A stretch of DNA of 64,000 nucleotides from a virus. The notes beneath the pieces are model-generated. The model had not been told where the DNA came from. It searched no databases and saw only the letters and a list, made by a program, of their open reading frames with translations. Shown one piece after another: positions 1 through 64,000 of the stretch. Both the position numbers and the translations under genes were made by a program. Each line of letters opens with the position of its first letter. Positions within the stretch are counted from its first letter, which is position 1. Location of the stretch: the IMG/VR virus record IMGVR_UViG_3300046002_004363, positions 35,578 to 99,577 of that record. One strand, 5' to 3'.

Positions 1-1
1 T

Positions 2-676
2 AGACATATACGAAAAGATACAAATCAAGTGTTTTATATTGGCATAGGAACAAGGTCAGGGCTTCATAGAGCAAAAAGCAAATCTTGTAGAAATAAAATA
101 TGGAATAGTATTGTGTCTAAAACAGAATATGAAGTAGAAATACTTTTTGAAGACGTTTCTTGGGATTTTGCTGTTGAAAAAGAAATTGAATTTATAAAAC
201 TATATGGCAAGATTATAGATAAAAACGGAACATTATCTAATTTAACTGATGGAGGAGAAGGATGCGCAGGTTTTAGTCATTCAGAAGAAACTAAAATAAG
301 ATTAAGTAAAAGTAAAAAAGGAGAAAAAAATCCAATGTATGGTACAGTATCGCCAAATAAAGGGAAAAAAACTTCAGAAGAAGTAAGAGAAAAAATAAGA
401 TTATCAAATACAGGTAAATTTAAAGGAGAAAAAAATCCTTACTATGGCAAAAAACACTCTGATGAGATTAGAAAAAAAATGTCAGATATACAGAAAACAA
501 TATCTAAAAAAGGAGAAGATAATCCTATGAGTAGAAAAATAATAAACTCAAACAATGGCAAGGTATATGACTGCATAAGAGAAGCCGCTGAAGATTTTGG
601 ATTTACATACTCAAAAGTAAAATGCCTATTAAATGGGAAAACAAAGGTAAACAACACAGGTCTTGAGTATCTATAA
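2..676 (+). CDS. GIY-YIG homing endonuclease with NUMOD3 repeats (5' end cut by window)
   Basis: The reading frame is open to the window edge and encodes RHIRKDTNQVFYIGIG before the first GTG, so the gene starts outside the window and the GTG at 29 is not its start. VFYIGIG is the first strand of a GIY-YIG nuclease core. From about window residue 95 there are three NUMOD3-type DNA-binding repeats of the pattern HSEETKxRLSxxxKGEKNPMYG, and the C-terminus (CIREAAEDFGFTYSKVKCLL) looks like a NUMOD1 or helix-turn-helix DNA-binding tail. Free-standing endonucleases of this build cut and copy themselves into allelic phage genomes. It is convergent with the capsid gene and shares a hairpin terminator with it. 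It resembles the gene at 3233-4135 in domain plan. Confidence 0.9.
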   Translation, partial: RHIRKDTNQVFYIGIGTRSGLHRAKSKSCRNKIWNSIVSKTEYEVEILFEDVSWDFAVEKEIEFIKLYGKIIDKNGTLSNLTDGGEGCAGFSHSEETKIRLSKSKKGEKNPMYGTVSPNKGKKTSEEVREKIRLSNTGKFKGEKNPYYGKKHSDEIRKKMSDIQKTISKKGEDNPMSRKIINSNNGKVYDCIREAAEDFGFTYSKVKCLLNGKTKVNNTGLEYL

Positions 677-678
677 AA

Positions 679-705
679 AAAAGAGAGGCATTACACCTCT
701 CTTTT
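679..705. terminator. Bidirectional hairpin terminator
   Basis: A 10-bp perfect stem (AAAAGAGAGG at 679-688 with CCTCTCTTTT at 696-705) with a 7-base loop ends in T-runs on both strands. It lies between the convergent ends of the endonuclease gene and the major capsid gene and can stop transcription from both sides. Confidence 0.85.
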
Positions 706-738
706 ATTATTTATAACTTATTGATTTTCAAATAGTTA

Positions 739-2097
739 CTAACCTTTAACAAGTACGAAATTATTACGACCCATCGTACATAAGGCTCTTTCTGTCAACA
801 TGTGTAGTTGGTTAGCATCTAAGTCTGAATTACTTACATTTCCAGCTCCACCAACGCTCCACACTTTATAACGTCTGTCTTCAGTAGCAGACTTACGGTA
901 TTTAACGTGTAAGAATGGCAAAGTAGCATTAGCTCCTAAAACTTCATCTCTAACTGTTTTTGTTCCAGAAGGACATAGAACAGAGTTGATTGCAGAGTTA
1001 CCAGAGAACAAACCACGAGCAGTTGGATCATCTAAGTATTTCCATTGAGATTTGTAGATTTCGTAACCAGCAACTTTGAAACCTGAGAAACCTAAGTTTA
1101 AAGCTGTATCTTCGCTGTTATTGAAAGCTCCGTAAGAAGTACCTCCAACACCATAAGAATTTTGAGCAGCTAACAAGTAATCAATAGCTCTGTCTTGTTC
1201 GAAATCATTCATCATCATATATTCAGAAATAGCACCTTGTTTGTTTAAACGAGATAAGATTTCATCTACATCATCCATAGTAGAGATTACACCAGAGAAT
1301 ACGTTACCTTGAGCAACAGCTTCGAAGAAACCTTCAGTACCTGTGTACCCAGCAGTAGCAGCAGCAGAACCACTTTCGAAAGAAACACCCTCTACCATAC
1401 CCATCTCGATATAGTCATCAAATCTTTGACGAGATTGCGCTCTTGATTTTAAGTACCATAAGTACCCATTACCACCTTCACCTTCAACTTCAATCCAACC
1501 AACTTGAGCCATATCAGAACCATTAACTTCATCTAATTCCTTGATGATGATTGGTTTGTTATCAAAGATGTCTGGAGTAGCCTCTAAAGATTCAGCTCTA
1601 CCATTAGTTCCTTTTCTATACTCATTAGAGTAAGTGAATACGTTGATTCCTGAAGCAGCTAAAGCACCAGTATTACCAGCAGTACCGAAACCAGCAGATG
1701 TAGAAGCAGCAACTGTAAATGTATTTGCGTCTTCCGCTGTTACAATACCTTTCATTTCAACTGTACCATCATTTAAGATTACAGTATCATTTAAACGGAA
1801 AGAATGTCCATTCAAAGTAAATACAGCTCCTGAACGAGTTACACCTGTACCAACTGGTCTTAAACGACCTTCTTCAGACCATTTAATTAAGTCAGATTGG
1901 ATAGCCATCTCTTGACCCATTTTCTCTAAGAAACCTTTTAACGATTGGTTTCCGTAACGAGCGAATTCTTTTTCATACAATTCAGGTAAGAATTGATTTG
2001 TGAAGTCGAAATCAGAAGCATCTAAGTAGTTGCTATTTAAGATTTCTTTTGTTGCAGTAGGAGTTAATTTTACTCCTGGACTTGAATTTAATGCCAT
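739..2097 (-). CDS. Major capsid protein
   Basis: A 452-residue protein, normal length for an HK97-fold capsid subunit. It lies directly after a scaffold-like gene and in the order terminase, portal, scaffold, capsid on one strand, which is the standard head gene order. The sequence is rich in small residues and beta-type segments, with no signal peptide or membrane segment; an early helix-rich stretch (residues 30-75) would fit the N-arm and the segment around 195-235 (GWIEVEGEGGNGYLWYLKSR) the E-loop/P-domain region. The C-terminal stretch ending MGRNNFVLVKG recalls capsid proteins of crAss-like and marine Bacteroidota podoviruses (from memory, not searched). Codon use looks cleaner and less A-rich than in neighbouring genes, as expected for a highly expressed virion gene. 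Confidence 0.85.
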   Translation of the reverse strand: MALNSSPGVKLTPTATKEILNSNYLDASDFDFTNQFLPELYEKEFARYGNQSLKGFLEKMGQEMAIQSDLIKWSEEGRLRPVGTGVTRSGAVFTLNGHSFRLNDTVILNDGTVEMKGIVTAEDANTFTVAASTSAGFGTAGNTGALAASGINVFTYSNEYRKGTNGRAESLEATPDIFDNKPIIIKELDEVNGSDMAQVGWIEVEGEGGNGYLWYLKSRAQSRQRFDDYIEMGMVEGVSFESGSAAATAGYTGTEGFFEAVAQGNVFSGVISTMDDVDEILSRLNKQGAISEYMMMNDFEQDRAIDYLLAAQNSYGVGGTSYGAFNNSEDTALNLGFSGFKVAGYEIYKSQWKYLDDPTARGLFSGNSAINSVLCPSGTKTVRDEVLGANATLPFLHVKYRKSATEDRRYKVWSVGGAGNVSNSDLDANQLHMLTERALCTMGRNNFVLVKG

Positions 2098-2132
2098 TTG
2101 TGTGTGTTTTTGTTTTTTTTATTATTTCTTTT

Positions 2133-3152
2133 TTATACTAATTTAAACTTTGTGCCAGTAGATATGCTCTCTGGCGCTCTACGCATTCCCATATCTATGT
2201 TCTTACTATTTCTAACCTCATCCTCTATAGCCTTAGCCTTAGCTGTTTCATATACGTTTGATAAGATTGATTCGTAGTTCATAGCTACATACAATGCTTT
2301 GTGGTATCCTTCAGGGTCTTTGATAAAACCATTCTCATCTAAGAACTTTCCTAAAAAATTCATCACGTTTGATTGTGTCTCTTTCGTAGATTGAATATTT
2401 GAAGGTTTGTGATTAATAACTTCTTCACCAACTTTAAATTCAAAACCTTTGAATTCATTGCTAAATAAATTATCAGTCTCCTTCAAGAATATTTCATTCT
2501 GTTTTTGAGATAATTCCTCTTGCCCTTTAATAGAATCTACAAACTCCTTAGCACTTTTATATTCAGCTGGAATTTCTGTATCACTAGACCCTAATGGTAC
2601 AGCATATTTTTCCTTTTGTTTATTAAAGTATTCTAAGGCATCTGCGTGAGCCTTCTTAAATGCACGAGTCTTTTTTCTTATATCCTTGTCATCATCAAGG
2701 TCTTCATCATAAGCGTATGCATCTAAAAATTCATCTTGAATATCTTCATTGTCGAATTCAGGATTCATTTCTCGCATATACTTCTTAACAATATCTTGTT
2801 CGTCTAATTCAGAAAAGTCTTTTTGGTATTCTAAAAAATCATTATACCCCCTACCTGTTTCCTCTTTAAACTCTAAGTACTTCTTAACATCTTCTGGTAA
2901 TTCCTTGCTTTCGCTTTTAGGAGCTACCTTAGATAATAATTCTTCCTTAGTCTTAAGGTATTCTAATACGTCATCGTCATTATTAAATGTAAGAACTTGT
3001 TTGTCTTCTATAATCTCATCAGGTGTATCATTTGTTGTTGTAACCGAATCTGTAATTTGGTCGTTCACTTCAGACACTCCTTCATTGTCAATGATCACAT
3101 CATTATTTTGAACATCAGAGTACTCAGACCCTTCTAATTTCATTTTAAACAT
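2133..3152 (-). CDS. Probable head scaffolding protein
   Basis: A 339-residue, strongly charged, acidic protein with long predicted helices (for example DEQDIVKKYMREMNPEFDN around residues 115-135) and no catalytic motif. Its place immediately upstream of the capsid gene and downstream of the portal gene is where tailed phages keep the scaffold that guides procapsid assembly and is removed before packaging. A capsid-maturation protease was not found nearby, so how the scaffold leaves is unknown. The function is assigned from position and composition. A -7 promoter box at 3181-3189 can drive it and the capsid gene independently of the portal gene. Confidence 0.65.
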   Translation of the reverse strand: MFKMKLEGSEYSDVQNNDVIIDNEGVSEVNDQITDSVTTTNDTPDEIIEDKQVLTFNNDDDVLEYLKTKEELLSKVAPKSESKELPEDVKKYLEFKEETGRGYNDFLEYQKDFSELDEQDIVKKYMREMNPEFDNEDIQDEFLDAYAYDEDLDDDKDIRKKTRAFKKAHADALEYFNKQKEKYAVPLGSSDTEIPAEYKSAKEFVDSIKGQEELSQKQNEIFLKETDNLFSNEFKGFEFKVGEEVINHKPSNIQSTKETQSNVMNFLGKFLDENGFIKDPEGYHKALYVAMNYESILSNVYETAKAKAIEDEVRNSKNIDMGMRRAPESISTGTKFKLV

Positions 3153-3180
3153 ATAGTATTTGATTTAATTAAATTTCTCT

Positions 3181-3189
3181 GCAAAATTA
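3181..3189 (-). promoter_or_regulatory. Bacteroidota -7 promoter box for scaffold/capsid
   Basis: On the minus strand the box reads TAATTTTGC, matching TAnnTTTG, 28 bases before the scaffold start codon. It follows the end of the homing endonuclease gene, so it would restore separate transcription of the two genes after the endonuclease insertion. No clear -33 box is seen. Confidence 0.55.
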
Positions 3190-3232
3190 CAAAATAATAG
3201 TTTTTATTTATCGTGGTTAAAATTCTGATAAT

Positions 3233-4135
3233 TTAAACATATATTAGACTTGTTTTATTTGGTCTATTTCCACTTAAGTAATTATTCAGTGTAGATATAT
3301 TTATATTTCTAGCCACAGCAGCTTCTCTTACGCAATAATAATATATTCCACTATCTAAATCTAAGACTAATTTTGATTTGTAATTATTTTCCCCAGATAT
3401 ACTTTTGCTTCTTTTTTCTAAGCACTCTTTTGATAACACCCTTCCTTTTAATGCGTTGGATATTTTCTCCCTTCTTTCTTTTGAAAATACAGTTCCTTTA
3501 TTGCTTTCTGATATTTTCTTTCTAGTTTCAATAGATACTTTTCTACCTACTAATCCTTTTGATATTTTTATTTTACTTTCTTCTGTATGCTTAAATCCTT
3601 TAAGTGAATTAGATATTTTCTCTTTAGATTCGTCTGAATGATTTTTGCCAAGCATATTTTTATTGCCTTTTTTTGATTCAGATATTTTATCTTTAGTTTC
3701 TTCAGTATGATTTTTACCATACATTGGATGTTTTTCCCCAGAAAATTTACCCTTCATTACAATAGACATATTCTCTATTTGCTCTGCGCTTCTTTTTTTA
3801 CCTTTATTAGAAAATCCTATTTTTGACTTTGTTTCTTCTGAATGCTTACCACTAAGAGAATCTGTTTCTGTAAGTTTACAATTCAATCCTTCATTTCCTG
3901 TGGAGTTATAATGATCTTGCCAAAACCTTTCCTTTTCGTTTAATTCGTTTATAAAGCACTCTTCAATAATATCAAAACTATGATTTTTAAATCCATAACT
4001 TAAGATAGAATTATACAATCTAACTTGATTTTTACAGTTGTTATTTCTGTATTTTCTTATTCTGCTGTTTATATTTGTACTTTGACCTATATATATTTTC
4101 CCAGACGGAGAAGTTATCTTGTATATTCCTATCAT
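3233..4135 (-). CDS. GIY-YIG homing endonuclease with many NUMOD3 repeats
   Basis: The 300-residue protein begins with a GIY-YIG core (GIYKITSPSGKIYIGQSTNI, residues 3-22) followed by the catalytic-core arginine region and a conserved glutamate (NEKERFWQDHY near residue 67-77). Residues about 95-245 are a run of seven or eight NUMOD3-like repeats (KHSEETKSKI, KNHTEETKDKI, KNHSDESKEKI and so on) that wrap along DNA. The C-terminus (CVREAAVARNINISTLNNYL) is a NUMOD1/HTH-like domain. It sits between the portal and scaffold genes, a place that splits a normally contiguous head operon, which indicates insertion of a selfish gene. Its own promoter box lies 12 bases upstream. Confidence 0.92.
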   Translation of the reverse strand: MIGIYKITSPSGKIYIGQSTNINSRIRKYRNNNCKNQVRLYNSILSYGFKNHSFDIIEECFINELNEKERFWQDHYNSTGNEGLNCKLTETDSLSGKHSEETKSKIGFSNKGKKRSAEQIENMSIVMKGKFSGEKHPMYGKNHTEETKDKISESKKGNKNMLGKNHSDESKEKISNSLKGFKHTEESKIKISKGLVGRKVSIETRKKISESNKGTVFSKERREKISNALKGRVLSKECLEKRSKSISGENNYKSKLVLDLDSGIYYYCVREAAVARNINISTLNNYLSGNRPNKTSLIYV

Positions 4136-4146
4136 ATTTTTTTATT

Positions 4147-4155
4147 GCAAATATA
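4147..4155 (-). promoter_or_regulatory. -7 promoter box for the inserted endonuclease
   Basis: The minus strand reads TATATTTGC, a consensus Bacteroidota -7 box, ending 11 bases before the endonuclease start codon. The transcript leader would be only a few bases long. Confidence 0.65.
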
Positions 4156-4163
4156 ACTATTTT

Positions 4164-6605
4164 TTATCTAGGGTCAAAAGAACTTAAGTCAAACCCATTA
4201 AGACTATCTTCATTACTCTCGAATGACACCGCAGGTAAATCTTTTTTACGTTGCTCTATCATCTTAGATTGCTGTGTAGCTTGTAATTTTGTTCTCTCGT
4301 CTTTTCTATCCTCCTTCATTTGTTCTTTGGTCTTCATACCATCAACCTCAATCCCCTTAAGTTGCATTTGGTATCCAAACTCTTTCTCCATAAGCATAAG
4401 CTTCATTTCAACTTCAGCCTTCATCTTCTCTATCTCGGCAGCTACTCTTGCTTGCTCTACCATCGCTTTACTTTGACCTTCTAATTGAATTAACTGAGCC
4501 TTGCCTTCTGAAGCAGCTTGAGCAGATTGCATATTACCTTGAGTTTGAGCATTAATTTCTTGCATTTTTTGCTCTTGTCTCTCCTTCATTCTCTTCTCCT
4601 TCTTAATTGAAAGGTATTTAGATGCTAAGGATAAATTCTTAATACCAAGAATAGCATACTTATCTTCTACACCAAGATTTCCTTGTTGAATTTCAAATGT
4701 AATATCCCCTTCTAATTTAGCTCTTTCTTCTTCGTCAGGTGTTAATTCGATGTTTATAGCAAAGTCGTGGATATACATATTCTTAATCTTATCCAACGCA
4801 GTAACATTGTTAGCTGATATTTTATTTATCAAGTCTTGTTTGGTCTCAGAGAATTGTAATACGTCTGCAATACGAATTGTAATGCATTTAGCTAACTCTC
4901 TTGTAACAAACATACTGCCTGCTAATATGTGTCTTGTCGCTACATTTGAAGAATACGCTGCCATCTTTTGAATACCAACTAAACTATTCTTATCAGGATT
5001 ACTTGCATCAATAGCTTGATTAATTCCTGTTACAGATGCAATCATATCCATAGATATTTGAATTGAATCCCATAATGAACTAATCTTATCTTGACCTGAT
5101 GAATGTCTAATCTCTTGAATAGGCACTTTAGCATTGTTAAATTCACCGCCTACATTAGAACTTCTACCGATAACAGAACCTGTTTGGAAGTACATATTCA
5201 TAGCGTCTTCTACGGTGTATTTATTTCCACCACCAAGATTAATACCTACTAGCCCATCAACATCAATGTATTGACCATCAGGAACAACTCTTTGTTTTAT
5301 TTGTTGTAGCTTTAACCAAGACATCTGAATGTCATCTGCAAATGGTATCATTCTGTTCACAGTTGAGTCTATATGTCCTTTATACATTTTAGGAGCAATA
5401 CCAATGTAGTTAGGCTGTACTTTGTTTAAGTTTGATTTCTCCTTAACCATATTCTTACAAACCTCCCACTTTAATAAGATATTTGTTCCTAGTACTAAAA
5501 TACCTTCGAACCACACCTCTTCAATCTTAGTTAATTTCTCAAAGTCGGCATCACCTGTTCCTTTATATACAAAGTCATTATCTTTTGCGATAACTTTTAA
5601 TCCACCCTTTGAATTCTTCTTCTTCTTCCAAACTTTCTCTCTTGAGGTTTTGTAATTAAAGTACAATAAGCCTAATTTACCATCTAATACATCTTGAGAT
5701 TGACCATTAAGGTTCAATTCATAATAGTTATTCCAAGATGAAGATATGCTTTGTAGTCTTTGTTTTTGCTCATCAGTTAGATTTGGAAATTCCTTATAAA
5801 CTTCTGATAAATTTGTATTCTTGTATTCTCCGTAGTAGAAGCAATCTTGAAAGTAAGGGTCTTCTGTGTACGACCAAATTAAGTTTGCAGGGTCAACATA
5901 TTCAATCTTAATTCCGTCTCCAGGAACGAATCTATGTTTTCCAAAACCAACACCAATCTCGATTATATCCTTCTCTATTTTTCTTCTTGTAATTTCGTTG
6001 TAGTTATTCTCTTTAAATACCGTTTCAACAGCTATCTCTACAGCTTGTTCAATTGGTGGCTTAAATTCAAACTCCATCTTAATATCTATCTCATCTTCAC
6101 TTTCTGGTATTTGATCTAAAGGAACAGAAGTTACTTCAATCCCAACATCATTCTTTATTTTTTGAGCTAACTCCTTCCCAATCATATCTGTCTTAAGATT
6201 CTCTCTCTTCTTTGATTTTTCTTCAACAGATGTAGGGTCTACTGCAATAGCATTAATAGAGAATTCTCTCTGAGCCATTCCATTAGCAATTATATCTACA
6301 TACTTAGGGATAACTGGTATAACCTTCCAATCTAAATTCAAATAAGACATATCTCCATTAACAGCGAAGTACTCCTTATATCTTGCAACACTCTGCAATC
6401 CATTAGCATACATTCTTCTCTTGTGAAATTCATCTCTTTGTTGATAATACTTACAGGTAGAGCTTTCTCTTTTAAACCATTCTGCTTGAATACTTTCGCC
6501 AACTTGTAATCCATAATCTTTTCCCTTTTGAACCTCAAATGGTACATTTTGATTTGGAAAACTTCTGTAAGGAATGGAAATACCTTCCGCTTTCTTCTTT
6601 ATCAT
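4164..6605 (-). CDS. Portal protein
   Basis: An 813-residue protein directly downstream of the large terminase gene, the normal portal position. Portals form the dodecameric ring through which DNA enters and leaves the head. The protein opens with helical, basic segments, has a central segment around residues 395-520 that would form the wing/stem (FADDIQMSWLKLQQIKQRVV, then a D/I-rich helix with GINQAIDASNPDKN), and ends with a long coiled-coil tail from about residue 660 to 790 rich in K, E, Q and M (KKEKRMKERQEQKMQEINAQ), a barrel-like extension as in long podovirus portals. The last residues (GFDLSSFDPR) are uncharged. Length and layout agree with portals of crAss-like podoviruses. No catalytic motif is expected or seen. 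Confidence 0.82.
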   Translation of the reverse strand: MIKKKAEGISIPYRSFPNQNVPFEVQKGKDYGLQVGESIQAEWFKRESSTCKYYQQRDEFHKRRMYANGLQSVARYKEYFAVNGDMSYLNLDWKVIPVIPKYVDIIANGMAQREFSINAIAVDPTSVEEKSKKRENLKTDMIGKELAQKIKNDVGIEVTSVPLDQIPESEDEIDIKMEFEFKPPIEQAVEIAVETVFKENNYNEITRRKIEKDIIEIGVGFGKHRFVPGDGIKIEYVDPANLIWSYTEDPYFQDCFYYGEYKNTNLSEVYKEFPNLTDEQKQRLQSISSSWNNYYELNLNGQSQDVLDGKLGLLYFNYKTSREKVWKKKKNSKGGLKVIAKDNDFVYKGTGDADFEKLTKIEEVWFEGILVLGTNILLKWEVCKNMVKEKSNLNKVQPNYIGIAPKMYKGHIDSTVNRMIPFADDIQMSWLKLQQIKQRVVPDGQYIDVDGLVGINLGGGNKYTVEDAMNMYFQTGSVIGRSSNVGGEFNNAKVPIQEIRHSSGQDKISSLWDSIQISMDMIASVTGINQAIDASNPDKNSLVGIQKMAAYSSNVATRHILAGSMFVTRELAKCITIRIADVLQFSETKQDLINKISANNVTALDKIKNMYIHDFAINIELTPDEEERAKLEGDITFEIQQGNLGVEDKYAILGIKNLSLASKYLSIKKEKRMKERQEQKMQEINAQTQGNMQSAQAASEGKAQLIQLEGQSKAMVEQARVAAEIEKMKAEVEMKLMLMEKEFGYQMQLKGIEVDGMKTKEQMKEDRKDERTKLQATQQSKMIEQRKKDLPAVSFESNEDSLNGFDLSSFDPR

Positions 6606-6613
6606 TTTTTACT

Positions 6614-9244
6614 TTATTTATTATAAGTCTTAAAATTTATAACTATATCCTCAGTCACCTTCTGTGCTGGAGCATACATTTTTCTATTTACTGCCATTAT
6701 AGCTAAACCAGAACTAATAGAGGCATCAAACTTTGTTCTATTATTAATATCAAACTTAATCCAATCCTTTAGTGTGTCATTAAACACTATATTCTGAGGC
6801 ACTTCATCGTCATCTGCATTACTACCAACGTATTTCTCTATGTAAGATTCAATAGCTGTTGCGTGCATTTGCTTAACATCTTCAGAGGAGTTAGGCATAC
6901 CTCCTAATTCTTTCTCTGTTGGTGAAAGCCTATTTTCAGCCTTATCAAAACGAGTTATACTAAAACCTCTATACCCTCTATTCTTAAAGTGATATAATAA
7001 ACGTGGCTTATTATTCTCTGCTAATATAGGCATACCATAAAATACACACGCCATTAATACATCTTCAAAGAATATCTCTGCGGTTTTTGGTCTTGCTACA
7101 TACTCTAAAAAGAACGTATGATTAGGTGCATTAGAAAAACTAAATCCCGTTAGTCCGTGTAAAGCTCCCTTTGAAGCTCTATTGGTATCTTCATCGTAAG
7201 AACCATCTTTTCTAACACCTTCTACTGTTCCTGATATATCGTATGTATCACAACCGAAAGCCCCTATATCTCCATTTAATGGGTATTTTGAGTGTCCTCC
7301 TGGACCACTTTTTGTCTCAAATTTATTCCTCATCTCCTCTGGAGGTATCCAAGATAGCTTAAATCTTCCTTTCTCATTAGGGTGGAAATCAACTATTGTA
7401 TCTTTAATACCATCTCTCCATTGGAAATTACCAACCGCAATTTTGCTATCAGCATCGTGGTCTTCATTTATCTTTATTTGGTCTATTATCTTTTCTATGT
7501 TAAAGGTAGATTGCAACAACTCATCTCTAAATGCTTCATCTATAGTCATAGGGAATGCTCTTAATTCCTCATTATAAGAAATGTCGCTTTCCTTTCTCTT
7601 ACTACTTCTCTTCGCCTCTAAGAATTGAACACTACCAATAGTCTTCTTATCACCATACACATTGTAGTAAAAACTACCCTTCTCTATAACTTCGTGGCAA
7701 ACACCATATTTATCTGTGAATTCCTCCATATTCTTATGAGCTGGAAGAAAGTACGAGTACAACCCTGATGGTGTTCTACCTGTAATCTTATTTCTCTTCT
7801 TAATACTTGATGACTTGTATAGTTTGAAGAATTCTTCTCCACCCTTATTCATCGCATTAACGGTTGAGCCTATAAATGCCTTCCCTACAATTTTACCACC
7901 TGTATCGAATGTTGGTGATACTTGACCCCAATGCTTCTCGAAGTTAGCAGGCTTTTCCCACTTAGATGCCTCATCTCCAAGATATCTAAACATCTTTTGA
8001 CCATCATAAGCTGAATCCTTTGTTGGTAAGAAGTCTACTAACGTATTTAAGTAATCATCTGTATTTGTATCTCTATTCTTCTTAGATAACTTACTCTTGT
8101 CTTGCGGTCTTGCAAAATCTAAGGCTTTCTTTGAATCTTCAATACCCCTTACAATAGGTTTAAAGAAGAATGGTAAATTAAGGAATGCATAACTAAACTT
8201 AGAGAATGCCTTTGCAGCATCATCATTAGTTTTTGATGTCATACCTATTCTTGCATTTGAAGTTGAGGTTGCATCATTAAGTAGTTGACATATAATTTGA
8301 TAGGTATAACCTGTACGTCTTGATTTTACAAATAACTCACCTAAACATCGAGGGTCTACAATACAAGCCTCTGTGAAATAAAACATATCTCTTTGGGCTG
8401 TCCTGAAGTCCATATATCCACCTGAATCTTCCATCTTTACCCATTGAAGTGCAAAGTAATGACTACCAGTTAGATACTGAGGTTTTCCATTATTCATAAA
8501 CCAGATACCCTCTCTTCTTCTCCTAAATTCCTCTATAATGTATTCAGTGTATGCTTCTGCGTTTTCTTGAGATAAACCACTTGGCACATCTAATCTTCTC
8601 CAATATTGATCTTCCTTCTTCTTATCCCAGAATAATATATCTTTTCTGTAAGGTACTTTTGGTAGAGTTATATTTAAACCACTAAGGTTTATTACCTCAC
8701 CCCTTGTACCATTAGGGTCTAATATGATTGAATCATTTTCTTCATCATACCATTCTTTATAATAGTTCTTTCTTGGTAAAAACTCTCCACAAGCAAACTT
8801 CTCAGGATACCCTCTCTTAAACTCATTCTCCTTAAGATTAATTTTATCAGCATCTATTTGAAGTCTTAATTCAATAAGTGATGAATCAATTTCTACAATC
8901 GCTTGATGAATTGATGGTTTAACTGAAATAGCTAAGTGGTGTTTTGAAGGATCTAAATCATCGTAGTCAATCTTTGAACGTAAAGCGTCTCTAAGGACTC
9001 CTAAGGCAATATCTCCAGCCTTAACAAGTCTTACTACATATTTCTTAAATTTATCCTCAGAAGGAGCGTTTGTGCTGTTTTGCCATCTAAGTAGTAATTC
9101 CTTACCATACTTAAATGAATCAACCTTAGCCTTTACAATAGTCTTTACCTTGTCAGGTTCAATTAAAGACATATCAGTGCTATACTCTAATCCTTCGATT
9201 ACAGTTTCAACAGCTATCTCTATATCTTTACTTAATCCTATCAT
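6614..9244 (-). CDS. terL: Terminase large subunit (DNA packaging ATPase/nuclease)
   Basis: This 876-residue protein carries a terminase ATPase: a Walker A-like loop KSRRTGYTYQ near residues 306-315 (the arginine-rich P-loop variant common in terminases), and a Walker B region YLGDEASKWEK near 420-430 whose DE pair supplies the catalytic acid. The C-terminal half has an RNase H-type nuclease region; GAFGCDTYDISG near 662-673 gives the first metal-binding aspartates. It powers DNA translocation through the portal and cuts the concatemer. Its start overlaps the end of the upstream GroES-like gene by four bases (ATGA), so translation is probably coupled. A long N-terminal extension of about 200 residues precedes the ATPase core. 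No small terminase was recognised nearby. Confidence 0.88.
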   Translation of the reverse strand: MIGLSKDIEIAVETVIEGLEYSTDMSLIEPDKVKTIVKAKVDSFKYGKELLLRWQNSTNAPSEDKFKKYVVRLVKAGDIALGVLRDALRSKIDYDDLDPSKHHLAISVKPSIHQAIVEIDSSLIELRLQIDADKINLKENEFKRGYPEKFACGEFLPRKNYYKEWYDEENDSIILDPNGTRGEVINLSGLNITLPKVPYRKDILFWDKKKEDQYWRRLDVPSGLSQENAEAYTEYIIEEFRRRREGIWFMNNGKPQYLTGSHYFALQWVKMEDSGGYMDFRTAQRDMFYFTEACIVDPRCLGELFVKSRRTGYTYQIICQLLNDATSTSNARIGMTSKTNDDAAKAFSKFSYAFLNLPFFFKPIVRGIEDSKKALDFARPQDKSKLSKKNRDTNTDDYLNTLVDFLPTKDSAYDGQKMFRYLGDEASKWEKPANFEKHWGQVSPTFDTGGKIVGKAFIGSTVNAMNKGGEEFFKLYKSSSIKKRNKITGRTPSGLYSYFLPAHKNMEEFTDKYGVCHEVIEKGSFYYNVYGDKKTIGSVQFLEAKRSSKRKESDISYNEELRAFPMTIDEAFRDELLQSTFNIEKIIDQIKINEDHDADSKIAVGNFQWRDGIKDTIVDFHPNEKGRFKLSWIPPEEMRNKFETKSGPGGHSKYPLNGDIGAFGCDTYDISGTVEGVRKDGSYDEDTNRASKGALHGLTGFSFSNAPNHTFFLEYVARPKTAEIFFEDVLMACVFYGMPILAENNKPRLLYHFKNRGYRGFSITRFDKAENRLSPTEKELGGMPNSSEDVKQMHATAIESYIEKYVGSNADDDEVPQNIVFNDTLKDWIKFDINNRTKFDASISSGLAIMAVNRKMYAPAQKVTEDIVINFKTYNK

Positions 9245-9783
9245 AAATGCAATATAATTCTATTTTGATTAATCATATATAACTTCTCGTCAAATATCTT
9301 GAACTCGTATTCTGAATCTTTCTTAACGCCAATCAACGAACCTTCGTTTAGATTAGTCATATCTTTATTCTTATACTTTAAGATACATATTTGTTCATTC
9401 TCTTTATGTCCTTCATACTTATCATTGATAGTTGTAGGCTCTATAAAACAAAATGGAGGTAATGCAATTTTATCATCACCCTTTATAACCATATAAGCTA
9501 ATTCCTTCTCAACATAAAATAAGTCATCTTTAATATGATATTTACTCTCCAAAGGAAACCCTTGATTATTATATTGAATCCTAAATGTATTGTGATGTAC
9601 AACTATTGTATCTCCAATTTCTACATCCCCTTCATAACCAATAGGTGTTGATACTACTTCTGCTAATCTTTGTGTGAAGTTGTGGTCCTCAACAGATATA
9701 TTTAAAATTAATCCATTAGATGAATTATTAGAATACCTCTCTTTATTGAAAGGTCTAACTATAAAATAATGTGGACTTCTCAT
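9241..9783 (-). CDS. GroES-fold-like protein in the packaging operon
   Basis: A 180-residue protein of uncertain role. Residues 22-70 resemble a Cpn10 barrel: GLILNISVEDHNFTQRLAEV looks like the strand and mobile-loop region, and GYEGDVEIGDTIVVHHN matches the GxxVxVGDxVxxH pattern of GroES. The C-terminus (YEFKIFDEKLYMINQNRIIL) resembles the closing strands. The remaining 90 residues have no recognised fold. Such GroES-like proteins sit near terminase or capsid genes in some crAss-like phages, from memory. It may help the capsid or portal fold, or be a structural protein that reuses the fold. The assignment is by motif only; a second, cleaner co-chaperonin lies at 15837. Confidence 0.5.
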   Translation of the reverse strand: MRSPHYFIVRPFNKERYSNNSSNGLILNISVEDHNFTQRLAEVVSTPIGYEGDVEIGDTIVVHHNTFRIQYNNQGFPLESKYHIKDDLFYVEKELAYMVIKGDDKIALPPFCFIEPTTINDKYEGHKENEQICILKYKNKDMTNLNEGSLIGVKKDSEYEFKIFDEKLYMINQNRIILHL

Positions 9784-9787
9784 AAGA

Positions 9788-10012
9788 CTATAATTGCGTA
9801 TAGTATTCGATATGAATTACATTGCTTAAATTAAAAGACTTCCATATAGCTTTTACATCGCTATCTATTTCCTTTACATAGATGTCAAAGAACATATCTT
9901 CCTTTATTATATCTGAAACTACTCCAGAGCCACCAAATACATTACTGTTCACTTGGTAGTGCATAATATTGTTATTATCCATTTTAACGGATATCTTTCT
10001 TACTAAATTCAT
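9788..10012 (-). CDS. Small hypothetical protein, first gene of the packaging operon
   Basis: A 74-residue protein with no recognised family. It is beta-rich (HYQVNSNVFGGSGVVSDIIK in the middle) with no membrane segment. It is the first gene after the promoter at 10036-10044 and is followed with 4 bases spacing by the GroES-like gene and then terminase, so it is co-transcribed with packaging genes. Confidence 0.6.
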   Translation of the reverse strand: MNLVRKISVKMDNNNIMHYQVNSNVFGGSGVVSDIIKEDMFFDIYVKEIDSDVKAIWKSFNLSNVIHIEYYTQL

Positions 10013-10035
10013 ATTAAATTAAATTAAAAATATAT

Positions 10036-10044
10036 GCAAAGATA
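10036..10044 (-). promoter_or_regulatory. -7 promoter box of the packaging operon
   Basis: The minus strand reads TATCTTTGC, 24 bases before the start of the 74-residue gene. The same nine bases recur before several other minus-strand operons (14219, 20677, 57711, 63729), suggesting they are expressed as one class. Confidence 0.7.
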
Positions 10045-10045
10045 A

Positions 10046-10606
10046 TTAAAATATAGGGATACCGATTCCTAATGAAATATAAGGCTTTAACGTTTGTGTT
10101 TCATATCCAACACCTCCCTTTAATAATATCTTATTCTTTATGTTCCAATCAATTCCTAAATTCAATTGATTGTTTGTATTGTACGATGCCGAAACAAAAG
10201 CCTTACTCCTATCTCTGTATTTTGTAATTGTGGTTTCTCTTATTGTATCGTTAACTTCTACCTCTGAACAGAAATCTAACAATTCCCCAGTTGTTGTGAT
10301 ATGGGCAATACCTTTAACTCTCTTGCCTTCTATCGGTTGGTTGTATACTTTTGCTGTAATTGACGTTGTGTCTGGTTTATCTAAATACACTAAAGACGTA
10401 TCAGTTTTTCTTATATACACAGTCTTGTACTTAGTAACAATATTATTGTCTTTTACCCTTAAAGTATCTGTTATCTTTATTATTTTATCTTTGTATGTTA
10501 TTGTTTCAGAGACACCTCTATATTCACAGAAATGCAATACAGAAAAAGCCATTACAACCCCAATAGCTATAAATATAACTCGATTTAATATTTTAGAATA
10601 AATCAT
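10046..10606 (-). CDS. Membrane-anchored periplasmic protein, possible spanin
   Basis: The 186-residue protein has one N-terminal membrane anchor (VIFIAIGVVMAFSVLHFC, residues 10-27) and a long polar remainder that would face the periplasm, with strand-forming repeats and a final stretch KPYISLGIGIPIF that resembles an outer-membrane strand ending in phenylalanine. It lies at the end of the operon that holds the M15 peptidase and the two small membrane proteins, so a spanin-like role in breaching the outer membrane is plausible. Its start overlaps the preceding fibre-like gene by 14 bases. No lipobox is seen. The role is inferred from topology and neighbours. Confidence 0.5.
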   Translation of the reverse strand: MIYSKILNRVIFIAIGVVMAFSVLHFCEYRGVSETITYKDKIIKITDTLRVKDNNIVTKYKTVYIRKTDTSLVYLDKPDTTSITAKVYNQPIEGKRVKGIAHITTTGELLDFCSEVEVNDTIRETTITKYRDRSKAFVSASYNTNNQLNLGIDWNIKNKILLKGGVGYETQTLKPYISLGIGIPIF

Positions 10607-11801
10607 CGTTTAAAAAATTTGATATTGATTCAGATATTGTTCCATCACATAATTCTACTCCATTTGTAATTACGTCTGGATATAGAGTAACTTTTACATC
10701 TATAGGTCTTTCCCCAATAGTAGTGCTAAGAGAAGAAAAATTAAATGGAAACGTAATATAGTTACTAGTTAATGAAACATTTGTATTATATATATCTGTT
10801 CTTGTTTTCTTAATTTCAGCACCTGATTCAAACTCAATAAATACCGAAGCAACCTTAACATTGCTTGTTGTATTCTTGAATATAGGATCATTAAACTTTA
10901 CTCTTATAGAGTTTATTGGACTTGTAACATCATATACATAGTTTTGACCGTCTGAAAAATAAGTGGTATTTGTTAATGAATCTCTAAGCTCAATATGATT
11001 TGCATACGGTCTATTGTAGTATTGCGAGTTAATTGTATATACACCATCGCTTGATTCAATAGATATGTTATCTCCATCTGCTAATTCTTGAATTTCAATA
11101 GTAGGTATGTCTGATAAATAAGCAATCGTACCAGATGCATTTTGGAATGTAGCTGTTCTTGCAGTTGTTAGACCTGCTGGTTTTTGAATTGAGAATTTAT
11201 CGTTTGTAGAGTTATTGTTTCTTAATGTAATGTATCCACTTCCAGCTTCAAGTATATTATTTAGTTGACGGTTTTGAAATATGAAAGTGTCTTTATCTGT
11301 AAATATCTTACCGTAACTAGTATTTGTTTCATCATACAAGAATAAAGAACCTATTTTTGCGTCTTCCTGAGATACATTTCCTTGATTCAATACGTTATCT
11401 AAATCTTGTAGATTTGCATTAATTATAGATGTAATATCTATTTCTGTAAAATCACCTGATACAACTTGAGTTTCATCAACGCCATAAGTATCGTTATTTT
11501 TTCTAAATATAAATGTTCTTCCATTTAAAATTAAGAATACAATCTCATAATGTAATACAATAATTGGAGTTTCTGAATTGTTGAAATAATCCTCAGGAGT
11601 TGTTTCCTCTGAATCATTATCTACAATTGTAGTTATCTTTAGATTACCTCCAGTCTCTGGATCTAACCCACTTACTATGTATTGTCTTAATGCTGATACT
11701 TGATAATTCTTTGTTTGGTCAAAGTTATCGTTATCACTTCCAATTATAATATCGTTATCTGATATTAAGTTATCTATTGTGTATGTCTTTATTCTTGCCA
11801 T
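10593..11801 (-). CDS. Fibre- or spike-like virion protein
   Basis: A 402-residue beta-rich protein without membrane segments. The N-terminus (DNDIIIGSDNDNFDQTKNYQ) is of a type often found at the start of tail or fibre proteins in flavobacterial phages, where it probably attaches to the virion; the middle has a Gly/Asn/Thr-rich region with NNSTNDKFSIQKPAGLTTAR-type repeats typical of fibre shafts, and the C-terminal 150 residues are a separate beta domain (FNDPIFKNTTSNVKVASVFI) that could bind receptor. It lies just after the lysis genes in transcription order. Function inferred from composition and neighbours. Confidence 0.55.
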   Translation of the reverse strand: MARIKTYTIDNLISDNDIIIGSDNDNFDQTKNYQVSALRQYIVSGLDPETGGNLKITTIVDNDSEETTPEDYFNNSETPIIVLHYEIVFLILNGRTFIFRKNNDTYGVDETQVVSGDFTEIDITSIINANLQDLDNVLNQGNVSQEDAKIGSLFLYDETNTSYGKIFTDKDTFIFQNRQLNNILEAGSGYITLRNNNSTNDKFSIQKPAGLTTARTATFQNASGTIAYLSDIPTIEIQELADGDNISIESSDGVYTINSQYYNRPYANHIELRDSLTNTTYFSDGQNYVYDVTSPINSIRVKFNDPIFKNTTSNVKVASVFIEFESGAEIKKTRTDIYNTNVSLTSNYITFPFNFSSLSTTIGERPIDVKVTLYPDVITNGVELCDGTISESISNFLNDDLF

Positions 11802-11808
11802 AGTTACT

Positions 11809-12273
11809 TTATTCTTTTATTTCAAAATGCATCCAATCGTAATTCTTCTCTCTACCTAACGATATAAATCCGTGTTTATAAAATATATCAATCATAGGTT
11901 TATATTCTGGTCTAGCAAATCTTGCTGTTTTTGACGTTTCTTTTAATTGGTTTCTACCAGGATCTAAATCAATCGAAATTCCCCAAGAATGAGTACTCCA
12001 GTCATCACCACCTCTCATCTTTCTAAAGTTAAAACAACCTCCAAATAAATCAATACCAAGATCAACTATTTTATTATAGCCATAAACTCTATGTATTTCA
12101 TTAAATACAGCAAGGAATCTAGCGCCAACTAATTTATGGCATCTCATTTTAGTAACCTTTGTATCTGTATCCCAAGCTAATCGCATAGGGTACGGAAGAT
12201 TAATAGTCATAAGATAACCTTCACCAGTTACATTAGGTTTTCCGTATTTAGAAATTATCTCCTTTGTTGTCAT
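11809..12273 (-). CDS. M15-family peptidoglycan peptidase (endolysin)
   Basis: A 154-residue zinc peptidase of the VanY/endolysin M15 family. The zinc motif SxHxxGxxxD is present as STHSWGISID, giving His95 and Asp102, and the third ligand is His149 in DWMHFE with Asp146 as the likely catalytic acid. Such enzymes cut the peptide cross-bridges of peptidoglycan and act as endolysins. There is no signal peptide, so release to the periplasm should depend on a holin; two small membrane-protein genes lie directly upstream, the nearer overlapping its start by 26 bases. All catalytic residues are intact. Confidence 0.9.
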   Translation of the reverse strand: MTTKEIISKYGKPNVTGEGYLMTINLPYPMRLAWDTDTKVTKMRCHKLVGARFLAVFNEIHRVYGYNKIVDLGIDLFGGCFNFRKMRGGDDWSTHSWGISIDLDPGRNQLKETSKTARFARPEYKPMIDIFYKHGFISLGREKNYDWMHFEIKE

Positions 12274-12427
12274 TCTTTTTATTCTTTAATAATTCTATGG
12301 TCTTCAATATGGTATAAATAATAGATACGCATAAAAGGAATATCTTTAATGTAGCTTCTACATTAGAAAAACTTACAGCCATAGCAAGCGAATTTAGTCC
12401 GTATATCTTCAAATCGTTAAGTGACAT
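12248..12427 (-). CDS. Small one-helix membrane protein, holin candidate
   Basis: A 59-residue gene: ATG at 12427, stop at 12248. It encodes a short polar N-terminus, one hydrophobic segment (ATLKIFLLCVSIIYTILKTI, residues 25-44) and a Lys/Asn-rich tail (KNKKNDNKGDNF). This plan matches small phage holins in Bacteroidota phages. It overlaps the preceding 68-residue gene by 11 bases and the following peptidase gene by 26 bases, so all three are probably translated as a coupled lysis cassette. It could also be an antiholin to the neighbour. Confidence 0.6.
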   Translation of the reverse strand: MSLNDLKIYGLNSLAMAVSFSNVEATLKIFLLCVSIIYTILKTIELLKNKKNDNKGDNF

Positions 12428-12623
12428 TATTGTTCTTTGCTTTAATTAAACGTTCTGCTATATTTGTAGCGCCTTCTACAGCTATATACATTGTAGCTAC
12501 TATAGTCCAATTATCTGAATCAACCTTACTAAAGAATAATGCAATTGAAGCAACAATAAATACTGTTAACTTTCTGCTTATCCATTTATTTAAGTAAAGG
12601 TCTATTTTTTCTTTTCTACTCAT
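12417..12623 (-). CDS. Holin-like small membrane protein
   Basis: A 68-residue protein with a basic N-terminus (MSRKEKIDLYLNKWISRK), two short hydrophobic segments (LTVFIVASIALFF, about 19-31, and TIVATMYIAVEGATNIA, about 40-56) and a basic tail. Size, topology and position two genes before the M15 peptidase fit a class II-type holin that permeabilises the inner membrane at lysis time. It is followed by a second small membrane protein, so which of the two forms the lethal hole is not decided. Confidence 0.6.
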   Translation of the reverse strand: MSRKEKIDLYLNKWISRKLTVFIVASIALFFSKVDSDNWTIVATMYIAVEGATNIAERLIKAKNNNVT

Positions 12624-12819
12624 CTATACAAGGCGTATATTCAATCCTTTCTAACTCATTTAATTGGTCGTGAATTGGCTGAAATGGTTCGTATGTAAGT
12701 GCGTCAAGACCTATAAACCATTTATCTGCCCCATCTTTTATAAACTCTAACCTGCAAACACCATTTGTGTAACCATTTAAAGCATTGTATTGTTCTGTAT
12801 TTGGATGTAAAACTATCAT
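12616..12819 (-). CDS. Small hypothetical protein of the lysis/fibre operon
   Basis: A 67-residue acidic soluble protein of unknown role. It overlaps the holin-like gene by 8 bases and follows the 266-residue fibre-type gene by 1 base, so it is part of the same tightly packed transcript. The aromatic-rich centre (DKWFIGLDALTYEPFQP) suggests a small folded domain, perhaps a tail-fibre accessory. Confidence 0.55.
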   Translation of the reverse strand: MIVLHPNTEQYNALNGYTNGVCRLEFIKDGADKWFIGLDALTYEPFQPIHDQLNELERIEYTPCIDE

Positions 12820-12820
12820 A

Positions 12821-13621
12821 TTAAACTAAATTTGTCATATAAGTATTAATTGCATTGTATAAATTTGTGTTCAAAGTTGCATCACCTCCAGAAGTGACTA
12901 AAGAAGCTCCCATTCCATAAACGGAAATTGTGTGAGTTCCGTAAGTTGTTAATGACCTAAAAACTAATTGAGGTGTTGTAGTTAATGCTGAACTATTACT
13001 AGTTCCACTTACACTTAAATTTGTATTTTGAAAGACTCTTATTTGATTACTTGCAGGTCTGTTAATTGATTTCAAACCCGTTCCTGATAAAGCACCAATA
13101 GCATTACTTGTTGTTCCATTGTTGATGTTTTGAGGTAAAACTGCATCAAAAGTAAATCTATTCGATAAACTACCGCTCACACCATCGATAGTTCCTGTAC
13201 CAGCAGTGTGTACCCAAGCAAATCTACTCGCATCACTTAGTTTATATTCTACCCCATTAGTTGAAGGAATAAAGTTTGTTGAAATAGAACCAGTGCTAGT
13301 ATTAGTAAATCCATTATTTGTAGCAAAAGTTAATGGATTGTTTAATGTAGATTGATATAATGTGGGAGTTTTCCAATTCAATGAAGCAAACGCATTTGTA
13401 GCACCCGTCCCAGTCGCAAAAACATAAAACACATCAAGTTTATCCCAAATGCCTCCTGCTTTTAAATCTAAAACTAACTGATTTTGTACAATTTGTTGTG
13501 CAGATGAAGGTATTGGATATCCAAGACTAGTAGCTCTATCTAATACAGCTTTGTAAGATGTGTCGTATTTAATACCAGAAGACCTATTAGCTCCTATTGC
13601 ATTTGCTATTGCTATAAACAT
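12821..13621 (-). CDS. Virion surface (fibre/adhesin-like) protein
   Basis: A 266-residue protein. The N-terminus (residues 1-85) contains a helical module with YKAVLDRATSLGYPIPSSAQ and LKAGGIWDKLDVFYVFATG, a pattern seen in tail-associated proteins of Bacteroidota phages. The remainder is a Ser/Thr/Asn/Gly-rich beta domain of about 180 residues with a lectin-like look. No membrane segment. It probably decorates the tail or head and binds surface sugars; this is inference from composition. Confidence 0.55.
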   Translation of the reverse strand: MFIAIANAIGANRSSGIKYDTSYKAVLDRATSLGYPIPSSAQQIVQNQLVLDLKAGGIWDKLDVFYVFATGTGATNAFASLNWKTPTLYQSTLNNPLTFATNNGFTNTSTGSISTNFIPSTNGVEYKLSDASRFAWVHTAGTGTIDGVSGSLSNRFTFDAVLPQNINNGTTSNAIGALSGTGLKSINRPASNQIRVFQNTNLSVSGTSNSSALTTTPQLVFRSLTTYGTHTISVYGMGASLVTSGGDATLNTNLYNAINTYMTNLV

Positions 13622-13622
13622 A

Positions 13623-13889
13623 TTACCAAAGAGCTATGATGTTAGATGCTGTTGTTCCTGTTGAATAAACCCTAACTACCTGCACTGGTAAGAAACTACC
13701 ATCTTGGAAGTTTGTAAAAGTTACTTCATCTCCTCCGACAGTCAATACTTTTAAATTACCTTTCGTACCAACGTAAAGCACACAGCCTCTATTCGGTGTT
13801 CCTGCTTCTGAAGATAATGATGGAATATTAGCTGTATTACTTGGTGTTACAGCAGCAGCTCTATTTGCTTGTAATTTTTGATATGACAT
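13623..13889 (-). CDS. Small conserved virion protein
   Basis: An 88-residue protein with the pattern MSYQKLQANRAAAVTPSNTA, GCVLYVGTKGNLKVLTVGGD and a C-terminal ...NIIALW. Very similar small proteins accompany structural genes in many marine and Bacteroidota phages (recognised from memory). A beta-sandwich decoration or spike role is likely but unproven. It lies 1 base from the next gene. Confidence 0.6.
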   Translation of the reverse strand: MSYQKLQANRAAAVTPSNTANIPSLSSEAGTPNRGCVLYVGTKGNLKVLTVGGDEVTFTNFQDGSFLPVQVVRVYSTGTTASNIIALW

Positions 13890-13915
13890 TTTATTTTATA
13901 TTTTTAAGTTATTAT

Positions 13916-14188
13916 TTACCATTTTTCTTTGTCAGCCCAATATGCAGCAGACATTTTTCCTTTCGCTATATTCTTTCCGTGTCTTGCTTTAAATGAAGCT
14001 CTTTTCTTCTTCATCTTATCGCTTTCTCCTGCTTTAGGTTTTCCTGCTGTCTTAGCTCCTTGCTCTCCAAATCTAATTATCTTCTCTTTCCCTCCTTCGC
14101 AAGCCTTTACTATATGACTTTTCTTAGGGTGAGATGGTGTACGTTTTGCAACATTACATTTCATCTCAGACTTATTTACCTTTAGCAT
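13916..14188 (-). CDS. Basic DUF5872-like small protein
   Basis: A 90-residue, very basic, lysine-rich protein with the pattern HIVKACEGGKEKIIRFGEQG and KKRASFKARHGKNIAKGKMS, ending in AAYWADKEKW. This pattern belongs to a small conserved family in phages and large DNA viruses that I associate with DUF5872; its function is unknown. The charge suggests DNA or RNA binding, perhaps packaged with DNA. First gene of its operon, 31 bases from a promoter box. Confidence 0.65.
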   Translation of the reverse strand: MLKVNKSEMKCNVAKRTPSHPKKSHIVKACEGGKEKIIRFGEQGAKTAGKPKAGESDKMKKKRASFKARHGKNIAKGKMSAAYWADKEKW

Positions 14189-14218
14189 AGTTAATTATAA
14201 TATTTTTAATAAATCTCT

Positions 14219-14227
14219 GCAAAGATA
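14219..14227 (-). promoter_or_regulatory. -7 promoter box of fibre/lysis operon
   Basis: The minus strand reads TATCTTTGC 31 bases before the start of the DUF5872-like gene. It is back-to-back with the GroEL promoter, the two -7 boxes being 17 bases apart, so access to one may affect the other. Confidence 0.7.
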
Positions 14228-14243
14228 CGAAATAAAAAAAGTG

Positions 14244-14252
14244 TATATTTGC
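14244..14252 (+). promoter_or_regulatory. -7 promoter box of the chaperonin operon
   Basis: TATATTTGC ends 22 bases before the GroEL start codon. The leader is A-rich and has no Shine-Dalgarno sequence, as is normal in Bacteroidota. Confidence 0.7.
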
Positions 14253-14274
14253 AATATAAAAAATCAAATTTATT

Positions 14275-15837
14275 ATGGTTATAAAAGAAGTTAAATTTAA
14301 TCAAGAAGCAAAAGAGCCTTTAATTAAAGGTATCTCAACAGTTTGTGATGCAGTTGCTACAACTATGGGATATAGAGGTAGAACAGTATTAATTGAGAGT
14401 CCAGGAGGGCTTCCAATCGTAACAAAGGATGGTGTATCGGTAGCGGAAAGTATTTTCCTTGAAGATGCAACAGAAAGTTTAGGTTGTGAGTTTGTAAAGC
14501 AAGCTTGTAGAAAAACAGTTAATGAAGCAGGTGATGGTACAACTGGCACAGCCGTACTTACAAAGGCTATTATAGACAATAGTCAGAAGTATTTAAAGAA
14601 GGGTGAGTCGGCAATTGATTTAAAGAATGGTATTGACTTTGCTGTAAAGGAAGTTGTTGAGTACATCAAGAGTACATCTAAAGAAGTTGACGATTCGTAC
14701 TTGTTTGATGTGGCAAGAATATCAGCAAACAATGATTCTGAATTAGGGGAGATAATTGCAAAAGCCTTTATATCTGCTGGAAAGAATGGTGTTGTATCTT
14801 ACGAGCAATCAGAAAGTTCAGAAACCTATTTAGACTTTATTGATGGTATGCCAATCGCAAGAGGGTATGAATTTGAGGGGTTTGTAAATAAACCAGAAAA
14901 TAGATCAATCGAATTCAATAATAACCCCCTTATCTTACTATCAAACAGAAGATTTCAGAACATTACAGAATTACTACCTGTTATAGAGTTTTGTCACCAC
15001 GCAAAGAAAGAGCTACTTATCATCTCTGAAATGGAGTTTGAGGTTATGAAGGTTTTGTATGCTAATAAAAAGAATGGTCTTAAGGTAGCTACTATTATAC
15101 CGCCAAGTATAGGAGAGAAGCGTAGAGATTATTTAACAGATATTTCTTTAGCAACAGGTGGTTTAATTATTGATTTAGACACCTCTACAAATATTGAAGG
15201 GTATGATATGAATGAACTACTTGGTAAATGTAGTCGATTGACTGTAACTAAAGATGACACTGTATTATTCTTTAATGAAAAACCTAATGCAGATAGGGTT
15301 CAATCAAAGATTGAAGAGTTAAATAAAGTAATCAAGAACTCAAACAATAATTTAGAAAAGGAATACCTGAGAGACCGTATATCAAAATTAGCTTGTGGTG
15401 TTTCTGTAATTAAGGTTGGAGGAACAACTGAGGTAGAGATTAAGGAGAAGATTGATAGGGTTGACGATGCAATTAATGCAGTTAAGAGTGCAATAGCTGA
15501 AGGTGTGGTTGTAGGAGGTGGTTTAGCGCTATATAACGCCTCTTTAAAGCTTGTTCCTGTATCGAAAGGATATAAGTGTCTTCTTGAGTCAATTCAAGCT
15601 CCTATTCGCACTATTTTAAGTAATGCAGGTATTAAGTTAGATTCAATTGAAATGAACTTACTAACATATCAAGATAACTATGGATACGATGTTAAGGATT
15701 ACGAAATTGTAGATATGTTTGAGAAAGGAATTATAGATCCTTCAAAGGTAATTAGATTAGCCTTAGAGAATGCTGCAAGTGTAGCTACAACAGTTTTATT
15801 AACCAATACGACAATAACACATAAAAGAAGTAACTAA
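14275..15837 (+). CDS. groEL: Phage-encoded chaperonin GroEL
   Basis: A 520-residue group I chaperonin. Nucleotide-site residues keep the numbering of Escherichia coli GroEL: Asp52 in VTKDGVS, Asp87 in GDGTTGTAV and Asp398 in RVDDAINAV, and the equatorial AEGVVVGGGLALYNA segment follows. The ATPase should therefore be active. It is about 28 residues shorter than GroEL and lacks the C-terminal GGM-repeat tail. The phage capsid or giant virion protein may be the client. It is translated with the downstream GroES-like gene, whose ATG overlaps its stop (TAATG). It stands alone on the plus strand between minus-strand structural operons, and is terminated by the hairpin at 16131. Confidence 0.95.
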   Translation: MVIKEVKFNQEAKEPLIKGISTVCDAVATTMGYRGRTVLIESPGGLPIVTKDGVSVAESIFLEDATESLGCEFVKQACRKTVNEAGDGTTGTAVLTKAIIDNSQKYLKKGESAIDLKNGIDFAVKEVVEYIKSTSKEVDDSYLFDVARISANNDSELGEIIAKAFISAGKNGVVSYEQSESSETYLDFIDGMPIARGYEFEGFVNKPENRSIEFNNNPLILLSNRRFQNITELLPVIEFCHHAKKELLIISEMEFEVMKVLYANKKNGLKVATIIPPSIGEKRRDYLTDISLATGGLIIDLDTSTNIEGYDMNELLGKCSRLTVTKDDTVLFFNEKPNADRVQSKIEELNKVIKNSNNNLEKEYLRDRISKLACGVSVIKVGGTTEVEIKEKIDRVDDAINAVKSAIAEGVVVGGGLALYNASLKLVPVSKGYKCLLESIQAPIRTILSNAGIKLDSIEMNLLTYQDNYGYDVKDYEIVDMFEKGIIDPSKVIRLALENAASVATTVLLTNTTITHKRSN

Positions 15838-16088
15838 TGAAGGTAGTATTAAGTAACATTTTAGTTAAGGAGATTAAGGAAGACGTGAAGACAAGTAGCG
15901 GTCTTTATTTAGGAGATGGTCAAGACATTAAGTTTCACAGAGGTGAAGTAATTGAGATTGGAGAGAATGTAGATAAGGTCAATGTTGGAGAGACCATTTG
16001 GTTTGATAGACACAGAACATACCCAATTAACTATCAAGGAATCGAGTACTTGGTTATGGGATATGAGAATGTAGTGATTGTAGAATAG
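15837..16088 (+). CDS. groES: Phage co-chaperonin GroES
   Basis: An 83-residue GroES-like protein. MKVVLSNILVKEIKEDVKTS matches the start of Cpn10; DVKTSSGLYLGDGQDIKF aligns with the mobile loop that contacts GroEL, GEVIEIGENVDKVNVGETIW with the barrel core, and GIEYLVMGYENVVIVE with the C-terminal strands. It is about 14 residues shorter than E. coli GroES, mainly in the roof hairpin, as in T4 gp31-type variants with altered dome volume. The start codon overlaps the groEL stop. Confidence 0.9.
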   Translation: MKVVLSNILVKEIKEDVKTSSGLYLGDGQDIKFHRGEVIEIGENVDKVNVGETIWFDRHRTYPINYQGIEYLVMGYENVVIVE

Positions 16089-16129
16089 GTATAGGCGCAA
16101 CAACTTCCATTTTCAATAGAACGCAAAAA

Positions 16130-16155
16130 AAGAGAGGGTTTAATCACCCTCTCTT
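16130..16155. terminator. Bidirectional terminator after groES
   Basis: AGAGAGGG at 16131-16138 pairs with CCCTCTCT at 16147-16154 with a T-rich loop, flanked by A and T runs. It lies between convergent genes and overlaps the last codons of the 230-residue minus-strand gene. Confidence 0.8.
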
Positions 16156-16832
16156 ATTATTTCATCCTCTAAGTGATTTCCTAAACCACCATTTAAAATT
16201 TCATTCCTCTTCTTATTATACTCAACCATAAGTTTTGCAATCCTCTTATCCTTGTAGCTTGTCTCGTAGCTATTAAAGAATTTATTACTTGAAGAGTATT
16301 CGCTAATTTCTTCTTGCATAGTTAGTTTCTTGTATATACTAGAAACCCTTCTATTTGCCTTTATGGTTAATCTATATAATCTGTTTCCTGCAACCTTAAT
16401 CATTGTATTACCAGGAAGAGCCTCTATCAATCCTAAATCAATAAATCTCTTTATGCTCTTATTTTTTTGAAGCATTGCAGAGTTATATACATCAAACTCC
16501 TTCTTTGAGAATAGTGGTTCTGAGTAAAAGTACATAAGCATCTCTATTTCATCAATGGTTAAATCATACATTACAGAAGCCCATCTCTTTACAATACCAT
16601 AAAACTTCATAAAGTCAAACTCCCTATTACAAGAAATAACCTTTATAACCTTCTTCTTGAGTGGTCTTTTCTTTGACCTCTCATACTTCCGCTTCATTGG
16701 TCTATACTTCTTTGCTTTATGTATAGTACTATCTGCAATTGGTTTTATTAAGAAACTATTGATTTCAGACAAGACTTTCTCTTCCTTGAGTGTTTTTTCA
16801 TTCTGCTCTAAAAAGTCCTTAAAATCGCTCAT
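16140..16832 (-). CDS. Basic protein with probable winged-helix DNA-binding domain
   Basis: A 230-residue protein. Residues 38-65 are strongly basic (KKYRPMKRKYERSKKRPLKK), and residues about 75-160 look like a winged helix: DLTIDEIEMLMYFYSEPLFS, SAMLQKNKSIKRFIDLGLIE, then a beta-wing (LPGNTMIKVAGNRLYRLTIK). This layout is MarR-like but no effector pocket is evident. It might regulate late genes or bind the packaged genome. It is the last gene of the operon running from 18142. Confidence 0.5.
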   Translation of the reverse strand: MSDFKDFLEQNEKTLKEEKVLSEINSFLIKPIADSTIHKAKKYRPMKRKYERSKKRPLKKKVIKVISCNREFDFMKFYGIVKRWASVMYDLTIDEIEMLMYFYSEPLFSKKEFDVYNSAMLQKNKSIKRFIDLGLIEALPGNTMIKVAGNRLYRLTIKANRRVSSIYKKLTMQEEISEYSSSNKFFNSYETSYKDKRIAKLMVEYNKKRNEILNGGLGNHLEDEIIREGD

Positions 16833-16835
16833 AAA

Positions 16836-17114
16836 TTATTTCTTTTTGCCTCTTGCTCGGACATCGCCTGGTGCATCTTTTTTACTTCCCCTATTAACTG
16901 ATTGTGGTTTTAATACCATACCATTCTTTGTGTGGCTTTGGTCTTTTCCATCACCAACACTACTTGTTCCGTTTTTATGGCTCTTTCTATTTGCTTTATT
17001 CAATTCAACCCTCTTCTTAACCTGTTCAGGTTTTTTATTGTACTCTTTTTGGTACTCATCCTTTTTTGCTTTAGCCTTAGGATTGTCTTTATAATACTTA
17101 GCAGTTTCTTTCAT
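16836..17114 (-). CDS. Small basic conserved phage protein
   Basis: A 92-residue lysine-rich protein. The N-terminus (YYKDNPKAKAKKDEYQKEYN) is helical; the C-terminal half contains QSHTKNGMVLKPQSVNRGSKKD, a pattern present in small proteins of marine podoviruses and resembling the substrate loop of HNH-like folds, but without catalytic histidines in the right order. It overlaps the next gene by 17 bases. Unknown function, possibly DNA-associated virion protein. Confidence 0.5.
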   Translation of the reverse strand: MKETAKYYKDNPKAKAKKDEYQKEYNKKPEQVKKRVELNKANRKSHKNGTSSVGDGKDQSHTKNGMVLKPQSVNRGSKKDAPGDVRARGKKK

Positions 17115-17493
17115 ATTTCTTCATTTCGTTTAATAATTCGTATCTTTCTCTTGTAATTAATTCATCTTCAATCAGTTGCTCCGCTTCATCAAGTCTGCCT
17201 TCGTATACTAGATCATCTAACTCATCAGAGAATACAATTGAGTTTGATTCTAATAGCACATCACCTCTCCTGTCGTATATAATATCCTCTTCTTGATTAC
17301 ACACAATAGAGGCTATAATTGATATTGGTATTGAAGTTGACATATAGTCGTCTTTATCTACGTCATATAATTGGTCTATTGAATCGTAAATCATTCTAGC
17401 TAATTCATAGTTGTTATCTTCGTCTATAAAGTTATCTACTCGATTAAACAATTCTACATTTATTGCAGTAAATTCTGGGCTGTTGCTTTCCAT
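17098..17493 (-). CDS. Acidic hypothetical protein
   Basis: A 131-residue, strongly acidic, helical protein (for example RVDNFIDEDNNYELARMIYD). No motif recognised. It overlaps both neighbours (17 and 34 bases), so translation is coupled with the HAD phosphatase gene upstream. Strong negative charge next to a basic partner gene suggests the two products could interact, which is speculation. Confidence 0.5.
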   Translation of the reverse strand: MESNSPEFTAINVELFNRVDNFIDEDNNYELARMIYDSIDQLYDVDKDDYMSTSIPISIIASIVCNQEEDIIYDRRGDVLLESNSIVFSDELDDLVYEGRLDEAEQLIEDELITRERYELLNEMKKYERNC

Positions 17494-17813
17494 TGATTGT
17501 CTGTTACGTTAATTACTTCTGTATATGTGCTTCTACTTATTTCTCTTAATTCTGTTTCATCATTATCAAAGTGTATATCTACTCCTTCCATATAATGTTG
17601 CTTCTTGTCTCCATCAGTGTAAATCACTTTGTTTATACCGAGTTTATCAGTTACCTTTATTAAGTCTTGATTAAGATACTTACTATGTCTTGTTGTTGTT
17701 ACAATTACGTTGTATTCACCTTCAATTAATTCCTTAGCATATTCTTGTACTGATGGTAATGATAATGTTGCGTCAAAATCAAAACTTACTGTTATATTAC
17801 TATTCTCTACCAT
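17460..17813 (-). CDS. HAD-superfamily phosphatase-like protein
   Basis: A 117-residue minimal HAD fold. FDFDATLS (residues 11-18) holds the nucleophile Asp12 and acid Asp14, VTTTR (38-42) is motif II, a lysine pair follows near 70-71, and DIHFDND (79-85) supplies the metal-binding acids of motif IV. No cap domain is present. Such phage HAD proteins dephosphorylate nucleic-acid ends or nucleotides; the substrate is not evident here. All motif residues are intact. Confidence 0.75.
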   Translation of the reverse strand: MVENSNITVSFDFDATLSLPSVQEYAKELIEGEYNVIVTTTRHSKYLNQDLIKVTDKLGINKVIYTDGDKKQHYMEGVDIHFDNDETELREISRSTYTEVINVTDNQWKATAQNLLQ

Positions 17814-17815
17814 AT

Positions 17816-18142
17816 CTAGTTCACATCATTAAAGTACATTTCATCATCATTCTCTTCGTACACAAAAGACCATTTAGTGTAATGATAGAACTTTGCATTT
17901 TGCAATAGACTTAATCTATCTAAAATTGCGTAATCATCAACATTAATTATATTGTCATCTATTTTGCCGAACATATCGTAGAAATCAGTACCTATCAAGA
18001 CCACTACATCAGGCATAGAATCGTCAGATTGAAAATTAACCAATATTTCCCCCTTGAATTTATTTGCTAGTAGTAATGAGAATAAAAATACATTTGGTCT
18101 CTTTATCTGTGAGTTAAAATCCTCTATAAATTTTTCAATCAT
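17816..18142 (-). CDS. Hypothetical protein, first gene of its operon
   Basis: A 108-residue acidic protein with mixed strands (VVVLIGTDFYDMFGKIDDNI). No family recognised. It is followed 2 bases later by the HAD phosphatase gene. Confidence 0.5.
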   Translation of the reverse strand: MIEKFIEDFNSQIKRPNVFLFSLLLANKFKGEILVNFQSDDSMPDVVVLIGTDFYDMFGKIDDNIINVDDYAILDRLSLLQNAKFYHYTKWSFVYEENDDEMYFNDVN

Positions 18143-18158
18143 AAGTTAAATCTTTTCA

Positions 18159-18166
18159 CAAAAGTA
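18159..18166 (-). promoter_or_regulatory. -7-like promoter box
   Basis: The minus strand reads TACTTTTG, 16 bases before the 108-residue gene and directly after the terminator of the upstream operon, so an independent promoter is expected here. Confidence 0.45.
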
Positions 18167-18200
18167 ATAAAAAAAGACCAAACAAAATGAATGGTCTTTT
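18167..18200 (-). terminator. Terminator of the virion-protein operon
   Basis: On the minus strand AAAAGACCA (18200-18192) pairs with TGGTCTTTT (18180-18172), an 11-base loop between, followed by a T run. It lies 28 bases after the 104-residue virion gene stop. Confidence 0.8.
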
Positions 18201-18227
18201 AATTGTAATCTGATTAAGTAATTTAAT

Positions 18228-18542
18228 CTACGATACCGCAGTTACACTGTAGCTTATCCAAGCTGTACTTGATATTCTTAAATATAATAAACCACCAGCT
18301 GTGATACTTCTGCAAACAACCTTAGTTCCTACTGGGAAAGTAGCTACTGGGTACGTTGAATTTAAAGTAGCTAATGATAATGCAGATGTAGTAGTGTTAT
18401 TTACCGTAAAATCAACACCATCAATTAAATCCTCTATCGTATAAGGTTCTGTTAAGCTATTTTGTTGAGCTGCTTTTCTCTCTGTTAGATCTGCATCAGT
18501 TGAAATACCGATAAATCTTGTTCCTGCTGGAATTGTTGCCAT
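18228..18542 (-). CDS. Small virion protein with shared N-terminal module (paralogue 1)
   Basis: A 104-residue protein. Its first 40 residues (PAGTRFIGISTDADLTERKA then a YTIEDL motif) match the first 40 residues of the proteins at 18560-19315 and 19879-20511. The rest is a short beta domain. The shared N-terminus probably docks three different distal domains on the same virion site. No membrane segment. Confidence 0.6.
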   Translation of the reverse strand: MATIPAGTRFIGISTDADLTERKAAQQNSLTEPYTIEDLIDGVDFTVNNTTTSALSLATLNSTYPVATFPVGTKVVCRSITAGGLLYLRISSTAWISYSVTAVS

Positions 18543-18559
18543 AGTTTTTGTTTTATATA

Positions 18560-19315
18560 TTAATTGTAAAGTCTTAATTCAAAGTTTATTCTTCCACCAT
18601 AAGACCAACCCACAGCAGGCGTTCCACTTACCTTATAACTAGCTAGTTCGATTGTATCAAAACCTAATAATGAAGGTGTAATTACGTGATATATACTGTT
18701 TTGAAGATAATTTGATGCGCTTAGATATGGATTTGTTAGTGTAATTAATTCAGATCCTAACACGATATTTATTTTTCCTGACACCCAGCTAACTGTTACA
18801 GTTGTGCCTAAAGTGTTCTCTAAAACATTTGTAGTTACAACAGATATAGATTCTGGGATTATTTGAGCAACATAAGACTTATAAGCTAATGCTTCTCCAG
18901 AAGCTCCTTGCGGTCCTGTTGGTCCTTGCGCACCTTGTGGTCCTGTAGCTCCTTGAGAGGCTAGTAAAGCCCATTTAGTTGTAGCCACCTCTGGATTAGA
19001 GTTACCTGTACCTGTGACTGCTGAAATACAAAACCAAGATGAACCATTAAAACCTACGGCATCATCTATTGCGTATGATGTATTTGTATTCCAAGCTCCT
19101 CTCCATTCTAATCCTGCTGGTCCTACTGGTCCTGGAGGTCCTGCTGGTCCTTGAACTCCTTGAGGTCCTTGAGATCCTGCTCCGATTGTTGCTGTAATAT
19201 CCTCTAATGTAAAGTACTCTGACTTTCTATCTACCTTAGTACCTTTCTTTTCGGTTAGGTCTGTAAACGCAGGGTCTACACCTAAAAACTTTGTTCCGCT
19301 TGGAATTGTTGCCAT
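18560..19315 (-). CDS. Collagen-like virion protein with carbohydrate-binding-like insert (paralogue 2)
   Basis: A 251-residue protein built of modules: a shared docking module (PSGTKFLGVDPAFTDLTEKK, residues 4-23, then YFTLEDI), a collagen-like Gly-X-Y run (GPQGVQGPAGPPGPVGPAG near 48-67), a segment about 68-115 (EWRGAWNTNTSYAIDDAVGF, SSWFCI) that resembles ChtBD3/CBM5-12 sugar-binding modules with conserved Trp residues, a second Gly-X-Y run (GATGPQGAQGPTGPQGASG), and a 110-residue beta tip. Collagen-like trimers form rods in phage fibres. It probably protrudes from head or tail and binds surface polysaccharide. Confidence 0.75.
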   Translation of the reverse strand: MATIPSGTKFLGVDPAFTDLTEKKGTKVDRKSEYFTLEDITATIGAGSQGPQGVQGPAGPPGPVGPAGLEWRGAWNTNTSYAIDDAVGFNGSSWFCISAVTGTGNSNPEVATTKWALLASQGATGPQGAQGPTGPQGASGEALAYKSYVAQIIPESISVVTTNVLENTLGTTVTVSWVSGKINIVLGSELITLTNPYLSASNYLQNSIYHVITPSLLGFDTIELASYKVSGTPAVGWSYGGRINFELRLYN

Positions 19316-19331
19316 ATTTTATGTTTTCTTA

Positions 19332-19859
19332 TTAATTTGCTATTCTTATTTTGTTCAAATCTTTAAGCGCTTTCAGGTCTTTTGCTGTAAGTGTTTTTTT
19401 ATTCCCAGTATTAACTTTAACAAAGTTTAAATTATTACTAGCTCTATTGGCGTAATCTGTACTGTCTCTTACAAATTGTTTTCTAAACTCAGGATTAAAT
19501 TTTTCTCCAGGCTTAGTTGTTGTTTTAGCCTCGCTAACTACCTTTCCTTTTGAGTCAAAAACTCTGTCTTTTTGACCAGACTTTCCGTATTCGTACTTCT
19601 TAGGGTATTGTTTTACTTCAGCTTTACCTCCAGAGTATTTAACTCCGCTTGACTCGAATTTACCTTCTTTTACGTTTTTATCAATTTTTTTTGCGCTTTC
19701 AGTAAATTTCTTTGTGTATTCAATGTTAGGCGTAGTTGGTGTAGTAACTGTTTTCTTAGTAGTTACAATTGTCTTCTTCTCGTCTTTCTTAACCGCTGGG
19801 GTTTTAGCAGGAGTTGTTTTAGTTACCTCTTTTTTCTTTTCTTTTAAAGCTATAGCCAT
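19332..19859 (-). CDS. Lys/Thr-rich hypothetical protein
   Basis: A 175-residue, highly basic protein with low-complexity Lys/Thr/Pro N-terminus (KKEVTKTTPAKTPAVKKDEK) and a charged, helical C-terminal half (RDSTDYANRASNNLNFVKVN). It lies between two paralogous virion genes, so a virion or DNA-binding role is likely. The N-terminus is probably disordered. Nothing more can be assigned. Confidence 0.5.
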   Translation of the reverse strand: MAIALKEKKKEVTKTTPAKTPAVKKDEKKTIVTTKKTVTTPTTPNIEYTKKFTESAKKIDKNVKEGKFESSGVKYSGGKAEVKQYPKKYEYGKSGQKDRVFDSKGKVVSEAKTTTKPGEKFNPEFRKQFVRDSTDYANRASNNLNFVKVNTGNKKTLTAKDLKALKDLNKIRIAN

Positions 19860-19878
19860 ATCTTTATTATTTTATTTG

Positions 19879-20511
19879 TTAAAATGTTTTGCTTAATGTA
19901 AATATCTCTGAATAAATTGAATCTTCTGCATTAGCTGAACCCCATTTAGCGGTTACGTCTAGCGTGTTATTTATTGTTGTATTGAATGTATTTATAGTAC
20001 TAAAGTTAGTTCCCTCAAATGCCAATCCAGCATTTCTATTATATGAGAATATACCGCCAGACGCTACAGATCCATTACTACCAACACTTCTGACTGTAAA
20101 GTATATGTTTAGCTCCCAGTGTCTATTACTTATTGTGTCTAAATCAATTATTCCTGTATCAGCAAGTATTACAGATCCTGCCTTAATATTTAATCTTAAG
20201 GTTGCAGCTGAGTTGCAAGATATATGACCAATTAACTTTGCGTGATATGAATCCCCAACCTTAAATGCATTTGCAGGAACAGATAATGATCCAACACCAC
20301 TACCAATTAAACTACTTTCTGTAGCTGTGTTTGCTATTGGAGTGCTACTTGTTGTTTGAGCGAATAGACCTACTAGTGGATTTATATAACCATAAATATC
20401 TTGTAGCGAGTAGTATTCGGTTTTTGAATCATTAAGAGACCCTTTCTTCTCGCTTAAATCAACCTTAGAAGAATCTACACCTAAGAATCTTGTATTGGTA
20501 TCTATAGACAT
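19879..20511 (-). CDS. Virion protein with shared N-terminal module (paralogue 3)
   Basis: A 210-residue protein that begins TNTRFLGVDSSKVDLSEKKG, the docking module shared with the proteins at 18228 and 18560, then YYSLQDI. The remaining 165 residues are a beta-sandwich-like domain (NAFKVGDSYHAKLIGHISCN; KAGSVILADTGIIDLDTISN) similar in look to phage fibre-head or decoration domains. No membrane segment. Confidence 0.6.
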   Translation of the reverse strand: MSIDTNTRFLGVDSSKVDLSEKKGSLNDSKTEYYSLQDIYGYINPLVGLFAQTTSSTPIANTATESSLIGSGVGSLSVPANAFKVGDSYHAKLIGHISCNSAATLRLNIKAGSVILADTGIIDLDTISNRHWELNIYFTVRSVGSNGSVASGGIFSYNRNAGLAFEGTNFSTINTFNTTINNTLDVTAKWGSANAEDSIYSEIFTLSKTF

Positions 20512-20514
20512 AAT

Positions 20515-20649
20515 CTATTTCTTCTTAAAAGCCGTACCCATCTTCTCTTTCTTCTCAAAAGCCTTACCTTCTTTTTTCTCGTGCTTAGCCTTAGCTGTTT
20601 TAGAAGTGTATTTTTCTTTTCCTCCGTATTCTTTAATCATTTTTTTCAT
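20515..20649 (-). CDS. Small basic protein
   Basis: A 44-residue Lys/Glu-rich peptide starting MKKMIKEYGGKEKYTSKTAK. A longer frame opens at 20697, but those first 16 codons overlap the -7 promoter box (20677-20685), so they cannot be in the transcript made from it; the ATG at 20649 is chosen. First gene of the operon of paralogous virion proteins. Function unknown. Confidence 0.55.
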   Translation of the reverse strand: MKKMIKEYGGKEKYTSKTAKAKHEKKEGKAFEKKEKMGTAFKKK

Positions 20650-20676
20650 ATCGTAGAATGTTTTTATTTTTGATTT

Positions 20677-20685
20677 GCAAAGATA
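20677..20685 (-). promoter_or_regulatory. -7 promoter box of the paralogous virion operon
   Basis: Minus strand TATCTTTGC, 27 bases before the chosen start at 20649. It sits at the end of the 72-residue gene upstream. Confidence 0.65.
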
Positions 20686-20689
20686 CAAA

Positions 20690-20908
20690 TTATTCAACCA
20701 CCTTTATAAAGTTTCCATTCTTATCGTGTAGTGTAGTTAACTCAAACTTTTTATCTAAACCACTAAGTACCACTTCATTTAATTGAAATACCATTTGAAA
20801 TACATTGAAGTCAACTGAACCTCCGTTCTCTTTGTAGTATCTGTAAAACCAACCTATATCGAATTGATTGGTATTTCTCATTTGTATATATTGTTCTCTA
20901 TATTTCAT
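20690..20908 (-). CDS. Small hypothetical protein
   Basis: A 72-residue protein (MKYREQYIQMRNTNQFDIGW start; YYKENGGSVDFNVFQMVFQL in the middle). Short proteins of this kind recur in Bacteroidota phages near structural genes, but the function is unknown. It follows the HTH gene by 3 bases and is probably co-transcribed with it. Confidence 0.6.
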   Translation of the reverse strand: MKYREQYIQMRNTNQFDIGWFYRYYKENGGSVDFNVFQMVFQLNEVVLSGLDKKFELTTLHDKNGNFIKVVE

Positions 20909-20911
20909 AAT

Positions 20912-21760
20912 TTATTTATTTAATTTATCCCAATGTTTAGTTACAGTTATTCTTGACACACCTGATTTTTCTGAAACAGAATTTTTATTTATCTTTTCGT
21001 TATTCAATTTCATTTCATTTATAACGGATTGTATTTCATTTATCTTTTCTTGCTTATTTAATTCATTTTTATTTACAACCAAGTCATAACCTTCAAGTCT
21101 TATGTTTTTAGATACATATTCTTCGTAATGTCTTTTAACTGTATTGAATGATATTTTTGTTCTATCTACTATCTCGTTTATATAGCATTTATCTAAACCA
21201 TCTTTTTCTTCATTTATTATCTTGATAGTCTCAATTATTAAATCTCTTTTATTCATACTTTTTACTTTATTTAAAAATGTTAATGCTTCTTTTTGTTTTT
21301 TCTTTGCTTTAAAATCAGAATAATATTTATCTTTTTTATAACCATCAAGTGAATTATACATATCTAATTCTTCTTTAGTCATAACAAATAATTCATCTAA
21401 ATTTGTTTTCCACATTATTTTTTTGTCTTCATAAATCATATTCAACATTTCTTGACTAAATTCTTTGTTAAAACATTCTTCTGCTATCGAATATATATCA
21501 TACTCTGAAACATATATCCCCTTTATCTTTTTTGTTTTCCTTATTAAAGATATACCCTCATCTACCAACATACCAATATTAACATCATCATTCAAATACA
21601 TTAGTTTATAGAAAAAAGACTCAACATTCCTCATTGCAGATGCTCTTGTATAATTAATACCAACATATCTTGCATCAACACAAGTATATCCATCTGGATA
21701 ATACCAAAAGTATTTATGCTCAATAGCTGTGGTTTTATTTATAGTTCTATAGTAAATCAT
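20912..21760 (-). CDS. Helix-turn-helix protein, possible regulator
   Basis: A 282-residue protein. The C-terminal third has two helix-turn-helix-like segments: INEIVDRTKISFNTVKRHYE (about residues 195-215) and SGVSRITVTKHWDKL (at the end), joined by a charged helical linker. The N-terminal half (YYPDGYTCVDARYVGINYTR) has no known fold. The frame is open to 21811, but the promoter box at 21765-21773 lies inside that extension, so ATG 21760 is the likely start and its mRNA would be nearly leaderless. It borders the divergence zone at 21.8-22.9 kb, where a switch regulator would be expected. Confidence 0.55.
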   Translation of the reverse strand: MIYYRTINKTTAIEHKYFWYYPDGYTCVDARYVGINYTRASAMRNVESFFYKLMYLNDDVNIGMLVDEGISLIRKTKKIKGIYVSEYDIYSIAEECFNKEFSQEMLNMIYEDKKIMWKTNLDELFVMTKEELDMYNSLDGYKKDKYYSDFKAKKKQKEALTFLNKVKSMNKRDLIIETIKIINEEKDGLDKCYINEIVDRTKISFNTVKRHYEEYVSKNIRLEGYDLVVNKNELNKQEKINEIQSVINEMKLNNEKINKNSVSEKSGVSRITVTKHWDKLNK

Positions 21761-21764
21761 ATAT

Positions 21765-21773
21765 GCAAATATA
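21765..21773 (-). promoter_or_regulatory. -7 promoter box giving a near-leaderless transcript
   Basis: Minus strand TATATTTGC ends 4 bases before ATG 21760. With transcription usually starting 5-7 bases after this box, the mRNA would begin at or next to the start codon. Confidence 0.6.
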
Positions 21774-21811
21774 CGAAAAATATGTATATAAATTACGCTA
21801 TCAATATACAA

Positions 21812-22348
21812 TTATTAACTTATATTAAAAATGTATATACCTATTCAAACCATCCTTTTATAATATACGGACATTAATGGTGTATACACTTTTATCAATA
21901 ATTTGTTATATATTCTATGTTAGATAAGTCTGTTGTAGTTAGTATGGTCTGTTGTTGTGATTATAACCCCACCCTACGATCACCACCCTCCCCACCAAAA
22001 CCATCCACCAAAGCCTACGGGGGTAACCTTTCAAAATGTTTCTCCAAAAGTTTTTACCTTTTTAGCCTGGATTGATGTCGTGGTACATTACAGCCTACTT
22101 ATTTAACGGCACAATATTGTAGTTAATCCATTCAACGTTTTAGGTAATCAACTTTTAAAACCAAAATACAAAGGTTTTATTTTTTTGTGGTGTGAAGTGG
22201 CTTTTGTCGGTGCAACTAATCCCAAAACCTAAAGCAATTTTAACCTAAAATAACTACATTCTAAAAGTTAAGTTCTTAAATTATAATAATATCATAAAAT
22301 TGTATAAAATGTAACTACTTGAAAATCAAAGGCTTTAATAATAATCAA
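21812..22348. other. Gene-free divergence zone with C-rich tract, possible origin
   Basis: No credible gene lies in this stretch. Transcription points away from it on both sides. Positions 21967-22023 are a C-rich island in otherwise AT-rich DNA; its minus strand carries several GG, GGG and GGGG runs that could form a G-quadruplex. AT-rich DNA surrounds it. A replication origin or strand-switch element is possible, but no iterated initiator-binding repeats were found. Confidence 0.35.
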
Positions 22349-22370
22349 GTTAAAAAGTGTTAAAGTTTTG
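22349..22370 (+). repeat. Direct repeat upstream of promoter A (copy 1)
   Basis: The sequence around AAAGTGTTAAAGTTTT is repeated at 22587-22610 with only small length changes in A and T runs. In both places it lies just before a promoter, so it may be a regulator-binding or UP-like site. Confidence 0.6.
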
Positions 22371-22379
22371 TTAAAGGTA

Positions 22380-22409
22380 TTGTTATCTAAAATTAAATAC
22401 CTATATTTG
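22380..22409 (+). promoter_or_regulatory. Promoter A
   Basis: TTG at 22380-22382, 19 bases, then TATATTTG at 22402-22409: the Bacteroidota -33/-7 arrangement. No gene of fair size follows for 470 bases; it should make non-coding RNA A. Confidence 0.65.
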
Positions 22410-22415
22410 TAGTGT

Positions 22416-22586
22416 AATAATGAAACAAAGTTCTTTTATATACATTATGTAATACACGATAAGGCTAAACCACAGGTATACTATAAAATAAGTAAATGTG
22501 AAATAGGCAAACATCCGAGTATTGTAAGTTAGTTGGTCACACGTTACGCAAAGCAGTATGGTACACAAGGCGATAAGATAGCAAAT
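22416..22586 (+). ncRNA. Non-coding unit A
   Basis: The region between promoter A and repeat copy 2 has no gene apart from a possible 10-codon peptide. It shares, in the same order, ACCACAGG, ACTATAAAATA and TGGTCAC with unit B downstream, which suggests both derive from one ancestral structured RNA. The fold was not worked out. Confidence 0.35.
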
Positions 22587-22610
22587 GTTAAAAAAGTGTT
22601 AAAGTTTTTG
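22587..22610 (+). repeat. Direct repeat upstream of promoter B (copy 2)
   Basis: Second copy of the repeat at 22349-22370; here its TTTTTG end supplies the -33 box of promoter B. Confidence 0.6.
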
Positions 22611-22638
22611 TATATTAAATAACTTGTTATATATTTGC
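22607..22638 (+). promoter_or_regulatory. Promoter B (near-consensus)
   Basis: TTTG at 22607-22610, 19 bases, TATATTTGC at 22630-22638: close to the ideal Bacteroidota promoter. It likely drives the early operon that starts at 22887. Confidence 0.8.
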
Positions 22639-22643
22639 AGTGT

Positions 22644-22876
22644 TAAGTAGAGACAAACTACTTCAAAATAAATCAGCTGATACCACAGGCTTACGATGTG
22701 GAGGTAGTCATAAAAGACTATAAAATAGGGTGTGGTCACTCAGGAATAAGCGGTAAAAAGTAATCCGTGAAGTCCGAGACTACGATACTGCCAACTACAT
22801 AGGTATAAGGTCGTTAAGCGTATAAGGATGTGTTATCCTTACTGAAGAGAGGCAGAACCTCGAAACGCTTTTTAAA
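22644..22876 (+). ncRNA. Structured leader B
   Basis: The leader starts with an AAGTAG/CTACTT hairpin and has a later hairpin TAAGGAT/ATCCTTA (22823-22829 with 22835-22841). Near its end CTGCC (22788-22792, in a loop) can pair with GGCAG (22851-22855) while AAGCGT (22816-22821) pairs with ACGCTT (22865-22870), which is followed by a T run: the same crossing order and the same CTCGAAA spacer (22859-22865) as the leaders at 31885 and 34523. It may be an attenuator for the early operon. An alternative GAGG/CCTC hairpin competes with the pseudoknot. Confidence 0.5.
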
Positions 22877-22886
22877 ATTATACACT

Positions 22887-22997
22887 ATGAAGAATAAACT
22901 TAAGGTTATAGCGCTACTAATTGTGGCGCTATTTCTATTAGCAGTAGCAGAAAAACATTGTGAAACCAAAAATAAATACTATGAAGGGCAGAAGTAA
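22887..22997 (+). CDS. Small membrane peptide
   Basis: A 36-residue peptide with one hydrophobic helix (LKVIALLIVALFLLAVA, residues 5-21) and a polar tail. It is the first start codon after the structured leader B. Small membrane peptides at the start of early operons can act on host membranes or exclude other phages, but no function is shown. Confidence 0.5.
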   Translation: MKNKLKVIALLIVALFLLAVAEKHCETKNKYYEGQK

Positions 22998-23124
22998 TTC
23001 AAGTAGCAGAAGGTTAGCCTTAACCATCAGCACAAGCAGTACAATGAATGATTTTATTAACAAAAAATTAGGAGTAACTAAAGAAAACAAACGACCAATT
23101 TTAATCAAACCAACTAAAAAATAA
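22981..23124 (+). CDS. Small basic peptide
   Basis: A 47-residue Ser/Lys-rich peptide (MKGRSNSSSRRLALTISTSS start) whose ATG lies inside the previous gene, overlapping by 17 bases. It ends 6 bases before the next gene. Unknown function; overlap and spacing support it as real. Confidence 0.4.
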   Translation: MKGRSNSSSRRLALTISTSSTMNDFINKKLGVTKENKRPILIKPTKK

Positions 23125-23130
23125 TATATT

Positions 23131-23319
23131 ATGGACAAATCTTATTCAATTTTTTGCATCGCAAGTCAGTTATTAAAAGATAACGAAAGAGAGTTAGATA
23201 TAGTTTGGCAAAATGCAACCGAACTATACAACGAATTTTTAAATAGTAGTTTCGATAATGTTAACGAATCGGAGTTGGACTGCATAAATGATTTTTTAAA
23301 TTATAAAAATCTAATATAA
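23131..23319 (+). CDS. Small hypothetical early protein
   Basis: A 62-residue acidic helical protein (ASQLLKDNERELDIVWQNAT). It overlaps the next gene by one base (TAATG). No family recognised; typical of small early genes that target host functions. Confidence 0.5.
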   Translation: MDKSYSIFCIASQLLKDNERELDIVWQNATELYNEFLNSSFDNVNESELDCINDFLNYKNLI

Positions 23320-23660
23320 TGAAAACACTACAAATTAATTTGGGATTAAATAATAATCCAATGGATCGTGATCAGGTAGCTAACTACTTTTATGCACTAT
23401 CTGAGTATAGACTAATGGCTTATATCATCAAGGATAAGACCTTTAATGGTGAAGTAGAGCCTACTTTTGTAGCCTTATTAGAGCATAAGTACACACGTGA
23501 CAGCAAAATACTATCTGATGCTGAAAATTGGTGTAGCCTATTCACTCAGGAGTCAATTGCAGTAGTGACTGATAAAATGGAGGTGCTTGCATTCAATACG
23601 AAGTACGAAGGAGATACCTACAAATTTGATTCTAGTCTATTTGAATACATTAAAATATAA
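23319..23660 (+). CDS. Hypothetical early protein
   Basis: A 113-residue protein (NNPMDRDQVANYFYALSEYR near the start) with an alpha-beta look and no known motif. Its ATG overlaps the preceding stop. It precedes the hammerhead ribozyme region. Confidence 0.5.
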   Translation: MKTLQINLGLNNNPMDRDQVANYFYALSEYRLMAYIIKDKTFNGEVEPTFVALLEHKYTRDSKILSDAENWCSLFTQESIAVVTDKMEVLAFNTKYEGDTYKFDSSLFEYIKI

Positions 23661-23664
23661 CCTT

Positions 23665-23730
23665 ATGAGAGCAATTATAAAATTTTTAGAAGAGTTAGCT
23701 AAGAATTGTCCGAGCGAGACAAAATGGTAG
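23665..23730 (+). CDS. 21-residue peptide ending in the ribozyme
   Basis: A short frame MRAIIKFLEELAKNCPSETK-W starts 5 bases after the previous stop. Its TAG stop ends at 23730, which is the first base of ribozyme stem I. A ribosome stopping there would cover stem I, so translation could control ribozyme folding. It may equally be the remnant of a gene cut by the ribozyme element. Confidence 0.35.
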   Translation: MRAIIKFLEELAKNCPSETKW

Positions 23731-23787
23731 GCAAACTGATGAGGTTTTAATAACCGAAACTTGGATCTTCGGATCTGAGTCTTTGTC
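23730..23787 (+). ncRNA. Type I hammerhead ribozyme
   Basis: All core parts are present in order. Stem I: GGCAAA (23730-23735) with TTTGTC (23782-23787), 6 bp. Core CTGATGA at 23736-23742. Stem II: GGTT/AACC (23743-23746, 23752-23755) with a 5-base loop. GAA at 23756-23758. Stem III: nine pairs, 23759-23767 with 23772-23780, capped by a TTCG tetraloop and including the A15.1-U16.1 pair. The cleavage triplet is GTC, predicting cutting after C23781. The open helix is stem I, so it is type I. It would release a 5'-OH mRNA 28 bases upstream of the ATG at 23810. Confidence 0.9.
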
Positions 23788-23809
23788 AAACTTTAAAAAC
23801 AATACTAAT

Positions 23810-24061
23810 ATGAGAACAAAACAAGTTTTAGAATACATAGAAAACACACTAAATCAAACACCTAGACACAATTGTACAGCACTAGCTAAGGCTATAACCC
23901 AAGCTAGTAAAAAATTCAAGCAGGACCAATTCGATATGATGATGTTACTACTGGAAAATAAACCAATAGGAGGTCACACTCATAGCTATGGTTTCCACAC
24001 GTCATACGGAAGAGATCTAATAGACACAATGTCAAACTATTACTATAAATTTAATAACTAA
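23810..24061 (+). CDS. Hypothetical early protein downstream of the ribozyme
   Basis: An 83-residue protein starting MRTKQVLEYIENTLNQTPRH. A TTG start at 23783 is possible on paper but lies within ribozyme stem I, so ATG 23810 is preferred. It contains KKFKQDQFDMMMLLLENKPI and a histidine-rich loop (GGHTHSYGFHTSYG). No known family. Its mRNA would start with a 5'-OH about 28 bases upstream if the ribozyme cuts. Confidence 0.55.
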   Translation: MRTKQVLEYIENTLNQTPRHNCTALAKAITQASKKFKQDQFDMMMLLLENKPIGGHTHSYGFHTSYGRDLIDTMSNYYYKFNN

Positions 24062-24074
24062 AACCAAGCATATT

Positions 24075-24491
24075 ATGAGTAATTATAAAACATTTTACGA
24101 AAATACAATTGTAGACAATATAGATTTAGAGTCTTATGGTTTATCTAATGACGTATACCTATACGATAAAATTAAAACAACGTACAACATATTCAAACAA
24201 GAGTATGGTTTTATGATTGATAGAGTAGGCGAAGTAAACGCATTTAAAGAATGGTTAATGGGATTACCAAGTGTCTTAAGTGTTCCGTTTATGAATAGCG
24301 AAATATTGTCTTTAGCAAAAGATAATGGATTCCTTAACGTGCAATGCATAACAAACCATATAGATGGTAGTAAAACAACTGAATATGTTTATGCAGAAGG
24401 CAGAATGTTAGAACGTATAGAAGATAGATTTTTAAATAACTATTGGACTAACTTAGCCTTAGCTTTTTTTAACTTAAAAGATAACCTTTAA
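24075..24491 (+). CDS. Hypothetical early protein
   Basis: A 138-residue soluble protein without known motifs; helical N-terminal half with YNIFKQEYGFMIDRVGEVNA and a C-terminal FLNNYWTNLALAFFNLKDNL. Part of the run of small early genes with short spacers. Confidence 0.5.
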   Translation: MSNYKTFYENTIVDNIDLESYGLSNDVYLYDKIKTTYNIFKQEYGFMIDRVGEVNAFKEWLMGLPSVLSVPFMNSEILSLAKDNGFLNVQCITNHIDGSKTTEYVYAEGRMLERIEDRFLNNYWTNLALAFFNLKDNL

Positions 24492-24503
24492 AATTATATA
24501 ACT

Positions 24504-24800
24504 ATGGAATTTACAAACGAATTTAAGAGTACAAGAAGTGGTTTTAATCACACGTCTAAACTATGGAGTAGCAAAGGAGAGTTATTAGCCGTAGCGGTCT
24601 GCAGATACTTAAATAGAACATGGGAAAGTTATGCATTTCAATCATCAATGAAGTCTGCGGTTTATCAGGCTATAGAAAATCAAGTGCAAAAAGAAAAACA
24701 ACTGCAAAGGATAACAAGACTAACCAAGAGTAAGAGACTAGAGATAGAAAATTACTCATCAATTATAAATGAATTAAAGGAACTATATAAGACATTGTAA
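24504..24800 (+). CDS. Hypothetical early protein
   Basis: A 98-residue basic protein; the N-terminal half has strands (FNHTSKLWSSKGELLAVAVC) and the C-terminal half is a helix rich in Lys/Gln/Glu that could be a coiled coil. It overlaps the next gene by one base (TAATG). Confidence 0.5.
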   Translation: MEFTNEFKSTRSGFNHTSKLWSSKGELLAVAVCRYLNRTWESYAFQSSMKSAVYQAIENQVQKEKQLQRITRLTKSKRLEIENYSSIINELKELYKTL

Positions 24801-25093
24801 TGAATATAAAAGACCAATTCAATAAAAGCAAAGGACTCCCTTTATATGAGATAGAAGTAACTAATCTAATTAGTAATAAAGATGACTTCATTATCTTCGA
24901 TATAACGGCATATAAAAATTATTTCAAGGTAACACATCAGCCACTTACTGAAGAGCAAGAAAATAGCTGTAAAATAGCCTCATTCTTTATGCCTATAGAT
25001 AATGAGGTTTCTTTAGAAGAACACCTTAATGAGTTATACCAAAAATGTTGTGAAGAAATAACAAGTAGTGATTATTATATTTTAAATGATTAA
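24800..25093 (+). CDS. Hypothetical acidic early protein
   Basis: A 97-residue acidic protein (LISNKDDFIIFDITAYKNYF). No family recognised. Its stop lies just before the chosen start of the following gene. Confidence 0.5.
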   Translation: MNIKDQFNKSKGLPLYEIEVTNLISNKDDFIIFDITAYKNYFKVTHQPLTEEQENSCKIASFFMPIDNEVSLEEHLNELYQKCCEEITSSDYYILND

Positions 25094-25097
25094 AGAT

Positions 25098-25277
25098 ATG
25101 AGACCGAGAATTAATAGACGTGTGAATGTTCAGCAAGTGATTGAACACCTAGAGAACAAACGTAGAGTGTATTCAGAAGCTATTACAGACCTTATGAATG
25201 AAGAAGGTATATCTTATACCAAAGCAAAAGAATTGTTAAATAAAAGGCTATACGATAAGGTGGTCTTTAAATTTTAA
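25098..25277 (+). CDS. Small basic protein
   Basis: A 59-residue protein starting MRPRINRRVNVQQVIEHLEN, with helices and a C-terminal ELLNKRLYDKVVFKF. An ATG at 25086 is in frame, but AAAGATATG before 25098 matches the junction used by many genes here, so 25098 is preferred. The basic helical make-up suggests nucleic-acid binding. Confidence 0.5.
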   Translation: MRPRINRRVNVQQVIEHLENKRRVYSEAITDLMNEEGISYTKAKELLNKRLYDKVVFKF

Positions 25278-25280
25278 GGT

Positions 25281-25439
25281 ATGGTAATAGTAAACCAAAT
25301 TGATAATGAATTTTGGCAAATGAGATTGTTTGAACCGAGTAATAATATTTGGTTTGAACTTCTCTGCCTTGATTTAGAATCATTAACGCTACAAGCGAGT
25401 GTAATATATAACGTAGATTTAAACGAAGTCTTAAACTAA
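25281..25439 (+). CDS. Small hypothetical protein
   Basis: A 52-residue protein (MVIVNQIDNEFWQMRLFEPS start) following the previous stop by 3 bases. It fills the space before the gene at 25472. Acidic, soluble, no motif. Confidence 0.45.
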   Translation: MVIVNQIDNEFWQMRLFEPSNNIWFELLCLDLESLTLQASVIYNVDLNEVLN

Positions 25440-25471
25440 TGAGAGTGAGAGACGCTAAATAATTCTAAGAT

Positions 25472-25678
25472 ATGACAGAAACTGCACAAATACACGGAAG
25501 TCAATTACATTTAGGAGAATTTATCTATGTAATAAATAGATACGGAAGATTCCTTAGGAAGATTACTTGGCTAAATACATACTACTTTGAATGGAATTCA
25601 GGTTATAGTAGTATAAACGAATTAGAATTAAATACAGATCAAAAAAGTAAAGTTAAATTTTTATTAAAAGAAGAATAA
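25472..25678 (+). CDS. Small hypothetical protein
   Basis: A 68-residue protein with aromatic-rich strands (LRKITWLNTYYFEWNSGYSS). It begins with the TAAGATATG junction. Unknown function. Confidence 0.5.
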   Translation: MTETAQIHGSQLHLGEFIYVINRYGRFLRKITWLNTYYFEWNSGYSSINELELNTDQKSKVKFLLKEE

Positions 25679-25681
25679 ATT

Positions 25682-25822
25682 ATGGAAGAGTATAGTAATT
25701 GCTGTGGTGCAGGTAGACACCACATATATAACGAACTTTGTGCTGACTGTTTAGAGCATTGTGAGTTTGAAGAAGATGAAGACTTTGAATATGATGCGGA
25801 CATCGAGGATTTACAAAGTTAG
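25682..25822 (+). CDS. Small zinc-finger-like acidic protein
   Basis: A 46-residue peptide with NCCGAGRHHIYNELCADCLE, whose CC...HH...CxxC spacing suggests a zinc ribbon, and a very acidic tail (EFEEDEDFEYDADIEDLQS). It starts 3 bases after the previous stop and overlaps the next gene. Likely a protein-interaction or DNA-mimic type peptide; not proven. Confidence 0.45.
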   Translation: MEEYSNCCGAGRHHIYNELCADCLEHCEFEEDEDFEYDADIEDLQS

Positions 25823-25997
25823 ATGTACATTGAATGTACGAAACCAAATAATTAAGGGTATTATAACAAGAGGTAAGGCATACGATGTTATATGGAGTAA
25901 TGAGTACGGCTTTACCTTCCTTAATGATAAGGGTAAATTGTCTTTAGGTAGATTTAAAAATTGTCATATAATAAATGGCGATTGGGAAGTAATTTAA
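25794..25997 (+). CDS. Small hypothetical protein
   Basis: A 67-residue protein (start MRTSRIYKVRCTLNVRNQII) that looks like a small beta-barrel (KGKLSLGRFKNCHI). Several in-frame starts exist upstream within the preceding gene; 25794 is a compromise that leaves a 29-base overlap. Confidence 0.45.
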   Translation: MRTSRIYKVRCTLNVRNQIIKGIITRGKAYDVIWSNEYGFTFLNDKGKLSLGRFKNCHIINGDWEVI

Positions 25998-26020
25998 GAA
26001 ACAAAATATAAAAATATAAA

Positions 26021-26368
26021 ATGGAAGTAAAGAAATTCACATTATTTGAGGTGGCTAAGATATTAAGAAATCAACACCTAAACAAACTAAACTACAAAGA
26101 CTACAATAAATTTACTCAAGATGATTTTGAAGGTGTTGAGTATGTAAGGGTTAATAACAAGACAAGACCAAAAGATTTAGTAGGTAAGAGTGGTAGGGTA
26201 TCTAAGATGATCACCGCAATATCACCTAAGGGTAAGGAGATTGTATTCGATGGTGTTACAGATATTTGCGAGGCCTTAGATATTAAGGCTAAGAACTACT
26301 GGAGAAAGATGGCAGAGAATCAAGGGTACACTATTGTAAGTGTAGAAGAAGTAGCTAAATTAATTTAA
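26021..26368 (+). CDS. NUMOD1-like DNA-binding protein
   Basis: A 115-residue protein. The C-terminal half (AISPKGKEIVFDGVTDICEA then LDIKAKNYWRKM) resembles a NUMOD1/helix-turn-helix DNA-binding unit like those at the ends of homing endonucleases, but no nuclease domain is attached. The N-terminal half is helical (TLFEVAKILRNQHLNKLNYK). It could be a free regulator or a leftover DNA-binding part of an endonuclease. Confidence 0.5.
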   Translation: MEVKKFTLFEVAKILRNQHLNKLNYKDYNKFTQDDFEGVEYVRVNNKTRPKDLVGKSGRVSKMITAISPKGKEIVFDGVTDICEALDIKAKNYWRKMAENQGYTIVSVEEVAKLI

Positions 26369-26379
26369 AGAAAAATAAG

Positions 26380-26547
26380 ATGAAAAAAATACTTAAAAAA
26401 TTAGAGAAATTAAATAAAATAAGTGGTGATACCAATATGATACAGATATTCTCAGATGGCAGTGGCTTTGTATTGTATGAAACAGAAGATATTAGATTTG
26501 AATTTCTGAGTATTAAGCAATTAAAGAAATACCTTAAAACAATTTAA
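26380..26547 (+). CDS. Small basic hypothetical protein
   Basis: A 55-residue protein, MKKILKKLEKLNKISGDTNM start, followed by strands (FSDGSGFVLYETEDIRFEFL). Spacing to both neighbours is short (11 bases). Function unknown. Confidence 0.45.
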   Translation: MKKILKKLEKLNKISGDTNMIQIFSDGSGFVLYETEDIRFEFLSIKQLKKYLKTI

Positions 26548-26558
26548 AAAGAAATAAG

Positions 26559-26771
26559 ATGGAAAATAAAGAAATACTTGAAGAAGTTGCTGAACAATTT
26601 GAATATACTAATGGTATATATGGATTTAAACAAGGTGCTAAATGGCAACAAGAACAAGACAAGAATAAGTATAGTGAAGAAGAAGTAATTCAACTACTAA
26701 TAAAATTCAATCAAGAAATTCAAGAAGTGGAAAATGTTAGAGGTTGGTTTGAAGAATTTAAAAAGAAATAA
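26559..26771 (+). CDS. Small phage protein of the GxxxGAKWQQ family
   Basis: A 70-residue helical acidic protein. The motif YGFKQGAKWQQEQ plus YSEEEVIQLLIKFNQEIQEV and a terminal WFEEFKKK is common in small proteins of flavobacterial phages. Function unknown. Confidence 0.6.
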   Translation: MENKEILEEVAEQFEYTNGIYGFKQGAKWQQEQDKNKYSEEEVIQLLIKFNQEIQEVENVRGWFEEFKKK

Positions 26772-26774
26772 GAT

Positions 26775-26960
26775 ATGGAACACTTTAAATACAGATGGAA
26801 AATAGTTAATGTATACTACGAAACTATAGATGATGATCCAGAGTTAAGACCAGATATAGTACTTGATGCCGTTTATTATAATGGTATAGACATATTGCCA
26901 ATAATGAATGAAGTAGATTGTATTGAGTTAAAAGAAGAAATGTATAATCAATTATTTTAA
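26775..26960 (+). CDS. Small acidic hypothetical protein
   Basis: A 61-residue acidic protein (YYETIDDDPELRPDIVLDAV) of mixed fold beginning at a TAAGATATG junction. No family recognised. Confidence 0.5.
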   Translation: MEHFKYRWKIVNVYYETIDDDPELRPDIVLDAVYYNGIDILPIMNEVDCIELKEEMYNQLF

Positions 26961-26963
26961 AAT

Positions 26964-27131
26964 ATGAATAAGGTAGAAATTATTGCAGAATTAGATAAAC
27001 TAATGTATATTGCAGAACAATTAGAGAATACTTTTTTAGTTGGTAGACTTGAGGCAATAAAGCAATCACTTATAAAGGATTGGAATGAGAGTGATGCTTA
27101 CTATAAAATTATAAGTAATCAATTGAAATAA
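26964..27131 (+). CDS. Small helical protein at the left edge of the cassette array
   Basis: A 55-residue helical protein (AELDKLMYIAEQLENTFLVG). Its TAA stop lies inside the R'' box of the first attC-like site, so the gene ends exactly where the cassette array begins. Confidence 0.5.
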   Translation: MNKVEIIAELDKLMYIAEQLENTFLVGRLEAIKQSLIKDWNESDAYYKIISNQLK

Positions 27132-27249
27132 CGGTTCTCGGCTTGGCGAAGTTGCAGAATGTTGAAATTAAACACTAAATATTACAGATTATGACTAAAC
27201 ATTCAGAAAATACCAAAAGTAGCAATAGCACAAAACCTGTGTTACAATC
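27125..27249 (+). repeat. attC-like site 1
   Basis: R'' box GAAATAAC (27125-27132); left arm GGCTTGGCGAAGTTGC (27140-27155); right arm GCAATAGCACAAAACC (27222-27237); R' box GTTACAATC (27241-27249). The arms pair at 11 of 16 positions, the weakest of the four sites, as expected if the left flank was exchanged. The loop contains ATG 27191, the start of the cassette A gene. Confidence 0.65.
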
Positions 27250-27463
27250 AGTTTTTTTTGACTTTGATTATTGGAATAAATGCAATGCTTTATGGAATGT
27301 TTCTCCGCATCATTCTTTTGAAAATTTAGTAGTCATTGAATATGTTGGAACAAGTAAAATGAGAATTTCTATTTGTGTTGAAAAAAATGAATTTGAATTA
27401 GGTTTAAATAGATTTTGGAGTGAGTTCAAACGTCAAAGTGAAAATAATGCGTTACGTAATTAA
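27191..27463 (+). CDS. Cassette A protein with attC-encoded N-terminus
   Basis: A 90-residue protein. Its first 17 residues, MTKHSENTKSSNSTKPV, are encoded by the attC-like site, and the cassette body starts at about residue 18. The rest (DFDYWNKCNALWNVSPHHSF; ISICVEKNEFELGLNRFW) belongs to no family I recognise. Unlike usual cassettes there is no in-frame ATG near the cassette start, so use of the attC ATG seems needed. The same N-terminus precedes the YopX-like gene at 28716. Confidence 0.6.
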   Translation: MTKHSENTKSSNSTKPVLQSVFFDFDYWNKCNALWNVSPHHSFENLVVIEYVGTSKMRISICVEKNEFELGLNRFWSEFKRQSENNALRN

Positions 27464-27467
27464 AATT

Positions 27468-27603
27468 GATTGTAACGTATGTGGCTTTAAGCAGTTGCCA
27501 ATAAAACTGCCTTAACTTTTGATTTAAAACTAATGATTACAGATACAAAACAACCTTTAAATTTAGCCGAAAGTGGCAATTGCTTAAAGCCGCTGTTACA
27601 AGC
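27468..27603 (+). repeat. attC-like site 2
   Basis: R'' GATTGTAAC (27468-27476); left arm GGCTTTAAGCAGTTGCC (27483-27499); right arm GGCAATTGCTTAAAGCC (27575-27591); R' GTTACAAGC (27595-27603). Arms pair at 16 of 17 positions plus one G-T. The spacers beside the R boxes are of unequal length (6 and 3 bases), a usual attC feature. The loop carries ATG 27533. Confidence 0.8.
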
Positions 27604-27985
27604 AGTGTTTTTAGTTCCTTATGTTCCGTATTATTTACGAATATTTGAACCAATTTACAACGAAAAATATACACTTGTTGGAATTATTGAAAATGAACTT
27701 TATTGCAAAGAAACTGAAATAGATGATTGTTTCTCTTTTGAAATAGACGAAAATACATTTCCAATATTAAGACCGTTGTCTGATTTTTACGATATAAATG
27801 CACCCGCATTTATTGATACAAATTTTGATATTCCAACACAATTAGTTTTGGTTGATTTATGCTCTAAAAAACAACATTATTCAAGCGTAAGATATTCAGA
27901 TATGCAAGAGTTTTTACGTGAACATATTGACATTTTCAATCTTATTGAACAAGATTTAGCCGTTTCAATCCACGATGTTGTGTAA
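27533..27985 (+). CDS. Cassette B protein with attC-encoded N-terminus
   Basis: A 150-residue acidic soluble protein. The first about 21 residues (MITDTKQPLNLAESGNCLKP then L) come from the attC-like site; the pattern GNCLKPLLQ parallels SNSTKPVLQ of cassette A. The body (YNEKYTLVGIIENELYCKET; IPTQLVLVDLCSKKQHYSSV) has no family I recognise. It stops 4 bases before the next R'' box. Confidence 0.6.
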   Translation: MITDTKQPLNLAESGNCLKPLLQAVFLVPYVPYYLRIFEPIYNEKYTLVGIIENELYCKETEIDDCFSFEIDENTFPILRPLSDFYDINAPAFIDTNFDIPTQLVLVDLCSKKQHYSSVRYSDMQEFLREHIDIFNLIEQDLAVSIHDVV

Positions 27986-27989
27986 CATT

Positions 27990-28110
27990 GCTTATAACGT
28001 TCCCACGCTTGGCATCAGTTGCCTAACGGAATAATCAAATGAATTAATAAAAAACAATAATGTCAAACGAAACACTAATAGGCGATTGTGCCAAACGTGT
28101 GTTAAAAAAC
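27990..28110 (+). repeat. attC-like site 3
   Basis: R'' GCTTATAAC (27990-27998); left arm CACGCTTGGCATCAGTTGCC (28004-28023); right arm GGCGATTGTGCCAAACGTG (28081-28099); R' GTTAAAAAAC (28101-28110). Eighteen of 19 positions pair when T28015 is left extrahelical. The loop holds a short leader frame from 28060. Confidence 0.8.
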
Positions 28111-28122
28111 GTATTAAAATGA
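28060..28122 (+). CDS. attC leader peptide coupled to cassette C gene
   Basis: A 20-residue frame, MSNETLIGDCAKRVLKNVLK, starts in the loop of attC-like site 3 and crosses the R' box. Its stop overlaps the start of the 75-residue gene as ATGA. GDCAKRVL parallels SNSTKPVL and GNCLKPLL of the other sites. Because the cassette gene is not in this frame, it would be translated by reinitiation. Confidence 0.5.
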   Translation: MSNETLIGDCAKRVLKNVLK

Positions 28123-28346
28123 AACAACAAACAGCAGTAGAATGGTTAGAAGAACAATTATTTGGTTCATTAGGAATTGAATTAACAGAACATCAATCAA
28201 AAATGGCTAATGAAATATTCTTTAAACAAGCCAAAGAAATGTTTGAAAGTCAAATTATTAATGCACATACATCAGGGCAATTAGAAAATGATTTACTACC
28301 AAACGAAAAAGCACAACAATATTATAAGCAAACTTTTAAAAAATAA
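28119..28346 (+). CDS. Cassette C protein 1, TAVEWL family
   Basis: A 75-residue protein starting MKQQTAVEWLEEQLFGSLGI with a later KQAKEMFESQIINAH and a terminal YYKQTFKK. It is a homologue of the phage-backbone proteins at 38866 and 39131. Starts further upstream (TTG 28086) are less likely because the leader frame covers them. The family is frequent in flavobacterial phages; function unknown. Confidence 0.65.
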   Translation: MKQQTAVEWLEEQLFGSLGIELTEHQSKMANEIFFKQAKEMFESQIINAHTSGQLENDLLPNEKAQQYYKQTFKK

Positions 28347-28351
28347 AAATT

Positions 28352-28630
28352 ATGATTTTTAAATTAATTTTTGAGGACAAACAAGAATATGCACAAGCTA
28401 AATCACAACTTCATTTATTACAAAAATGGAATAAAGAATATGATGATTTTGAAGATATTTTAGAGGTAATTGAAATATCAGAAGAAGAAGCAAAAATAAT
28501 TATGCTTTCAAACAATGAGTATGACCCTGAATTGCCAATTGACGATGAATTTAATTACCCTGAATTTTCATTATATGATACCGTTGTAGGCGATGATTTC
28601 GTAGTAGTTGGTTCAACGGAATGGGATTAA
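28352..28630 (+). CDS. Cassette C protein 2
   Basis: A 92-residue acidic protein (MIFKLIFEDKQEYAQAKSQL start; EVIEISEEEAKIIMLSNNEY). It follows its partner by 5 bases, making cassette C a two-gene cassette. The stop is 3 bases before the next R'' box. Unknown function. Confidence 0.6.
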   Translation: MIFKLIFEDKQEYAQAKSQLHLLQKWNKEYDDFEDILEVIEISEEEAKIIMLSNNEYDPELPIDDEFNYPEFSLYDTVVGDDFVVVGSTEWD

Positions 28631-28633
28631 TAT

Positions 28634-28774
28634 GTTTTTTAACGTTATCAGGCTTTGTGTCTGTTGCGACCAAAAATAAAACAAATTTTAATTTAAACAC
28701 TAAAAATTACAGATTATGATTAAACATTCAGAAAACACCGAGCCAAGCAATAGCACAAAACCTGTGTTAGCAAA
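28634..28774 (+). repeat. attC-like site 4
   Basis: R'' GTTTTTTAAC (28634-28643); left arm GGCTTTGTGTCTGTTGC (28651-28667); right arm GCAATAGCACAAAACC (28747-28762); R' GTTAGCAAA (28766-28774). Fifteen of 16 positions pair when T28660 is extrahelical. The right arm is identical to that of site 1. The loop contains ATG 28716. Confidence 0.8.
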
Positions 28775-29144
28775 TCGTATTTTTAAACTTCGTGCTTGGG
28801 TTAGAAATGAATTAATGGTTAATGTCGTAAGTATAGATTTCAATAATGAATTTATAACTTGGGACGACAATCAATACGATAGATGTGTTCCTCCAAATAA
28901 ATGCTATGAAATTGAAACTTTTGATGATATTGTTTTAATGCAATTTACAAATTTTAAAGATAAAAAAGGAATTGACATTTATGAAGGAGATAAAATAAAA
29001 TACAAAAATTTCAAAGGTTATTCAACAATTGTTTTTGAAAACGGTGCTTTTGGTTATTACGGAATTTCTTGTTTTATTACTCTTTTAGAAACAAATGCAG
29101 AACATATAGAAGTTATTGGAAACGTCTTTCAGTATTCTGAATAA
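28716..29144 (+). CDS. Cassette D protein, YopX family, with attC-encoded N-terminus
   Basis: A 142-residue protein. Residues 21 onward (RIFKLRAWVRNELMVNVVSI; FTNFKDKKGIDIYEGDKIKY; HIEVIGNVFQYSE) match the YopX domain found in many phages, whose own start is usually the ...FRAW motif. The first 18 residues, MIKHSENTEPSNSTKPVL, are supplied by the attC-like site and are nearly identical to those of cassette A. YopX proteins are of unknown function. It stops 4 bases before the last R'' box. Confidence 0.75.
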   Translation: MIKHSENTEPSNSTKPVLANRIFKLRAWVRNELMVNVVSIDFNNEFITWDDNQYDRCVPPNKCYEIETFDDIVLMQFTNFKDKKGIDIYEGDKIKYKNFKGYSTIVFENGAFGYYGISCFITLLETNAEHIEVIGNVFQYSE

Positions 29145-29148
29145 TATG

Positions 29149-29157
29149 TTTGCTAAC
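29149..29157 (+). repeat. attC remnant (R'' box) at the right end of the array
   Basis: TTTGCTAAC is the exact reverse complement of GTTAGCAAA at the start of cassette D. No GGCTT-type arm follows, so the site is cut off at the array edge. Confidence 0.6.
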
Positions 29158-29210
29158 TACAACATTACATCATAAAAAATATTATTTTCTATTATTAACA
29201 CTTATAAACA

Positions 29211-29411
29211 ATGGAAATTTATACAGAAGTACATAGCTTTACTTTAACGAAAGAACAAAAGAAAATCTTAACCGATTTAAAGGCAAACAAAGTGAATGTT
29301 TCAAAGTTAATAAGAGAAATACTATTTAAGGAATTAACGTCAAAAGTTGACAAAAGAAAGAAACCAACAATTGACGATTTAAAAAATAGTTTAGATAACG
29401 TGTTTATTTAA
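29211..29411 (+). CDS. Ribbon-helix-helix-like small protein
   Basis: A 66-residue basic protein: a strand (EVHSFTLTKEQ), then helices (KKILTDLKANKVNVSKLIRE), the order of a CopG/Arc-type DNA-binding protein, and a helical tail. It could repress a nearby early promoter. Inferred from pattern only. Confidence 0.5.
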   Translation: MEIYTEVHSFTLTKEQKKILTDLKANKVNVSKLIREILFKELTSKVDKRKKPTIDDLKNSLDNVFI

Positions 29412-29421
29412 ATATAAATAC

Positions 29422-29430
29422 TATATTTGC
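29422..29430 (+). promoter_or_regulatory. -7 promoter box before the SSB-like gene
   Basis: TATATTTGC, followed by a 55-base leader with GC-rich start and no clear -33 box. It gives the SSB-like gene its own transcript. Confidence 0.6.
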
Positions 29431-29485
29431 ATACGGAGAAGCCGAACACCGAACATAGTAGGCAATACATTTTAAATTATATTAT

Positions 29486-29797
29486 ATGGCTCAATTGATT
29501 GCAGTTAGCGTTGACCTAACAAAAATTGACAAAACAAGAATCGTTGAAGGTAGAAATGGAGGTAAATACATAAACCTTACCATCTCTGTAAACGATGAGG
29601 AGGACCAATACGGAAACAATGTTTCTTTATGGCAGTCACAAACTAAGGAAGAGCGTGAGGCTAAGGAGAATAGATTGTTCTTAGGTAATGGGAAGTCATT
29701 ATGGAGTGATAGTGATAAAGGCACAAAAGCATCTAAGACTTCTAAGAAAGAAGAGGCTATTGCAAATGACGAACAACACAATGACCTGCCATTCTAA
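29486..29797 (+). CDS. Single-stranded DNA-binding-like protein
   Basis: A 103-residue protein. The N-terminal half (KTRIVEGRNGGKYINLTISV) is a compact OB-like set of strands seen in small ssDNA-binding proteins of Bacteroidota phages, and the C-terminus is acidic with the tip NDLPF, like the DDIPF partner-binding tip of SSB. It is shorter than bacterial SSB. It would coat single strands and recruit the neighbouring replication and recombination proteins. Confidence 0.6.
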   Translation: MAQLIAVSVDLTKIDKTRIVEGRNGGKYINLTISVNDEEDQYGNNVSLWQSQTKEEREAKENRLFLGNGKSLWSDSDKGTKASKTSKKEEAIANDEQHNDLPF

Positions 29798-29814
29798 AAA
29801 GGTAGTAAAATAAA

Positions 29815-29846
29815 TTTGTAATTACCATTTTAATTCTCTATATTTG
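29815..29846 (+). promoter_or_regulatory. Near-consensus promoter before an HNH gene
   Basis: TTTG (29815-29818), 20 bases, TATATTTG (29839-29846), 22 bases before ATG 29869. The endonuclease gene thus brings its own promoter. Confidence 0.75.
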
Positions 29847-29868
29847 TATATCTTAAAAATATATAAGT

Positions 29869-30375
29869 ATGGAGAATTTAATTTTAAAAAAGGTTTGTTT
29901 TAAGTGTAATGAAGAAAAAGAAATCACAGAATATTACAAACATAAAGAAATGTCTGACGGTCATTTAAACAAGTGTAAAAATTGTACTAAAAAAGATTCT
30001 AAAATAACTTTAGAATTAAAAACATCTACTACAGAAGGTTTAGAAAAAGAACGTGCAAGGCATAGAGAAAAGTATAAGCGTTTAGGATATAAAGATAAGC
30101 AAAAAAAATGGGATGAAAAAAGACCACATACTAAAAGTAGTAAGTATAAAAACTTAAGTAGAAATAATAAAATACCTAAAGGTTTTGAAATACACCATTG
30201 GAATTATTTAGACATTTTTTTAGAAGACTTTTTTATACTACCAATAAAAGAACAACGAAAAGCACATACTTTTTTAAATAAACTAAATAATATTTTTGAA
30301 GGTTTAAATGGTGAAATATTAGACACAAGGGAAAAGCATTTTAATTATTTAGTTAGTAAAGGAATAGTGTTTTAG
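29869..30375 (+). CDS. HNH-type endonuclease with zinc ribbon
   Basis: A 168-residue protein. Residues 8-43 carry a CxxC...CxxC zinc ribbon (CFKCNEEKEITEYY, HLNKCKNCTKK), followed by a Lys-rich linker, and GFEIHHWNY near 108-116 gives the paired histidines of an HNH nuclease. A third metal residue is likely in DTREKHFNYL near the end. It is a free-standing homing-type nuclease among replication genes. Confidence 0.7.
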   Translation: MENLILKKVCFKCNEEKEITEYYKHKEMSDGHLNKCKNCTKKDSKITLELKTSTTEGLEKERARHREKYKRLGYKDKQKKWDEKRPHTKSSKYKNLSRNNKIPKGFEIHHWNYLDIFLEDFFILPIKEQRKAHTFLNKLNNIFEGLNGEILDTREKHFNYLVSKGIVF

Positions 30376-30458
30376 CAATCAAGCACTTAGATTATTAATT
30401 AAAACATTTGATTTAGAGGTTTTCATTGAGAAATACTACTAAATAACACAACTAACCT

Positions 30459-30491
30459 AAAGAGAGGTATCGTATGGTACTTCTCTTTTTT
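30459..30491 (+). terminator. Rho-independent terminator
   Basis: An 11-bp stem (30459-30469 with 30478-30488, one G-T pair) with an 8-base loop and T run follows the HNH gene, 20 bases before the ERF gene. ERF-gene expression must then come from read-through or an unseen promoter. Confidence 0.8.
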
Positions 30492-30511
30492 AATACAAAA
30501 CAAATTAAATT

Positions 30512-31126
30512 ATGGCAACAAAAAACACAGAAAAGAAAATGAATTTATTTCAAAAATTATTAGAGATTCAAAAAGTAGTAGTTGGTCTTGGTAAGGATTC
30601 AAAATCATTCGGATACCAATATGTATCAGGTTCAAAGGTATTAGAACACATTAAGCCTATGATGAATGACTTAGGTATTATCTTAAAGCAAGAGATAATT
30701 GACATTGAGAATACAAGACAAGATTACGCAACAAAGAATGGATCTAAGACAGAGATACTAACTAAGGCGATTATGAGATTCACTTGGGTAGATTGTGAGA
30801 CTGGAGATAAAGATGAAAATTTATTTGCTGCTAATGGATTCAATGATTTTGATAAAGGCGTTGGATCTGCATTAACTTATGCCGAGAGATACTTCTTACT
30901 TAAGTACTTTCACATTGCTACTGATGAGGATGACATCGATAATCCTAATCGTAAGCCTACTGAGGTTACAAAACCTAATAACTCCACAACACCAACCCCT
31001 AAGAAACCAACAATAAGCGACTTATCAAAGGTTAAAGATGCACTAAAGAAAGATATGGAGACAACATTAAAGATGCTTGAGAAGTACGATATAACACCAG
31101 AACAGAAAAGAGAGTTGGGAATTTAA
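30512..31126 (+). CDS. ERF-family single-strand annealing recombinase
   Basis: A 204-residue protein. KSFGYQYVSGSKVLEHIKPM, the strand GIILKQEI and especially GVGSALTYAERYFLLKYFHI followed by DEDDIDNPN are the ERF core signature. The C-terminal tail is Pro/Thr-rich and ends in a helix. ERF proteins anneal complementary strands during phage recombination and recircularisation. The partner exonuclease follows 26 bases later. Confidence 0.88.
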   Translation: MATKNTEKKMNLFQKLLEIQKVVVGLGKDSKSFGYQYVSGSKVLEHIKPMMNDLGIILKQEIIDIENTRQDYATKNGSKTEILTKAIMRFTWVDCETGDKDENLFAANGFNDFDKGVGSALTYAERYFLLKYFHIATDEDDIDNPNRKPTEVTKPNNSTTPTPKKPTISDLSKVKDALKKDMETTLKMLEKYDITPEQKRELGI

Positions 31127-31152
31127 TTCCTGACTCTTAAATAAAGTAAGAT

Positions 31153-31866
31153 ATGAATAAAATAATTTTAATAGACGCTGACAGTTTTGCATACATAGGT
31201 AATAACTGCGAAGAAGTAGACCAAGCATACGATAAAGTAGACCAAGCAATATCAAATATCATAGCGACATCTGGAGCAAGTCATTACAAGGTTTTCATTG
31301 AAGCAATTGGAAACCAAACATTTAGACGTATTGCATTTAATTCTTATAAGTCAGGAAGAAAAAATAAAGAACTGCCAAAGTATTATAAAGACATAAAGCA
31401 ATACATAATTGAAACTTATAACCCATTCATTAGTTGTGGTGTTGAGAGTGATGATTCTATAATTTCAACACACAAGCATTTAAAAGAAGAATATCCGTTC
31501 ACAGAAATAATAATTGCAGCAATGGATAAAGACTATCTAACACACGAAATATCAAGGTTTGATACTTATTACAGCAGATTCGGAGAAATAAAAACAGTTA
31601 GCAAAAAAGAAGCTGAATTTAATTTTTATAAACAAATGATAGAAGGTGACTCTAGCGACTCCGTTTCTGGCGTTAAAGGTTCTGGTAAGGTAATGGCAGA
31701 GAAAGTCCTTAAAAATAGCTATAATTACTTTATATCGACCTGTAGGCATTATAAGTTAAAGCATAAGAATAAATGGAGGGATAGTTTTAAGAAAAATTAC
31801 TTCCTATTAAGGATAAGAGATGATGTTAGGTTTTGTAAAGAACTTGATTTAGTTGAGTTTGAATAA
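31153..31866 (+). CDS. 5'-3' exonuclease (FEN/PIN-like)
   Basis: A 237-residue nuclease. The acidic residues of a FEN-type metal site occur as LIDADSFAY (7-15), VESDDSIIS (about 97-105) and AAMDKDYL (about 119-126), and QMIEGDSSDSVSGVKGSGKV (about 163-182) is the helix-3-turn-helix region that binds DNA. It should resect 5' ends for ERF annealing and remove RNA primers, like T7 gp6. Confidence 0.85.
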   Translation: MNKIILIDADSFAYIGNNCEEVDQAYDKVDQAISNIIATSGASHYKVFIEAIGNQTFRRIAFNSYKSGRKNKELPKYYKDIKQYIIETYNPFISCGVESDDSIISTHKHLKEEYPFTEIIIAAMDKDYLTHEISRFDTYYSRFGEIKTVSKKEAEFNFYKQMIEGDSSDSVSGVKGSGKVMAEKVLKNSYNYFISTCRHYKLKHKNKWRDSFKKNYFLLRIRDDVRFCKELDLVEFE

Positions 31867-31882
31867 TTTTTTTGTATCTTTG
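31853..31882 (+). promoter_or_regulatory. Promoter before the second HNH gene
   Basis: TTG (31853-31855), 19 bases, TATCTTTG (31875-31882). It overlaps the end of the exonuclease gene and starts the structured leader at 31885. Confidence 0.7.
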
Positions 31883-31884
31883 TG

Positions 31885-31977
31885 TTGCATTTGAAATCTC
31901 GACAATATAATGCAATAAAAATATTTGCCTTGCGATACGGATAGGAGTCGAGACCTTGAAGTATTGTGAGGCTTTTT
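31885..31977 (+). ncRNA. Pseudoknotted structured leader (type member 1)
   Basis: Hairpin TTGCAT/ATGCAA (31885-31890, 31910-31915) displays TCTCGAC (31897-31903) in its loop. That segment pairs with GTCGAGA (31947-31953). Between them GCCTTGCGATAC (31927-31938) pairs, including G-T pairs, over 12 positions with GTATTGTGAGGC (31961-31972), which a T run follows. The two helices cross, so this is a pseudoknot; the spacer between them is CCTTGAA. The terminal helix plus T run looks like an attenuator. The layout is repeated at 34523. Confidence 0.65.
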
Positions 31978-31990
31978 AATTTTAAAAGAT

Positions 31991-32725
31991 ATGTTAAAAA
32001 AATGTAGTAAATGTAAAGAAGAAAAAAAAATTGTTGAGTTTTCAAAAGACAAAACAAGAAAAGATGGTTATTATCATCAATGCAAAAGTTGTAGAAAAGA
32101 ATGGAGATTAAATAATAAAGAAAAGCAAAAAAAATACTATGATAATAATAAAGAAAGGATAAAAGAACGAGATAAAAAATATTATAAAGAAAATAAAGAA
32201 ATAATATCAATACAAAAAAAACAATACAAGCAAAAAAATAAAGAAAATATAACAGAACAAAGAAAACAATATAGAAAAGAAAATAAAGAATATATAAACA
32301 AATACGGAAAACAATACTATGAAAAAAATAAGGGTAAAATAAAAAAATGGCATGAAGAAAATAAAGAAAAAAGAAATGAATATGCAAGAAAATATAACAA
32401 ACAAAGAAAACAAACAGACTCATTATTCAAATTAAGAAATAATATTGGCTCTTTAATTTGTCATTCAATGAAAAATAAAGGATATACTAAACGTTCTAAA
32501 ACATTTGAGATACTAGGTTGTTCTTATGAAGAATTTAAGTTGCACATAGAAAAACAATTCAAAGATGGTATGAGTTGGGAAAATACTGGACAATGGCACT
32601 ACGACCATATTTACCCTGTATCTTTAGCTAAAGATGAAGAAGAATTAATTAAATTAAATCATTACACTAATTTTCAGCCGTTATGGGCTATTGATAACTT
32701 AAAAAAAGGAAATAAAATAATATAG
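31991..32725 (+). CDS. HNH homing endonuclease with zinc ribbon
   Basis: A 244-residue protein. CSKCKEEKKIVEFSKDKTRK and HQCKSCRKEW form an N-terminal zinc ribbon; residues 40-140 are an extremely Lys/Glu/Asn/Tyr-rich helical linker with KxYxxNKE-type repeats; the C-terminus HYDHIYPVSLAKDEEELIKL then HYTNFQPLWAIDNLKKGNK is an HNH nuclease with Asp-His metal/catalytic residues. Free-standing homing endonuclease. Base composition is more A-rich than its neighbours. It follows the structured leader by 13 bases. Confidence 0.88.
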   Translation: MLKKCSKCKEEKKIVEFSKDKTRKDGYYHQCKSCRKEWRLNNKEKQKKYYDNNKERIKERDKKYYKENKEIISIQKKQYKQKNKENITEQRKQYRKENKEYINKYGKQYYEKNKGKIKKWHEENKEKRNEYARKYNKQRKQTDSLFKLRNNIGSLICHSMKNKGYTKRSKTFEILGCSYEEFKLHIEKQFKDGMSWENTGQWHYDHIYPVSLAKDEEELIKLNHYTNFQPLWAIDNLKKGNKII

Positions 32726-32729
32726 AATT

Positions 32730-33038
32730 ATGGCAAAACAAAAGGTAGAAGCATTTTTCCCTAAGGAGGAAGAAATCGCAATGGTAGGAGTGATTAATAA
32801 GGAGGTTAAGGTAGCTTTCTCAGTTGAGAAGGCAGACTACGGATTTTATGTGGTTAGGTATAACCTTAATGATAATTTAGAAGGTATTAAAGATACCATA
32901 AGTTATAAGAGGATTGATACGAATGAGAGTGATAGCAAAAGAAATAGAGTTATCTTTAGTAATCAAAGTGATGCGGAGAGAGAGGTTATTAAATCGTACA
33001 ATCAAGTGTTTAACTATATTCAAGAAAAAAGAAAGTAA
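32730..33038 (+). CDS. Hypothetical protein
   Basis: A 102-residue protein (EAFFPKEEEIAMVGVINKEV; FSVEKADYGFYVVRYNLND) with a beta-barrel look. It follows the HNH gene by 4 bases and precedes the gene at 33041 by 2 bases. Unknown, perhaps part of the replication set. Confidence 0.5.
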   Translation: MAKQKVEAFFPKEEEIAMVGVINKEVKVAFSVEKADYGFYVVRYNLNDNLEGIKDTISYKRIDTNESDSKRNRVIFSNQSDAEREVIKSYNQVFNYIQEKRK

Positions 33039-33040
33039 TT

Positions 33041-33292
33041 ATGGAAACAATTAAGGAGAAAATTATCAGTAGAGTAAATGTGATATACAATACTCTAATC
33101 AAGGTAAACAAAAAAGACTCTGTATCTGAAGATGTTAAGAGCATTAGGTTTGTAGTATTCAATGGTAAGACCACAGAAGAATCAATTAAGATTAAGAAAA
33201 TGTTTGATGTAGTCTTCGAGAGAGAATTAAGCAAGAGGTTACAAGAGGCAAACAACGAATTAAGTATAATTAATAACCATATAAATAAATAA
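33041..33292 (+). CDS. Hypothetical helical protein
   Basis: An 83-residue helical, charged protein (KKMFDVVFERELSKRLQEAN). No motif. Likely translated together with its close neighbours. Confidence 0.45.
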   Translation: METIKEKIISRVNVIYNTLIKVNKKDSVSEDVKSIRFVVFNGKTTEESIKIKKMFDVVFERELSKRLQEANNELSIINNHINK

Positions 33293-33296
33293 GATT

Positions 33297-33779
33297 ATGT
33301 ATTTAGACGAAGTAATCTACAATATTGTAGTAAATGAAGCAAAAGAGATTAAGGGAGAAGAAACTAAATCATTTGTGGGCAGAAAAATTAAGTGTATGAA
33401 AGACAATGCCAACCATACATTAGCTGTGAAGGGAGAGGTAGTTGAAGTGATTCATCAAGACGGAAGTGTATTAACCATAAGCAAACCAATAAATGGTATT
33501 GATGGTATGAAGATAACTTCTTGTATGATTGGTAAGGAATTTAAACTACTGAAGAAGAAAGGCAAGAAAGACACCATAGTTGAAGCAATTGTAGATAAAT
33601 TTAATGATAGAAGTGATGTTGGTATTAAGAAATACAACACTACATTAGATAGGGAAGACCTTACAACAGAGCAGTGGATTGATCACGCAATTGAGGAAGG
33701 AATGGATATGATTCTGTACTTAGAGAGATTGAAGAGAGATATAACCAATATTAAGAAAGCTGTAAGAGATGGAGAATAA
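33297..33779 (+). CDS. Hypothetical protein with barrel-like N-terminus
   Basis: A 160-residue protein. VGRKIKCMKDNANHTLAVKG then EVVEVIHQDGSVLTISKPIN look like a small beta-barrel; the C-terminal 60 residues contain LTTEQWIDHAIEEGMDMILY, a helical pattern common to phage proteins related to dATP/ATP-grasp or nucleoside pyrophosphatase regulators, but I cannot name the family. It overlaps the next gene by 11 bases. Confidence 0.5.
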   Translation: MYLDEVIYNIVVNEAKEIKGEETKSFVGRKIKCMKDNANHTLAVKGEVVEVIHQDGSVLTISKPINGIDGMKITSCMIGKEFKLLKKKGKKDTIVEAIVDKFNDRSDVGIKKYNTTLDREDLTTEQWIDHAIEEGMDMILYLERLKRDITNIKKAVRDGE

Positions 33780-33999
33780 GACACTACAGAGGGTAATCTT
33801 TGAACTATCTGGGCAAAAGAACAATAGGGAGTTTGCAAAGTACATCAGGAGATCAGAGAGTTATACATCGAATATGATAAACTCAGATAAGAATATAAGT
33901 GTTGAACTTGGAATTGATATGATGCAGAGAATGTACTTAGATAAGGAGTTAATTAAGGAGGTTATATTAAATTATATAGATGAGGCTTTCTTTATTTAG
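33769..33999 (+). CDS. Cro/CI-like helix-turn-helix protein
   Basis: A 76-residue protein. NREFAKYIRRSESYTSNMIN (about 19-38) is a helix-turn-helix of Cro/CI type and the flanking helices fit a five-helix repressor fold. It overlaps the previous gene and lies just before the non-coding RNA promoter at 34011, which it may regulate. Confidence 0.55.
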   Translation: MENKTLQRVIFELSGQKNNREFAKYIRRSESYTSNMINSDKNISVELGIDMMQRMYLDKELIKEVILNYIDEAFFI

Positions 34000-34010
34000 A
34001 AGATAGTTCT

Positions 34011-34019
34011 TATATTTGC
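34011..34019 (+). promoter_or_regulatory. -7 promoter box of the tRNA-like RNA gene
   Basis: TATATTTGC, a consensus -7 box, 12 bases after the HTH gene stop. No clear -33 box. No protein gene follows for over 600 bases, so it should make a non-coding RNA. Confidence 0.65.
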
Positions 34020-34145
34020 AAAGGTGCTTATCGCTGTCGGTATTCGGCAGTATCAGGAATAAGTTAAATGGTAGTTCATTCAGCCTTAAAGTAAAATAGC
34101 TAAGCTGTGTAAAGCGTTCAAACTGATAATTGATTAGAAGCTAAA

Positions 34146-34324
34146 TCGGGTGTGGCGGAATGCTAACAATGTGAGTTAAATCGTTAAGGTGTTTAATTCC
34201 TGTTGTTACTAGGTAGACGCAAAAAGATAAGGATAGTGTCATCGTGGGTGTGGAATGGAAAAAGCCCACACGAGTCCTTACTTGGAAATCCACAATTGCA
34301 GGTTCGAATCCTGTCACCCGAGCA
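34146..34324 (+). ncRNA. tRNA-Leu-like domain with D-loop and anticodon-arm insertions
   Basis: The 7-bp acceptor stem is perfect (TCGGGTG 34146-34152 with CACCCGA 34315-34321). TGGCGGAAT and GGTAGACGC give the D-arm of a leucine tRNA (stem GCG/CGC), but about 50 bases at 34162-34211, forming helices TAACAA/TTGTTA and GAGTTAAA/TTTAATTC, separate its halves. The T-arm GCAGG-TTCGAAT-CCTGT (34298-34314) is canonical and a short variable arm (TGGA/TCCA) precedes it. In place of a 7-base anticodon loop there is a long TAAGGA/TCCTTA-based arm. The end is GCA rather than a CCA. It cannot decode as it stands; a decoy, primer or processing signal is possible. Confidence 0.7.
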
Positions 34325-34329
34325 TAGTA

Positions 34330-34440
34330 GTTTTCTTATGATAAAAATCTTTACAAATCCTGTAAGGTAGCTATTCCACTTGGTCGTTTCAACTGACAGT
34401 ATAAGAAAACGGTAAACTCATAATTGACTGTCAAAAGTGG
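34330..34440 (+). ncRNA. Pseudoknotted domain of the tRNA-like RNA
   Basis: GTTTTCTTAT (34330-34339) pairs perfectly with ATAAGAAAAC (34401-34410). Inside lies a CTTTACA/TGTAAGG hairpin. CCACTT (34376-34381) pairs with AAGTGG (34435-34440) and TGACAGT (34394-34400) with ACTGTCA (34427-34433); both helices open inside the first and close outside it, so they cross it as a pseudoknot. Confidence 0.6.
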
Positions 34441-34453
34441 ATATGGATTGACA

Positions 34454-34478
34454 AATCGGAAAGACGATTATTTTTTTT
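34454..34478 (+). terminator. Terminator of the tRNA-like RNA
   Basis: AATCG/CGATT hairpin (34454-34458, 34465-34469) with an A then eight Ts. It marks the 3' end of the RNA. Confidence 0.7.
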
Positions 34479-34510
34479 AAACATATCTAAAATTGAATAT
34501 AAATATTTTG

Positions 34511-34519
34511 TATCTTTGC
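34511..34519 (+). promoter_or_regulatory. -7 promoter box of the T5orf172-type gene
   Basis: TATCTTTGC, followed at once by the structured leader. A TTG lies 15 bases upstream, closer than ideal. Confidence 0.65.
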
Positions 34520-34522
34520 TGA

Positions 34523-34620
34523 GTAATTTCTGTGGAGGATTAATTACAATTGAAAATATTACAATATCATTAGAAACCTTATAAGGATTAGAGCCTCCAC
34601 CTCGAAACTTATAGGGTTTT
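34523..34620 (+). ncRNA. Pseudoknotted structured leader (type member 2)
   Basis: Hairpin GTAATT/AATTAC (34523-34528, 34542-34547) shows GTGGAGG (34532-34538) in its loop, which pairs with CCTCCAC (34594-34600). AAACCTTATAAG (34574-34585) pairs over 12 positions with CTTATAGGGTTT (34608-34619), and the helices cross. The spacer is CTCGAAA and the segment before the second strand is GATTAGAG (8 bases; GGATAGGA in the leader at 31885). Sequence of the paired parts differs from that leader while architecture is kept, which argues for selected structure. Confidence 0.65.
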
Positions 34621-34639
34621 CTGTTTTAAATAATTTAGT

Positions 34640-35173
34640 ATGGAAAATAAAATAATTAACAATCAATTAAAAGCGTTTCAACTTATTGAGAGTGAAGATT
34701 CAGTCATATTTTTTAACGGATCTTGCTATGAAAACCCCTCAATTGATGAATTAAAGAGAATTAAAAAGCTAATAGATTCAACGATAAATAATTATGAATC
34801 TATATCTTTGGCTATACAAAAATCAAACAATATAATTCAAGAAGAAAGATTTAAAGAATTTGAAGATATATTTAAGCCAAAAAAAGCTAACAAACCTAAA
34901 AAAGGTATAATATATATTATGAAGTGTGGAAGAACAAATCTATATAAAATAGGTTTAACAACTGGAAATGTAAATACAAGATTTAATTCTTTAAAAACAG
35001 CAAATCCTAATATAAACTTGTTTAAATACTACAAAGAAGTAGTTGACCTATACAGCAAAGAAAGAGAATTACATGATTTATTTTGTAATAAAAGAATAGA
35101 TGGAGAATGGTTCGAACTTAATGAGTCAGACTTATGTGAAATAGATTTATTTTTTAACGTTGTGCCTTTTTAA
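34640..35173 (+). CDS. T5orf172/GIY-YIG-family protein
   Basis: A 177-residue protein. The C-terminal 90 residues are the T5orf172 version of the GIY-YIG fold: KKGIIYIMKCGRTNLYKIGL, then TTGNVNTRFNSLKTANPNIN, and a conserved glutamate in ELHDLF followed by GEWFEL. The N-terminal 85 residues are a helical domain of unknown role (SIDELKRIKKLIDSTINNYE). It may be a homing or defence-type nuclease. It overlaps no credible start of the next gene, whose chosen start is 35193. Confidence 0.78.
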   Translation: MENKIINNQLKAFQLIESEDSVIFFNGSCYENPSIDELKRIKKLIDSTINNYESISLAIQKSNNIIQEERFKEFEDIFKPKKANKPKKGIIYIMKCGRTNLYKIGLTTGNVNTRFNSLKTANPNINLFKYYKEVVDLYSKERELHDLFCNKRIDGEWFELNESDLCEIDLFFNVVPF

Positions 35174-35192
35174 TTTTTTAAACATAAAACAA

Positions 35193-36134
35193 ATGAATCA
35201 TAGTTTTAACGTAGATATAGCAAAAAAATATGGTGTAGAATTGGCTATAATTTTAGAAAATATGCAGTGGTGGATTGCTAAAAATAAAGCTAATAAAAAG
35301 CATTTTCATCAAGGAAGTTACTGGACATATAATTCTGTAAAAGCATTTTCTGAACTATTTCCTTATTGGTCTGTACATCAAATAGGCAGGTTTTTAAGAA
35401 GACTAGAAGACGAAGGTTTGATAGTGTCTAAAAACTTTAATAAGGCTGGATATGACAAGACAAAGTGGTATACAGTCAATGATAGCTTGATTTTGCAAAA
35501 TTGCAACATCGAATGTGCAGAAATGCACAATCCATTGTGTGAAAATGCACAACCTATACCAGATATAAACACAGATATAAATAATTCTCTTGTAGGGTCT
35601 TCTCAGACACCTACGAAAAAAGATTCTAAGAAAGATTTATTTAAAACCAAATTGTCAGAAATTGATGTTACTACACTTGATAAGCAAGAACAAGTATATT
35701 TTAAAATAGCTATTGGTTTTAGAGATTTGTTTATAAAGAACAAAAAGGCTTTAGGTGTTAATGATTTTAGAGACCAAGAAAACGCTACTTACAAAAATTA
35801 TGTTGACCCAATAAGATTATCTTTTACGCAAGATAAAAAAACAGAGGAAGATTTTAGAAAGGTGTATGCTTTTTTAATGAATGATGAATTCTGGATGAAG
35901 AATATAATGTCTACATCTAAGTTAAGAGAAAAAATGTCTGATTTACTGATAAGATCATCTTCTGTTCCGACTAAGAAACAAGTACTACCATCAGACTTTT
36001 GGGTAAGGGAATTAAGTGATGAGCAAAAGAAATTACTAAGCGATAAAGACTTAGCTACTTGGGAAAGACAGAAGACAGCAAGGCTTATGGAGGGTGGTAG
36101 AATGTTACCTATAAAAATAGAATATGAAAAATAA
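35193..36134 (+). CDS. Replication initiator-like protein (winged helix)
   Basis: A 313-residue protein starting MNHSFNVDIAKKYGVELAII. Residues 1-105 (FHQGSYWTYNSVKAFSELFP; SVHQIGRFLRRLEDEGLIVS) form a replisome-organiser winged helix as in phage O/DnaD-type initiators. A low-complexity linker follows, then a C-terminal domain (residues about 150-260) that would bind the helicase. An ATG at 35160 is in frame but overlaps the upstream gene. It is followed 4 bases later by the primase/ATPase gene, a normal pairing for origin recognition and helicase loading. Confidence 0.75.
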   Translation: MNHSFNVDIAKKYGVELAIILENMQWWIAKNKANKKHFHQGSYWTYNSVKAFSELFPYWSVHQIGRFLRRLEDEGLIVSKNFNKAGYDKTKWYTVNDSLILQNCNIECAEMHNPLCENAQPIPDINTDINNSLVGSSQTPTKKDSKKDLFKTKLSEIDVTTLDKQEQVYFKIAIGFRDLFIKNKKALGVNDFRDQENATYKNYVDPIRLSFTQDKKTEEDFRKVYAFLMNDEFWMKNIMSTSKLREKMSDLLIRSSSVPTKKQVLPSDFWVRELSDEQKKLLSDKDLATWERQKTARLMEGGRMLPIKIEYEK

Positions 36135-36138
36135 AGAT

Positions 36139-37971
36139 ATGAAAGTAGCGGTATTTAACAACATTAACGATACGTCTGAACCAAGATATGTAGAGGTTAG
36201 TAAGATATTAAAGGCGATAAAAGATGGAGCTTTTAAGGATAAGGTAGAAGCTATTAGAAACGAGAACGATAAGGGTAATCAAAGTAGATTAAAGTCGTCT
36301 TTAACATCAATACTATTCTCTTCATCTAAACAAGAAGGTGTTGAATCAGGTAGAAACAATAAGGTTTCCTGGAGAACAGATAAGGGATTGGTAGAGCATA
36401 GCGGTCTTATGTGTCTTGACTTAGATAAGTTTAGTAATGAGTTCGAGATGATTTCTATTAAGGATGATTTAATGAATGATGACTATGTATTCTCTGTATT
36501 CGTATCTCCATCTGGTGAAGGTTTAAAGGTATTAGTTAAAGTTCCAACTCAAATTGAAAACCACAGGAAATACTTTTATGGTCTTAAGGAACACTTTAAT
36601 TCACCTAACTTTGATGATTCTTGTGTTAATGAGGCAAGAGTTTGTTATGTTTCTTACGATGAAGGCATTTACATAAATGAGGATTCTTTAGTATTCGATA
36701 AGATGCTTGAACAAAAAACTCAAATAGTAGAGGTTAAGGAAGTAAAGGTTCAGGTTAAGGCTGATAATAATAGAATTATAGACGGTCTTTATAAGTGGTG
36801 GTCAGATAGATACGGTCTTATAGACGGAGAAAGAAATAGGAATACCTACATCCTTGCTATGGCTTTCAATGAATTTGGAATACCAGAGTTACAAGCTAAG
36901 TCTTTTATGTCTCAGTTCGAACACACTGGTTTTGAAATTCAAGAGATTAATTCTTGTATAGAGAGTGCTTATAATAAGACACACGTATTTGGAACTAAGT
37001 CATTTACAGATGAAGAGACCATAATAAAAGAATACCTACCTAATGATGTAGCTCCAAAACAAAGTATATCTGTAAACCTTGAGAATATATACAAGGCTTC
37101 ATTTGTTGATGTGACTAAGAAGATTGAGTATCCACCAGTAGCTGTATCAATTGGAACACACAGAATGGGAAGTAAAGATTTCCCTATACCATTTGGAACT
37201 TACGGAAACTTTAGTTGTATTGTTGGGGCATCTAAGTCTAAGAAGACATTCTTAAAGTCTCTGATTACAGCATCATTTATTGGAGGTCAAACATCTAACT
37301 ATACATCTTCTATAAAAAGCCACAGAGATAGAGAATGCTTTATCATTGATTTGGATACTGAGCAATCAAGTTGGCACGCACAGAATGTATTTAAGAGGGT
37401 TACAAGATTAGTTGGTGTTGAAAATTACGAGTTTTATAAACCATTTGCATTAAGACCATACGAACCTAAAGAGAGACTTCAGTTTATAGAGTGGTTGATT
37501 TACGAAAGCGAGATGAAGGATAATATCGGTTTTATAGCAATTGATGGTCTTGCAGATTTAGTTAATGACTTTAATGATCTAAAAGAAAGTCAGGCTGTAA
37601 TACAAAAAGTTATGACTTGGACTGATGATAAGCAATTTCACTTAACAACTATCTTGCACTCCAACTTTGGAACTACTAAAGCTGTAGGGCATATAGGTTC
37701 ATCTATGTTAAAGAAGGCAGAAACTGTATGTCAAGTAACTCCAGAAGGTGATTGTGTTAAAGCTCACTTTAGCCACACAAGGGGATTTCCAATAGCAGAT
37801 TTTTGTTATTCAGTTAATGAAGATGGTCTTCCGTACTTATTGAATGAGAATGCAGAACCTATAATTAGAAAGGCTGTAAAGGAAATTGATGAGTGTGATG
37901 CTCCATTACCGACACCAACACCAGACCAAGCATTTGGACCAATAGATATTAATAACGCAATACCATTTTAA
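36139..37971 (+). CDS. BT4734/VirE_N-type primase-like domain fused to RecA-like ATPase
   Basis: A 610-residue replication protein. Residues about 85-190 are a BT4734/VirE_N domain (HSGLMCLDLDKFSNEF, FVSPSGEGLKVLVKV, EARVCYVSYDEGIYIN), a relative of archaeo-eukaryotic primases common in Bacteroidota. Residues 205-285 look like a primase C-terminal or DnaB-loading region (DGERNRNTYILAMAFNEFGI). Residues from about 345 form a RecA/RepA-like ATPase with Walker A GASKSKKT (363-370, the middle Gly replaced) and Walker B FIAIDGLADLV (near 462-472). It probably primes and unwinds DNA. ATG 36139 follows a TAAAGATATG junction and is preferred to 36124. Confidence 0.85.
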   Translation: MKVAVFNNINDTSEPRYVEVSKILKAIKDGAFKDKVEAIRNENDKGNQSRLKSSLTSILFSSSKQEGVESGRNNKVSWRTDKGLVEHSGLMCLDLDKFSNEFEMISIKDDLMNDDYVFSVFVSPSGEGLKVLVKVPTQIENHRKYFYGLKEHFNSPNFDDSCVNEARVCYVSYDEGIYINEDSLVFDKMLEQKTQIVEVKEVKVQVKADNNRIIDGLYKWWSDRYGLIDGERNRNTYILAMAFNEFGIPELQAKSFMSQFEHTGFEIQEINSCIESAYNKTHVFGTKSFTDEETIIKEYLPNDVAPKQSISVNLENIYKASFVDVTKKIEYPPVAVSIGTHRMGSKDFPIPFGTYGNFSCIVGASKSKKTFLKSLITASFIGGQTSNYTSSIKSHRDRECFIIDLDTEQSSWHAQNVFKRVTRLVGVENYEFYKPFALRPYEPKERLQFIEWLIYESEMKDNIGFIAIDGLADLVNDFNDLKESQAVIQKVMTWTDDKQFHLTTILHSNFGTTKAVGHIGSSMLKKAETVCQVTPEGDCVKAHFSHTRGFPIADFCYSVNEDGLPYLLNENAEPIIRKAVKEIDECDAPLPTPTPDQAFGPIDINNAIPF

Positions 37972-37974
37972 GAT

Positions 37975-38214
37975 ATGAAATTAATAGAAAAGTTTGAAAG
38001 AATTAAAATAAGTCAAAAAAACACAACTGCAACTTTAAATATAGATTTAGATACAGCAAAAGAATGTGAACAAATAGTAGATGAAGTTGCTATTGAATTT
38101 GGTAATTGGTTGAATAACCATGTAATTAACACTGATGGTAGACATCATAATTTATGTTTTAATAGTAGAGTAAGTCAATTATTTCCTATATTTAAAAAAG
38201 AAAAAGGACTATGA
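37975..38214 (+). CDS. Small phage protein, paralogue of 38211
   Basis: A 79-residue protein ending FPIFKKEKGL with a central helix VDEVAIEFGNWLNNH. It shares the frame DE.A..F..W...and I.KKEKGL end with the next gene and, less closely, with 40158-40352, so it is one of a small family. Unknown function. Overlaps the next gene as ATGA. Confidence 0.6.
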   Translation: MKLIEKFERIKISQKNTTATLNIDLDTAKECEQIVDEVAIEFGNWLNNHVINTDGRHHNLCFNSRVSQLFPIFKKEKGL

Positions 38215-38480
38215 AATTAGTAGATAAAATACAAGAGGCACGCAGTAATAAACTTAGCGATTACTCTAAAATTTACACACCTACCGCTGAAGTTATTGAG
38301 GGGATAGCAGATGAGTTTGCTTTAAGTTTTATTGATTGGTATAATACTTCCGAAACTTGCGAAAGGTATTTAAGAAGGAATTATCCGAAAAATATAACAA
38401 TGTGCGGTTCTCACTATAAAAAAGTTTTAGAGGTTAATAAAGAACTATTAGAAATCTTCAAAAAGGAAAAAGGACTGTGA
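38211..38480 (+). CDS. Small phage protein, paralogue of 37975
   Basis: An 89-residue protein (ADEFALSFIDWYNTSETCER; LLEIFKKEKGL at the end) of the same family as 37975-38214. Starts at ATG overlapping the upstream stop by four bases, and overlaps the next start (GTGA) by four bases, so three genes are translationally linked. Confidence 0.65.
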   Translation: MKLVDKIQEARSNKLSDYSKIYTPTAEVIEGIADEFALSFIDWYNTSETCERYLRRNYPKNITMCGSHYKKVLEVNKELLEIFKKEKGL

Positions 38481-38854
38481 AGACATACACCATAAAAGAT
38501 ATAGCTGAGTATTGCAATATAGATAAAACAACTATAACGCATAGAATGAAGGTATTAGGTATAGTAAAGGATAATAGGAGGAGCGGTAAGGTACTTTACT
38601 TTGATGAAGAAGAGTTTGAGAGTATTATAAACTTCAAGAAGAGTCCTTCTAAGAGGTTGTATTCATCACTTATGTATTCAAAGAAGAAGATATATATAAT
38701 AGAGTATTTCTTGTCTAATAAAGATAATTCAAGCCCAGAGATTGCATCTTACTTCGATGTACCTGAGAGTTTTGTAAATGCCACGCTTACAGAATATTTA
38801 GAAAATAATTCAACAATTTTAGTTGGTAGTAAAATTAATTTAGTAGATTTGTAA
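38477..38854 (+). CDS. MerR/HTH-like DNA-binding protein
   Basis: A 125-residue protein with a GTG start. MKTYTIKDIAEYCNIDKTTI then THRMKVLGIVKDNRR is a helix-turn-helix of MerR or XRE type; the C-terminal part (SSPEIASYFDVPESFVNATL) holds a second HTH-like segment. It probably regulates phage transcription or binds origin DNA. Confidence 0.6.
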   Translation: MKTYTIKDIAEYCNIDKTTITHRMKVLGIVKDNRRSGKVLYFDEEEFESIINFKKSPSKRLYSSLMYSKKKIYIIEYFLSNKDNSSPEIASYFDVPESFVNATLTEYLENNSTILVGSKINLVDL

Positions 38855-38865
38855 AAAAATAAGAT

Positions 38866-39087
38866 ATGGAAAAAACAGCAGTAGAATGGTTATGTGAACA
38901 ATATCATTTAAAACAAGATATAGAAATAGTTAAACAAGCCAAAGAAATGGAAAAGCAACAGATAATTGATGCACACGGGAATCAGACAAAAAAATCTGGT
39001 GGAATTTCAAATTACACCTACATATTAACTGGTGAGGAATATTATAACAAAACGTTTACTAATCGTTTAAACATAAACCCTAAATAA
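38866..39087 (+). CDS. TAVEWL-family small phage protein
   Basis: A 73-residue protein: MEKTAVEWLCEQYHLKQDIE, KQAKEMEKQQIIDAHGNQTK, then GEEYYNKTF. A small conserved family in flavobacterial phages; one relative lies in cassette C (28119) and one follows at 39131. Function unknown. Confidence 0.65.
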   Translation: MEKTAVEWLCEQYHLKQDIEIVKQAKEMEKQQIIDAHGNQTKKSGGISNYTYILTGEEYYNKTFTNRLNINPK

Positions 39088-39096
39088 TGGGGTTTT
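39075..39096 (+). terminator. Weak hairpin terminator
   Basis: AAACCC (39075-39080) pairs with GGGTTT (39090-39095) followed by four Ts in total. It overlaps the end of the TAVEWL gene. Six pairs and a short T run make it weak. Confidence 0.35.
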
Positions 39097-39130
39097 AATT
39101 GACATAAAAAGTAAGCTAAAAATATAAAAA

Positions 39131-39352
39131 ATGAAACAAACAGCAGTAGAATGGTTATTAGAGCAACTTAAAATAAATAATTATATACAATTAAGTGATA
39201 ATGCTCATTGGGTAATTGATGAAGCCAAAGAAATGGAAAAGGAACATATTATAAATGCTTTTGAAATAGGTTATGAAAATGGCGCTGGTGTTAACGAAGG
39301 CGAGGGTATTCATTACGGAAGTAATTATTATAATGAAAAATTTAAAAAATAA
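39131..39352 (+). CDS. TAVEWL-family small phage protein
   Basis: A 73-residue protein: MKQTAVEWLLEQLKINNYIQ, DEAKEMEKEHIINAFEIGYE, then HYGSNYYNEKFKK. Paralogue of the genes at 38866 and 28119 and typical in having the KEMEK..II.A core. Function unknown. Confidence 0.65.
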   Translation: MKQTAVEWLLEQLKINNYIQLSDNAHWVIDEAKEMEKEHIINAFEIGYENGAGVNEGEGIHYGSNYYNEKFKK

Positions 39353-39355
39353 GAT

Positions 39356-39541
39356 ATGGAATTACAACTTAAATCATACGGAAAAACAATAACCTTTAAA
39401 ACTGAACACGATGATGTTTCTTTAGAGGAATACTTTGAGGCTTTTGAAGGATTACTTGTTCAAGCTACATTTAATCAAAAAAGTGTTAGAGAGTTTATTA
39501 TAGAGTGGGGAAAAGAATTAGAGGATTTTAAAGACAAATAA
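39356..39541 (+). CDS. Small acidic hypothetical protein
   Basis: A 61-residue protein (MELQLKSYGKTITFKTEHDD start; helical second half EEYFEAFEGLLVQATFNQKS). It is placed between TAAGATATG junctions. The strand-then-helix layout with conserved FNQKSVREFIIEWG recalls small phage proteins that bind other proteins; unproven. Confidence 0.55.
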   Translation: MELQLKSYGKTITFKTEHDDVSLEEYFEAFEGLLVQATFNQKSVREFIIEWGKELEDFKDK

Positions 39542-39544
39542 GAT

Positions 39545-39832
39545 ATGGGAAAAGAAATGATTGAAGAAGTTTGTTCGTTTTGCAATGGAACAGGTCAAGT
39601 AGTATCTTCTACAACAATAAGTAGATTTAAAACTTGTGATTGTAAAATCATTCCAAAAGAAGAAATTAAACAAGAAAGAAGTTATAGCGAAGAAGATGTG
39701 AAATACGCTTACGAACAAGGAGCAATATTAGCCTTACTTAGTCAGTCGCCTTTAGCATTGCATAAGGGAGAGTTTCCAAATCCTGAAGAATGGTTTAACC
39801 AATATAAAGAAGAAAATAAGATATGGATATAA
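39545..39832 (+). CDS. Small zinc-binding hypothetical protein
   Basis: A 95-residue protein. Residues 10-34 (CSFCNGTGQVV and FKTCDCK) hold four cysteines in a zinc-knuckle-like pattern close to the DnaJ CxxCxGxG motif. The C-terminal half (YSEEDVKYAYEQGAILALLS; NPEEWFNQYKEENK) is the common phage YSEEDM...WFEQFK family. Two modules are thus fused. Confidence 0.6.
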   Translation: MGKEMIEEVCSFCNGTGQVVSSTTISRFKTCDCKIIPKEEIKQERSYSEEDVKYAYEQGAILALLSQSPLALHKGEFPNPEEWFNQYKEENKIWI

Positions 39833-40122
39833 AATGTTATTGCGGTCATACAGATAGATGTGATTGCGAGCCTGAGATAGAGGTAATTAAAAGTCAAGAG
39901 CTTTTGTTTAATGGGAATACCATAAAGATTAAGTTCGAAGAGTGGCATCATCAATGTGGTGATGGTTGTTGTGATAGCTACGGAACATACTTATACTTGA
40001 ATGGTAAGAAATTAGAACACCCTAATTCTGAAATACACGATAATAGTTACTTAGGAGAAGATGTTCAGACTGCTTTAGAGGCTGTATTAAAAGAGTTAGG
40101 ATATAAAGTTGAGTTTGATTAG
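39823..40122 (+). CDS. Cysteine-rich hypothetical protein
   Basis: A 99-residue protein: MDIKCYCGHTDRCDCEPEIE start and WHHQCGDGCCDSYGTYLYLN in the middle, giving at least six Cys and several His that could bind zinc. It overlaps the preceding gene by 10 bases. No family name is certain. Confidence 0.55.
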   Translation: MDIKCYCGHTDRCDCEPEIEVIKSQELLFNGNTIKIKFEEWHHQCGDGCCDSYGTYLYLNGKKLEHPNSEIHDNSYLGEDVQTALEAVLKELGYKVEFD

Positions 40123-40157
40123 AGAATAGTATTTACGAATTATTTAGAGAGTAAGAT

Positions 40158-40352
40158 ATGACGACACTACAATACGAAGATAGTAATTATAGACAAAAGC
40201 AATTACAAAAAGAAAAAGAAGATTTTGCTATTAAATTTTCTGAATGGGTAGAAAGTTTAAGAAGTAGTGAAATTGACACTATTGACTATGACTTATACTT
40301 AAAATACAATACGGAAGAACTATTAGAAATTTATAAAAAAGAAATAAAATGA
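40158..40352 (+). CDS. Small phage protein, third member of the 37975 family
   Basis: A 64-residue protein with KEDFAIKFSEWVESLRSSEI and TEELLEIYKKEIK, comparable to the FALSF.DW and LLEIFKKEKG parts of the protein at 38211. It overlaps the phosphoesterase gene by 4 bases. Confidence 0.55.
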   Translation: MTTLQYEDSNYRQKQLQKEKEDFAIKFSEWVESLRSSEIDTIDYDLYLKYNTEELLEIYKKEIK

Positions 40353-41032
40353 GCTTAAGAATACTTCACGTCTCAGATACCCATTCCTATCATTATTTAT
40401 TAAAAATACCTAATAACATTGATATGATTATACATTCAGGTGATTGTAGTAATTCAAGAGACCCTTACAACAATGAACCAGAGGTTAGAGACTTCATTGA
40501 TTGGTATAAAGAATTACCTATAAAATACAAGATTTATGTTGCAGGCAATCACGATACCTCAATTGAGAAAAAACTTGTAACAAAGAAAGATTTCGAAGAT
40601 GCTGGTATTATTTATCTTGAAAATGAATCTGTAACAATTGATGGGATTAAGATATTTGGATCACCACACACACCTAACTTTGGTAATTGGGCTTTTATGA
40701 AGGAAAGAACAAAGCTTGAGAGATTCTGGAGATTGGCAATTGATGAAGATGTAGATATTGTTGTAACTCACGGACCACCAAAAGGAATCTTAGATAAGTC
40801 TTACGACCAAAGAAATAATATAGAATCTTGCGGAGATAAGTCTTTATTAAATAGGATATTAGAGGTACAGCCTGCTTATTGTCTTTTTGGACATATCCAC
40901 AACTGCAAAGATATTATTAATGCTGGTGTGCAAAAATTAAGTATTTGCGATACTTGGTTTAGTAATGGCTCAGTTGTAACAGATGGTAGATTTGGTAAAT
41001 TAAGTAGTAACGGAAATATATTTGAAATATGA
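40349..41032 (+). CDS. Calcineurin-like metallophosphoesterase
   Basis: A 227-residue enzyme with the full set of metal motifs: HVSDTHSYH (DxH, about 6-14), HSGDCSN (GDxx, about 29-35), VAGNHDTS (GNHD, about 67-74), VTHGPP (about 136-141) and LFGHIHNC (GHxH, about 173-180). It hydrolyses phosphodiesters or phosphomonoesters; in phages these enzymes act on nucleotides or nucleic-acid ends. All ligands are intact. Confidence 0.88.
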   Translation: MSLRILHVSDTHSYHYLLKIPNNIDMIIHSGDCSNSRDPYNNEPEVRDFIDWYKELPIKYKIYVAGNHDTSIEKKLVTKKDFEDAGIIYLENESVTIDGIKIFGSPHTPNFGNWAFMKERTKLERFWRLAIDEDVDIVVTHGPPKGILDKSYDQRNNIESCGDKSLLNRILEVQPAYCLFGHIHNCKDIINAGVQKLSICDTWFSNGSVVTDGRFGKLSSNGNIFEI

Positions 41033-41334
41033 AAAAATGGCTAAAACAAAAAATAGCTAAGTGGCTAAAAATTACAGATGAAGACATTAAGGCGAATGAT
41101 TATTATCATCCTAAGCTTTTTGGAGAAGGTAAAACTGTTTCTTATGAAATAAAAGGGCTAGCCGAATCATTTTGTCAATTAACAGAGTGGACCAATGGAG
41201 AAGGTTACGACATATCTTTTCAAACAAAAACAGATACAAAGAATAATACTTGGGAAGATAAAAGAATATCTTTACACACAGATGAACTTGATGTATTCTT
41301 CGCTTGCCTTAATCACTTTAAATACTTTGGGTAA
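41029..41334 (+). CDS. Hypothetical protein
   Basis: A 101-residue protein. The basic N-terminus (MKKWLKQKIAKWLKITDEDI) is amphipathic, the rest is mixed (GLAESFCQLTEWTNGEGYDI). It overlaps the phosphoesterase gene by 4 bases and touches the next start. Function unknown. Confidence 0.55.
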   Translation: MKKWLKQKIAKWLKITDEDIKANDYYHPKLFGEGKTVSYEIKGLAESFCQLTEWTNGEGYDISFQTKTDTKNNTWEDKRISLHTDELDVFFACLNHFKYFG

Positions 41335-41508
41335 ATGAAAGAATTAGAATCAGTAAGGATGAAGCTTTGGTGCGATGTATATGTAGCTTATGTATCAGCA
41401 CCTAATACTATTAAGAATGATGGAGCTTATATATGGGCTAACATTGCGTTAAGAAGATTTGATGAAACATTTAAAGAAGAAGAAAATGAGAATAAAGGTG
41501 GAATTTGA
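41335..41508 (+). CDS. Small hypothetical protein
   Basis: A 57-residue protein starting MKELESVRMKLWCDVYVAYV and containing NDGAYIWANIALRRFDETF, a short family seen in flavobacterial phages (helical, binding partner unknown). Its ATG directly follows the preceding stop and it overlaps the next gene by 23 bases. Confidence 0.55.
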   Translation: MKELESVRMKLWCDVYVAYVSAPNTIKNDGAYIWANIALRRFDETFKEEENENKGGI

Positions 41509-41677
41509 AATAGAAGTTGAAGATGGTTTTTGGTTTAATCCAGATTGCCCAGAAGAAACCGAGTGGTTTATGAATATGCTCAATGATAAAGAAAATACGT
41601 TTGCAATACTTCATAGTAATGATGTTGGAGATAGTTTAGGTCAGTCAAATAATTTTAAATACGAAATAATAAAATGA
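41486..41677 (+). CDS. Small acidic hypothetical protein
   Basis: A 63-residue protein starting MRIKVEFEIEVEDGFWFNPD, where the first strand leads to a conserved acidic tail. ATG 41486 is preferred because the longer frame starts with TTG within the upstream gene. It overlaps the next gene by 4 bases. Confidence 0.5.
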   Translation: MRIKVEFEIEVEDGFWFNPDCPEETEWFMNMLNDKENTFAILHSNDVGDSLGQSNNFKYEIIK

Positions 41678-42096
41678 GAAAGTTTAAATTAGCAAAGAGC
41701 TATCCAGGAAGTCCTGAATTAGGTGTAGAAGTAGAGAGACATACGGAATCTGCGTCTCAGTTTTATAGAACTGAAGATAAAACAATTTCTATTTTTAAAT
41801 CACATGTTGAAGACAACCCTGAATATTGGGAAGAGATTATCGAAAATAAGTTTATGGTATCTACAAGAAATTCAGCTTTTCTAAATGCGTATAGCGTAGC
41901 AAAAGTAAACCCTAATTATAAATGCAATGAATATGAGGTATTGTTCAATTCAAGAGAACACGCTAAGGAATTTATACTTTACAATAAACCTTGCTTGAGT
42001 TATTGGGATTTGATGTGGAACTTTGTGGAGGATACAAAAAATAATAGGCTTAATGTAAATATAGATGAATTAGTTGAATTAATAAAGACAAAGTAA
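41674..42096 (+). CDS. Hypothetical protein
   Basis: A 140-residue protein (MRKFKLAKSYPGSPELGVEV start; DNPEYWEEIIENKFMVSTRN). The LAKxYPGSPxLG...NPEYWE pattern recurs in small proteins of flavobacterial phages. Function unknown. Confidence 0.55.
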   Translation: MRKFKLAKSYPGSPELGVEVERHTESASQFYRTEDKTISIFKSHVEDNPEYWEEIIENKFMVSTRNSAFLNAYSVAKVNPNYKCNEYEVLFNSREHAKEFILYNKPCLSYWDLMWNFVEDTKNNRLNVNIDELVELIKTK

Positions 42097-42098
42097 AT

Positions 42099-42371
42099 AT
42101 GACGGTAGAAGAAAGACTTAATAAATACAACGAAGAAGCCGTAGATATCCTGTTTGAACCTCAACCAAAAACAGAAAAGTTTGAAGGATTTATAAGTGTA
42201 TTTGAAAACAAAAAAGATAATATTATGAATAAAGAAAGACAATACCTTGAGTTAATAAAGTCTCAGGAACAAATAATTAAAGATTTAAAGGCAAGTAATT
42301 ATATTATACTGCTCTGGGGAATTATAGCAGGATTTACACTTGCACACGCAATATTAACCTTAACAAAGTAA
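42099..42371 (+). CDS. Tail-anchored membrane protein
   Basis: A 90-residue protein: helical charged N-terminal 65 residues followed by one hydrophobic segment (YIILLWGIIAGFTLAHAIL, about 67-85) at the C-terminus. It would be a small tail-anchored inner-membrane protein, perhaps for superinfection exclusion or host takeover. Confidence 0.55.
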   Translation: MTVEERLNKYNEEAVDILFEPQPKTEKFEGFISVFENKKDNIMNKERQYLELIKSQEQIIKDLKASNYIILLWGIIAGFTLAHAILTLTK

Positions 42372-42374
42372 ACT

Positions 42375-42545
42375 ATGAGCTGTACATCACATCAAATCGA
42401 ATTAGAAAGACTTCATAAAGAGTTAGAGGAAGTTATGAAAGAAATCGACTTCTACTATCTTCAAGGCCACAATGACGAGACCTTAAATAGAAAATACCAC
42501 AAACTACTATCAGAGATTAATCAAACTAAATTAAGTAAATTTTAA
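42375..42545 (+). CDS. Small helical hypothetical protein
   Basis: A 56-residue protein, MSCTSHQIELERLHKELEEV start, forming a probable coiled coil of two helices. It sits 3 bases after the preceding stop and is followed by a TAAGATATG junction. Confidence 0.5.
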   Translation: MSCTSHQIELERLHKELEEVMKEIDFYYLQGHNDETLNRKYHKLLSEINQTKLSKF

Positions 42546-42548
42546 GAT

Positions 42549-43046
42549 ATGAAGGAGACAATAAACTTTTTAAAGGATAATAAAGGGAAGTATCTTAACT
42601 TCAAGGATATAAACAAGACGTACTACACTGATTCATTTGTAAATGCAACACCAATACCAAACATTAAGGATGCAATTAAATTAGCAGAACACTTTAAGTT
42701 AGAGGTTAAGAGTGTTGATGTTGAGTTATTCAAGACGGAATACTCTAAGATAGTATCAAAGATATTAGTTGTTGGTGAGTTATTATACAGAGAATTGAAT
42801 AGGTATAATGATGACATACCAGTTATTCCAGGATTAAATAAACATGTTAGGAATGCTGTTCGTAATGCTTCAGATAAGTTAAAGGCTTTCCATAAACTAT
42901 CTGATTCTATTGTTGCAACTGGTAAAGACGAGTTATTTTTCGAGGCTTCAGGAGACTTTGAGGAGTTAATGAATTGCATTGTTGATGGTCTTGAGAAAGA
43001 TACTATGAAAGATTTGGTAAAAAAACTTAAGAAAAACACTAAATAA
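42549..43046 (+). CDS. Hypothetical helical protein
   Basis: A 165-residue mostly helical protein (VVGELLYRELNRYNDDIPVI; RNAVRNASDKLKAFHKLSDS). No motif recognised. It is the last gene before a possible promoter at 43062. Confidence 0.5.
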   Translation: MKETINFLKDNKGKYLNFKDINKTYYTDSFVNATPIPNIKDAIKLAEHFKLEVKSVDVELFKTEYSKIVSKILVVGELLYRELNRYNDDIPVIPGLNKHVRNAVRNASDKLKAFHKLSDSIVATGKDELFFEASGDFEELMNCIVDGLEKDTMKDLVKKLKKNTK

Positions 43047-43061
43047 TCAAATTTTTTTATA

Positions 43062-43069
43062 TAACTTTG
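43062..43069 (+). promoter_or_regulatory. Possible -7 promoter box
   Basis: TAACTTTG, matching TAnnTTTG, 20 bases before ATG 43090, without a convincing -33 box. Confidence 0.4.
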
Positions 43070-43089
43070 ACATCAAATAAGAAATTATT

Positions 43090-43536
43090 ATGGCGAAGTA
43101 TGATAGAAGATTAATTAAATCGAAGAAGATTACCATTGATGGTATCAACTTCTCGTCTCGTTTAGAGGGTACAATGTACAAACTTCTTAAGGAAAACAAT
43201 ATAAAATTTAAATACGAGTCAGAGAGCTACACACTTTCTGACTCTTTCATTTTCAATAATAATTACCACGCAAGGTTATCATCTGGTAAAGGTGATTATA
43301 TTAATCGTGGTTTTAAGAAGGTAAATGATATGTCTTATAAACCTGACTTTGTAATTAGACATAATGACTATTATGCAATCATAGAGACCAAAGGTTTACC
43401 AACAGAACCTTACAATATGCGAATGAAGCTATTTAAGAGTATGTTAAATCGACAGAATATTAAATGTGACATATATGTTCCGCAAACAAATTTAGAGTGC
43501 GTAGAAACGATTAAATTAATCCTTGAAAGAATATAA
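43090..43536 (+). CDS. DUF1064-like nuclease (T7 endonuclease I/Holliday-resolvase type)
   Basis: A 148-residue protein of the DUF1064 type. SRLEGTMYKLLKENNIKFKY (about 22-41) has the early catalytic glutamate, YKPDFVIRHNDYYAIIETKG (about 83-102) the PD-(D/E)xK motif with catalytic Asp, Glu and Lys. Related phage proteins cut branched DNA and debranch replication intermediates. The motif is intact. Confidence 0.78.
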   Translation: MAKYDRRLIKSKKITIDGINFSSRLEGTMYKLLKENNIKFKYESESYTLSDSFIFNNNYHARLSSGKGDYINRGFKKVNDMSYKPDFVIRHNDYYAIIETKGLPTEPYNMRMKLFKSMLNRQNIKCDIYVPQTNLECVETIKLILERI

Positions 43537-43542
43537 ATAAAG

Positions 43543-43773
43543 ATGGAAATTAAACACCCAAGACACCAAGTAAATAAGGCACTCCTAGAAAGCGAGAGAA
43601 TTGTCTTAATCAATCGAATGATGAAAAAAATTAATCAAGCAACTGATTTCTTGTACGAGAGTATGGTAGACCACGAAAGAGCCTACACATTTTCTGCGAT
43701 AGATAAGATACAATCTTACTGCGAGGAAATCAAGAATGACTTTGATAAATACCTAAAAAAAGATGGACAATAA
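43543..43773 (+). CDS. Small helical hypothetical protein
   Basis: A 76-residue basic helical protein (HQVNKALLESERIVLINRMM; HERAYTFSAIDKIQSYCEEI). It overlaps the next gene by 11 bases, so it may work with the phosphoesterase-like protein. Confidence 0.5.
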   Translation: MEIKHPRHQVNKALLESERIVLINRMMKKINQATDFLYESMVDHERAYTFSAIDKIQSYCEEIKNDFDKYLKKDGQ

Positions 43774-45046
43774 TCTTAAAGAAAAATTATTAAATAGAGT
43801 TAGCGAACTTTATTTAGAGAGTCAGAATATAACTCAGTCTTGTATCACTGCTTGTCGTGAGAGTGAGGTTGAGTATAACGACAGTTTACGGAGGTCTTTC
43901 TCAAAGAAATTAAAAGACTTAGGTCTTACAAATGACTCTGAGTCAGATAGTAATAATTACTCAAACGATAAAGAAAAAAAACCTAAAGGATTTACAGCTA
44001 TAGGTCCTGATGGTCAGTTAATGTCTATTGAGAAGTATTGCGAGTTTTATGGTTTAGATTGTAGTAAGATTAGGAGTTATAAATTAATATCTCACTCAGG
44101 AATACCATTTTACAATGTTGTATTTTATTCTTCTGAAGATGAGGTTATGTTTAACCTTGAAGATAGCTTTGAAGAAATAGTAAAGAAACATATAAAACCA
44201 GTTGTCTTTGAAGATCTAAAAACGTTAGACAATAATGATTGGTTTGATAGACTTGTTTATACTGACACCCATATAGCTATGAATGTAAATGGTAAGGATG
44301 GAGATTCTTTATATGAAGGGAAGTGGGATAAAGAAGAGGTATTAAATAGGTTGCATAAAATGATTAGTCACGTTAAGAGATTCTCTACATGTAATACATT
44401 GATTATAGATGATTTAGGTGATTTTATGGATGGTCTTGGAGGTAATACAACTAGAAAAGGTCACGAACTTCCTCAGAATATGAATGACAAAGAGGCTTTT
44501 GATTTAGCCTTAGAGTTTAAGATTTACTTAGTAGATTCATTGATTCATAGTTATGATACAATAGTTTGTAATAATATAACCAATGACAACCACTCAGGAG
44601 TATTTTCTTACTTTGTTTCTCAAGCTGTAAAGAATATTTTAGAAGCTAAATACCCTAACAAAGTTTATGTAAACTCTATAAAGAGATTTATACACCATTA
44701 CTCTGTTGGTAATCATACATTTGTAATATCTCACGGAAAAGATATTGGTGAGCAGAAGTTTGGATTTAAACCAAAGTTAGATGCTATTCAGGCTGAAAAG
44801 ATAGACCAATATTGTAAGGAACATAGATTGTATAATGGTAATTACATAGAATTTAGTAAAGGTGATTCTCATCAAGCTATATATGACGATACTACAAGTA
44901 ATGATTTCAGTTACTATAACTATCCAGCATTCTCTCCTCCAAGCAATTGGGTTAAGACCAACTTTAAGAATAGTAAGTCTGGATTTAATTTTTTCAATAT
45001 AGATAAAGAAAATAATACAAAAATATCAATACCTTACTGGTTTTAA
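43763..45046 (+). CDS. Phage metallophosphoesterase-like DNA metabolism protein
   Basis: A 427-residue protein. Its N-terminal 140 residues have a helical start and small beta domain. The catalytic half carries TDTHIAMN (D-H motif near 172), IDDLGDFMDG (GD motif near 212-221), CNNITNDNHSG (in place of GNHD, near 270-280), ISHGKD (near 330) and KGDSHQAIY (near 373-381), the order of an SbcD/Mre11-like fold. Phage relatives often follow replication genes; a nuclease role is likely. No partner SbcC-type ATPase is seen in the window. Confidence 0.65.
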   Translation: MDNNLKEKLLNRVSELYLESQNITQSCITACRESEVEYNDSLRRSFSKKLKDLGLTNDSESDSNNYSNDKEKKPKGFTAIGPDGQLMSIEKYCEFYGLDCSKIRSYKLISHSGIPFYNVVFYSSEDEVMFNLEDSFEEIVKKHIKPVVFEDLKTLDNNDWFDRLVYTDTHIAMNVNGKDGDSLYEGKWDKEEVLNRLHKMISHVKRFSTCNTLIIDDLGDFMDGLGGNTTRKGHELPQNMNDKEAFDLALEFKIYLVDSLIHSYDTIVCNNITNDNHSGVFSYFVSQAVKNILEAKYPNKVYVNSIKRFIHHYSVGNHTFVISHGKDIGEQKFGFKPKLDAIQAEKIDQYCKEHRLYNGNYIEFSKGDSHQAIYDDTTSNDFSYYNYPAFSPPSNWVKTNFKNSKSGFNFFNIDKENNTKISIPYWF

Positions 45047-45059
45047 AAAAAACAAAAAT

Positions 45060-45443
45060 ATGGAAATAAATAAAGCAATTGAAATGGTATCACAATTTAT
45101 GATAGCTTGTGACCAAGAAGTAAAGGGGAGACCATCTAATGTAGAAGATAAAGTAGCTTCACTTAGATATAACCTTATGTCTGAAGAGAATAGAGAGTAC
45201 TTTGTGGCTTGCTTACAGAATAATAAAGTAGAAATACTTGATGCCTTAATTGATATGGCGTATGTATTATTTGGTACAGTCGCTGCACACGGAATGACTG
45301 AAGAGTTTATCAAGGGATTTACTTTGGTTCACGAGAATAATATGACTAAGGTTCAAGATGATGGAAAGGTGTTGAAGAATCCTGATGGTAAGATTTTAAA
45401 GCCTATGGGATATACATCTGTTAATCTGAATGCATTATTATAA
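45060..45443 (+). CDS. MazG-like nucleotide pyrophosphohydrolase
   Basis: A 127-residue protein. The all-alpha NTP-PPase signature is visible: SEENREYFVACLQN carries the EExxE-like acidic cluster and EILDALIDMAYVLFGTVAAH the second helix with ExxD; then FTLVHENNMTKV and the C-terminal YTSVNLNALL match phage PRA-PH/MazG-type proteins. It would hydrolyse NTPs or ppGpp-type alarmones during infection. Terminated by the following hairpin. Confidence 0.75.
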   Translation: MEINKAIEMVSQFMIACDQEVKGRPSNVEDKVASLRYNLMSEENREYFVACLQNNKVEILDALIDMAYVLFGTVAAHGMTEEFIKGFTLVHENNMTKVQDDGKVLKNPDGKILKPMGYTSVNLNALL

Positions 45444-45452
45444 AACAAAAAA

Positions 45453-45482
45453 GGAGGGGAATTTAACCCCTCCAATTTTTTT
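45453..45482. terminator. Bidirectional terminator
   Basis: GGAGGGG (45453-45459) pairs with CCCCTCC (45467-45473) around a 7-base loop, with T runs on both strands. It separates the early plus-strand region from the minus-strand tail block. Confidence 0.88.
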
Positions 45483-45486
45483 ATCC

Positions 45487-48400
45487 TTAATTAGCTCTAT
45501 TACCATTTACCTTTAAATCTTTTCCTTCCTTATAACTTGGAAATCTTGACTTCAACTGAGTTTCTTTAACTCCTGGTATTACCCTTGATTTACGGAATTG
45601 ATTATCAGTACTATCCTTCTCTACATCCTCTTTACTTCTAAGAATATCAATCTTTGATTCTTCTATATCCTTGATTATATTCTCTCTGTACTTACCATTT
45701 GTATTTTGGTATATAACATCATTCCTCATCTTAGAATCTATCTTAGAAAAATCATTTACCCCTAAGATACCTAGTGGTGTAAATCTAACTAAGTCAGGTA
45801 TAGCATAATCAGTAGCCATATATCTATCCATCTTCGTTAATGCAGGGAATAATATATTAAACACATCTTGAGTTAACTGTTGCTTGCTTGCTTTTTCAGT
45901 TAATCCAGCCTTCACTGGTGTTTGAAATACATTATCCTTAAACGCATCATAACCTCTTTCACCTCTTCTAGCCTGAATCAACTGCTTATTAGCTAACTCA
46001 GCAGCATAATTGTAGGCTGCCTTTGTAAAGTTATTAGATCTTGATAACATCATTCCCATAAACAATTTAAGACCCTCAGTTGTAGTTATATCACCAATAG
46101 ATTTATTACTTCTGTAATCAGACAATATACTTGCTGTCTTCGTAATTATAAGTCTGTCTATCTGTTTGTTAGACTCTCTTATAGCTCTATTACTTAAGAA
46201 CTTAGTGTCAGACATATACTTCTCTAACTTTAAAGTGTAAGAATCGATTTGGTCTTGCGTAAATAACTTATAACCTTGTTGTGAATTAAGAAGTCCTAAT
46301 ACGCCTATAATCTCATCATCTGATTTACCAAATCCTTTATCCATATCAGAGAAGAATACCTCAACAAGTGATTTATCGTATTCGTATTTACCACTATTTA
46401 TTTCTCCTATTTTGTTCTTAACTTGATTGTCAAATAAATCTCTGTTAACATAACCATAAACAATGTCGTAAGCCGCAGCAAAATCTTTATTTTGCATAAG
46501 TTTATCTCTCATCTTGTTATACTTAACCAAATCCTCTCTAGTCAATTCAATTATATTACCATCAGCATCTTTTTGTATTGGGTAGTCTAATAATGAATTA
46601 TTTACCTCCTTAATGAAATCATCATCGCCTGACAACTTATCGAAAGATACTTTTAATTTCTCTTCATCATCGTCATCTCCTTTGAATAATCCCCATATAG
46701 CTCCAGTTATATAGTTGATTGCTAATGAATAAGAAGCTAATCTTATAGCTCCACCAAGAAATCTTCTTGCATTTCTACCTTCTTGATTCTCTATGTATGT
46801 ATTAACAGCTGTATTCATATCGTTTCTAGCATTCATATCGAAACTAGCAAATAAGTATGCTGCTTTATTCACAAGTGCATTAACTGCTCCAGGAACTGAG
46901 TTCTTAACTTGTTTTGATGCAATCTCCATAATACCAACCTTCTTCTCCATAGGGTTTGTACTACCATATAGATCGGCATTTTCCTGGTTAGCTTTATTAG
47001 ATGCTTTACTTATAGCGTCTTTATACTTCTTAAGGTATTCAACATCTCCTCTTGCTATCTTCTCTACATTAACATCTTCTCCTGTTTGTTTTAAGAATTC
47101 TTCGTAGAAAACACCGTTCCAAGATATTGCATAAGGCTTAACGTCTCCAAATCCTAGTAATGTATCCACAGCTCCAGATGCAGTATCTCTTATAGGGCCT
47201 GTAATATTGGTTTTAATCTTAAGACCTATATTTGATGATGGTAATCCCTTTGATAAGACCTCCTTATTAATACCTTTATTTATAAATTCAGTTCTCTCTG
47301 TATTTATCTTCTTAGATGAAATCATCTTGTTAACATCAGAAGCCTCAGCATTCTCATAGAAACTTCTTATCAACTCTGTTTCACTCTCACCGTCTTCCTT
47401 TATATTCACAAGAGCATTTGACACCTTATTACTGTATGAAATATACTTAGGATTTATAGTCATTAATTGCACCATATTCCCAGCAAAATCGACACCTCTA
47501 CTTATTATACTACCCAATGCTAACGTATAGAATGCTCTATCAGTTCCGTTTAATATCTTATCTGTAAGTGTAGGCTCTGTATGTATAGCTCCGTTTATAA
47601 GTAAGTCAAATTGAGAGTTCAAAGCTTTCTGAATACCCTTTAAATAAGGAAGTACATCGTTGTCTTTTGAATTCTCTGCAATAGCCTCATTTATAGCTTG
47701 AGTTATAGCTGCATACTCAGATCTTAATTGGTGTTGAAATAATACATTCCTAACACTTGAGAAGGCAGATGTGAAAGGGTTTAAATCAATAGGGTGTGCA
47801 GTACCAGTCTTATCTTCTAAGTTACCAGCCTTTATTGACACACTATCAATACCAAACTTGCTTTTTAGTCTAGCTAAATCATTTTCAGCTTGTTTAACCA
47901 CACTATTAAATACAGGATAGTACTCTACAATCATTGGGGCTGCATTAGAGTTTTGAAAGAAATTAGCTTCGTATGCATTGATTTGATTTTCCTCTAATAC
48001 CATTCTAATAGCATTTGCGGCATTCGCTTCCTCTGGTGTTAAATCATCTATTTGATTATTATTAGCTCTAACTTTATCAATAAATCCTTGAACAAGACCC
48101 TTCATATAGTTATCTTCACTTATCTTAGAGTTAGGGTCGCTTACAGTAGCTTCAAAGTATTCCATAGCTGATATAGAAGAAGTTGTTCCTACATTATTCT
48201 TAGCCATTGTATCAATCAAGTGATAAACAATCTTCATATAAGACTCTTGTGGATTCTTTGAGTTCTTATCTAAATCCCTCTTAGCTCTAAGTAATACTGA
48301 TTCTACCTTTTCTTCAGTCGATGCTATTCTTGACATAGCCTTACCAAATGAAGACATAAATGCGTTAAATAAAGGTGTATCTCCATATACCTTTACAGCT

Positions 48401-51400
48401 GCATCTATAGCTGATAAATTAAAGAGCTTAATTCTTCTGTCAATTATTTTTTGAGTTATATTCTTCTTCCTGATATCGTTCCATAAAGCTACAGGATTAA
48501 GAGGCAACCCAATAATCTCTCTTATTTTAAGTGGTATTTTAGCCGCTTTAATTTTATATACCCCAAACTTACCTGCCTTTCTTAACGTATCTACTAATGC
48601 ATTTTTATAATTTGTCTTTAGTTTATATATATATAATTCCTCTGCGTAGTCATTTACAATGTCATCATAAACCATAGAGTTTAATGAGTTCAATACATTT
48701 GTAAGCATATTATCAGGCATAGAATCCACATCTGACTCACTAAGACCAATCAATGCGTCTAATATTCTCCACTCCAAACTACCTTTAGTAGCATTTGATG
48801 ATTCAAATACACTCTTAATTGACGGTAACAATTCTTTTATAGAGGCTTTCTTCTTAGCTATCTCTTCTTCTTTCTTAGCATCCCTTTCTAATTTCTTAGC
48901 TTCCTTATCAGCTAATGTTTCAGGAGTCTCTCTTTCTCTAAATTCAGATTTATTATTCTCTATGAAATCAGATTCACCTTTAGTTAAAGTACCACCAGCA
49001 TCTATAATTTGTTGTATTCTATTTACTTCAGCCACATAATCACTATATGGTTTTACAATTTTATCAAATATTTTCTCAATAGTAGGTAAATCTGTCTCCT
49101 CTAAAGTCAATCCTCTACCAGACAATCTACTAATATAGTCTTTGTATTGTTCGAAGTCAGCATCATCTAAAACCTTCTTAAGTCTCTTAGGCTCTAATTT
49201 AGTAAAGTTTACAATCTTAGATGACATAACTTTATCTCTGTCACCTCTTTTATCCAACTTACCAACCTTTCCAGACATTACATTATCAAATGCATTTTTA
49301 CTATCATCCTTAGCTGTATTTACATCTCTATTTGTGTATAGATTATCTAATACAGTATTTATGTCTAATAGTTTTTCCTCAAAGTTTTGGTCTGTAATAC
49401 TTTGTATTTTAGAAGCAATAGATGTAATAGCTCTGTTTCCTATGTCTCCAGCCTTTAAATCTGTAATAGAAGCTTTTATAAATGCATTTGCTTCTGCTTT
49501 CAAGCTTTTTATTAAGGCAGCCTTATCTTTTTCAGCTACTGTCTTAAGTTTTTGAAAAGCCACACCTATATCATAAGCTTTATTTATTCTTTTTTGCTCG
49601 GTAGCTTCAGGTTTAATACCAACTACTTTATTTATTTGGTCAGATAGTTTTTTAGGCTTCTGCATTCTAACTGAAGGTTTGTCAATTTTAATGATGCTTC
49701 TTCTGTTTCTCTCATTGTTTACAGTTGTTCCTTTAGCTATACCATCTAAACTTTCATATCTAAGTTTATCTCCATCTACATTTGTAATTAAAGACTCTCT
49801 TCCGTCAATAATAGCGTAATCACCATCTTTAAATGTATCTAGTGGTCTCTCTTTAAAATCAATAGCCTTATCAGAAGGAGTAAGCTCCTTAGTTGTTTGC
49901 GCTCTAAGTTCAGAACCTCTCCATTGAGTTACAGCTATATCAAAACCATTCTCATTAGCTATCTGAGTTATAAAAGCACCTCTATGATTGTTGGTAAATG
50001 CTTGACCAGGTCTAACTTCATTGAATCTTTTCTTAGCTTCTTTCTCAAAACCAAGTGGATCAGAATCTATGTCGTATACCTTATCTTTAGAGATTAAAAT
50101 ATTATGCTCTACATTTCCAACTCCAGTCTCTTTTTGACCTTCCATTGTATAGAACATAGCTAAACCTCCAACAGCACTCAAGGCAGAAGCCTCTTCTCTT
50201 GAAGTGATAGCATTATTTCCTTGACCTGTCTTGATTACATCTCTCTTTTGGTCTGAGTAATGCTTGAATACAAAGTTGCCATCTCCATCTTCAGTTAGCT
50301 TTTCAGTTACTTTTACAGGTAATTCTTTTTGTTGTCTTTTTGAAGGAATAGTAGATATTTCTTTTACACCAGATCCATATGGAGCTATAGCTTGTGATGC
50401 TTGACTATTTTTTCCTAAGTATTTTTTAGCCATTTCTTTAGGCATAACCTCAAGTGCGTTTATTTTTGAGTCTGGAACACCTATAACTTCTCCTTCAATT
50501 GTATTTTCATATGTAGAATGATTCGAACCAGCTCTAACACCAGTAGGTTTCAATACTAACATTATATCATTCTGTTCAAAACCATTATCCTTATAAAATC
50601 CATCTCTAAAATCATCTAAATTGAAATATCCATCTAATGATTTTATGTATTTGTGAAATTCAGTATTAGGTTTTTTACCACTTTCATTTATAGCAATCAA
50701 GAATGGTTTCCTACTTGTAGAATTTCTTAAATCATCCCAATTTTCAATATTGTTTAATATATCTGTTATATCCTTAGTCGGTTTTGTTTTTAAGACTTTA
50801 TTTTTAAAGTTATCAAAATCACCAAAATTAGATATCATTTTATCAAATACTTTTTTATTAAATAACTTACTCACAGTAGGAGAACCGCTAATGATAAATA
50901 TGTAATCTGATTTATTAATATTGTTATTGATAGAGTTAATATTCATACTACTAGCCCAGATATCTCCTTCTTTTTGGTGTGCAAAACTAGGTCCTCCATC
51001 AAAATCTTTATTTATTCCTAATTGGTCGGCAACCCAAAACCAAACTTTTTGTTTTTTAGCAACGATATCTTCCAATAAGGAATAGATGTCAACTTTTTTA
51101 TCTGGAGTAACTAATGAATTATCATAAGAATCCTTAAAGTCGATTTTAGATTCACGCTTTTTAGGTATTCTAATTTCAGTTGGATTTCCAATAGGATTAG
51201 TTCCATTATCCAATGTAGACACATCTTCTACTCTTATTTCTTTACCAGTAGCAACCCTTTTAGCAATGGTATTCAACACATCAAAAACCTCGTTAGTTTC
51301 GAATAACTCGACACCAAAAGATTTAGCTATATTGTTTAACCAGTTCTTTATAATTTCCTTTACTCTTGTAGAGAATGATTCATAATTTTCAGCCAACATA

Positions 51401-54400
51401 CCTACCAATTCAGCCAACTTCTCTTCGTCTTGTATATTCTCATCGTACATTGATGCGAAGTCCTCTAATTTAGCCTTTAAAGTAGGATTACCTTCTATCT
51501 TAGAAGTAATAACCTCAATCATTTTCTTTGTTACAACCTGAGCGTTAGCGTCTGTCTTAACCTTATCAAGTAGTATTGCGTGGAATATCTCGTGGGCTAC
51601 AGTTCTTTTGTTTGCTTTAGGCAGGTTTATATGTATCTCTCCATTAATGTAAAGACCAGAAGATTCTTGGTTCTTTGACTCGCCACTAACACTTCTAAAT
51701 GAAGTATCTGTATCGTGAATTATTACCTTTACATTAGGTAGTATTTTTGATATTGCCTTAACACCATTTAAAACAGCTTTTGCTATCTTCTTATCAGCTA
51801 TATTGGCTACCTGTTTTTTAGCTTGATTTATATCTTTAGCTACTTCGATTCCCTTTGACTTTGGTTTTAATCTTTGTTGTATCTCTTTAAATTCGGCTGG
51901 AGTTAGTTTTTTAGGGTTCATACCGTCAGAGCCAGTCTTAACATTCTCAAATGTATCTAAATCAAATAAAGACTCTTGACCCAACTCTTTTCCTATGGCA
52001 ATAGCCTCTTCTCTAACAGAAGGGTCTGCAACTATATTTATATCTATAGATGCCTGATTAGAATTAGGGAATTTATAGATACCAACCTTTACATTGTCAG
52101 CGCCTACCGATTCTGCATTCTCATCTACAAACGACTGAATAGCTTCTGGTGTTAATTCAGACGCATTCATATTCTTTGAAGCCAAAGGAATAACTAATCC
52201 TCCGTCTTCATATTTAGATCCGTCAAGATTCATTGTAGCCCCATCTTCAGATTCAATAGGTAGGGCTTTAACTCTATCCACCTCAATTGAAGTGTATGGA
52301 TCAGATATTTTTGTATTTACTTTTTCTTCACCTTGTTTGGTAACGACTTCTTGTTTGGTGTCTCCTTGCTCCATTTCTTGCAATCCCATTTCGGATTGTC
52401 CTGGCTGTAGCACGCCTTCATTTGTGATTTGCTCTTGAACGGCATCTTCTTGTGTTTTAATGTTATCTAATAATGGTTTAATTTGCGCATCATACTTGGC
52501 ATAAATTTCTTTAGCCTTTGCGTTATCTGATTCAGACACCTTTTTAGCGTCTACTTTCCCATCTGTAATGAAGTTCTCAGGGGTTTCTACATTCTCTGTT
52601 AGTTCATTAAGTTCTTGAACTCTAAGTTTATCTACTTCTTCTTGCAGCCCGACATTGCTTTTTTGCTGTGCTGCGCTAACGGTTTGTTCTTTGGTTGCGG
52701 CTGTAGGCTTTTCTTCACTGGCGATTTGCCCATCAGTTTGCTTTGTTTTTGCATCTTCTTGTATTTTTTGGTTATATAATTCTTTTGCTTTGTTGTTAAT
52801 TACTTCTGCATTAGGCTCTTGTATCTTATCTTTTTCAATGCCTTTGTCTACTTGCTCTTGTATTATAGCTTCTGCCGCTTCTACTTTAAGTTTAGTTTGC
52901 TCTTCTTCAGGAAGTATATCAAACGATGATTTTCTCCCAGAAACAATGTCCTCCCTAAGAGATTCATTCTTAATAAATTCGTCTTTCAATCCAGATAATA
53001 ATACAGCTTTTTGGTCTTTACTTATAGTTTTATCTTCATTTATTTGATTTGCTTTGTTTCTTAAATCAGAGCTTGCAATTTCAATGTCTATAACTTTATC
53101 TATAAGTTTGTCATCTAACTTGGCTGTATTTTGAATAATTTTAGTTAAACCATCTTCATTAGCCTTTACTATTTTATCTATTTTACTCTTAGCCTCTAAT
53201 TTTACAACTTCACTTGCTTCTTTATTATTTAATATTTTAGATAATTCCTCTATCTCTTTATTGTTTTTATCTAAGTTATATGTATAATCTTTTGGAGAAA
53301 ATGCATTTGCTACTTTAGCTATTGCTGTTGGAAATAAATTCAAACCAATAACCATAACGCCTGTATCCTTTACTAGTGACTTTACTTCTTGTTTAGCATT
53401 TTTAAATACATCCTTAGACTCTAAATCTAAAACAACAATATCAGTTATTTTTTGAGCGCCATAGGTTGTTAATTCTTCTTTTAATTCTCCAGTATAGTTT
53501 TTAACAAATTCTTTACCAGCATTAAATGTTTTTGTAGAAAGTGATTCTTTAAATAATTTTCTTGAAGGTTCATTTTTTAATGCTTTGGTTATAATGTTTT
53601 TACCTCCTCCAATCATTTTAAGGGTATTTGATTCAAGCATTTCTGAAGCACCATATAAGCCAGAAGCTAATACCATTTGCAACTTTGAATAATCAGTACT
53701 CCCTTCTGCGTTTGACGTAACCAATTCTGAGTATTTATTACCAGCAGAAGAAGCTCCAATACCATACATCATCGATGTTCCTCCAGTAAGATACCCTAGC
53801 GCTATATTAGGCGTTTGTGATATTAATACATCAGATCCATAATCAAGTATATCGTTTAGGTTTTTCGAATCTTTTACTTGTTTTTGTAGTTTTTCAGCAA
53901 CAAATCTATCCTTGTCATTTTTTAATTCAGCTATCTGCATAGCTGTTATATCTTGCATAGGACCTCCTTTTGCTACATTAGCTAATTGAAGTACTCCTAA
54001 TCCAAAATCAGATACAGCATTTAATAGTTTTCCTGCCTTATCTTCAAAACCATAAGACCTTTTAAATAAATCATATTCCTCCTCAGCAGTAGTTAATTCA
54101 CTAAGGTTTTTTTCGTAATTTTTGTATAGCTTAGTTCTTGTATTTATTTTTAAAGGAAGTTCTGCACTCAATTTATTATATCTATCTAAATCATTTGGAG
54201 ATAAACCATCGTTGTTTTTTGCTAATTTCTCTAATTCAACCAGCTCGCTATTATCTTCCTTTATATCTAAATCTAACGCCTTAAGTATATCAAATTGTTT
54301 ATTAACTTCAGGTGCTTTTATTCCTATTTGGTTAGACGAATTAATTTTCATTCTATCCTTAGTATCATTATCTAGATTATCTAAATAATCATTAGCTAAA

Positions 54401-55269
54401 GAAAGTTTTTTATCTTCTACTCTTTTCTTAACCTCTAAATTGATAGCTCCTTCGGTTAATATATCGTCAGTTATTTCATCTTCTTTTGCGCCTTGTTTTA
54501 AAAGTATTTTCTTATACTCCTCTTTTGCTTTAGGTAAAAATGTTACATCTGATTTTAATTGCTCAACTTCTTCTTTACTTGATGGCGCTCCTGGAATATA
54601 TGGCAGTATCTTATTCCATACATTTGAAGCTCCTTGAGTTATTGTATTCCAAACTCCTTTTCCTTGAACTTCATTATTTACTTCTTCAATTACTTGTTGT
54701 TCGTAGTTTTCTGGAAGAGCAGTTGCGTTTCTAAAGTCATTAACAAACACCTTCTCTTCTTCTCTTTTAACTTCTTGTTTAAATAGAGACGCTTCTTTTT
54801 TAGCTTCCTTAATTTCAGGTTTATCAAATTGTTCTTTTTTTACTGAAACAGATTTAATAGCAGAAGGAGTCTTAACATCAACTTTTGTTTTTGATGCCTG
54901 AACTCCTGCTTTCTTTTGCTCTTCTTTATCTTTAAAACCAAACTTATTAATTAAATCTTCACTTTTCCCAGCAGAAGATGCCGAAGCCCCAGTTTGAATA
55001 GGTTTTCCTCCAACCGATGTAGGTTTTCTTTCTCGTTGTTGTGTAGGAGAAACCGAAGGAGTTTTTGTTGAAGTGGTAGTCGAGTTTTGATTTTTTTTTT
55101 CAGGGTCTGTTTTTGGTTCTTGAGGTTCAGCATACTTCATATTAAAAGAAGACTCTAATTCTTCATTTGAAGCATAGTTCTCAGAAATGTACTGTAACTT
55201 CTCAGGAGTTAATTCAACACCTTTGCTAGAATATAATTGTTTTACAAAATTTGTATCAAGCTTTGACAT
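45487..55269 (-). CDS. Giant multidomain virion (ejection/polyvalent) protein
   Basis: A 3260-residue protein, by far the longest here. Visible parts: a low-complexity Q/T/K-rich N-terminal 150 residues; helical bundles with a hydrophobic, Gly-rich patch near 480-520 (NIALGYLTGGTSMMYGIGAS); charged coiled coils to about 1050; a zincin with HEIFHAILLDK (His1226-Glu-x-x-His1230) and a Glu-rich follow-up; an unassigned alpha/beta region near 1400-1600 (DFDGGPSFAHQKEGDIW near 1427); a region near 1680-1800 (EASALSAVGGLAMFYT); more coiled coils; and a hydrophobic stretch near 2875-2900 (IRLASYSLAINYITGAIWGL). This matches the polyvalent-protein or internal-virion type injected with DNA. It lies in the minus-strand tail/ejection block. 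Confidence 0.7.
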   Translation of the reverse strand: MSKLDTNFVKQLYSSKGVELTPEKLQYISENYASNEELESSFNMKYAEPQEPKTDPEKKNQNSTTTSTKTPSVSPTQQRERKPTSVGGKPIQTGASASSAGKSEDLINKFGFKDKEEQKKAGVQASKTKVDVKTPSAIKSVSVKKEQFDKPEIKEAKKEASLFKQEVKREEEKVFVNDFRNATALPENYEQQVIEEVNNEVQGKGVWNTITQGASNVWNKILPYIPGAPSSKEEVEQLKSDVTFLPKAKEEYKKILLKQGAKEDEITDDILTEGAINLEVKKRVEDKKLSLANDYLDNLDNDTKDRMKINSSNQIGIKAPEVNKQFDILKALDLDIKEDNSELVELEKLAKNNDGLSPNDLDRYNKLSAELPLKINTRTKLYKNYEKNLSELTTAEEEYDLFKRSYGFEDKAGKLLNAVSDFGLGVLQLANVAKGGPMQDITAMQIAELKNDKDRFVAEKLQKQVKDSKNLNDILDYGSDVLISQTPNIALGYLTGGTSMMYGIGASSAGNKYSELVTSNAEGSTDYSKLQMVLASGLYGASEMLESNTLKMIGGGKNIITKALKNEPSRKLFKESLSTKTFNAGKEFVKNYTGELKEELTTYGAQKITDIVVLDLESKDVFKNAKQEVKSLVKDTGVMVIGLNLFPTAIAKVANAFSPKDYTYNLDKNNKEIEELSKILNNKEASEVVKLEAKSKIDKIVKANEDGLTKIIQNTAKLDDKLIDKVIDIEIASSDLRNKANQINEDKTISKDQKAVLLSGLKDEFIKNESLREDIVSGRKSSFDILPEEEQTKLKVEAAEAIIQEQVDKGIEKDKIQEPNAEVINNKAKELYNQKIQEDAKTKQTDGQIASEEKPTAATKEQTVSAAQQKSNVGLQEEVDKLRVQELNELTENVETPENFITDGKVDAKKVSESDNAKAKEIYAKYDAQIKPLLDNIKTQEDAVQEQITNEGVLQPGQSEMGLQEMEQGDTKQEVVTKQGEEKVNTKISDPYTSIEVDRVKALPIESEDGATMNLDGSKYEDGGLVIPLASKNMNASELTPEAIQSFVDENAESVGADNVKVGIYKFPNSNQASIDINIVADPSVREEAIAIGKELGQESLFDLDTFENVKTGSDGMNPKKLTPAEFKEIQQRLKPKSKGIEVAKDINQAKKQVANIADKKIAKAVLNGVKAISKILPNVKVIIHDTDTSFRSVSGESKNQESSGLYINGEIHINLPKANKRTVAHEIFHAILLDKVKTDANAQVVTKKMIEVITSKIEGNPTLKAKLEDFASMYDENIQDEEKLAELVGMLAENYESFSTRVKEIIKNWLNNIAKSFGVELFETNEVFDVLNTIAKRVATGKEIRVEDVSTLDNGTNPIGNPTEIRIPKKRESKIDFKDSYDNSLVTPDKKVDIYSLLEDIVAKKQKVWFWVADQLGINKDFDGGPSFAHQKEGDIWASSMNINSINNNINKSDYIFIISGSPTVSKLFNKKVFDKMISNFGDFDNFKNKVLKTKPTKDITDILNNIENWDDLRNSTSRKPFLIAINESGKKPNTEFHKYIKSLDGYFNLDDFRDGFYKDNGFEQNDIMLVLKPTGVRAGSNHSTYENTIEGEVIGVPDSKINALEVMPKEMAKKYLGKNSQASQAIAPYGSGVKEISTIPSKRQQKELPVKVTEKLTEDGDGNFVFKHYSDQKRDVIKTGQGNNAITSREEASALSAVGGLAMFYTMEGQKETGVGNVEHNILISKDKVYDIDSDPLGFEKEAKKRFNEVRPGQAFTNNHRGAFITQIANENGFDIAVTQWRGSELRAQTTKELTPSDKAIDFKERPLDTFKDGDYAIIDGRESLITNVDGDKLRYESLDGIAKGTTVNNERNRRSIIKIDKPSVRMQKPKKLSDQINKVVGIKPEATEQKRINKAYDIGVAFQKLKTVAEKDKAALIKSLKAEANAFIKASITDLKAGDIGNRAITSIASKIQSITDQNFEEKLLDINTVLDNLYTNRDVNTAKDDSKNAFDNVMSGKVGKLDKRGDRDKVMSSKIVNFTKLEPKRLKKVLDDADFEQYKDYISRLSGRGLTLEETDLPTIEKIFDKIVKPYSDYVAEVNRIQQIIDAGGTLTKGESDFIENNKSEFRERETPETLADKEAKKLERDAKKEEEIAKKKASIKELLPSIKSVFESSNATKGSLEWRILDALIGLSESDVDSMPDNMLTNVLNSLNSMVYDDIVNDYAEELYIYKLKTNYKNALVDTLRKAGKFGVYKIKAAKIPLKIREIIGLPLNPVALWNDIRKKNITQKIIDRRIKLFNLSAIDAAVKVYGDTPLFNAFMSSFGKAMSRIASTEEKVESVLLRAKRDLDKNSKNPQESYMKIVYHLIDTMAKNNVGTTSSISAMEYFEATVSDPNSKISEDNYMKGLVQGFIDKVRANNNQIDDLTPEEANAANAIRMVLEENQINAYEANFFQNSNAAPMIVEYYPVFNSVVKQAENDLARLKSKFGIDSVSIKAGNLEDKTGTAHPIDLNPFTSAFSSVRNVLFQHQLRSEYAAITQAINEAIAENSKDNDVLPYLKGIQKALNSQFDLLINGAIHTEPTLTDKILNGTDRAFYTLALGSIISRGVDFAGNMVQLMTINPKYISYSNKVSNALVNIKEDGESETELIRSFYENAEASDVNKMISSKKINTERTEFINKGINKEVLSKGLPSSNIGLKIKTNITGPIRDTASGAVDTLLGFGDVKPYAISWNGVFYEEFLKQTGEDVNVEKIARGDVEYLKKYKDAISKASNKANQENADLYGSTNPMEKKVGIMEIASKQVKNSVPGAVNALVNKAAYLFASFDMNARNDMNTAVNTYIENQEGRNARRFLGGAIRLASYSLAINYITGAIWGLFKGDDDDEEKLKVSFDKLSGDDDFIKEVNNSLLDYPIQKDADGNIIELTREDLVKYNKMRDKLMQNKDFAAAYDIVYGYVNRDLFDNQVKNKIGEINSGKYEYDKSLVEVFFSDMDKGFGKSDDEIIGVLGLLNSQQGYKLFTQDQIDSYTLKLEKYMSDTKFLSNRAIRESNKQIDRLIITKTASILSDYRSNKSIGDITTTEGLKLFMGMMLSRSNNFTKAAYNYAAELANKQLIQARRGERGYDAFKDNVFQTPVKAGLTEKASKQQLTQDVFNILFPALTKMDRYMATDYAIPDLVRFTPLGILGVNDFSKIDSKMRNDVIYQNTNGKYRENIIKDIEESKIDILRSKEDVEKDSTDNQFRKSRVIPGVKETQLKSRFPSYKEGKDLKVNGNRAN

Positions 55270-55296
55270 ATATTTAATTTTATCTTTTTTATTATT

Positions 55297-56652
55297 TTAT
55301 AAACCTCTATCTACGAATAGCGCTTTCTTGAAGTCCTCTATTGTCTGTAATTTAGTTCCAAACGCAGAGTTGTATACCGTTTTAAACGCATTAAATTCAG
55401 TACTGTCTTGAGGATACCATTTTGTGGTTTTATTAGAAACTCCTTCACCAGCACTACTTCCTTCATTACCAACTCCTTGACGAGAAGACTCGTTAAATGC
55501 AATTCCTATATACATTTTATTTGTAGCAGAGTCATATAAAACCCTATCAAGAGGCATACTATTTACCAATAGTGTTTTACCTGTTGGACTGCTTATAGTT
55601 AAAGACTTGGCTTTGCCAGGAGTTATAGAAACTGTACTAACACTTGTTCTTCCTGGAGTACTTCCTGGCTTCTCAGTAGTAATACTACTACTTTCCCACA
55701 ATGTAGGTGTTCCTACCGTAAGACCATCTTTACCTCCTCCACCTCCGCCACTTCTTTTTTGAGAGACAGACAAATCAATTTTTCTCTTATATGCATCTTT
55801 TAATAACGTAGAGAAGTATTCTTTCGCTTGTTTTTTTTCGTCTTCATCAAAGGCATTAGCTCTTGTTTCAAACTTGTCTATTGTTTTACCAAAGTGAGCC
55901 ATAGCCCTATCGTCACTAATAAATTCATTAGCCTTAGCGTCTATTCTATTTAGAACTCTTTCGTTATTCAATAGGTCTTCTGTTTTTACAGTTCCTAATT
56001 TACTCTTTGTGTCAATTTCTTTTTCAATTTCATCAAGTCTAAATGTATCTGCAAAACTATCAGCTTCTTTATTTGAATCAAATTTTAATGGAACTTCTAG
56101 CTTTGTTACATACTCGTATGGAGTTATGGCTTCATACATTAATTCTGTTTTAGCTGCATCTTTATATATATTATATCTAAGCTCTCCATCTCCTTTGTCA
56201 ACTACATTCACGTTAGCCTTATCTATGTTATCAACTAAGTCTTCTGCTCTCTTTAAATAGGTTTCATCATAAATACCCCTATTTGCAAATATTTTATTTA
56301 ATTTAGCATTTGTTTGTTTAACAGCGTTAGCTTCACTTTCTAATGAGGTTATCAATCTTTGCATACCATTATAATCACCAGCCGCTTTTAATGCTGTAAA
56401 TTCAGGAACTTTTGATTTATACCAATTATACCTTTGGTCTTGAAGACCATTAATGTTAAGCATTTCCATTTCTGGAAGAGATAACTTATTCAAGGCATCT
56501 TCCTTATCCTTATCAGCCTTAGCTTTAGCTGCAGCCTTAGCTTTTCTTTCCGCATCAAGTTTATCAAATTCAACCTTAACCATTCCTCCGAAGTCAGGAC
56601 CTTGAATTGGTTGTACTTGAGCGTATGTTCCTACATTACCTACTACTGCCAT
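55297..56652 (-). CDS. Probable internal virion (ejection) protein
   Basis: A 451-residue, helical, Lys/Glu/Asp-rich protein. AERKAKAAAKAKADKDKEDA (about 34-53) is a charged helix and residues up to about 300 are coiled coils; a Gly6 linker (about 305) then leads to a 140-residue beta-type C-terminal domain. No membrane segment. It is located between the giant protein and the Gln-rich protein, where podoviruses keep ejection proteins. Confidence 0.55.
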   Translation of the reverse strand: MAVVGNVGTYAQVQPIQGPDFGGMVKVEFDKLDAERKAKAAAKAKADKDKEDALNKLSLPEMEMLNINGLQDQRYNWYKSKVPEFTALKAAGDYNGMQRLITSLESEANAVKQTNAKLNKIFANRGIYDETYLKRAEDLVDNIDKANVNVVDKGDGELRYNIYKDAAKTELMYEAITPYEYVTKLEVPLKFDSNKEADSFADTFRLDEIEKEIDTKSKLGTVKTEDLLNNERVLNRIDAKANEFISDDRAMAHFGKTIDKFETRANAFDEDEKKQAKEYFSTLLKDAYKRKIDLSVSQKRSGGGGGGKDGLTVGTPTLWESSSITTEKPGSTPGRTSVSTVSITPGKAKSLTISSPTGKTLLVNSMPLDRVLYDSATNKMYIGIAFNESSRQGVGNEGSSAGEGVSNKTTKWYPQDSTEFNAFKTVYNSAFGTKLQTIEDFKKALFVDRGL

Positions 56653-56654
56653 AA

Positions 56655-57287
56655 TTATCCTTTATTAAAAATACCTAATAGTTGATTTGTCAAATTCGGG
56701 TCTGATACTGTTTGATTAGCAGCGTTTAAAGCCTCTGACCTTCCTCCAGGAGGCGGTGTTTTCTTTTTGTCTTTAATTGATTTATCCCAAGCCCCAAGTC
56801 CAGAAATACCTGCTTGAGCCACCCCTCCAATTCCATCCCACATCATTTGGTTTCCTGCATTGTATTGAGAAGATAGCCCTGATATATCAGCAACCTCTCT
56901 CTGTTCTTGCATACCTCTTATTTGAGCTTGGTCTTGAGCATACATTTGGTCTATTTGTTTTTGTTGCATATCTAAGTCAGCTCCGATCTGTCTATTAAGC
57001 ATTTGATTACCTGCCTCAACTCTTCCAAGACCACCAAGTAAACCTCTAACACCAGCGCCTTGTAAAGCACCAACTTGTGTAGAAGCTAGTCTCGCTTGCT
57101 CCTCTCTTTGTAGGTCTGCGCCTAAAGTAGAAACTTGTAGTCCTTCTGCAACATTATTAAACTCTTGTCTTTGATAATTATCTAAAGCATTTTTTGCGTC
57201 TTTCGCATCTTTTGCTCCCTTTATAGTTTGGTATCCAGAACCTAATAGTCCTACACCAGCCATTGCAATACTCGTAGCTGCAGCCAT
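56655..57287 (-). CDS. Gln/Ala-rich internal virion protein
   Basis: A 210-residue protein. A short hydrophobic N-terminal helix (ATSIAMAGVGLLGSGYQTIK, residues 4-23) is followed by Gln/Ala/Gly-rich helices (DLDMQQKQIDQMYAQDQAQI) and a disordered PPPGG-containing tail. This composition is that of T7 gp14-like ejection proteins that insert in the outer membrane. It starts the ejection run that ends with the 3260-residue protein. Confidence 0.6.
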   Translation of the reverse strand: MAAATSIAMAGVGLLGSGYQTIKGAKDAKDAKNALDNYQRQEFNNVAEGLQVSTLGADLQREEQARLASTQVGALQGAGVRGLLGGLGRVEAGNQMLNRQIGADLDMQQKQIDQMYAQDQAQIRGMQEQREVADISGLSSQYNAGNQMMWDGIGGVAQAGISGLGAWDKSIKDKKKTPPPGGRSEALNAANQTVSDPNLTNQLLGIFNKG

Positions 57288-57299
57288 TTTATATATTTT

Positions 57300-57707
57300 T
57301 TATAGTATTTTTATTAATTCAGTTGTTCCTCTTGTTCCTATAGAGAATCCGTTCTCTATATATTTATTAATTAAATTCTCGTTCTTAATAGATGAAAATG
57401 CAATCGAATAGCCTGACTCTTTAGCTGAGAAAGATAATTCTTCTAACACACTTAAAATAGCCTTATTTCTTTCTTCCGATGTGGTCTTAGGGTTTGTAAC
57501 TATAAACTCTATCCACACCATATTAGAATTAGTGGTATACATAAAACCGCAAGCTAAATCCTTACCACCTTCTGAGGCTATAACTCCATTGAATTTACCT
57601 AAATCATATTGTGGTAATGCCTTGATTGATGGGGCTGGAAATCTCCAAAAACCCCACCATTCTGTTAGCATTTTATAATCAGTATGTTCAGCAATTCTTA
57701 TATCCAT
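57300..57707 (-). CDS. GNAT-like acetyltransferase-fold protein in the ejection cluster
   Basis: A 135-residue protein with the GNAT layout: MDIRIAEHTDYKMLTEWWGF as the first strand and helix, MVWIEFIVTNPKTTSEERN as the strand and pyrophosphate-loop helix, and FSSIKNENLINKYIENGFSI as the motif B region. The acetyl-CoA binding loop (usually Q/R-x-x-G-x-A) is poorly kept, so it may be structural. In T7-like phages a GNAT-like fold occurs in internal virion proteins. The box at 57711-57719 gives a near-leaderless transcript. Confidence 0.6.
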   Translation of the reverse strand: MDIRIAEHTDYKMLTEWWGFWRFPAPSIKALPQYDLGKFNGVIASEGGKDLACGFMYTTNSNMVWIEFIVTNPKTTSEERNKAILSVLEELSFSAKESGYSIAFSSIKNENLINKYIENGFSIGTRGTTELIKIL

Positions 57708-57710
57708 ATT

Positions 57711-57719
57711 GCAAAGATA
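57711..57719 (-). promoter_or_regulatory. -7 promoter box for the ejection operon
   Basis: Minus strand TATCTTTGC ends 3 bases before the start codon at 57707, so the mRNA would begin at or just inside the start codon. It separates ejection genes from the tail-adaptor operon. Confidence 0.65.
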
Positions 57720-57725
57720 AAGTAT

Positions 57726-60700
57726 TTATTCAAAAGATTTTGCGACTTCTGAATTTATAGCATATACCTCAGCATAGTCTGTTGTTTGTAAATTAAAGCG
57801 TGTATTCATATAATACCCTCTAATGCCAGATGTCTCGATACTGCTTGGTTTTGAAGACAATATAAAATCACCAGCACTTAATCCTGCAACACTACTTAAC
57901 ACTATATTATTTAAATCACCTATAAATAGTATAGTTCCTATTAATGATAAAGAAGAGTTATATACGAGGTCTCCAATACTAACAGTACTTGGAACTTCTG
58001 TTAAATATAAGTTTATACCTATTATTCTATCAATGTTCCCTAATCCAGTAACAGCTATCGTCTTTAAATCTAAAGTATCATTTCCTCTTATATATGCATA
58101 CTGTACACCCTCTTTATTTTTAAAATCACCTTGATTTATGTATCCGTTCTGCATATCTGTATTCATACTTACATTCCAAGCTGAATTACCCTCTACTGAT
58201 ATATTCTTAAATATCTTTCTTGTTGAAGGCTCTTCGTTAAAGTTAAATGCAAATGAAGATTGACTTGATGTTCCATAAAATGTATTGTAAGACCCTATAT
58301 TGTGCTTATAAACATCTGCTCCTTTGAATGATAGAAATTCATTGTTCACTCTCACCATACTATCAGGATCGAATGATTGTCTACCTAAAAATCCATTTGC
58401 CTCTGGAGAATAAGACCAAGTGACATAATCATACTTAACTGGTAAAGGAGCATAGTCTTTTCCTTTTATCTTGTATTTAATATTTAATACATATATATCA
58501 AAGAATGCATCGTATTGACCAATAACATTTACAATCTCATTATCCCTAAATAGGGTTTTAAAATAATCCCTCATTCCAGAGTTACTTATCTCACTAAGAC
58601 CATTAGAGTTATTCATACCTAATACCACACCTCTCTTGTCGTCAGTACAGAAAGCATTTGTTCCGTAGTCATCGTAAGATTCGGGATGTAATGATATTCC
58701 GTACTCTCCAGAATACAATACTTGTTGACCTAACACATCTTCAATTCTTGATAAATTAGTTGTTGCATCTGTATTATACAATAAATCCTTACCATATAAT
58801 ACCTTACTCCACTTATCCTCTTGAATTACAAGTAAATCAGTTTGGTCTGAATCAAGCCTTATAATATTTCCATATTTCTTTTCTAAATCATCTTTGTAAT
58901 TACCTAAATACAAGTTAAATTCATTAAGTCTATTTACATTCGTACTCTCTTGGTAGACACCAGAGTATGTTAGATCTGCATATCTATTTACTTGTCTATA
59001 TATATCTTCGCTGACTGCATTTATAGCGTAGTCTAGATTTAAGAAGTTTGTAGTCATCTCATCCCTAACAGATATACTCTCAACACTATTACCAAAGCAA
59101 TAACAATTAAATACATCGTTTAAGGTGTGAGTTGTAAATTGATATTGACCATTATTTATCACATAAGTCTTAGGTGTTTCTATGTAAATGTTGTTATCAC
59201 TTTTTAATGGTATCGTCTCAAATACAGGTATGCTAGATTTAGTAACATATATATTTGTTTCTGTATATATATTTCTTTCGCCATCTCTAGTTGTTCTAGG
59301 TTTAAAAGCTATTTGAGTCCTACCTAATGCGTCTGGAAGCCAAATGTAATCCATTTTTGTGTTTCCTTCGTTTGCAAAAGCTTGATAAGCGTTTGATGGC
59401 TCAATGATATCCTCAAATACAGCTCTAAAATCAGCATAATCTCTTGTAAGTAAATATTCTTGGTCTATTTTATTTGTGAATTGTCTACTACCAAATGGTC
59501 TAGAGCAATTAGCTGAATATCTAACTATATTACCTGACGAAAATGTCAATGGTGTACCTATTGGAAGTTCTATTTTTGCTGATTCAATGTAGTAAGGAGT
59601 TTTATACGCTCCATTTTTTCCTAAGAACTCTAGAAAGTCGTTATCAGAAATTGTTAAATCAAAAGAACCTTGTTTTATTTTAAAGTAAAAACCGCTGTCA
59701 GACCCAGTAGTTATCTCGTCTTTTTCATAAAATCTAGCAGCTAACACCTTTACCTTTGTATATTCTACTAAAGGTCCGTTTAAATCACTCTTAATCACTA
59801 AGTAATCTCCTTCTTTAACCTTGTTTTTATTATCTGCCACAAGTTCTAGGTAAGAAAATAAATCTACATTGTAAATTTTTTTTGTAAAGATGGTTTCATA
59901 TTTATCCCTATCATATTTTACAGCAAACTTGTAGTATTTAGCCCAGCTTGGCGGAGTTCCAGTGGTTGTTACTTTTAATACATTTTGATTTACAGAATCT
60001 AAAGACTCTATATATACACTGTTATTCTTTGCATCTATAACGGTAGTCTTTCTTCCTTTATCATCTAAAAATACCATACCTACTTCGTAGTCTCTTGAGG
60101 AGTGCATACTTGTAAATAATGTTCCAGAAGAGTAAAATATTACAACTCCTTCACAGAAAACATAATCTGTTTTTCCTTCTAAATCACCACTTCCAGATTC
60201 CTCTATATCTATCGCCCTATTTGGTATTATTAAGTTTAATACATTTGTGGCAGCATTAAAACTAGTTAATAACGGATCAACCACAACATTAATAGCTCCA
60301 GGCAAATTGGAGTCTGCTAGTTCTAATTGTGTTGAAAAGAAAGTTTCAAGTTGAGATATAAAGTTGGAATTTGTTATAAAATCCTCTTTAGTTAAGTAAG
60401 TTCCATTTACAGTATATGGGAATGAATATAAATTAGGATTATCTATAGGAGGCAACAAGTCGTTTGGAGAGAAGTAACTTCTTATATCAAAATCAAATAA
60501 TATTTGCGTACCGTCTATTACAGGTATGTTTGTTAAATCAATATCTAAAGACTTTTTATTTATAACATTGTCGTCATTAGAGAATAATTGATAGTAATCG
60601 TCTGAATTAAATGCTTTTTGAACAGTTGTAGTTCCAAGAATATTAACCAATCTAAAAGTAATGATAGGTTTTAATAGTAATGGAAAATCACTCTCTATTT

Positions 60701-62126
60701 CAAAATAAACCTGAACACTTTCACCTGCAAGTAATGTATATCCTCCAGATATATTATTTGTCCAAGATCGAGTCTCGTTTATTTGATTAGTTCCTACCGA
60801 AAATGAAGTAGGTACACCATTAAAATACATTTTCAATGTAAATGGTACAGATGAAAAAGTAGCTTCTTTTTGCGTTTCAACAACAAGCCTTAACCTTCTA
60901 GGGTCAGTGGGGTGTGTATTTGTAATTGTAGCTATATTAGTTGTGTAATCCATGACTAATTCACTCATAATACTACCATCAACAGAACCCCATATATCTA
61001 AAAGAGTTGGTAATGCATCAGTATTTTCATAACTACCTACCTCCTCTATATCTATTGTATTAATTGCTTTGCTTTCATAGTCGACAGAGAATTCTATTTT
61101 AGAATCTATATCTCTACCCTCTACAAAGTTACCATAAACCAATCTATTTCCTATCCTAGCTTGAGTGTATGCGCTTAATGGTACGTTGTCAAAACTCCTA
61201 AAGAATTCATTTTCTGACAATACATTATAAACCTTATAGTTTTCAAATAAGTATGATTTATTAAAATTATTAGCCCATCCTTCGTCTTCTTTATTTAATT
61301 TAATAATAGAGTAAACATTGTTGTTGTTAGATAGTTTAAAAACTAACTCTATTATTTCCACCTCTCTTGGTCCTGTATTGAATGATATTTGATAAGCCCT
61401 AGATATATTTTCCATAGCTAAATTAGTTGATGTGTCTAAATCAACATTGAATGTACCTGGAGTAAATGCATAAGGACTCCACGAAGAAAACGAAGAGTAA
61501 TATCCATCTTTATATCTATATCTATAAGCAAACGACATAAACTTATCTCTAAGAAATCCTGCAAAATCAGAGTTATTAGATTGTACTTGATTTACGCTTG
61601 GGGCAAATATAGGAGAAGGCTTCATCACAGATACTTCATCTTCCGTAAATCCATCAATACCGTAAGTCTTAGCTCTTTCAATACTAATTATTCTAGGAGG
61701 ATTTAAACCATCTGTCCAAGACAATAAGTCATATCCTTCTACACTAACAAATAAGTCAGAATGCGATATGCGATATTCCTTATTAAAATTCAATACTCCT
61801 GTTCCGTGAGTAGACTGAAGTACTATCTCTGTACTGTTATCAATTAGATTATACTGAATTACATAATCGTAAGAAGGAGATGTAACAAAGTAGAAAGCTC
61901 TATTCTTTGCATCATCCTCTATACTTCCAATTGTTTCAGAATTAGCTATATTTAGATTAGTAACTTTTAAGTTACCTTTTACATTCTTTAATACACCAAC
62001 ACCACCATTGTCCTCAGAAATAACCATTACATTTTCTGCATCAGTCATTTGACCATTTGGTGTCAATCTTTCATCAAAATCTTTGTTAATCGTTGCCTTT
62101 AGGAAATTATTTTTTATTTTAGCCAT
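57726..62126 (-). CDS. Large tail stabilisation-like protein
   Basis: A 1466-residue beta-rich protein. The N-terminus (FLKATINKDFDERLTPNGQM, then DAENVMVISEDNGGVGVLKN) and EGYDLLSWTDGLNPPRIISI (about 128-147) are signature segments of the long tail-hub or stabilisation protein of crAss-like and marine podoviruses (from memory). The middle is a string of beta domains (YRYRYKDGYYSSFSSWSPYA) and the C-terminal half ends in repeated beta modules. It would form the tail knob or platform that closes the portal and anchors fibres. It overlaps the upstream gene by 13 bases. Confidence 0.7.
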   Translation of the reverse strand: MAKIKNNFLKATINKDFDERLTPNGQMTDAENVMVISEDNGGVGVLKNVKGNLKVTNLNIANSETIGSIEDDAKNRAFYFVTSPSYDYVIQYNLIDNSTEIVLQSTHGTGVLNFNKEYRISHSDLFVSVEGYDLLSWTDGLNPPRIISIERAKTYGIDGFTEDEVSVMKPSPIFAPSVNQVQSNNSDFAGFLRDKFMSFAYRYRYKDGYYSSFSSWSPYAFTPGTFNVDLDTSTNLAMENISRAYQISFNTGPREVEIIELVFKLSNNNNVYSIIKLNKEDEGWANNFNKSYLFENYKVYNVLSENEFFRSFDNVPLSAYTQARIGNRLVYGNFVEGRDIDSKIEFSVDYESKAINTIDIEEVGSYENTDALPTLLDIWGSVDGSIMSELVMDYTTNIATITNTHPTDPRRLRLVVETQKEATFSSVPFTLKMYFNGVPTSFSVGTNQINETRSWTNNISGGYTLLAGESVQVYFEIESDFPLLLKPIITFRLVNILGTTTVQKAFNSDDYYQLFSNDDNVINKKSLDIDLTNIPVIDGTQILFDFDIRSYFSPNDLLPPIDNPNLYSFPYTVNGTYLTKEDFITNSNFISQLETFFSTQLELADSNLPGAINVVVDPLLTSFNAATNVLNLIIPNRAIDIEESGSGDLEGKTDYVFCEGVVIFYSSGTLFTSMHSSRDYEVGMVFLDDKGRKTTVIDAKNNSVYIESLDSVNQNVLKVTTTGTPPSWAKYYKFAVKYDRDKYETIFTKKIYNVDLFSYLELVADNKNKVKEGDYLVIKSDLNGPLVEYTKVKVLAARFYEKDEITTGSDSGFYFKIKQGSFDLTISDNDFLEFLGKNGAYKTPYYIESAKIELPIGTPLTFSSGNIVRYSANCSRPFGSRQFTNKIDQEYLLTRDYADFRAVFEDIIEPSNAYQAFANEGNTKMDYIWLPDALGRTQIAFKPRTTRDGERNIYTETNIYVTKSSIPVFETIPLKSDNNIYIETPKTYVINNGQYQFTTHTLNDVFNCYCFGNSVESISVRDEMTTNFLNLDYAINAVSEDIYRQVNRYADLTYSGVYQESTNVNRLNEFNLYLGNYKDDLEKKYGNIIRLDSDQTDLLVIQEDKWSKVLYGKDLLYNTDATTNLSRIEDVLGQQVLYSGEYGISLHPESYDDYGTNAFCTDDKRGVVLGMNNSNGLSEISNSGMRDYFKTLFRDNEIVNVIGQYDAFFDIYVLNIKYKIKGKDYAPLPVKYDYVTWSYSPEANGFLGRQSFDPDSMVRVNNEFLSFKGADVYKHNIGSYNTFYGTSSQSSFAFNFNEEPSTRKIFKNISVEGNSAWNVSMNTDMQNGYINQGDFKNKEGVQYAYIRGNDTLDLKTIAVTGLGNIDRIIGINLYLTEVPSTVSIGDLVYNSSLSLIGTILFIGDLNNIVLSSVAGLSAGDFILSSKPSSIETSGIRGYYMNTRFNLQTTDYAEVYAINSEVAKSFE

Positions 62127-62974
62127 TTCTTTCTACCATTAAATAATATGAATAATTCACCACCTCTTAAATCTAACATTCTGATATTAGCATTTTGTAG
62201 GTCTCTATAGTAGTCTTTCTTAGCTCTATTAATTATGTATTCCTGAACACCATACTTATTATTCAAGATAGCGTACTTAACGTAACTATATAAAGCTTGC
62301 TCAGCTAATTTATTCACCATTACTTCGTCTCCGTTGTTATACTCAAGACCATCAGACACATACTCTAATACAATTACTCTGCCACCAATATTAGAGGAAA
62401 AAGACATTACGCCTTTTCTCTTATCTATACTGAAGTATCCATTCGCATTAAGTGAAGGATTAATACCGTAGTTAGGACCAGTTAAGTCGTGATTACAAAA
62501 ACTATTATCCCTACTAATTACTCTTTCATTGTACTTTTTAAATGTTTCTGTTTCATTAGCCTCTAATGGGTATCCATTTTCATCAAACAATATATTGAAT
62601 TCGTGGTCTTGTAAATAAGCTGTACCAATTAGCGTTCTTGAATCTTTAGACAATGTTCTTAATAGTCCATCAGCACCTAGCACAGAAACCCTAACATAAG
62701 AAACAAAGTCGTGAGGAAGTGTAAGCAATAAAGAATCACTTAACTCCAACTCTACAACCTTAACTTCTTTTAATGTATCGTAATTGAATTCCTGAATACC
62801 TCTCTTAAAATGCTGTAATACATTATATCTCTTTACATTAGATAATAACCTATCGTCTCCAATTTGTTCTAACATAAAATTATTAACCAATTGAGATAGA
62901 GATACATACTGATAACTACCCCAATTATCCTCATTATTATAGTAATCTATTGGTGGTAAAATTTGGTGTGCCAT
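62114..62974 (-). CDS. Tail tubular/adaptor protein (P22 gp4-like)
   Basis: A 286-residue protein. Helices of the adaptor core appear as SQLVNNFMLEQIGDDRLLSN and KRGIQEFNYDTLKE; strands VVELELSDSLLLTLPHDFVS then YVRVSVLGADGLLR, and RVIVLEYVSDGLEYNNGDEV before the helical C-terminus (LAEQALYSYVKYAILNNKYG) fit the gp4/T7-gp11 pattern of proteins that bind under the portal. It should connect portal and tail. Confidence 0.7.
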   Translation of the reverse strand: MAHQILPPIDYYNNEDNWGSYQYVSLSQLVNNFMLEQIGDDRLLSNVKRYNVLQHFKRGIQEFNYDTLKEVKVVELELSDSLLLTLPHDFVSYVRVSVLGADGLLRTLSKDSRTLIGTAYLQDHEFNILFDENGYPLEANETETFKKYNERVISRDNSFCNHDLTGPNYGINPSLNANGYFSIDKRKGVMSFSSNIGGRVIVLEYVSDGLEYNNGDEVMVNKLAEQALYSYVKYAILNNKYGVQEYIINRAKKDYYRDLQNANIRMLDLRGGELFILFNGRKKWLK

Positions 62975-62984
62975 CTATTATATT

Positions 62985-63710
62985 TTATAATTGTTCGTTA
63001 CTTATACTTGCAGCCTCCATTGTTTGTGCTACCTGAATTACGTCATTCTCTCTAATTTCAATACCACAATACCCTAATATCTTTATAACTAAATCAGAAA
63101 AAAATTGTTCTGGTAATTCAAAATCTTGATAGTCAAGAGACGATTGATTAAACAATGGATTACCTCCTATATTTTGATATGTCCACTTCGGAGTCTTTGG
63201 TTTTCTAATGTAAGTTCCTATTAATTTTATAGTTATATCTAAAATTGGAAATACCCTATATTCTCCATCAACACTAATATATACTGGATACTCAATTGTA
63301 GGGGCTATTAAATTATTATTAAGAAGTTTTGTTATCTCTAATTTACTAACCTCTTCTATATCTATTCTATTAGAAAATATATCTTGACCTCCGTTAATTA
63401 TTTCTAATTTTATACCTCTATAGAAATCATTAGGAGTAAATTTATACACACCAGGTCTTAATATAGTTAAATCTCCTTCAGATACAAACATGTCGAATAC
63501 CTCCCTAATGTGTTTTGGTATATCTGAAAATTCAGAGTGATACATTCTTGCATTTTGCTTAGATATAGCCTTAGAGTATTTGTGGAATAACTCTTCGAAT
63601 ATAGACATCTGCGCTAATTCAGAATATAAATTAAATTCCAAAGGACTGACATATCCTCTGTTGTCTTTATTTAATATAGCTAATACCGTAGTATATACTT
63701 GATTTATCAT
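62985..63710 (-). CDS. Tail-associated conserved podovirus protein
   Basis: A 241-residue protein beginning VYTTVLAILNKDNRGYVSPL and EFNLYSELAQMSIFEELFHK, an N-terminal pattern shared by conserved neck or tail proteins of crAss-like and marine podoviruses. The C-terminus (PKWTYQNIGGNPLFNQSSLD; DFELPEQFFSDLVIKILGYC) matches the same family. First gene of the tail operon, 19 bases after a promoter box. Confidence 0.65.
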   Translation of the reverse strand: MINQVYTTVLAILNKDNRGYVSPLEFNLYSELAQMSIFEELFHKYSKAISKQNARMYHSEFSDIPKHIREVFDMFVSEGDLTILRPGVYKFTPNDFYRGIKLEIINGGQDIFSNRIDIEEVSKLEITKLLNNNLIAPTIEYPVYISVDGEYRVFPILDITIKLIGTYIRKPKTPKWTYQNIGGNPLFNQSSLDYQDFELPEQFFSDLVIKILGYCGIEIRENDVIQVAQTMEAASISNEQL

Positions 63711-63728
63711 TTGTAAGTAAATTTATTT

Positions 63729-63737
63729 GCAAAGATA
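63729..63737 (-). promoter_or_regulatory. -7 promoter box of the tail operon
   Basis: Minus strand TATCTTTGC, 18 bases before the start at 63710, directly after a terminator hairpin. Confidence 0.7.
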
Positions 63738-63743
63738 CAAAAT

Positions 63744-63768
63744 AAAAAAAGAGAGGGGTTTCCTCTCT
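63744..63768 (-). terminator. Terminator of the upstream minus-strand gene
   Basis: On the minus strand AGAGAGG (63768-63762) pairs with CCTCTCT (63756-63750) and a run of seven Ts follows (63750-63744). It ends the partial gene at 63825-64000. Confidence 0.8.
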
Positions 63769-63824
63769 AATTTTAACTACCTAACCTATACTCTGCTTTC
63801 GCTGTCCAAGTAATCAGTCTGTTA

Positions 63825-64000
63825 TTATTTTATCTTACTTTGAACGTACTTATTAAAGGCTTTTCCTTCGTCTGTATCATTCATCCATCTTGCAAGCGTA
63901 TTAAACTTGTCTGTCTCATCAAATGGAACTTTACACAATAATGTTTCGCCATTATAGAATGCATTTCCTTTGTACTGAGCAAGATTTAATTCTGTAGTCA
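63825..64000 (-). CDS. Partial small protein at the window edge
   Basis: The frame is open at the window edge and ends at a TAA at 63827-63825. The visible 57 residues begin TTELNLAQYKGNAFYNGETL and end KAFNKYVQSKIK. The next base outside would make ATG if it is A, so the gene may be nearly complete. Acidic and soluble, unknown. Confidence 0.55.
   Translation of the reverse strand, partial: TTELNLAQYKGNAFYNGETLLCKVPFDETDKFNTLARWMNDTDEGKAFNKYVQSKIK

Follow-up and report, generated by a model that had tools for sequence, protein, structure and literature searches.

The window, that is, the whole stretch of 64,000 nucleotides analysed here, is part of a 99.6-kb virus record related to 68 GenBank records of Elemovirus (Flavobacterium phage). 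On its plus strand a block of small genes starts past a non-coding stretch and runs into replication genes (a DnaD-like helicase loader, a primase/helicase and an exonuclease-like gene); the portal gene lies on the minus strand, and we also noticed a single open reading frame of 3260 amino acids at 45487-55269 (-). The region upstream of the small genes was scanned with a pattern taken from the Bacteroidetes -33/-7 promoter consensus. A promoter-like site of the form TTG-N19-TATATTTG was found at 22380-22409 (+), although this match is weak on its own because the plus strand of the window has 19 matches to the relaxed pattern. A further site, TTTG-N19-TATATTTG at 22607-22637 (+), lies in a region conserved in Elemovirus and has the strict form, of which there are 5 occurrences on the same strand; transcription from it would start near 22642. 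Gene order and these Bacteroidetes-type motifs suggest that the block is an early operon. A start at this position, together with the type III cut site described below, would define a putative untranslated leader RNA of about 180 nt at 22642-22822 (+), for which no convincing Rfam match was obtained. The DNA at 22600-22891 is about 93% identical to the 68 Elemovirus records, and the leader, conserved to the same degree, would become a separate small RNA if the type III ribozyme cuts.

The coding part of the block begins with a 36-aa ORF with a hydrophobic N-terminus (22887-22997), whose start codon lies 16 nt past the end of the type III ribozyme. It is followed on the same strand by a 47-aa ORF read from the sequence (22981-23124), a 62-aa ORF from the ORF list (23131-23319), a 113-aa ORF conserved in Elemovirus (23319-23660) and a 21-aa sORF, MRAIIKFLEELAKNCPSETKW (23665-23730), which in the aligned relatives changes only at the third positions of P and E codons. 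The first two and the 62-aa ORF have no Pfam match, the last of these also no PHROG match, and the small proteins flanking the ribozymes in general had neither a PHROG function nor a Pfam match above the cut-off. The last base of the sORF stop codon, 23730, is at the same time the first base of stem I of a type I hammerhead (23730-23787, +). An A-rich stretch of 28 nt, the predicted 5'-OH leader of the downstream mRNA (23782-23809, +), separates the predicted cut of this ribozyme from an 83-aa gene (23810-24061, +) with relatives in 73 IMG/VR loci.

The type I element was read directly from the sequence. Stem I is formed by GGCAAA at 23730-23735 and TTTGTC at 23782-23787 (6 pairs), stem II by GGTT and AACC at 23743-23746 and 23752-23755 (4 pairs, loop TTAAT), and stem III by 23759-23767 and 23772-23780 (9 pairs, closed by a C(UUCG)G loop). 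The core consists of CTGATGA at 23736-23742 and GAA at 23756-23758, with A15.1 at 23759 and C17 at 23781, so that the invariant CUGANGA, GAAA, the A15.1-U16.1 pair and the NUH site, here GUC, are all present. The sequence-only reading had described the same core and the same 6, 4 and 9 pairs, to which we add that three of the 19 pairs are G.U wobbles, one in stem I and two in stem III. The cut, predicted between C23781 and T23782, falls where that reading had placed it, 28 nt ahead of the ATG at 23810. When the 58-mer was folded alone, exactly the type I structure was obtained, at -14.3 kcal/mol. It had also been argued that such a set would hardly arise by chance, and the scans bear this out: the bipartite core was observed once in the window against 0.02 expected, and the strict full motif had no match in 4.95 Mb of Markov-1 sequence modelled on the fetched loci.

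A covariance search, proposed in the same reading as a check, turned out differently. With Rfam 15 at gathering cut-offs nothing was reported in the window, the hammerhead type I model included, and Hammerhead_1 was absent from the type I stretch even at E<=10. The top match below threshold at this site was RAGATH-1-hammerhead, with 24.2 bits against a cut-off of 56.3; its alignment takes in a hairpin, TTGTC/GACAA at 23706-23722, that lies within the sORF and is shorter, at 4 bp, in some Elemovirus strains. Membership in RAGATH-1 (RF03152) was rejected on this score and because the upstream hairpin is only partly kept. The Rfam gathering cut-off is a detection threshold and stands outside the structural definition of a hammerhead; phage copies from three other loci (L145, L165 and L185) likewise reached only 21.8-30.2 bits with Hammerhead_1 against a cut-off of 34. 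Since the cut-offs missed the copies that were checked, the class is probably under-annotated. The stretch has three helices in type I order with stem I open, and these covary in relatives, with the exceptions of stem II in elemoF and an A.A in stem III of Elemovirus. By structure, 23730-23787 is thus a genuine type I hammerhead, and it is predicted to cleave itself.

A second core was first spotted upstream in relatives, and a type III scan then located a complete copy in the window, which the sequence-only reading had not mentioned. This type III hammerhead occupies 22816-22870 (+). Stem III pairs 22816-22821 with 22865-22870, stem I (8 bp) spans 22823-22841 and stem II (4 bp) 22849-22861; the core is CTGAAGA at 22842-22848 and GAA at 22862-22864, and H17 is A22822 in a GUA site. 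The cut is predicted between 22822 and 22823, 64 nt ahead of the ATG at 22887. The fold has an energy of -15.3 kcal/mol (z -2.58) and a probability of 0.86 in its sequence context, and the motif had no match in 2.55 Mb of Markov-1 sequence. In Rfam at E 10, no hammerhead, Hammerhead_3 included, was reported at 22816-22870. With its core, its NUH site and three covarying helices in type III order, the element is filed as a hammerhead by structure, and self-cleavage is again predicted. A scan for further ribozymes with an intact core found none in the window or in the remaining 35.6 kb of the record.

Both sites are present in the 68 Elemovirus records. In the type III alignment of nine copies, five of them distinct, 98.9% of the pair cells are standard and six pairs are changed on both sides; none of 500 shuffles was as good, either on cells paired or on the covariation score. 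In the type I alignment, five pairs are changed on both sides and 2 of 500 shuffles were as good, so that the compensatory changes anticipated by the sequence-only reading were found, the covariation being stronger for type III than for type I. Loss of core bases in close relatives, which would have counted against the ribozyme in that reading, was not seen: core variation in the sampled relatives of both ribozymes is confined to N7, a hammerhead position that is free to vary. Outside the core, the elemoF copy has two of the four pairs of type I stem II broken, and the Elemovirus copies carry one A.A mismatch in type I stem III. Amid the varying stems, the loops GUGUU and CAGAA of type III and UUAAU of type I are invariant, as are the bases flanking stem I in the type I alignment. 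Pairing of the 3' tail with UUAAU of loop II, as a pseudoknot, was considered, UUAA being self-complementary here, but rejected, since by inspection other phages could not form it. A chance resemblance, or some other structured RNA, would agree with the silence of Rfam at gathering thresholds and with the lack of a hammerhead match for type III even at E 10. Against the empty scans of shuffled sequence and the conservation and covariation of both sites, however, we regard this as scarcely credible. In addition, several Elemovirus records (L004:1557-1664, MT497067.1; L005-L009) have a 108-nt antisense CDS, e.g. QMP84842.1, annotated over the type I ribozyme, which is probably a false gene call.

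The fold of the type I copy was less clear in context. When at least 20 upstream bases were included, the nearest-neighbour energies preferred pairing of TTTGTC (23782-23787) with GACAAA at 23718-23723 (+), inside the sORF, over pairing with GGCAAA, and the type I fold dropped to about 1-2%; tertiary contacts are outside this model. The fold probability of other phage type I hammerheads also falls, to a median of 0.10 with a 40-nt flank, and since loss of the fold with flanks is this common, the effect of GACAAA may reflect the limits of the model. Competition between GACAAA and stem I might also allow translation-dependent control. A ribozyme acting as a conditional switch, with translation or a bound factor deciding whether it cuts, would make use of this competitor, which dominates the predicted ensemble, and of the stop codon that overlaps stem I here and often elsewhere; because the stop codon of the sORF (23665-23730) reaches into stem I by one base, a terminating ribosome would cover the core. 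Phage gene gaps are short anyway, however, and the overlap may only reflect compactness; moreover, some Elemovirus strains have GAA for GAG and thereby lack the end pair of the competitor, and the type III ribozyme does without such an arrangement, with a probability of 0.86 in context. We therefore consider a switch unlikely.

Release of the start codon by type I cleavage was rejected. The region around the ATG at 23810 has a mean unpaired probability near 0.8, and the predicted accessibility of the start codon is 0.79 before and 0.80 after cleavage; cleavage is therefore not needed for exposing the start, which speaks against the idea that the cut simply unmasks the start. In nine viral copies an ATG lies within or just past stem I. 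Leaderless mRNAs were considered for these and dropped, a later ATG being found about 15-35 nt on, mostly behind a purine-rich, SD-like stretch.

We also looked at the order of the two ribozymes in relatives. Type III is followed by type I within about 2 kb in the window, in Elemovirus and in four further loci (L012, L196, L111 and L143); another order was seen in L117, L127 and the cellular contig L323. The genes between the two differ among relatives, the pair stays with type III first, and the distance from cut to cut in these loci ranges from 299 to about 2130 nt, from which it follows that what lies inside the bracket changes and the bracket itself persists. Such a bracket could in principle excise an RNA that is ligated by an RtcB-type enzyme into a circle, as proposed for retrozymes (PMC7229834). 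The ends left by a hammerhead, a 5'-OH and a 2',3'-cyclic-phosphate, fit RtcB substrates. The excised piece, however, bears ORFs and varies over the range just given, its two ends are made by different ribozymes and no splint to match them was seen, and most phage loci have type I copies only and hence no bracket, so that we think circularization very improbable.

Over 3 kb, the distant contig L196 and Elemovirus share DNA only at the type III ribozyme of L196 (84.9%), and the only stretch of L196 that matches DNA of Cellulophaga phage phi19:3 covers a type I ribozyme. In the phi19:3 genome this ribozyme takes up the gap from gp051 to gp050, with the gp051 stop codon within stem I and the gp050 start 34 nt past the cut. 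To see how far the type I element extends among phages, two pattern scans of IMG/VR and the relatives of the 83-aa gene were combined and passed through a strict scanner; the survey pattern picks core bases and is independent of gene context. At least 161 distinct viral type I hammerheads were obtained. Among the matches listed, an ATG ORF follows within 150 nt in 158 of the 161 (median distance from the cut, 27 nt). For the first set of 151, again among the matches listed, the distance from cut to ATG has an interquartile range of 24-34 nt, and the preceding stop codon ends at a median of 1 nt beyond where stem I begins. A comparable ORF was present in only 34 of the 151 on the antisense strand (among the matches listed), and random positions gave a flat distance profile. 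Some loci have several copies, up to six of type I with a median of 585 nt between cuts among the matches listed.

The strict scan was passed by 100 of 120 viral but only 12 of 119 cellular loci among the matches listed, and the pattern in cellular genome contigs was accordingly set aside as mostly chance. Several individual contigs deserve mention. Phage contigs L086-L108 (e.g. L092, L094, L097 and L106) each have between one and four type I hammerheads, and most copies are followed by the same leader, AACTGCTAGGAG, and then an ATG; the terminase DNA of L092 is shared with Pelagibacter phages. L165, a phage contig of 66.6 kb for which the phage collection contained no DNA match, has six type I hammerheads. 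A Betaproteobacteria-1 RNA (RF02932, 100.3 bits) was found at L093:3371-3489, on a phage contig that also bears type I hammerheads, and in an uncultured bacterium (L286:1544-3650, CAIJNK010000008.1) about 2 kb of sequence contains four type III hammerheads, with AGATCTTT or AAAGATCTTT after each.

Hammerheads are frequent in selfish elements (PMC3088659), and the position of the ribozymes shifts among distant relatives of the 83-aa gene, both of which would suit passengers, selfish or neutral, that move from phage to phage and are of no use to their carrier. We hold this to be improbable, as orientation and gene distance are nearly fixed, both ribozymes show compensatory changes in their stems, and the type III ribozyme is the only DNA common to L196 and Elemovirus.

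In our reading, it is likely that two cis-acting hammerheads of opposite topology process one phage transcript into separate mRNAs. The analysis establishes sequence, fold, conservation, covariation and placement, and from these we infer catalysis, cleavage in infected cells and separate decay of the pieces. Cuts at 22822/22823 (type III) and 23781/23782 (type I), most likely made during transcription, would give the leader RNA of about 180 nt, a 959-nt mRNA (22823-23781) with five small ORFs, and the remaining operon, which would have a 5'-OH and a 28-nt leader with little structure. Because type III cleavage keeps the ribozyme body on the 3' product, the 959-nt mRNA would start with a hairpin flush with its 5'-OH end; because type I cleavage keeps the body on the 5' product, it would end, in a 2',3'-cyclic-phosphate, directly after the stem III hairpin. 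From what holds for bacterial mRNA decay in general, such end structures would be expected to alter the decay of the RNA. We propose that this serves to set the boundaries of the mRNAs without promoters, terminators or host nucleases, and gives the first gene block a stability and expression separate from those of the remaining operon. The sequence-only reading had proposed that the type I ribozyme separates two halves of the operon. Conservation, covariation and placement in many phages favour separation; the two halves have to be given up, since the upstream type III hammerhead is also present and there would be at least three pieces.

Whether serial hammerheads are a general device of mRNA maturation in tailed phages is a more tentative matter, to which we give slightly less than even confidence. 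On this view an operon may begin with a type III copy, and type I copies may follow in one gene gap after another; every cut would then cap the 3' end of the RNA before it with the ribozyme body and start the next mRNA with a 5'-OH leader of about 27 nt. If true, mono- or oligocistronic mRNAs with protected ends would arise with no need for terminators or host RNases, and transcript maps of such phages may mistake ribozyme cuts for promoters or RNase sites. One arrangement, fixed in its relation to genes, recurs across many phage contigs; it can be put to a direct test because cultured phages carry it, namely Elemovirus on Flavobacterium sp. BAL314 and Cellulophaga phage phi19:3.

Several known systems resemble this arrangement in part. 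In haloviruses HF1/HF2, the HHphage hammerhead lies 13 nt upstream of the start of an early helicase gene, and a 5' end has been mapped no more than three nt away from its cut site (Perreault et al. 2011, PMC3088659). This too is a hammerhead in the early genes of a lytic DNA virus near a start codon, although it is a core-variant ribozyme of an archaeal virus, whereas here two topologies with canonical cores occur in one operon of a Flavobacterium-type phage. The same paper reports that polycistronic RNAs of Agrobacterium (ardA), Azorhizobium and Clostridium scindens carry hammerheads in tandem; these cleave in vitro, the Agrobacterium set also in E. coli, and their purpose is stated to be unknown (PMC3088659). 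They similarly place several ribozymes on one polycistronic RNA, but they lie in bacterial chromosome or prophage loci, and the text consulted describes neither a III-then-I bracket nor a fixed spacing to start codons. RAGATH-1 (RF03152) is the nearest Rfam model to the type I copy and its alignment includes an upstream hairpin; the type I copy, however, falls below its cut-off and has that hairpin inside an sORF. The theta (HDV-like) ribozymes of gut phages show that Caudoviricetes process their own transcripts with small self-cleaving ribozymes (PMC10879173), although these have another fold and are tied to tRNA 3' ends, not to gaps between protein genes. Retrozymes, according to two papers (PMC4918200, PMC7229834), also release a defined RNA by hammerheads on one transcript, but their ribozymes sit in repeats of eukaryotic retroelements, whereas here unlike types occur in a phage operon. 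The role of hammerheads in bacteria and phages was still called open in 2017 (PMC6155905), and later work noted ribozymes that lie close to one another and to genes of Mu-like phages (PMC10085705). No account of a III-then-I bracket or a gap-filling series in free phages was met in the literature searched, which took in few subscription papers and little of bioRxiv. Phage, tandem and start-codon-adjacent hammerheads are thus already known, and it is the bracket of type III and type I and the scale of the pattern that appear to be new.

Follow-up and report, generated by a model that had tools for sequence, protein, structure and literature searches.

The window, that is, the whole stretch of 64,000 nucleotides that was analysed, belongs to a phage of flavobacteria which carries four swappable cassettes of an integron-like system. 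Four attC-like sites (27129-28769, each running from TAAC to GTTA) divide four cassettes (27133-29157), and all the genes lie in one orientation on the plus strand, as the preliminary description had stated. On the left, a gene of 55 aa (26964-27131) closes with a TAA stop; this stop and the C after it (27129-27132) make up the TAAC that bounds the array on the left. The same layout is found in a related locus (L003, TTGAAATAAC|GTTTTGC). In the cultured elemoA phage (L083), the left-flank sequence is TTGAAATAAAG, without the C, and no attC is present. This phage was considered as an empty site and was rejected, since its slot is filled by an unrelated gene, and no clean empty site was obtained for the window.

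Each cassette consists of an attC-like site followed by its coding sequence. Cassette 1 (27133-27476) has site w1 (27129-27244; repeat D1) and a gene of 90 aa (27191-27463), whose leader MTKHSENTKSSNSTKPVL is read in frame through GTTA. Cassette 2 (27477-27998) has site w2 (27473-27598) and a gene of 150 aa (27533-27985) assigned to PHROG 10841, of unknown function. Cassette 3 (27999-28643) combines site w3 (27995-28104) with a leader ORF of 20 codons (28060-28122), which starts inside the attC, and with two genes called from the sequence, of 75 aa (28119-28346) and 92 aa (28352-28630). The leader's TGA shares bases with the start codon of the following ORF (ATG, 28119), an arrangement that suggests translational coupling. 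Cassette 4 (28644-29157) has site w4 (28640-28769) and a gene of 142 aa (28716-29144) of the YopX family (PF09643). In cassettes 1, 2 and 4, the start codon of the gene itself is located within the attC. The interval initially given for the array does hold the four cassettes, but an attI-like solo end site just outside it (29154-29210) also belongs to the array. It reads TAAC|TACAACATTACATCATAAAAAATATTATTTTC..., with constant sequence after TAAC and a variable cassette before it, and is followed by a gene of 66 aa (29211-29411) with no Pfam hit.

In AT-rich DNA, a simple search for paired arms produced too much noise, and the sites were therefore scored with our own covariance models, R1 and R2. 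The training set of R1 contained seven sites, namely w3, w4 and five from other phages. The two window sites outside this set, w1 and w2, were recovered by R1 at E 2e-15 (76 bits) and 8e-12 (62 bits), respectively, and with R2 the four sites scored E 1e-14 to 1e-23 (86 bits for w1, 78 bits for w3 and 123.5 bits for w4). The attC-type sites are thus present as first described, and these four sites of the same orientation within a few kb exceed the two required for an array without integrase (CALIN). The sole further R2 match in the window is at chance level (18 bits, E 0.47), a control set of 692 kb, made up of 77 unrelated phage loci, yielded a single borderline covariance-model match, and a scan of the sites against Rfam found no matching family.

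The attC hairpin architecture claimed earlier applies to all four sites, except that w1 makes a poor linear hairpin (arms approximately 10/16 paired). This site is the weakest hairpin of the four, its right half being like w4 and its left half unlike it. For w2, the linear fold is -25.2 kcal/mol on the top strand and -18.4 kcal/mol on the bottom strand; for sites 1, 3 and 4, the hairpins of the circle form are more stable than those of the linear site. The extra base reported for sites 3 and 4 is seen in the left arm of both (a T in w4). Among 210 sites, it is found in the left arm in 85, in the right arm in 14 and in neither in 111. This places the extrahelical base in the R''-side arm, as in classical integrons, and by classical attC rules a cut at R' would be predicted, not at R''. 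The R' boxes show GTTA in 203/210 sites and the classical GTTRRRY in 13/210; none of the four window sites has the latter.

The two ends of each cassette match each other as reverse complements. In detail, the end pairs are GTTACAATCAGT/GTTACAATCAAT for cassette 1 (11/12 matching), GTTACAAGCAGT/GTTATAAGCAAT for cassette 2 (10/12), GTTAAAAAACGT/GTTAAAAAACAT for cassette 3 (11/12) and GTTAGCAAATCG/GTTAGCAAACAT for cassette 4 (9/12), where the chance level per pair over eight variable bases is 0.008 for at least six matches and 0.0009 for at least seven. In 188 cassettes of related arrays, the mean own-end match is 5.97/8, versus 2.58/8 under random pairing and 2.56/8 between the boxes within a single linear site. 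The matching ends first noticed in the window recur in related arrays, and they are complementary as a circle requires. The preliminary description took this complementarity as decisive; it does indicate circular cassettes, but it fits a crossover at R' and at R'' alike and is mute on the box that is cut.

The absence of an integrase, first noted for the part in view, extends to the whole phage record. An IntI acting in trans had been implied, but no IntI was found in 26 related records and none above the cut-off in 300 Flavobacteriaceae genomes, a search in which no positive control gave a match. Instead, many such arrays in other phages adjoin a different enzyme, an Xer/IntI-like tyrosine recombinase of 270-290 aa without the IntI insertion, which scores below the IntI cut-off. 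It is closest in sequence and fold to XerA and XerC-like proteins (4a8e, 5hxy; NCBIfam NF040815), and in fold also to the integron integrase 2a3v. Its catalytic residues (R133, K158, H222, R225, H248 and Y257) are intact and invariant in 20 relatives, the enzyme itself being encoded outside the window.

A conserved attI-like site precedes the recombinase, and the cassettes end at this site. The motif TAAC|TAYTATATRTA lies 43-67 bp before the recombinase start codon in 53/79 loci. The model placed an attC upstream on the same strand in 31/79 of these recombinase loci and found none at 48/79, and only two flavobacterial chromosomes have the recombinase within 3 kb of an attC. It is this adjacency that points to the recombinase as the probable enzyme of the cassettes. 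The recombinase-type motif is absent from the window (score -17.5), which has the other type of end site. The solo sequence stands before the 66-aa gene in 11/11 viral relatives, at the same array end and with a different cassette end in each, and R2 sites are located upstream in 7/7 of those scanned. Arrays finish with R'' and an attI-like sequence and lack a terminal attC.

Comparison of related phages revealed gain and loss of exact whole cassettes, as the preliminary description had proposed to check. The phage lillamy equals mumin minus one cassette of 476 bp, with 613/613 bases identical and breakpoints at TAAC|G. Cassette orders among isolates include ABCDE, AFDG, HABDGJK, HABCDG and others, different cassettes occupy the same slot in related phages, and sites near-identical to w4 stand before other genes in the lillamy/mumin phages. 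Non-clonal homologous gene bodies keep the preceding attC in nearly all cases; where just one flanking attC is kept it is always the preceding one, and the following attC is at random level, although many of these comparisons are between closely related phages and hence are not independent. The exchanged unit, as read from these breakpoints, appears to be the attC plus the gene after it, cut at TAAC|G of R''. G|TT of R' had been expected as the breakpoint, but exchanges of complete cassettes break at R''. Nevertheless, in 31 pairs the attC is similar but the genes to its right are unrelated, which indicates that R' breakpoints also occur. An earlier reading of our own, in which an in-frame R' would shuffle protein halves at each exchange, was dropped because a unit of attC plus following gene keeps the frame whole; given the 31 pairs, such shuffling may take place as a rarer event.

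These data bear directly on whether the array is one of ordinary integron cassettes, in which the gene is followed by its attC and a classical IntI from the host or another phage cuts R' at G|TT. The attC-like architecture, the gene orientation and the extra base on the left arm fit such an origin, and phage attC sites are usable by IntI1 in Escherichia coli (PMC9892861). However, the canonical unit was never seen to move in the compared phages, with 0/38 gene bodies keeping the following attC while the preceding one changed. The deletion between lillamy and mumin, the array ends without a terminal attC, the scarcity of GTTRRRY and the IntI search argue in the same direction, so that ordinary cassettes seem improbable. 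We consider equally improbable that the phages are mosaics formed by homologous recombination through an annealing protein of the Erf type, in which case the hairpins would be conserved but passive sequences linking the accessory genes. Erf genes are present in the phages, the attC sites are similar enough for recombination, w1 resembles a hybrid of two sites, and an attC is in isolated cases shared with different genes on both sides. Yet mosaicism gives no reason why a cassette should match at its own ends when the boxes within a single linear site fail to, or why insertion at attI-like sites beside a recombinase is exact.

Start codons lie inside the site in 77/181 sites and a leader peptide, NSTKP[VM]L, is conserved, which would suit hairpins selected for RNA structure as elements of translation start or termination, with no site-specific recombination today; this is very improbable given the end matching over the whole cassette, the whole-cassette gain and loss, the recombinase adjacency and the 104/181 genes that start after the site.

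The array family is found in many phages of Bacteroidota, with up to approximately 15 sites in cultured Flavobacterium phages. The rarity claimed at first does not hold, as arrays are common in Flavobacterium phages and integrase-less phage arrays had already been published (PMC9892861). The exact pattern of the attC right arm was found in 18 viral contigs and in none of 84,980 bacterial species. A phage-only reading of the sites was nevertheless dropped, because the model found related sites in 16/20 Flavobacteriaceae genomes; at related sites in flavobacterial chromosomes, the genes are in the opposite orientation to the phage arrays. Among 137 cassette proteins, there are approximately 16 DNA methyltransferase hits. 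The cargo is accessory and often consists of such enzymes, and for this reason the array is probably an exchangeable store of anti-restriction and counter-defence genes. From the sequences compared, the system appears to let phages gain and lose whole genes, for example, methylases protecting their DNA.

The window is best explained as a set of four circularisable cassettes that belong to an integron-like system found in Bacteroidota and their phages, and we hold this full explanation to be likely. Each cassette is an attC-type hairpin site and then a gene, and its closing R'' box is the reverse complement of R' in the cassette's own attC. The cassettes would be cut at TAAC|G and rejoined there (G|TTA on the opposite strand), the strand used being a prediction, and would enter at the attI-like site TAAC|TA... 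that closes the array downstream. The Xer/IntI-like recombinase, whose gene is next to attI in many related phages and some flavobacterial chromosomes, would most probably do this work, and would act in trans on the window phage, where only the solo attI-like end site and the 66-aa gene are present. The attC seems to supply the start codon and leader of three window genes by direct fusion, and to be translationally coupled to the gene in the remaining cassette. Somewhat less firmly, we favour a distinct integron class, with an Xer-type recombinase lacking the IntI domain, its own attI, and phage genes turned relative to the chromosomes. In this class, the attC would precede the gene, carry its start codon and travel along with it, and recombinase-less phages would keep a solo attI, borrow the enzyme of others and share a pool of counter-defence cassettes.

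Among Bacteroidota, integrons were reported to be very rare (IntegronFinder 2.0, PMC9024848), and no enzyme was known for integrase-less phage arrays. If our reading is true, a common cassette-exchange system of aquatic Bacteroidota phages has so far been overlooked because its recombinase is unlike IntI and the polarity of its cassettes is reversed. Cultured phage-host pairs are at hand for tests of cassette exchange and restriction escape, and published plating differences among the same phages correlate with whether one methyltransferase is present (PMC7077304).

Integrase-less attC arrays (CALINs) were described in phages, for example, Polaribacter phage P12002L, PH101 and TJE1 (Qi et al. 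2023, PMC9892861). They share with the present arrays the attC-like sites and cassettes in virulent phages and the methyltransferase cargo, whereas their main text names no Flavobacterium phage, such attI, Xer-type recombinase or inverted unit. P12002L was considered as a member of the same system and rejected, as it gave no match to the attC model. No description of this recombinase, attI and polarity was found in the papers that were searched. Like the classical integron (IntI, attI, attC), the system combines a tyrosine recombinase, an attI-like site next to its start and a cassette array with matching circular ends and one-directional genes. It differs in the recombinase, in the phage unit of attC plus following gene and in genes that point towards the recombinase. 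XerA/XerC-like recombinases resolve chromosome dimers at a fixed site, and the role proposed here is the movement of cassettes. To our knowledge, no XerA/XerC-like recombinase moves cassettes. The reverse integron of Treponema denticola (PMC7691350) also has integrase and cassette genes in the same direction, but there the integrase is turned round and upstream, while here the cassette genes are turned and the recombinase is downstream of the array. Finally, as with attI1 ORF-11 and short attC ORFs (PMC8876359), the recombination site provides a translation start or coupling; unlike in those cases, the ORF here runs from the attC through R' into the gene, or stops on the next start codon.

The four sites with attC architecture announced in the preliminary description (w1 27129-27244, w2 27473-27598, w3 27995-28104 and w4 28640-28769), together with the matching ends of the cassettes, were borne out in the window. 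A covariance model (R1), for which seven sites including two of the window's served as training set, recovered both untrained window sites (E 2e-15 and 8e-12), against one borderline match in the 692 kb of 77 phage loci picked for another gene. A wider model (R2) placed the four sites and a single chance-level match on the window. The right half of w4 is present in 18 viral contigs. Cultured siphophages infecting Flavobacterium LMO6/LMO9 (lillamy, mumin, hattifnatt, filifjonk and others) have it as well, with a maximum of 15 model-detected sites in one of these phages. Related sites were located in 16 of 20 Flavobacteriaceae genomes, and the model scan found them in none of 11 genomes outside Bacteroidota.

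The window comprises positions 35578-99577 of a 99,577-base IMG/VR virus record. Its phage, whose genes include those of portal, terminase, Erf, exonuclease and GroEL proteins (a GroEL-type chaperonin is encoded at 14275-15837), has its relatives among cultured Flavobacterium phages of the genus Elemovirus (host Flavobacterium sp. BAL314, Baltic Sea). The first 35 kb of the record are colinear with the last 35 kb, 61 kb apart and 73-96% identical. The record is probably a chimeric assembly of two joined, related Elemovirus-like genomes.

In 188 cassettes, a mean of 5.97 of 8 variable bases match between a cassette's own ends, versus 2.58 for random pairs and 2.56 for the box pair of a single linear site. 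At least six bases match in 148 of the 188 cassettes, against 2.2 percent by chance. Such matching is the signature of circular cassettes and is equally compatible with a cut at R' or R''. The 11th base of R' (e.g., window 27251) is G in 171/210 sites; the R'' complement, otherwise matching, usually has A there, so that a mismatch close to the ends of the cassettes is conserved.

The slot of the array (27133-29157) varies among relatives, and its left flank is common to them, exact as far as TAAC. Two other cassettes, one encoding an N6 DNA methyltransferase, occupy it in contig L003, and a single one in the remainder of the window's own record (L001). Cultured elemoA phages have zero cassettes and carry instead an Acb2/Tad1-hairpin gene (PF24729, a counter-defence family; L083:3766-4047). 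Proteins of this domain family soak up bacterial immune signals.

If cassettes consisted of a gene and the following attC, equal genes would be expected to share the attC that follows them. Among 38 non-clonal pairs of homologous genes, nearly all retain the preceding attC (attC identity 0.89-1.0); in pairs that retain one attC alone, similarity of the following one is at random level, and the reverse pattern (following kept, preceding lost) occurs in none of the 38. Independent exchange events are fewer than those counted because many of the compared phages are close relatives, and at least three independent pairs (L095/L252, L100/L104, L181/L183) agree on a unit of attC plus following gene. 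Among sequenced isolates, lillamy corresponds to mumin with a single 476-bp cassette removed (613/613 bases across the joint), with both breakpoints at TAAC/G, and the cassette orders read as gains and losses of whole cassettes. This simple picture is opposed by 31 pairs with similar attC sites followed by unrelated genes; therefore, R' breakpoints also occur. In L106, L237 and L107, identical or nearly identical attC sites have unrelated genes to their right, which suggests that the R' box is at times also a breakpoint.

Phage genes are oriented with their site in 181 of 182 cases. Chromosomal genes are opposite to it in arrays (17/17) and at single sites with a callable gene (23/23), the stop codon commonly lying 7-16 bases from R'. 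On the opposite strand, the chromosomal arrangement has the geometry of a textbook integron, and it is the phage arrangement in which the genes are inverted. In two chromosomes a 272-282-aa relative of the recombinase described below lies within 3 kb of related sites on the same strand. A search of 300 Flavobacteriaceae genomes, in which no positive control gave a signal, returned no IntI above the cut-off. One chromosomal cassette array contains a protein bearing a YADD motif of the reverse-transcriptase type (L311:13048-14085).

The candidate enzyme is a 267- or 277-aa tyrosine recombinase, which two phage contigs with window-type attC sites encode directly after the array, on the same strand. 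It matches the XerA, XerC/D and integron integrase models, all below cut-offs; its alignment to IntI falls into two pieces, omitting profile positions ~180-244. The six catalytic residues are invariant among 20 relatives. The predicted structure (pLDDT 88.7) has XerA and the integron integrase 2a3v as closest folds, the alignment with 2a3v being longer and reflecting the missing insertion of the recombinase. On viral contigs, a modelled attC lies upstream in 31/79 recombinase loci, and a constant TAAC/TAYTATATRTA... is found 43-67 bases before the recombinase start in 53/79; the sequence left of it is variable and ends like a cassette end. This site would thus behave as an attI, with cassettes entering at TAAC/T. 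A canonical integron array has an attC at that end, whereas the recombinase-linked phage arrays have none there.

Neither a recombinase nor an attI of this type was found in the window. The array ends at TAAC/TACAACATTACATCATAAAAAATATTATTTTC... (end site 29154-29210), 53 bases upstream of a 66-aa gene (29211-29411). The 11 viral relatives of that gene, which include loci of siphophages otherwise unrelated to the window phage, are all preceded by the same end-site sequence, each with a different cassette end left of TAAC; an upstream attC is present in 7/7 scanned loci. We infer that the end site is a solo attI that depends on a recombinase supplied from elsewhere. At the right ends of L001, L003 and the contig L092 stands another candidate end site, TAAC/TAYTYGATTGACG, without a recombinase.

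The genes of window cassettes 1, 2 and 4 start inside the attC, reading through GTTA; in cassette 3, the stop codon of a 20-codon leader overlaps the start codon of the ORF that follows. Across phage arrays 77/181 genes start inside their own attC, frequently with a leader ...NSTKP[VM]L. Most of the 137 cargo proteins have no family; ~16 match DNA methyltransferases and two YopX, and the filifjonk array alone holds five methyltransferase genes. Isolates whose plating on LMO6 was thousand- to ten-thousand-fold lower were found to lack a methyltransferase that others carry (Nilsson et al. 2020, PMC7077304), in a study that does not mention integrons or cassettes. The array is most likely a store of counter-restriction genes, a role that is putative for the window's own genes.

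Bacteroidetes integrons are almost absent according to IntegronFinder 2.0 (PMC9024848). Phage attC arrays, one from a Polaribacter phage, have been described and IntI1 shown to use them (Qi et al. 2023, PMC9892861). In reverse integrons (PMC7691350) it is the integrase that is turned, and not the cassettes. The window array is judged to be a variant of the integron kind, with a likely mechanism and a putative activity. No description of this recombinase, attI or polarity was found in the open PMC literature, with preprints and most subscription papers outside the search.

Follow-up and report, generated by a model that had tools for sequence, protein, structure and literature searches.

In the rep leaders of IncI/IncB/IncL-M plasmids, translation is promoted by a pseudoknot, against which an antisense RNA competes; no terminator hairpin is involved. 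On the phage side, the put RNA antiterminators of HK022 are two-hairpin RNAs located just 3' of an early promoter; unlike the family described here, they have neither kissing loops nor an internal terminator. Our leaders share with the above plasmid leaders the long-range pairing of loops 5' of a replication initiator gene, a feature reported in works cited in PMC10724649. They likewise recall the pT181 repC attenuator, again a replication initiator leader, which combines kissing hairpins with a terminator (PMC3753616); however, the kissing partner in pT181 is an antisense RNA acting in trans, whereas here both partners lie in cis and an antisense promoter was not found at the leaders under study. 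The family may work somewhat like the pT181-type attenuators and the rep-leader pseudoknots.

A further comparison is with the T4-type homing endonuclease leaders (I-TevI, mobE and SegB), in which an RNA hairpin before the gene is thought to limit expression (PMC3014915). The likeness is that of an RNA structure directly 5' of a phage endonuclease gene, and it appears to be one of position only: each T4-type leader is a simple hairpin covering the ribosome binding site and precedes an endonuclease gene, whereas the present family has two kissing hairpins with a U-tract after the second (P2) and mainly precedes replication genes. Structured 5' leaders, some with pseudoknots, are also found among phage-carried candidate motifs, such as manA and wcaG, and riboswitches (PMC2864571). 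The manA and wcaG motifs have an aptamer-like conserved sequence and cyanophage hosts; in contrast, it is the architecture and no single sequence that is conserved here. The kissing-loop leaders are a previously undescribed RNA family within a known kind, namely that of structured, probably attenuating leaders.

Anatomy of the two leaders and their genomic neighborhood

The window analyzed here is a 64,000-nucleotide part of a 99,577-bp IMG/VR virus record, whose relatives are the Flavobacterium elemo phages (85–87% identity in the early region where aligned). A preliminary description had claimed a common plan and fully complementary loops for two leaders therein, and our analysis bears this out: in both, a promoter element, a first hairpin (P1), a linker, P2, a U-tract and the ATG follow each other, and the P1 and P2 loops pair along the entire kissing strand (Table 1). 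A start-codon hairpin is absent from leader 1. The contention that the two sequences are independent survives only for the wider family, other members of which are unrelated in sequence; the two window leaders themselves share the loop motif GGATWRGAG-N5-ACCTYGAA, which has 2 matches in the window against 0.01 expected, even allowing 2 mismatches.

Table 1. Positions of the leader elements and associated genes in the window.
Feature	Position	Strand	Sequence or basis
Leader 1, overall	31875..31990		ATG at 31991
Leader 1, Bacteroidota-type -7 promoter element TATCTTTG	31875..31882	+	sequence; family-wide enrichment upstream of P1
Leader 1, hairpin P1	31885..31915	+	TTGCATT (31885-31891) with AATGCAA (31909-31915)
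Leader 1, kissing strand of P1 loop	31897..31903		TCTCGAC
Leader 1, A/U-rich linker	31916..31926	+	AAAAATATTT motif common to other members; aligned by covariance model R1
Leader 1, hairpin P2, terminator-like	31927..31972	+	22-nt loop GGATAGGAGTCGAGACCTTGAA
Leader 1, P2 stem	31927..31938 with 31961..31972		GCCTTGCGATAC with GTATTGTGAGGC; 12/12 paired, three G-U
Leader 1, P2 loop	31939..31960		GGATAGGA-GTCGAGA-CCTTGAA
Leader 1, kissing strand of P2 loop	31947..31953		GTCGAGA; 7/7 complementary to P1 loop
Leader 1, U-tract	31973..31977	+	directly after P2; sequence
HNH / endonuclease VII-like homing endonuclease gene	31991..32725	+	behind leader 1; PHROG 1035 endonuclease VII, E 2e-18
Leader 2, overall	34511..34639		ATG at 34640
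Leader 2, promoter element TATCTTTG	34511..34518	+	sequence
Leader 2, hairpin P1	34523..34547	+	stem 34523-34528 with 34542-34547
Leader 2, kissing strand of P1 loop	34532..34538		GTGGAGG
Leader 2, hairpin P2, terminator-like	34573..34620	+	stem 34573-34585 with 34608-34620
Leader 2, kissing strand of P2 loop	34594..34600		CCTCCAC; 7/7 with P1 loop; loop GATTAGAGCCTCCACCTCGAAA
Leader 2, T-rich tract	34617..34627		interrupted (TTTTCTGTTTT)
MUG113/T5orf172 (GIY-YIG clan) gene	34640..35173	+	Pfam PF13455, E 1.7e-11; PF10544, E 8e-9
DnaD-like replication initiation protein	35193..36134	+	PHROG 11233 replication initiation, E 6e-37; PHROG 6493 DnaD-like, E 7e-20
Primase/helicase-like gene, same operon as DnaD-like gene	36124..37971	+	Pfam BT4734-like_N

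A descriptor comprising P1, the kiss and P2, and ignoring the U-tract, gave leaders 1 and 2 z-scores of about -6.5 to -7 and -4.4 to -5.2, respectively, each reached by 0 of 200–300 shuffles. The two are also the top matches in the 64-kb window. The elemoE genome, which is without these endonucleases, displays a single such leader in the 50 of its 60 kb that were scanned, at the replication operon; thus, the device is rare per genome and placed at a defined site.

The HNH gene behind leader 1 is an insert between an exonuclease gene and the next gene, and elemoE has the empty site. The MUG113/T5orf172 gene, likewise missing from elemoE, separates leader 2 from the replication operon, which is the native operon behind this leader. 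The ATG of its DnaD-like gene is internal to an open reading frame listed from 35160, and counterparts at the position of the primase/helicase-like gene are annotated as DNA primase/helicase.

Members of the family

An exact search of viral contigs with the loop motif recovered 25 stretches, about 10 of which are leaders that show every element of the plan, including complementary kiss strands, e.g., L021 (TTCGCAC/GTGCGAA), L026 (GTGGTGG/CCACCAC) and L033 (TGTCCAC/GTGGACA). The N5 core of the motif varies in concert with the P1 loop; the remaining stretches are chance-like and have no kissing partner, and a relaxed pattern added only chance-like matches beyond the known members. At further loci, gathered by using as baits a small nuclease-like gene and the HNH endonucleases, the generic descriptor detected sequence-unrelated leaders immediately 5' of the start codon; the replication initiator as bait gave no new members. 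The small gene codes for a NucS/EndoMS-like PD-(D/E)XK protein: Pfam NucS_C is matched by one member (E 4e-4), and the best, albeit weak, matches of its AlphaFold model are EndoMS and NucS (E 6e-3; TM 0.44 and 0.39).

These loci place the family differently from the preliminary description, which had seen in it a set of leaders of homing endonuclease genes. A leader is present, at p<=0.01, in 56 of the 77 loci of the NucS-like gene, the first gene of the replication operon, as against 5 of the 78 testable loci of HNH relatives (L126 and L127, among the latter five, share one leader), and a near-identical copy of leader 2 heads the elemoE replication operon in the absence of any endonuclease. 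The NucS-like gene is directly 5' of the replication genes in both the Cellulophaga phage Nekkels_1 and the Bacteroides phage BF1-TP2. The former has the leader before this very gene (z -8.5), and the latter before a NUMOD4 HNH gene located just 5' of it (z -6.0), with 0 of 300 shuffles reaching the value in either case; the same gene position recurs in three cultured-phage groups. An endonuclease-specific leader is thereby rejected: the main host of the family is the phage replication operon, and endonucleases are one kind of passenger behind the leaders.

Rfam 15 has no match in the window and yielded only tRNA matches at nine member-bearing loci; a description of the motif was also not found in the openly accessible literature. 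The HEARO or omega RNA of IscB nucleases was discarded as a candidate, given the lack of an Rfam match in the window and the nature of the downstream proteins, which are HNH/EndoVII-like, GIY-YIG, NucS-like or DnaD-like and not of the IscB type. An occurrence of the family in bacterial genomes was considered and rejected: there, the strict motif gave 6 chance-like matches, none with the plan. In 395 Bacteroidota genomes, the NucS-like gene was found in none (0/395, in a search without a positive control), and a covariance model (R1) produced 2 weak matches, one without and one with a weak kissing score.

Covariation, strand and transcription signals

Evidence for a selected RNA structure, as the preliminary description had supposed, comes from structure-preserving changes and from the many further members, at least 40 kissing sequences in related phage loci differing from each other but being complementary in cis. 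Covariation was evaluated on an 8-sequence subfamily (A8); a wider MAFFT alignment (A6), in which the P2 registers are shifted, was left out of the counts. Within this subfamily, pairing in the kissing helix is complete (100%), and both partners have changed in 5 of its 7 pairs; the structure as a whole has 41 two-sided cells against 12.7 in shuffled alignments (0/500), and the covariation score is 0.545 as compared to at most 0.158 in slid controls. The P2 of leader 2 exchanges U-A for C-G in L015, and between closely related elemo phages the two kiss strands have changed together (L002, GAGAGC/GCTCTC; L004, GAGATG/CATCTC). By way of illustration rather than proof, as the set was chosen for cis pairing, the mean energy of loop pairing in cis over 43 distinct kiss sequences is -14.4 kcal/mol, and that of mixed pairs is -6.2. 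Model R1, built from eight other phages without the window sequence, finds leader 1 (31879-31986) as its top match in the window (E 0.0076), with leader 2 ranking third (E 1.7).

In 35 of 37 members, folding favors the transcribed strand over its complement (p 4e-10), as expected of an RNA with G-U pairs. Two signals that played no role in member detection flank the structure. First, a run of four Ts is found at the end of P2 in 28 of 37 members versus 72 of 1039 controls (p 2e-23), which upholds the earlier view of the last helix and T run as terminator-like. Second, the Bacteroidota promoter element TAnnTTTG is present near and upstream of P1 in 30 of 37 members versus 29 of 1039 controls. 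In addition, ATATT occurs close to P2 in 15 of 50 members against 4.8 expected. A leader peptide can be dismissed: ATGs lie within 27 of 37 leaders, roughly what base composition is estimated to give, and the few peptides inspected by eye are very short, with none shared.

Modularity and mobile endonucleases

The open reading frame behind near-identical or closely similar copies of leader 2 varies from phage to phage: a 61-aa ORF in L006, the GIY-YIG-clan gene in the window, an HNH gene in L036, the NucS-like gene in L039 and L015, and the replication initiator itself in L011. Conversely, the same small ORF is preceded by different leader types in closely related elemo phages. Leader 2 of the window is a replication-operon leader behind which a GIY-YIG-clan gene has been placed. 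Leader 1 presents another situation, in that it precedes, together with its promoter and in near-identical form, both the HNH gene of the window and, in L017, a NUMOD3 GIY-YIG gene, with these two inserts occupying neighboring sites on opposite sides of the exonuclease gene. Given its presence before two unrelated endonucleases, the endonuclease unit carries a promoter-leader cassette. The 3' half of the exonuclease gene beside the insert has diverged from elemoE and the downstream flank is nearly identical, a pattern that would be expected of homing with co-conversion.

A candidate attenuator and its alternatives

The leaders have the anatomy of intrinsic terminators, i.e., a stable hairpin with a U-tract right after it. 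Hence, we propose, as the somewhat favored explanation, that a kissing-loop-docked intrinsic terminator serves as an attenuator setting the read-through into early DNA-metabolism genes. To elaborate, the transcript would start at or just 5' of P1, which would fold first and expose a loop strand of 6–8 nt. As the P2 loop leaves the RNA polymerase, its complementary strand would dock on the P1 loop. The distance from the end of the kiss strand to the end of the U-tract is about 25 nt in most members, so that the kiss strand should clear the polymerase before the termination decision; docking would then occur about 25 nt before the polymerase gets to the end of the U-tract, with P2 still emerging. 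P2 and the U-tract would constitute the intrinsic terminator just 5' of the start codon, and the docked P1 would set the chance of P2 being completed in time to stop the polymerase. Docking may help or hinder termination, the sequence being compatible with either. A switch turning endonuclease expression on or off, as suggested in the preliminary description, is plausible. The outcome would be a limited or timed read-through into the replication genes, with homing endonucleases that lie behind the leader, or come with their own promoter-leader cassette, falling under the same control. Against this stand the deduction of termination from anatomy, the interrupted U-tract of leader 2 and the proximity of P2 to the ATG (6–40 nt), by which translation could be the target instead; a competing antiterminator helix was not identified in the leaders.

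This proximity, along with a start-codon hairpin that is common in part of the family, makes translational control the main rival. Here the docked P1-P2, joined in many members by a start-codon mini-hairpin, would block or meter ribosome entry, with the U-tract acting as an A/U-rich initiation region. Such a mini-hairpin of at least 4 bp is seen in 27 of 42 members versus 211 of 1119 controls, and the T4-type endonuclease leaders do sequester the ribosome binding site (PMC3014915). Yet the tract after P2 is 70% T, versus 34% in the linker, and never contains AAAA, which fits a terminator better than an initiation region, and many members, leader 1 included, lack the start-codon hairpin. We regard this explanation as unlikely.

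Less likely still is a role as a 5' stabilizer whose clamped fold shields the early mRNA against decay, or as a stable small RNA in its own right, formed by the terminated leader of about 100 nt, read-through then being a by-product. P1 is at the expected 5' end, P2 with its U-tract is a typical small-RNA 3' end, and the retention of self-complementarity alone, with a freely varying kiss sequence, fits a mechanical role; these options, however, do not account for the constant placement directly 5' of a start codon or for the concentration on genes of replication and nucleases.

Riboswitches combining loop-loop contacts with terminators exist, and they provide a precedent for a sensing switch, in which the loop segments beside the kiss (GGA/GAA, or the GGATWRGAG-N5-ACCTYGAA motif) would bind a metabolite or phage protein and thereby set termination. 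The loop motif is strongly conserved although the stems carrying it are unrelated, and GGA/GAA flank the inner stem in several members; both would accord with this. We nevertheless consider it improbable: no motif is common to all members, the flanks differ among subfamilies in a manner unlike a single aptamer, and an Rfam match is absent.

The kissing loops before replication initiator genes also recall plasmid copy control, raising the prospect of an antisense-driven attenuator as in pT181, with the loops doubling as counter-transcript targets. We reject this as very improbable, since phage-type antisense promoters are found in 2 of 56 loci, below the 7.9 expected (with none near either window leader), as opposed to 46 of 56 against 4.3 expected for the same promoter type in the sense direction. 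Finally, chance complementarity in A/T-rich DNA, where about 8 generic hairpin pairs arise per shuffled 64 kb on one strand, is negligible in probability and already refuted by the family data, i.e., the shuffles of each leader, the family-wide covariation and the enriched context.

Implications and distribution

If the attenuator reading is right, it would show how these phages meter replication (we found little written on their early gene control) and would account for the gathering of mobile endonucleases behind one and the same leader. A broader and more tentative possibility, in which we place less than even trust, is that of a general phage device: an intrinsic terminator that is switched when its apical loop docks on a hairpin 5' of it, with complementarity alone conserved. 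Each phage lineage would then possess its own orthogonal lock, timing the replication and nuclease genes and traveling with mobile endonucleases. The dozens of natural kiss pairs offer a ready test set for the effects of loop-loop docking on termination.

In Flavobacterium, Cellulophaga and Bacteroides phages, the replication operon is headed by this leader, which is widespread, sequence-diverse and new to Rfam. The family is mainly present in viruses of Bacteroidota bacteria. By eye, the L126 and L132/L143 leaders have sigma70-like promoters upstream; their hosts may extend beyond Bacteroidota.

Possible traces of homing and a second early region

The exonuclease gene bordering the endonuclease insert has diverged in its 3' half from that of elemoE, a related Flavobacterium phage without the window's endonucleases, and the flank downstream of the insert is nearly identical in the two; taken together, these observations suggest co-conversion during homing. 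The 99.6-kb record that contains the window has two early regions, the second of which carries a replication initiator of its own and a distinct kissing leader (hairpins P1 and P2 with pairing loops), as is also the case in the viral locus L007. The record may be a join of two related phage genomes.

Features of the window and of compared viral loci (L-numbers)
Feature	Location	Details
Two early regions of the record	L223 7609 vs window 34640	
GGA/GAA internal loop of P2	L050, L057, L095, window 31939-31960, L021, L033	
tRNA-Leu-like sequence	window 34147-34324	acceptor CGGGTG/CACCCG, T-arm GCAGGTTCGAATCCTGT
Unnamed NucS/EndoMS-like PD-(D/E)XK family	L132 5001-5537 and 76 related loci	
Terminator-like hairpin and T-run	window 30376-30511	AGAGAGGTATC...GGTACTTCTCTTTTTT; immediately 5' of erf start codon
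Exonuclease gene	window 31153-31866	3' half adjoins endonuclease insert

Other RNA elements and an associated protein family

In several otherwise unrelated leaders, the outer and inner P2 stems are separated by an internal loop with GGA facing GAA, possibly forming tandem G-A pairs. The hairpin before erf is without a clear kissing partner and is kept in elemoA, another related phage (L004 3785-3892). The tRNA-Leu-like sequence, called by neither ARAGORN nor Rfam, bears an additional hairpin of ~40 nt in its D-loop and a further one in the anticodon region. In the elemo phages, the corresponding place is taken by a normal tRNA-Met. A mini-hairpin with the start codon within its 3' strand was observed in L164, L166, L177, L220 and others; it takes forms such as AUAC-GGAAN-GUAUG and AUAAC-GGAAU-GUUAUG, with stem changes matching on both sides. 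Finally, the NucS/EndoMS-like gene, annotated in the records as DUF1016 or hypothetical, is frequently the gene that opens the replication operon in phages of Bacteroidota.
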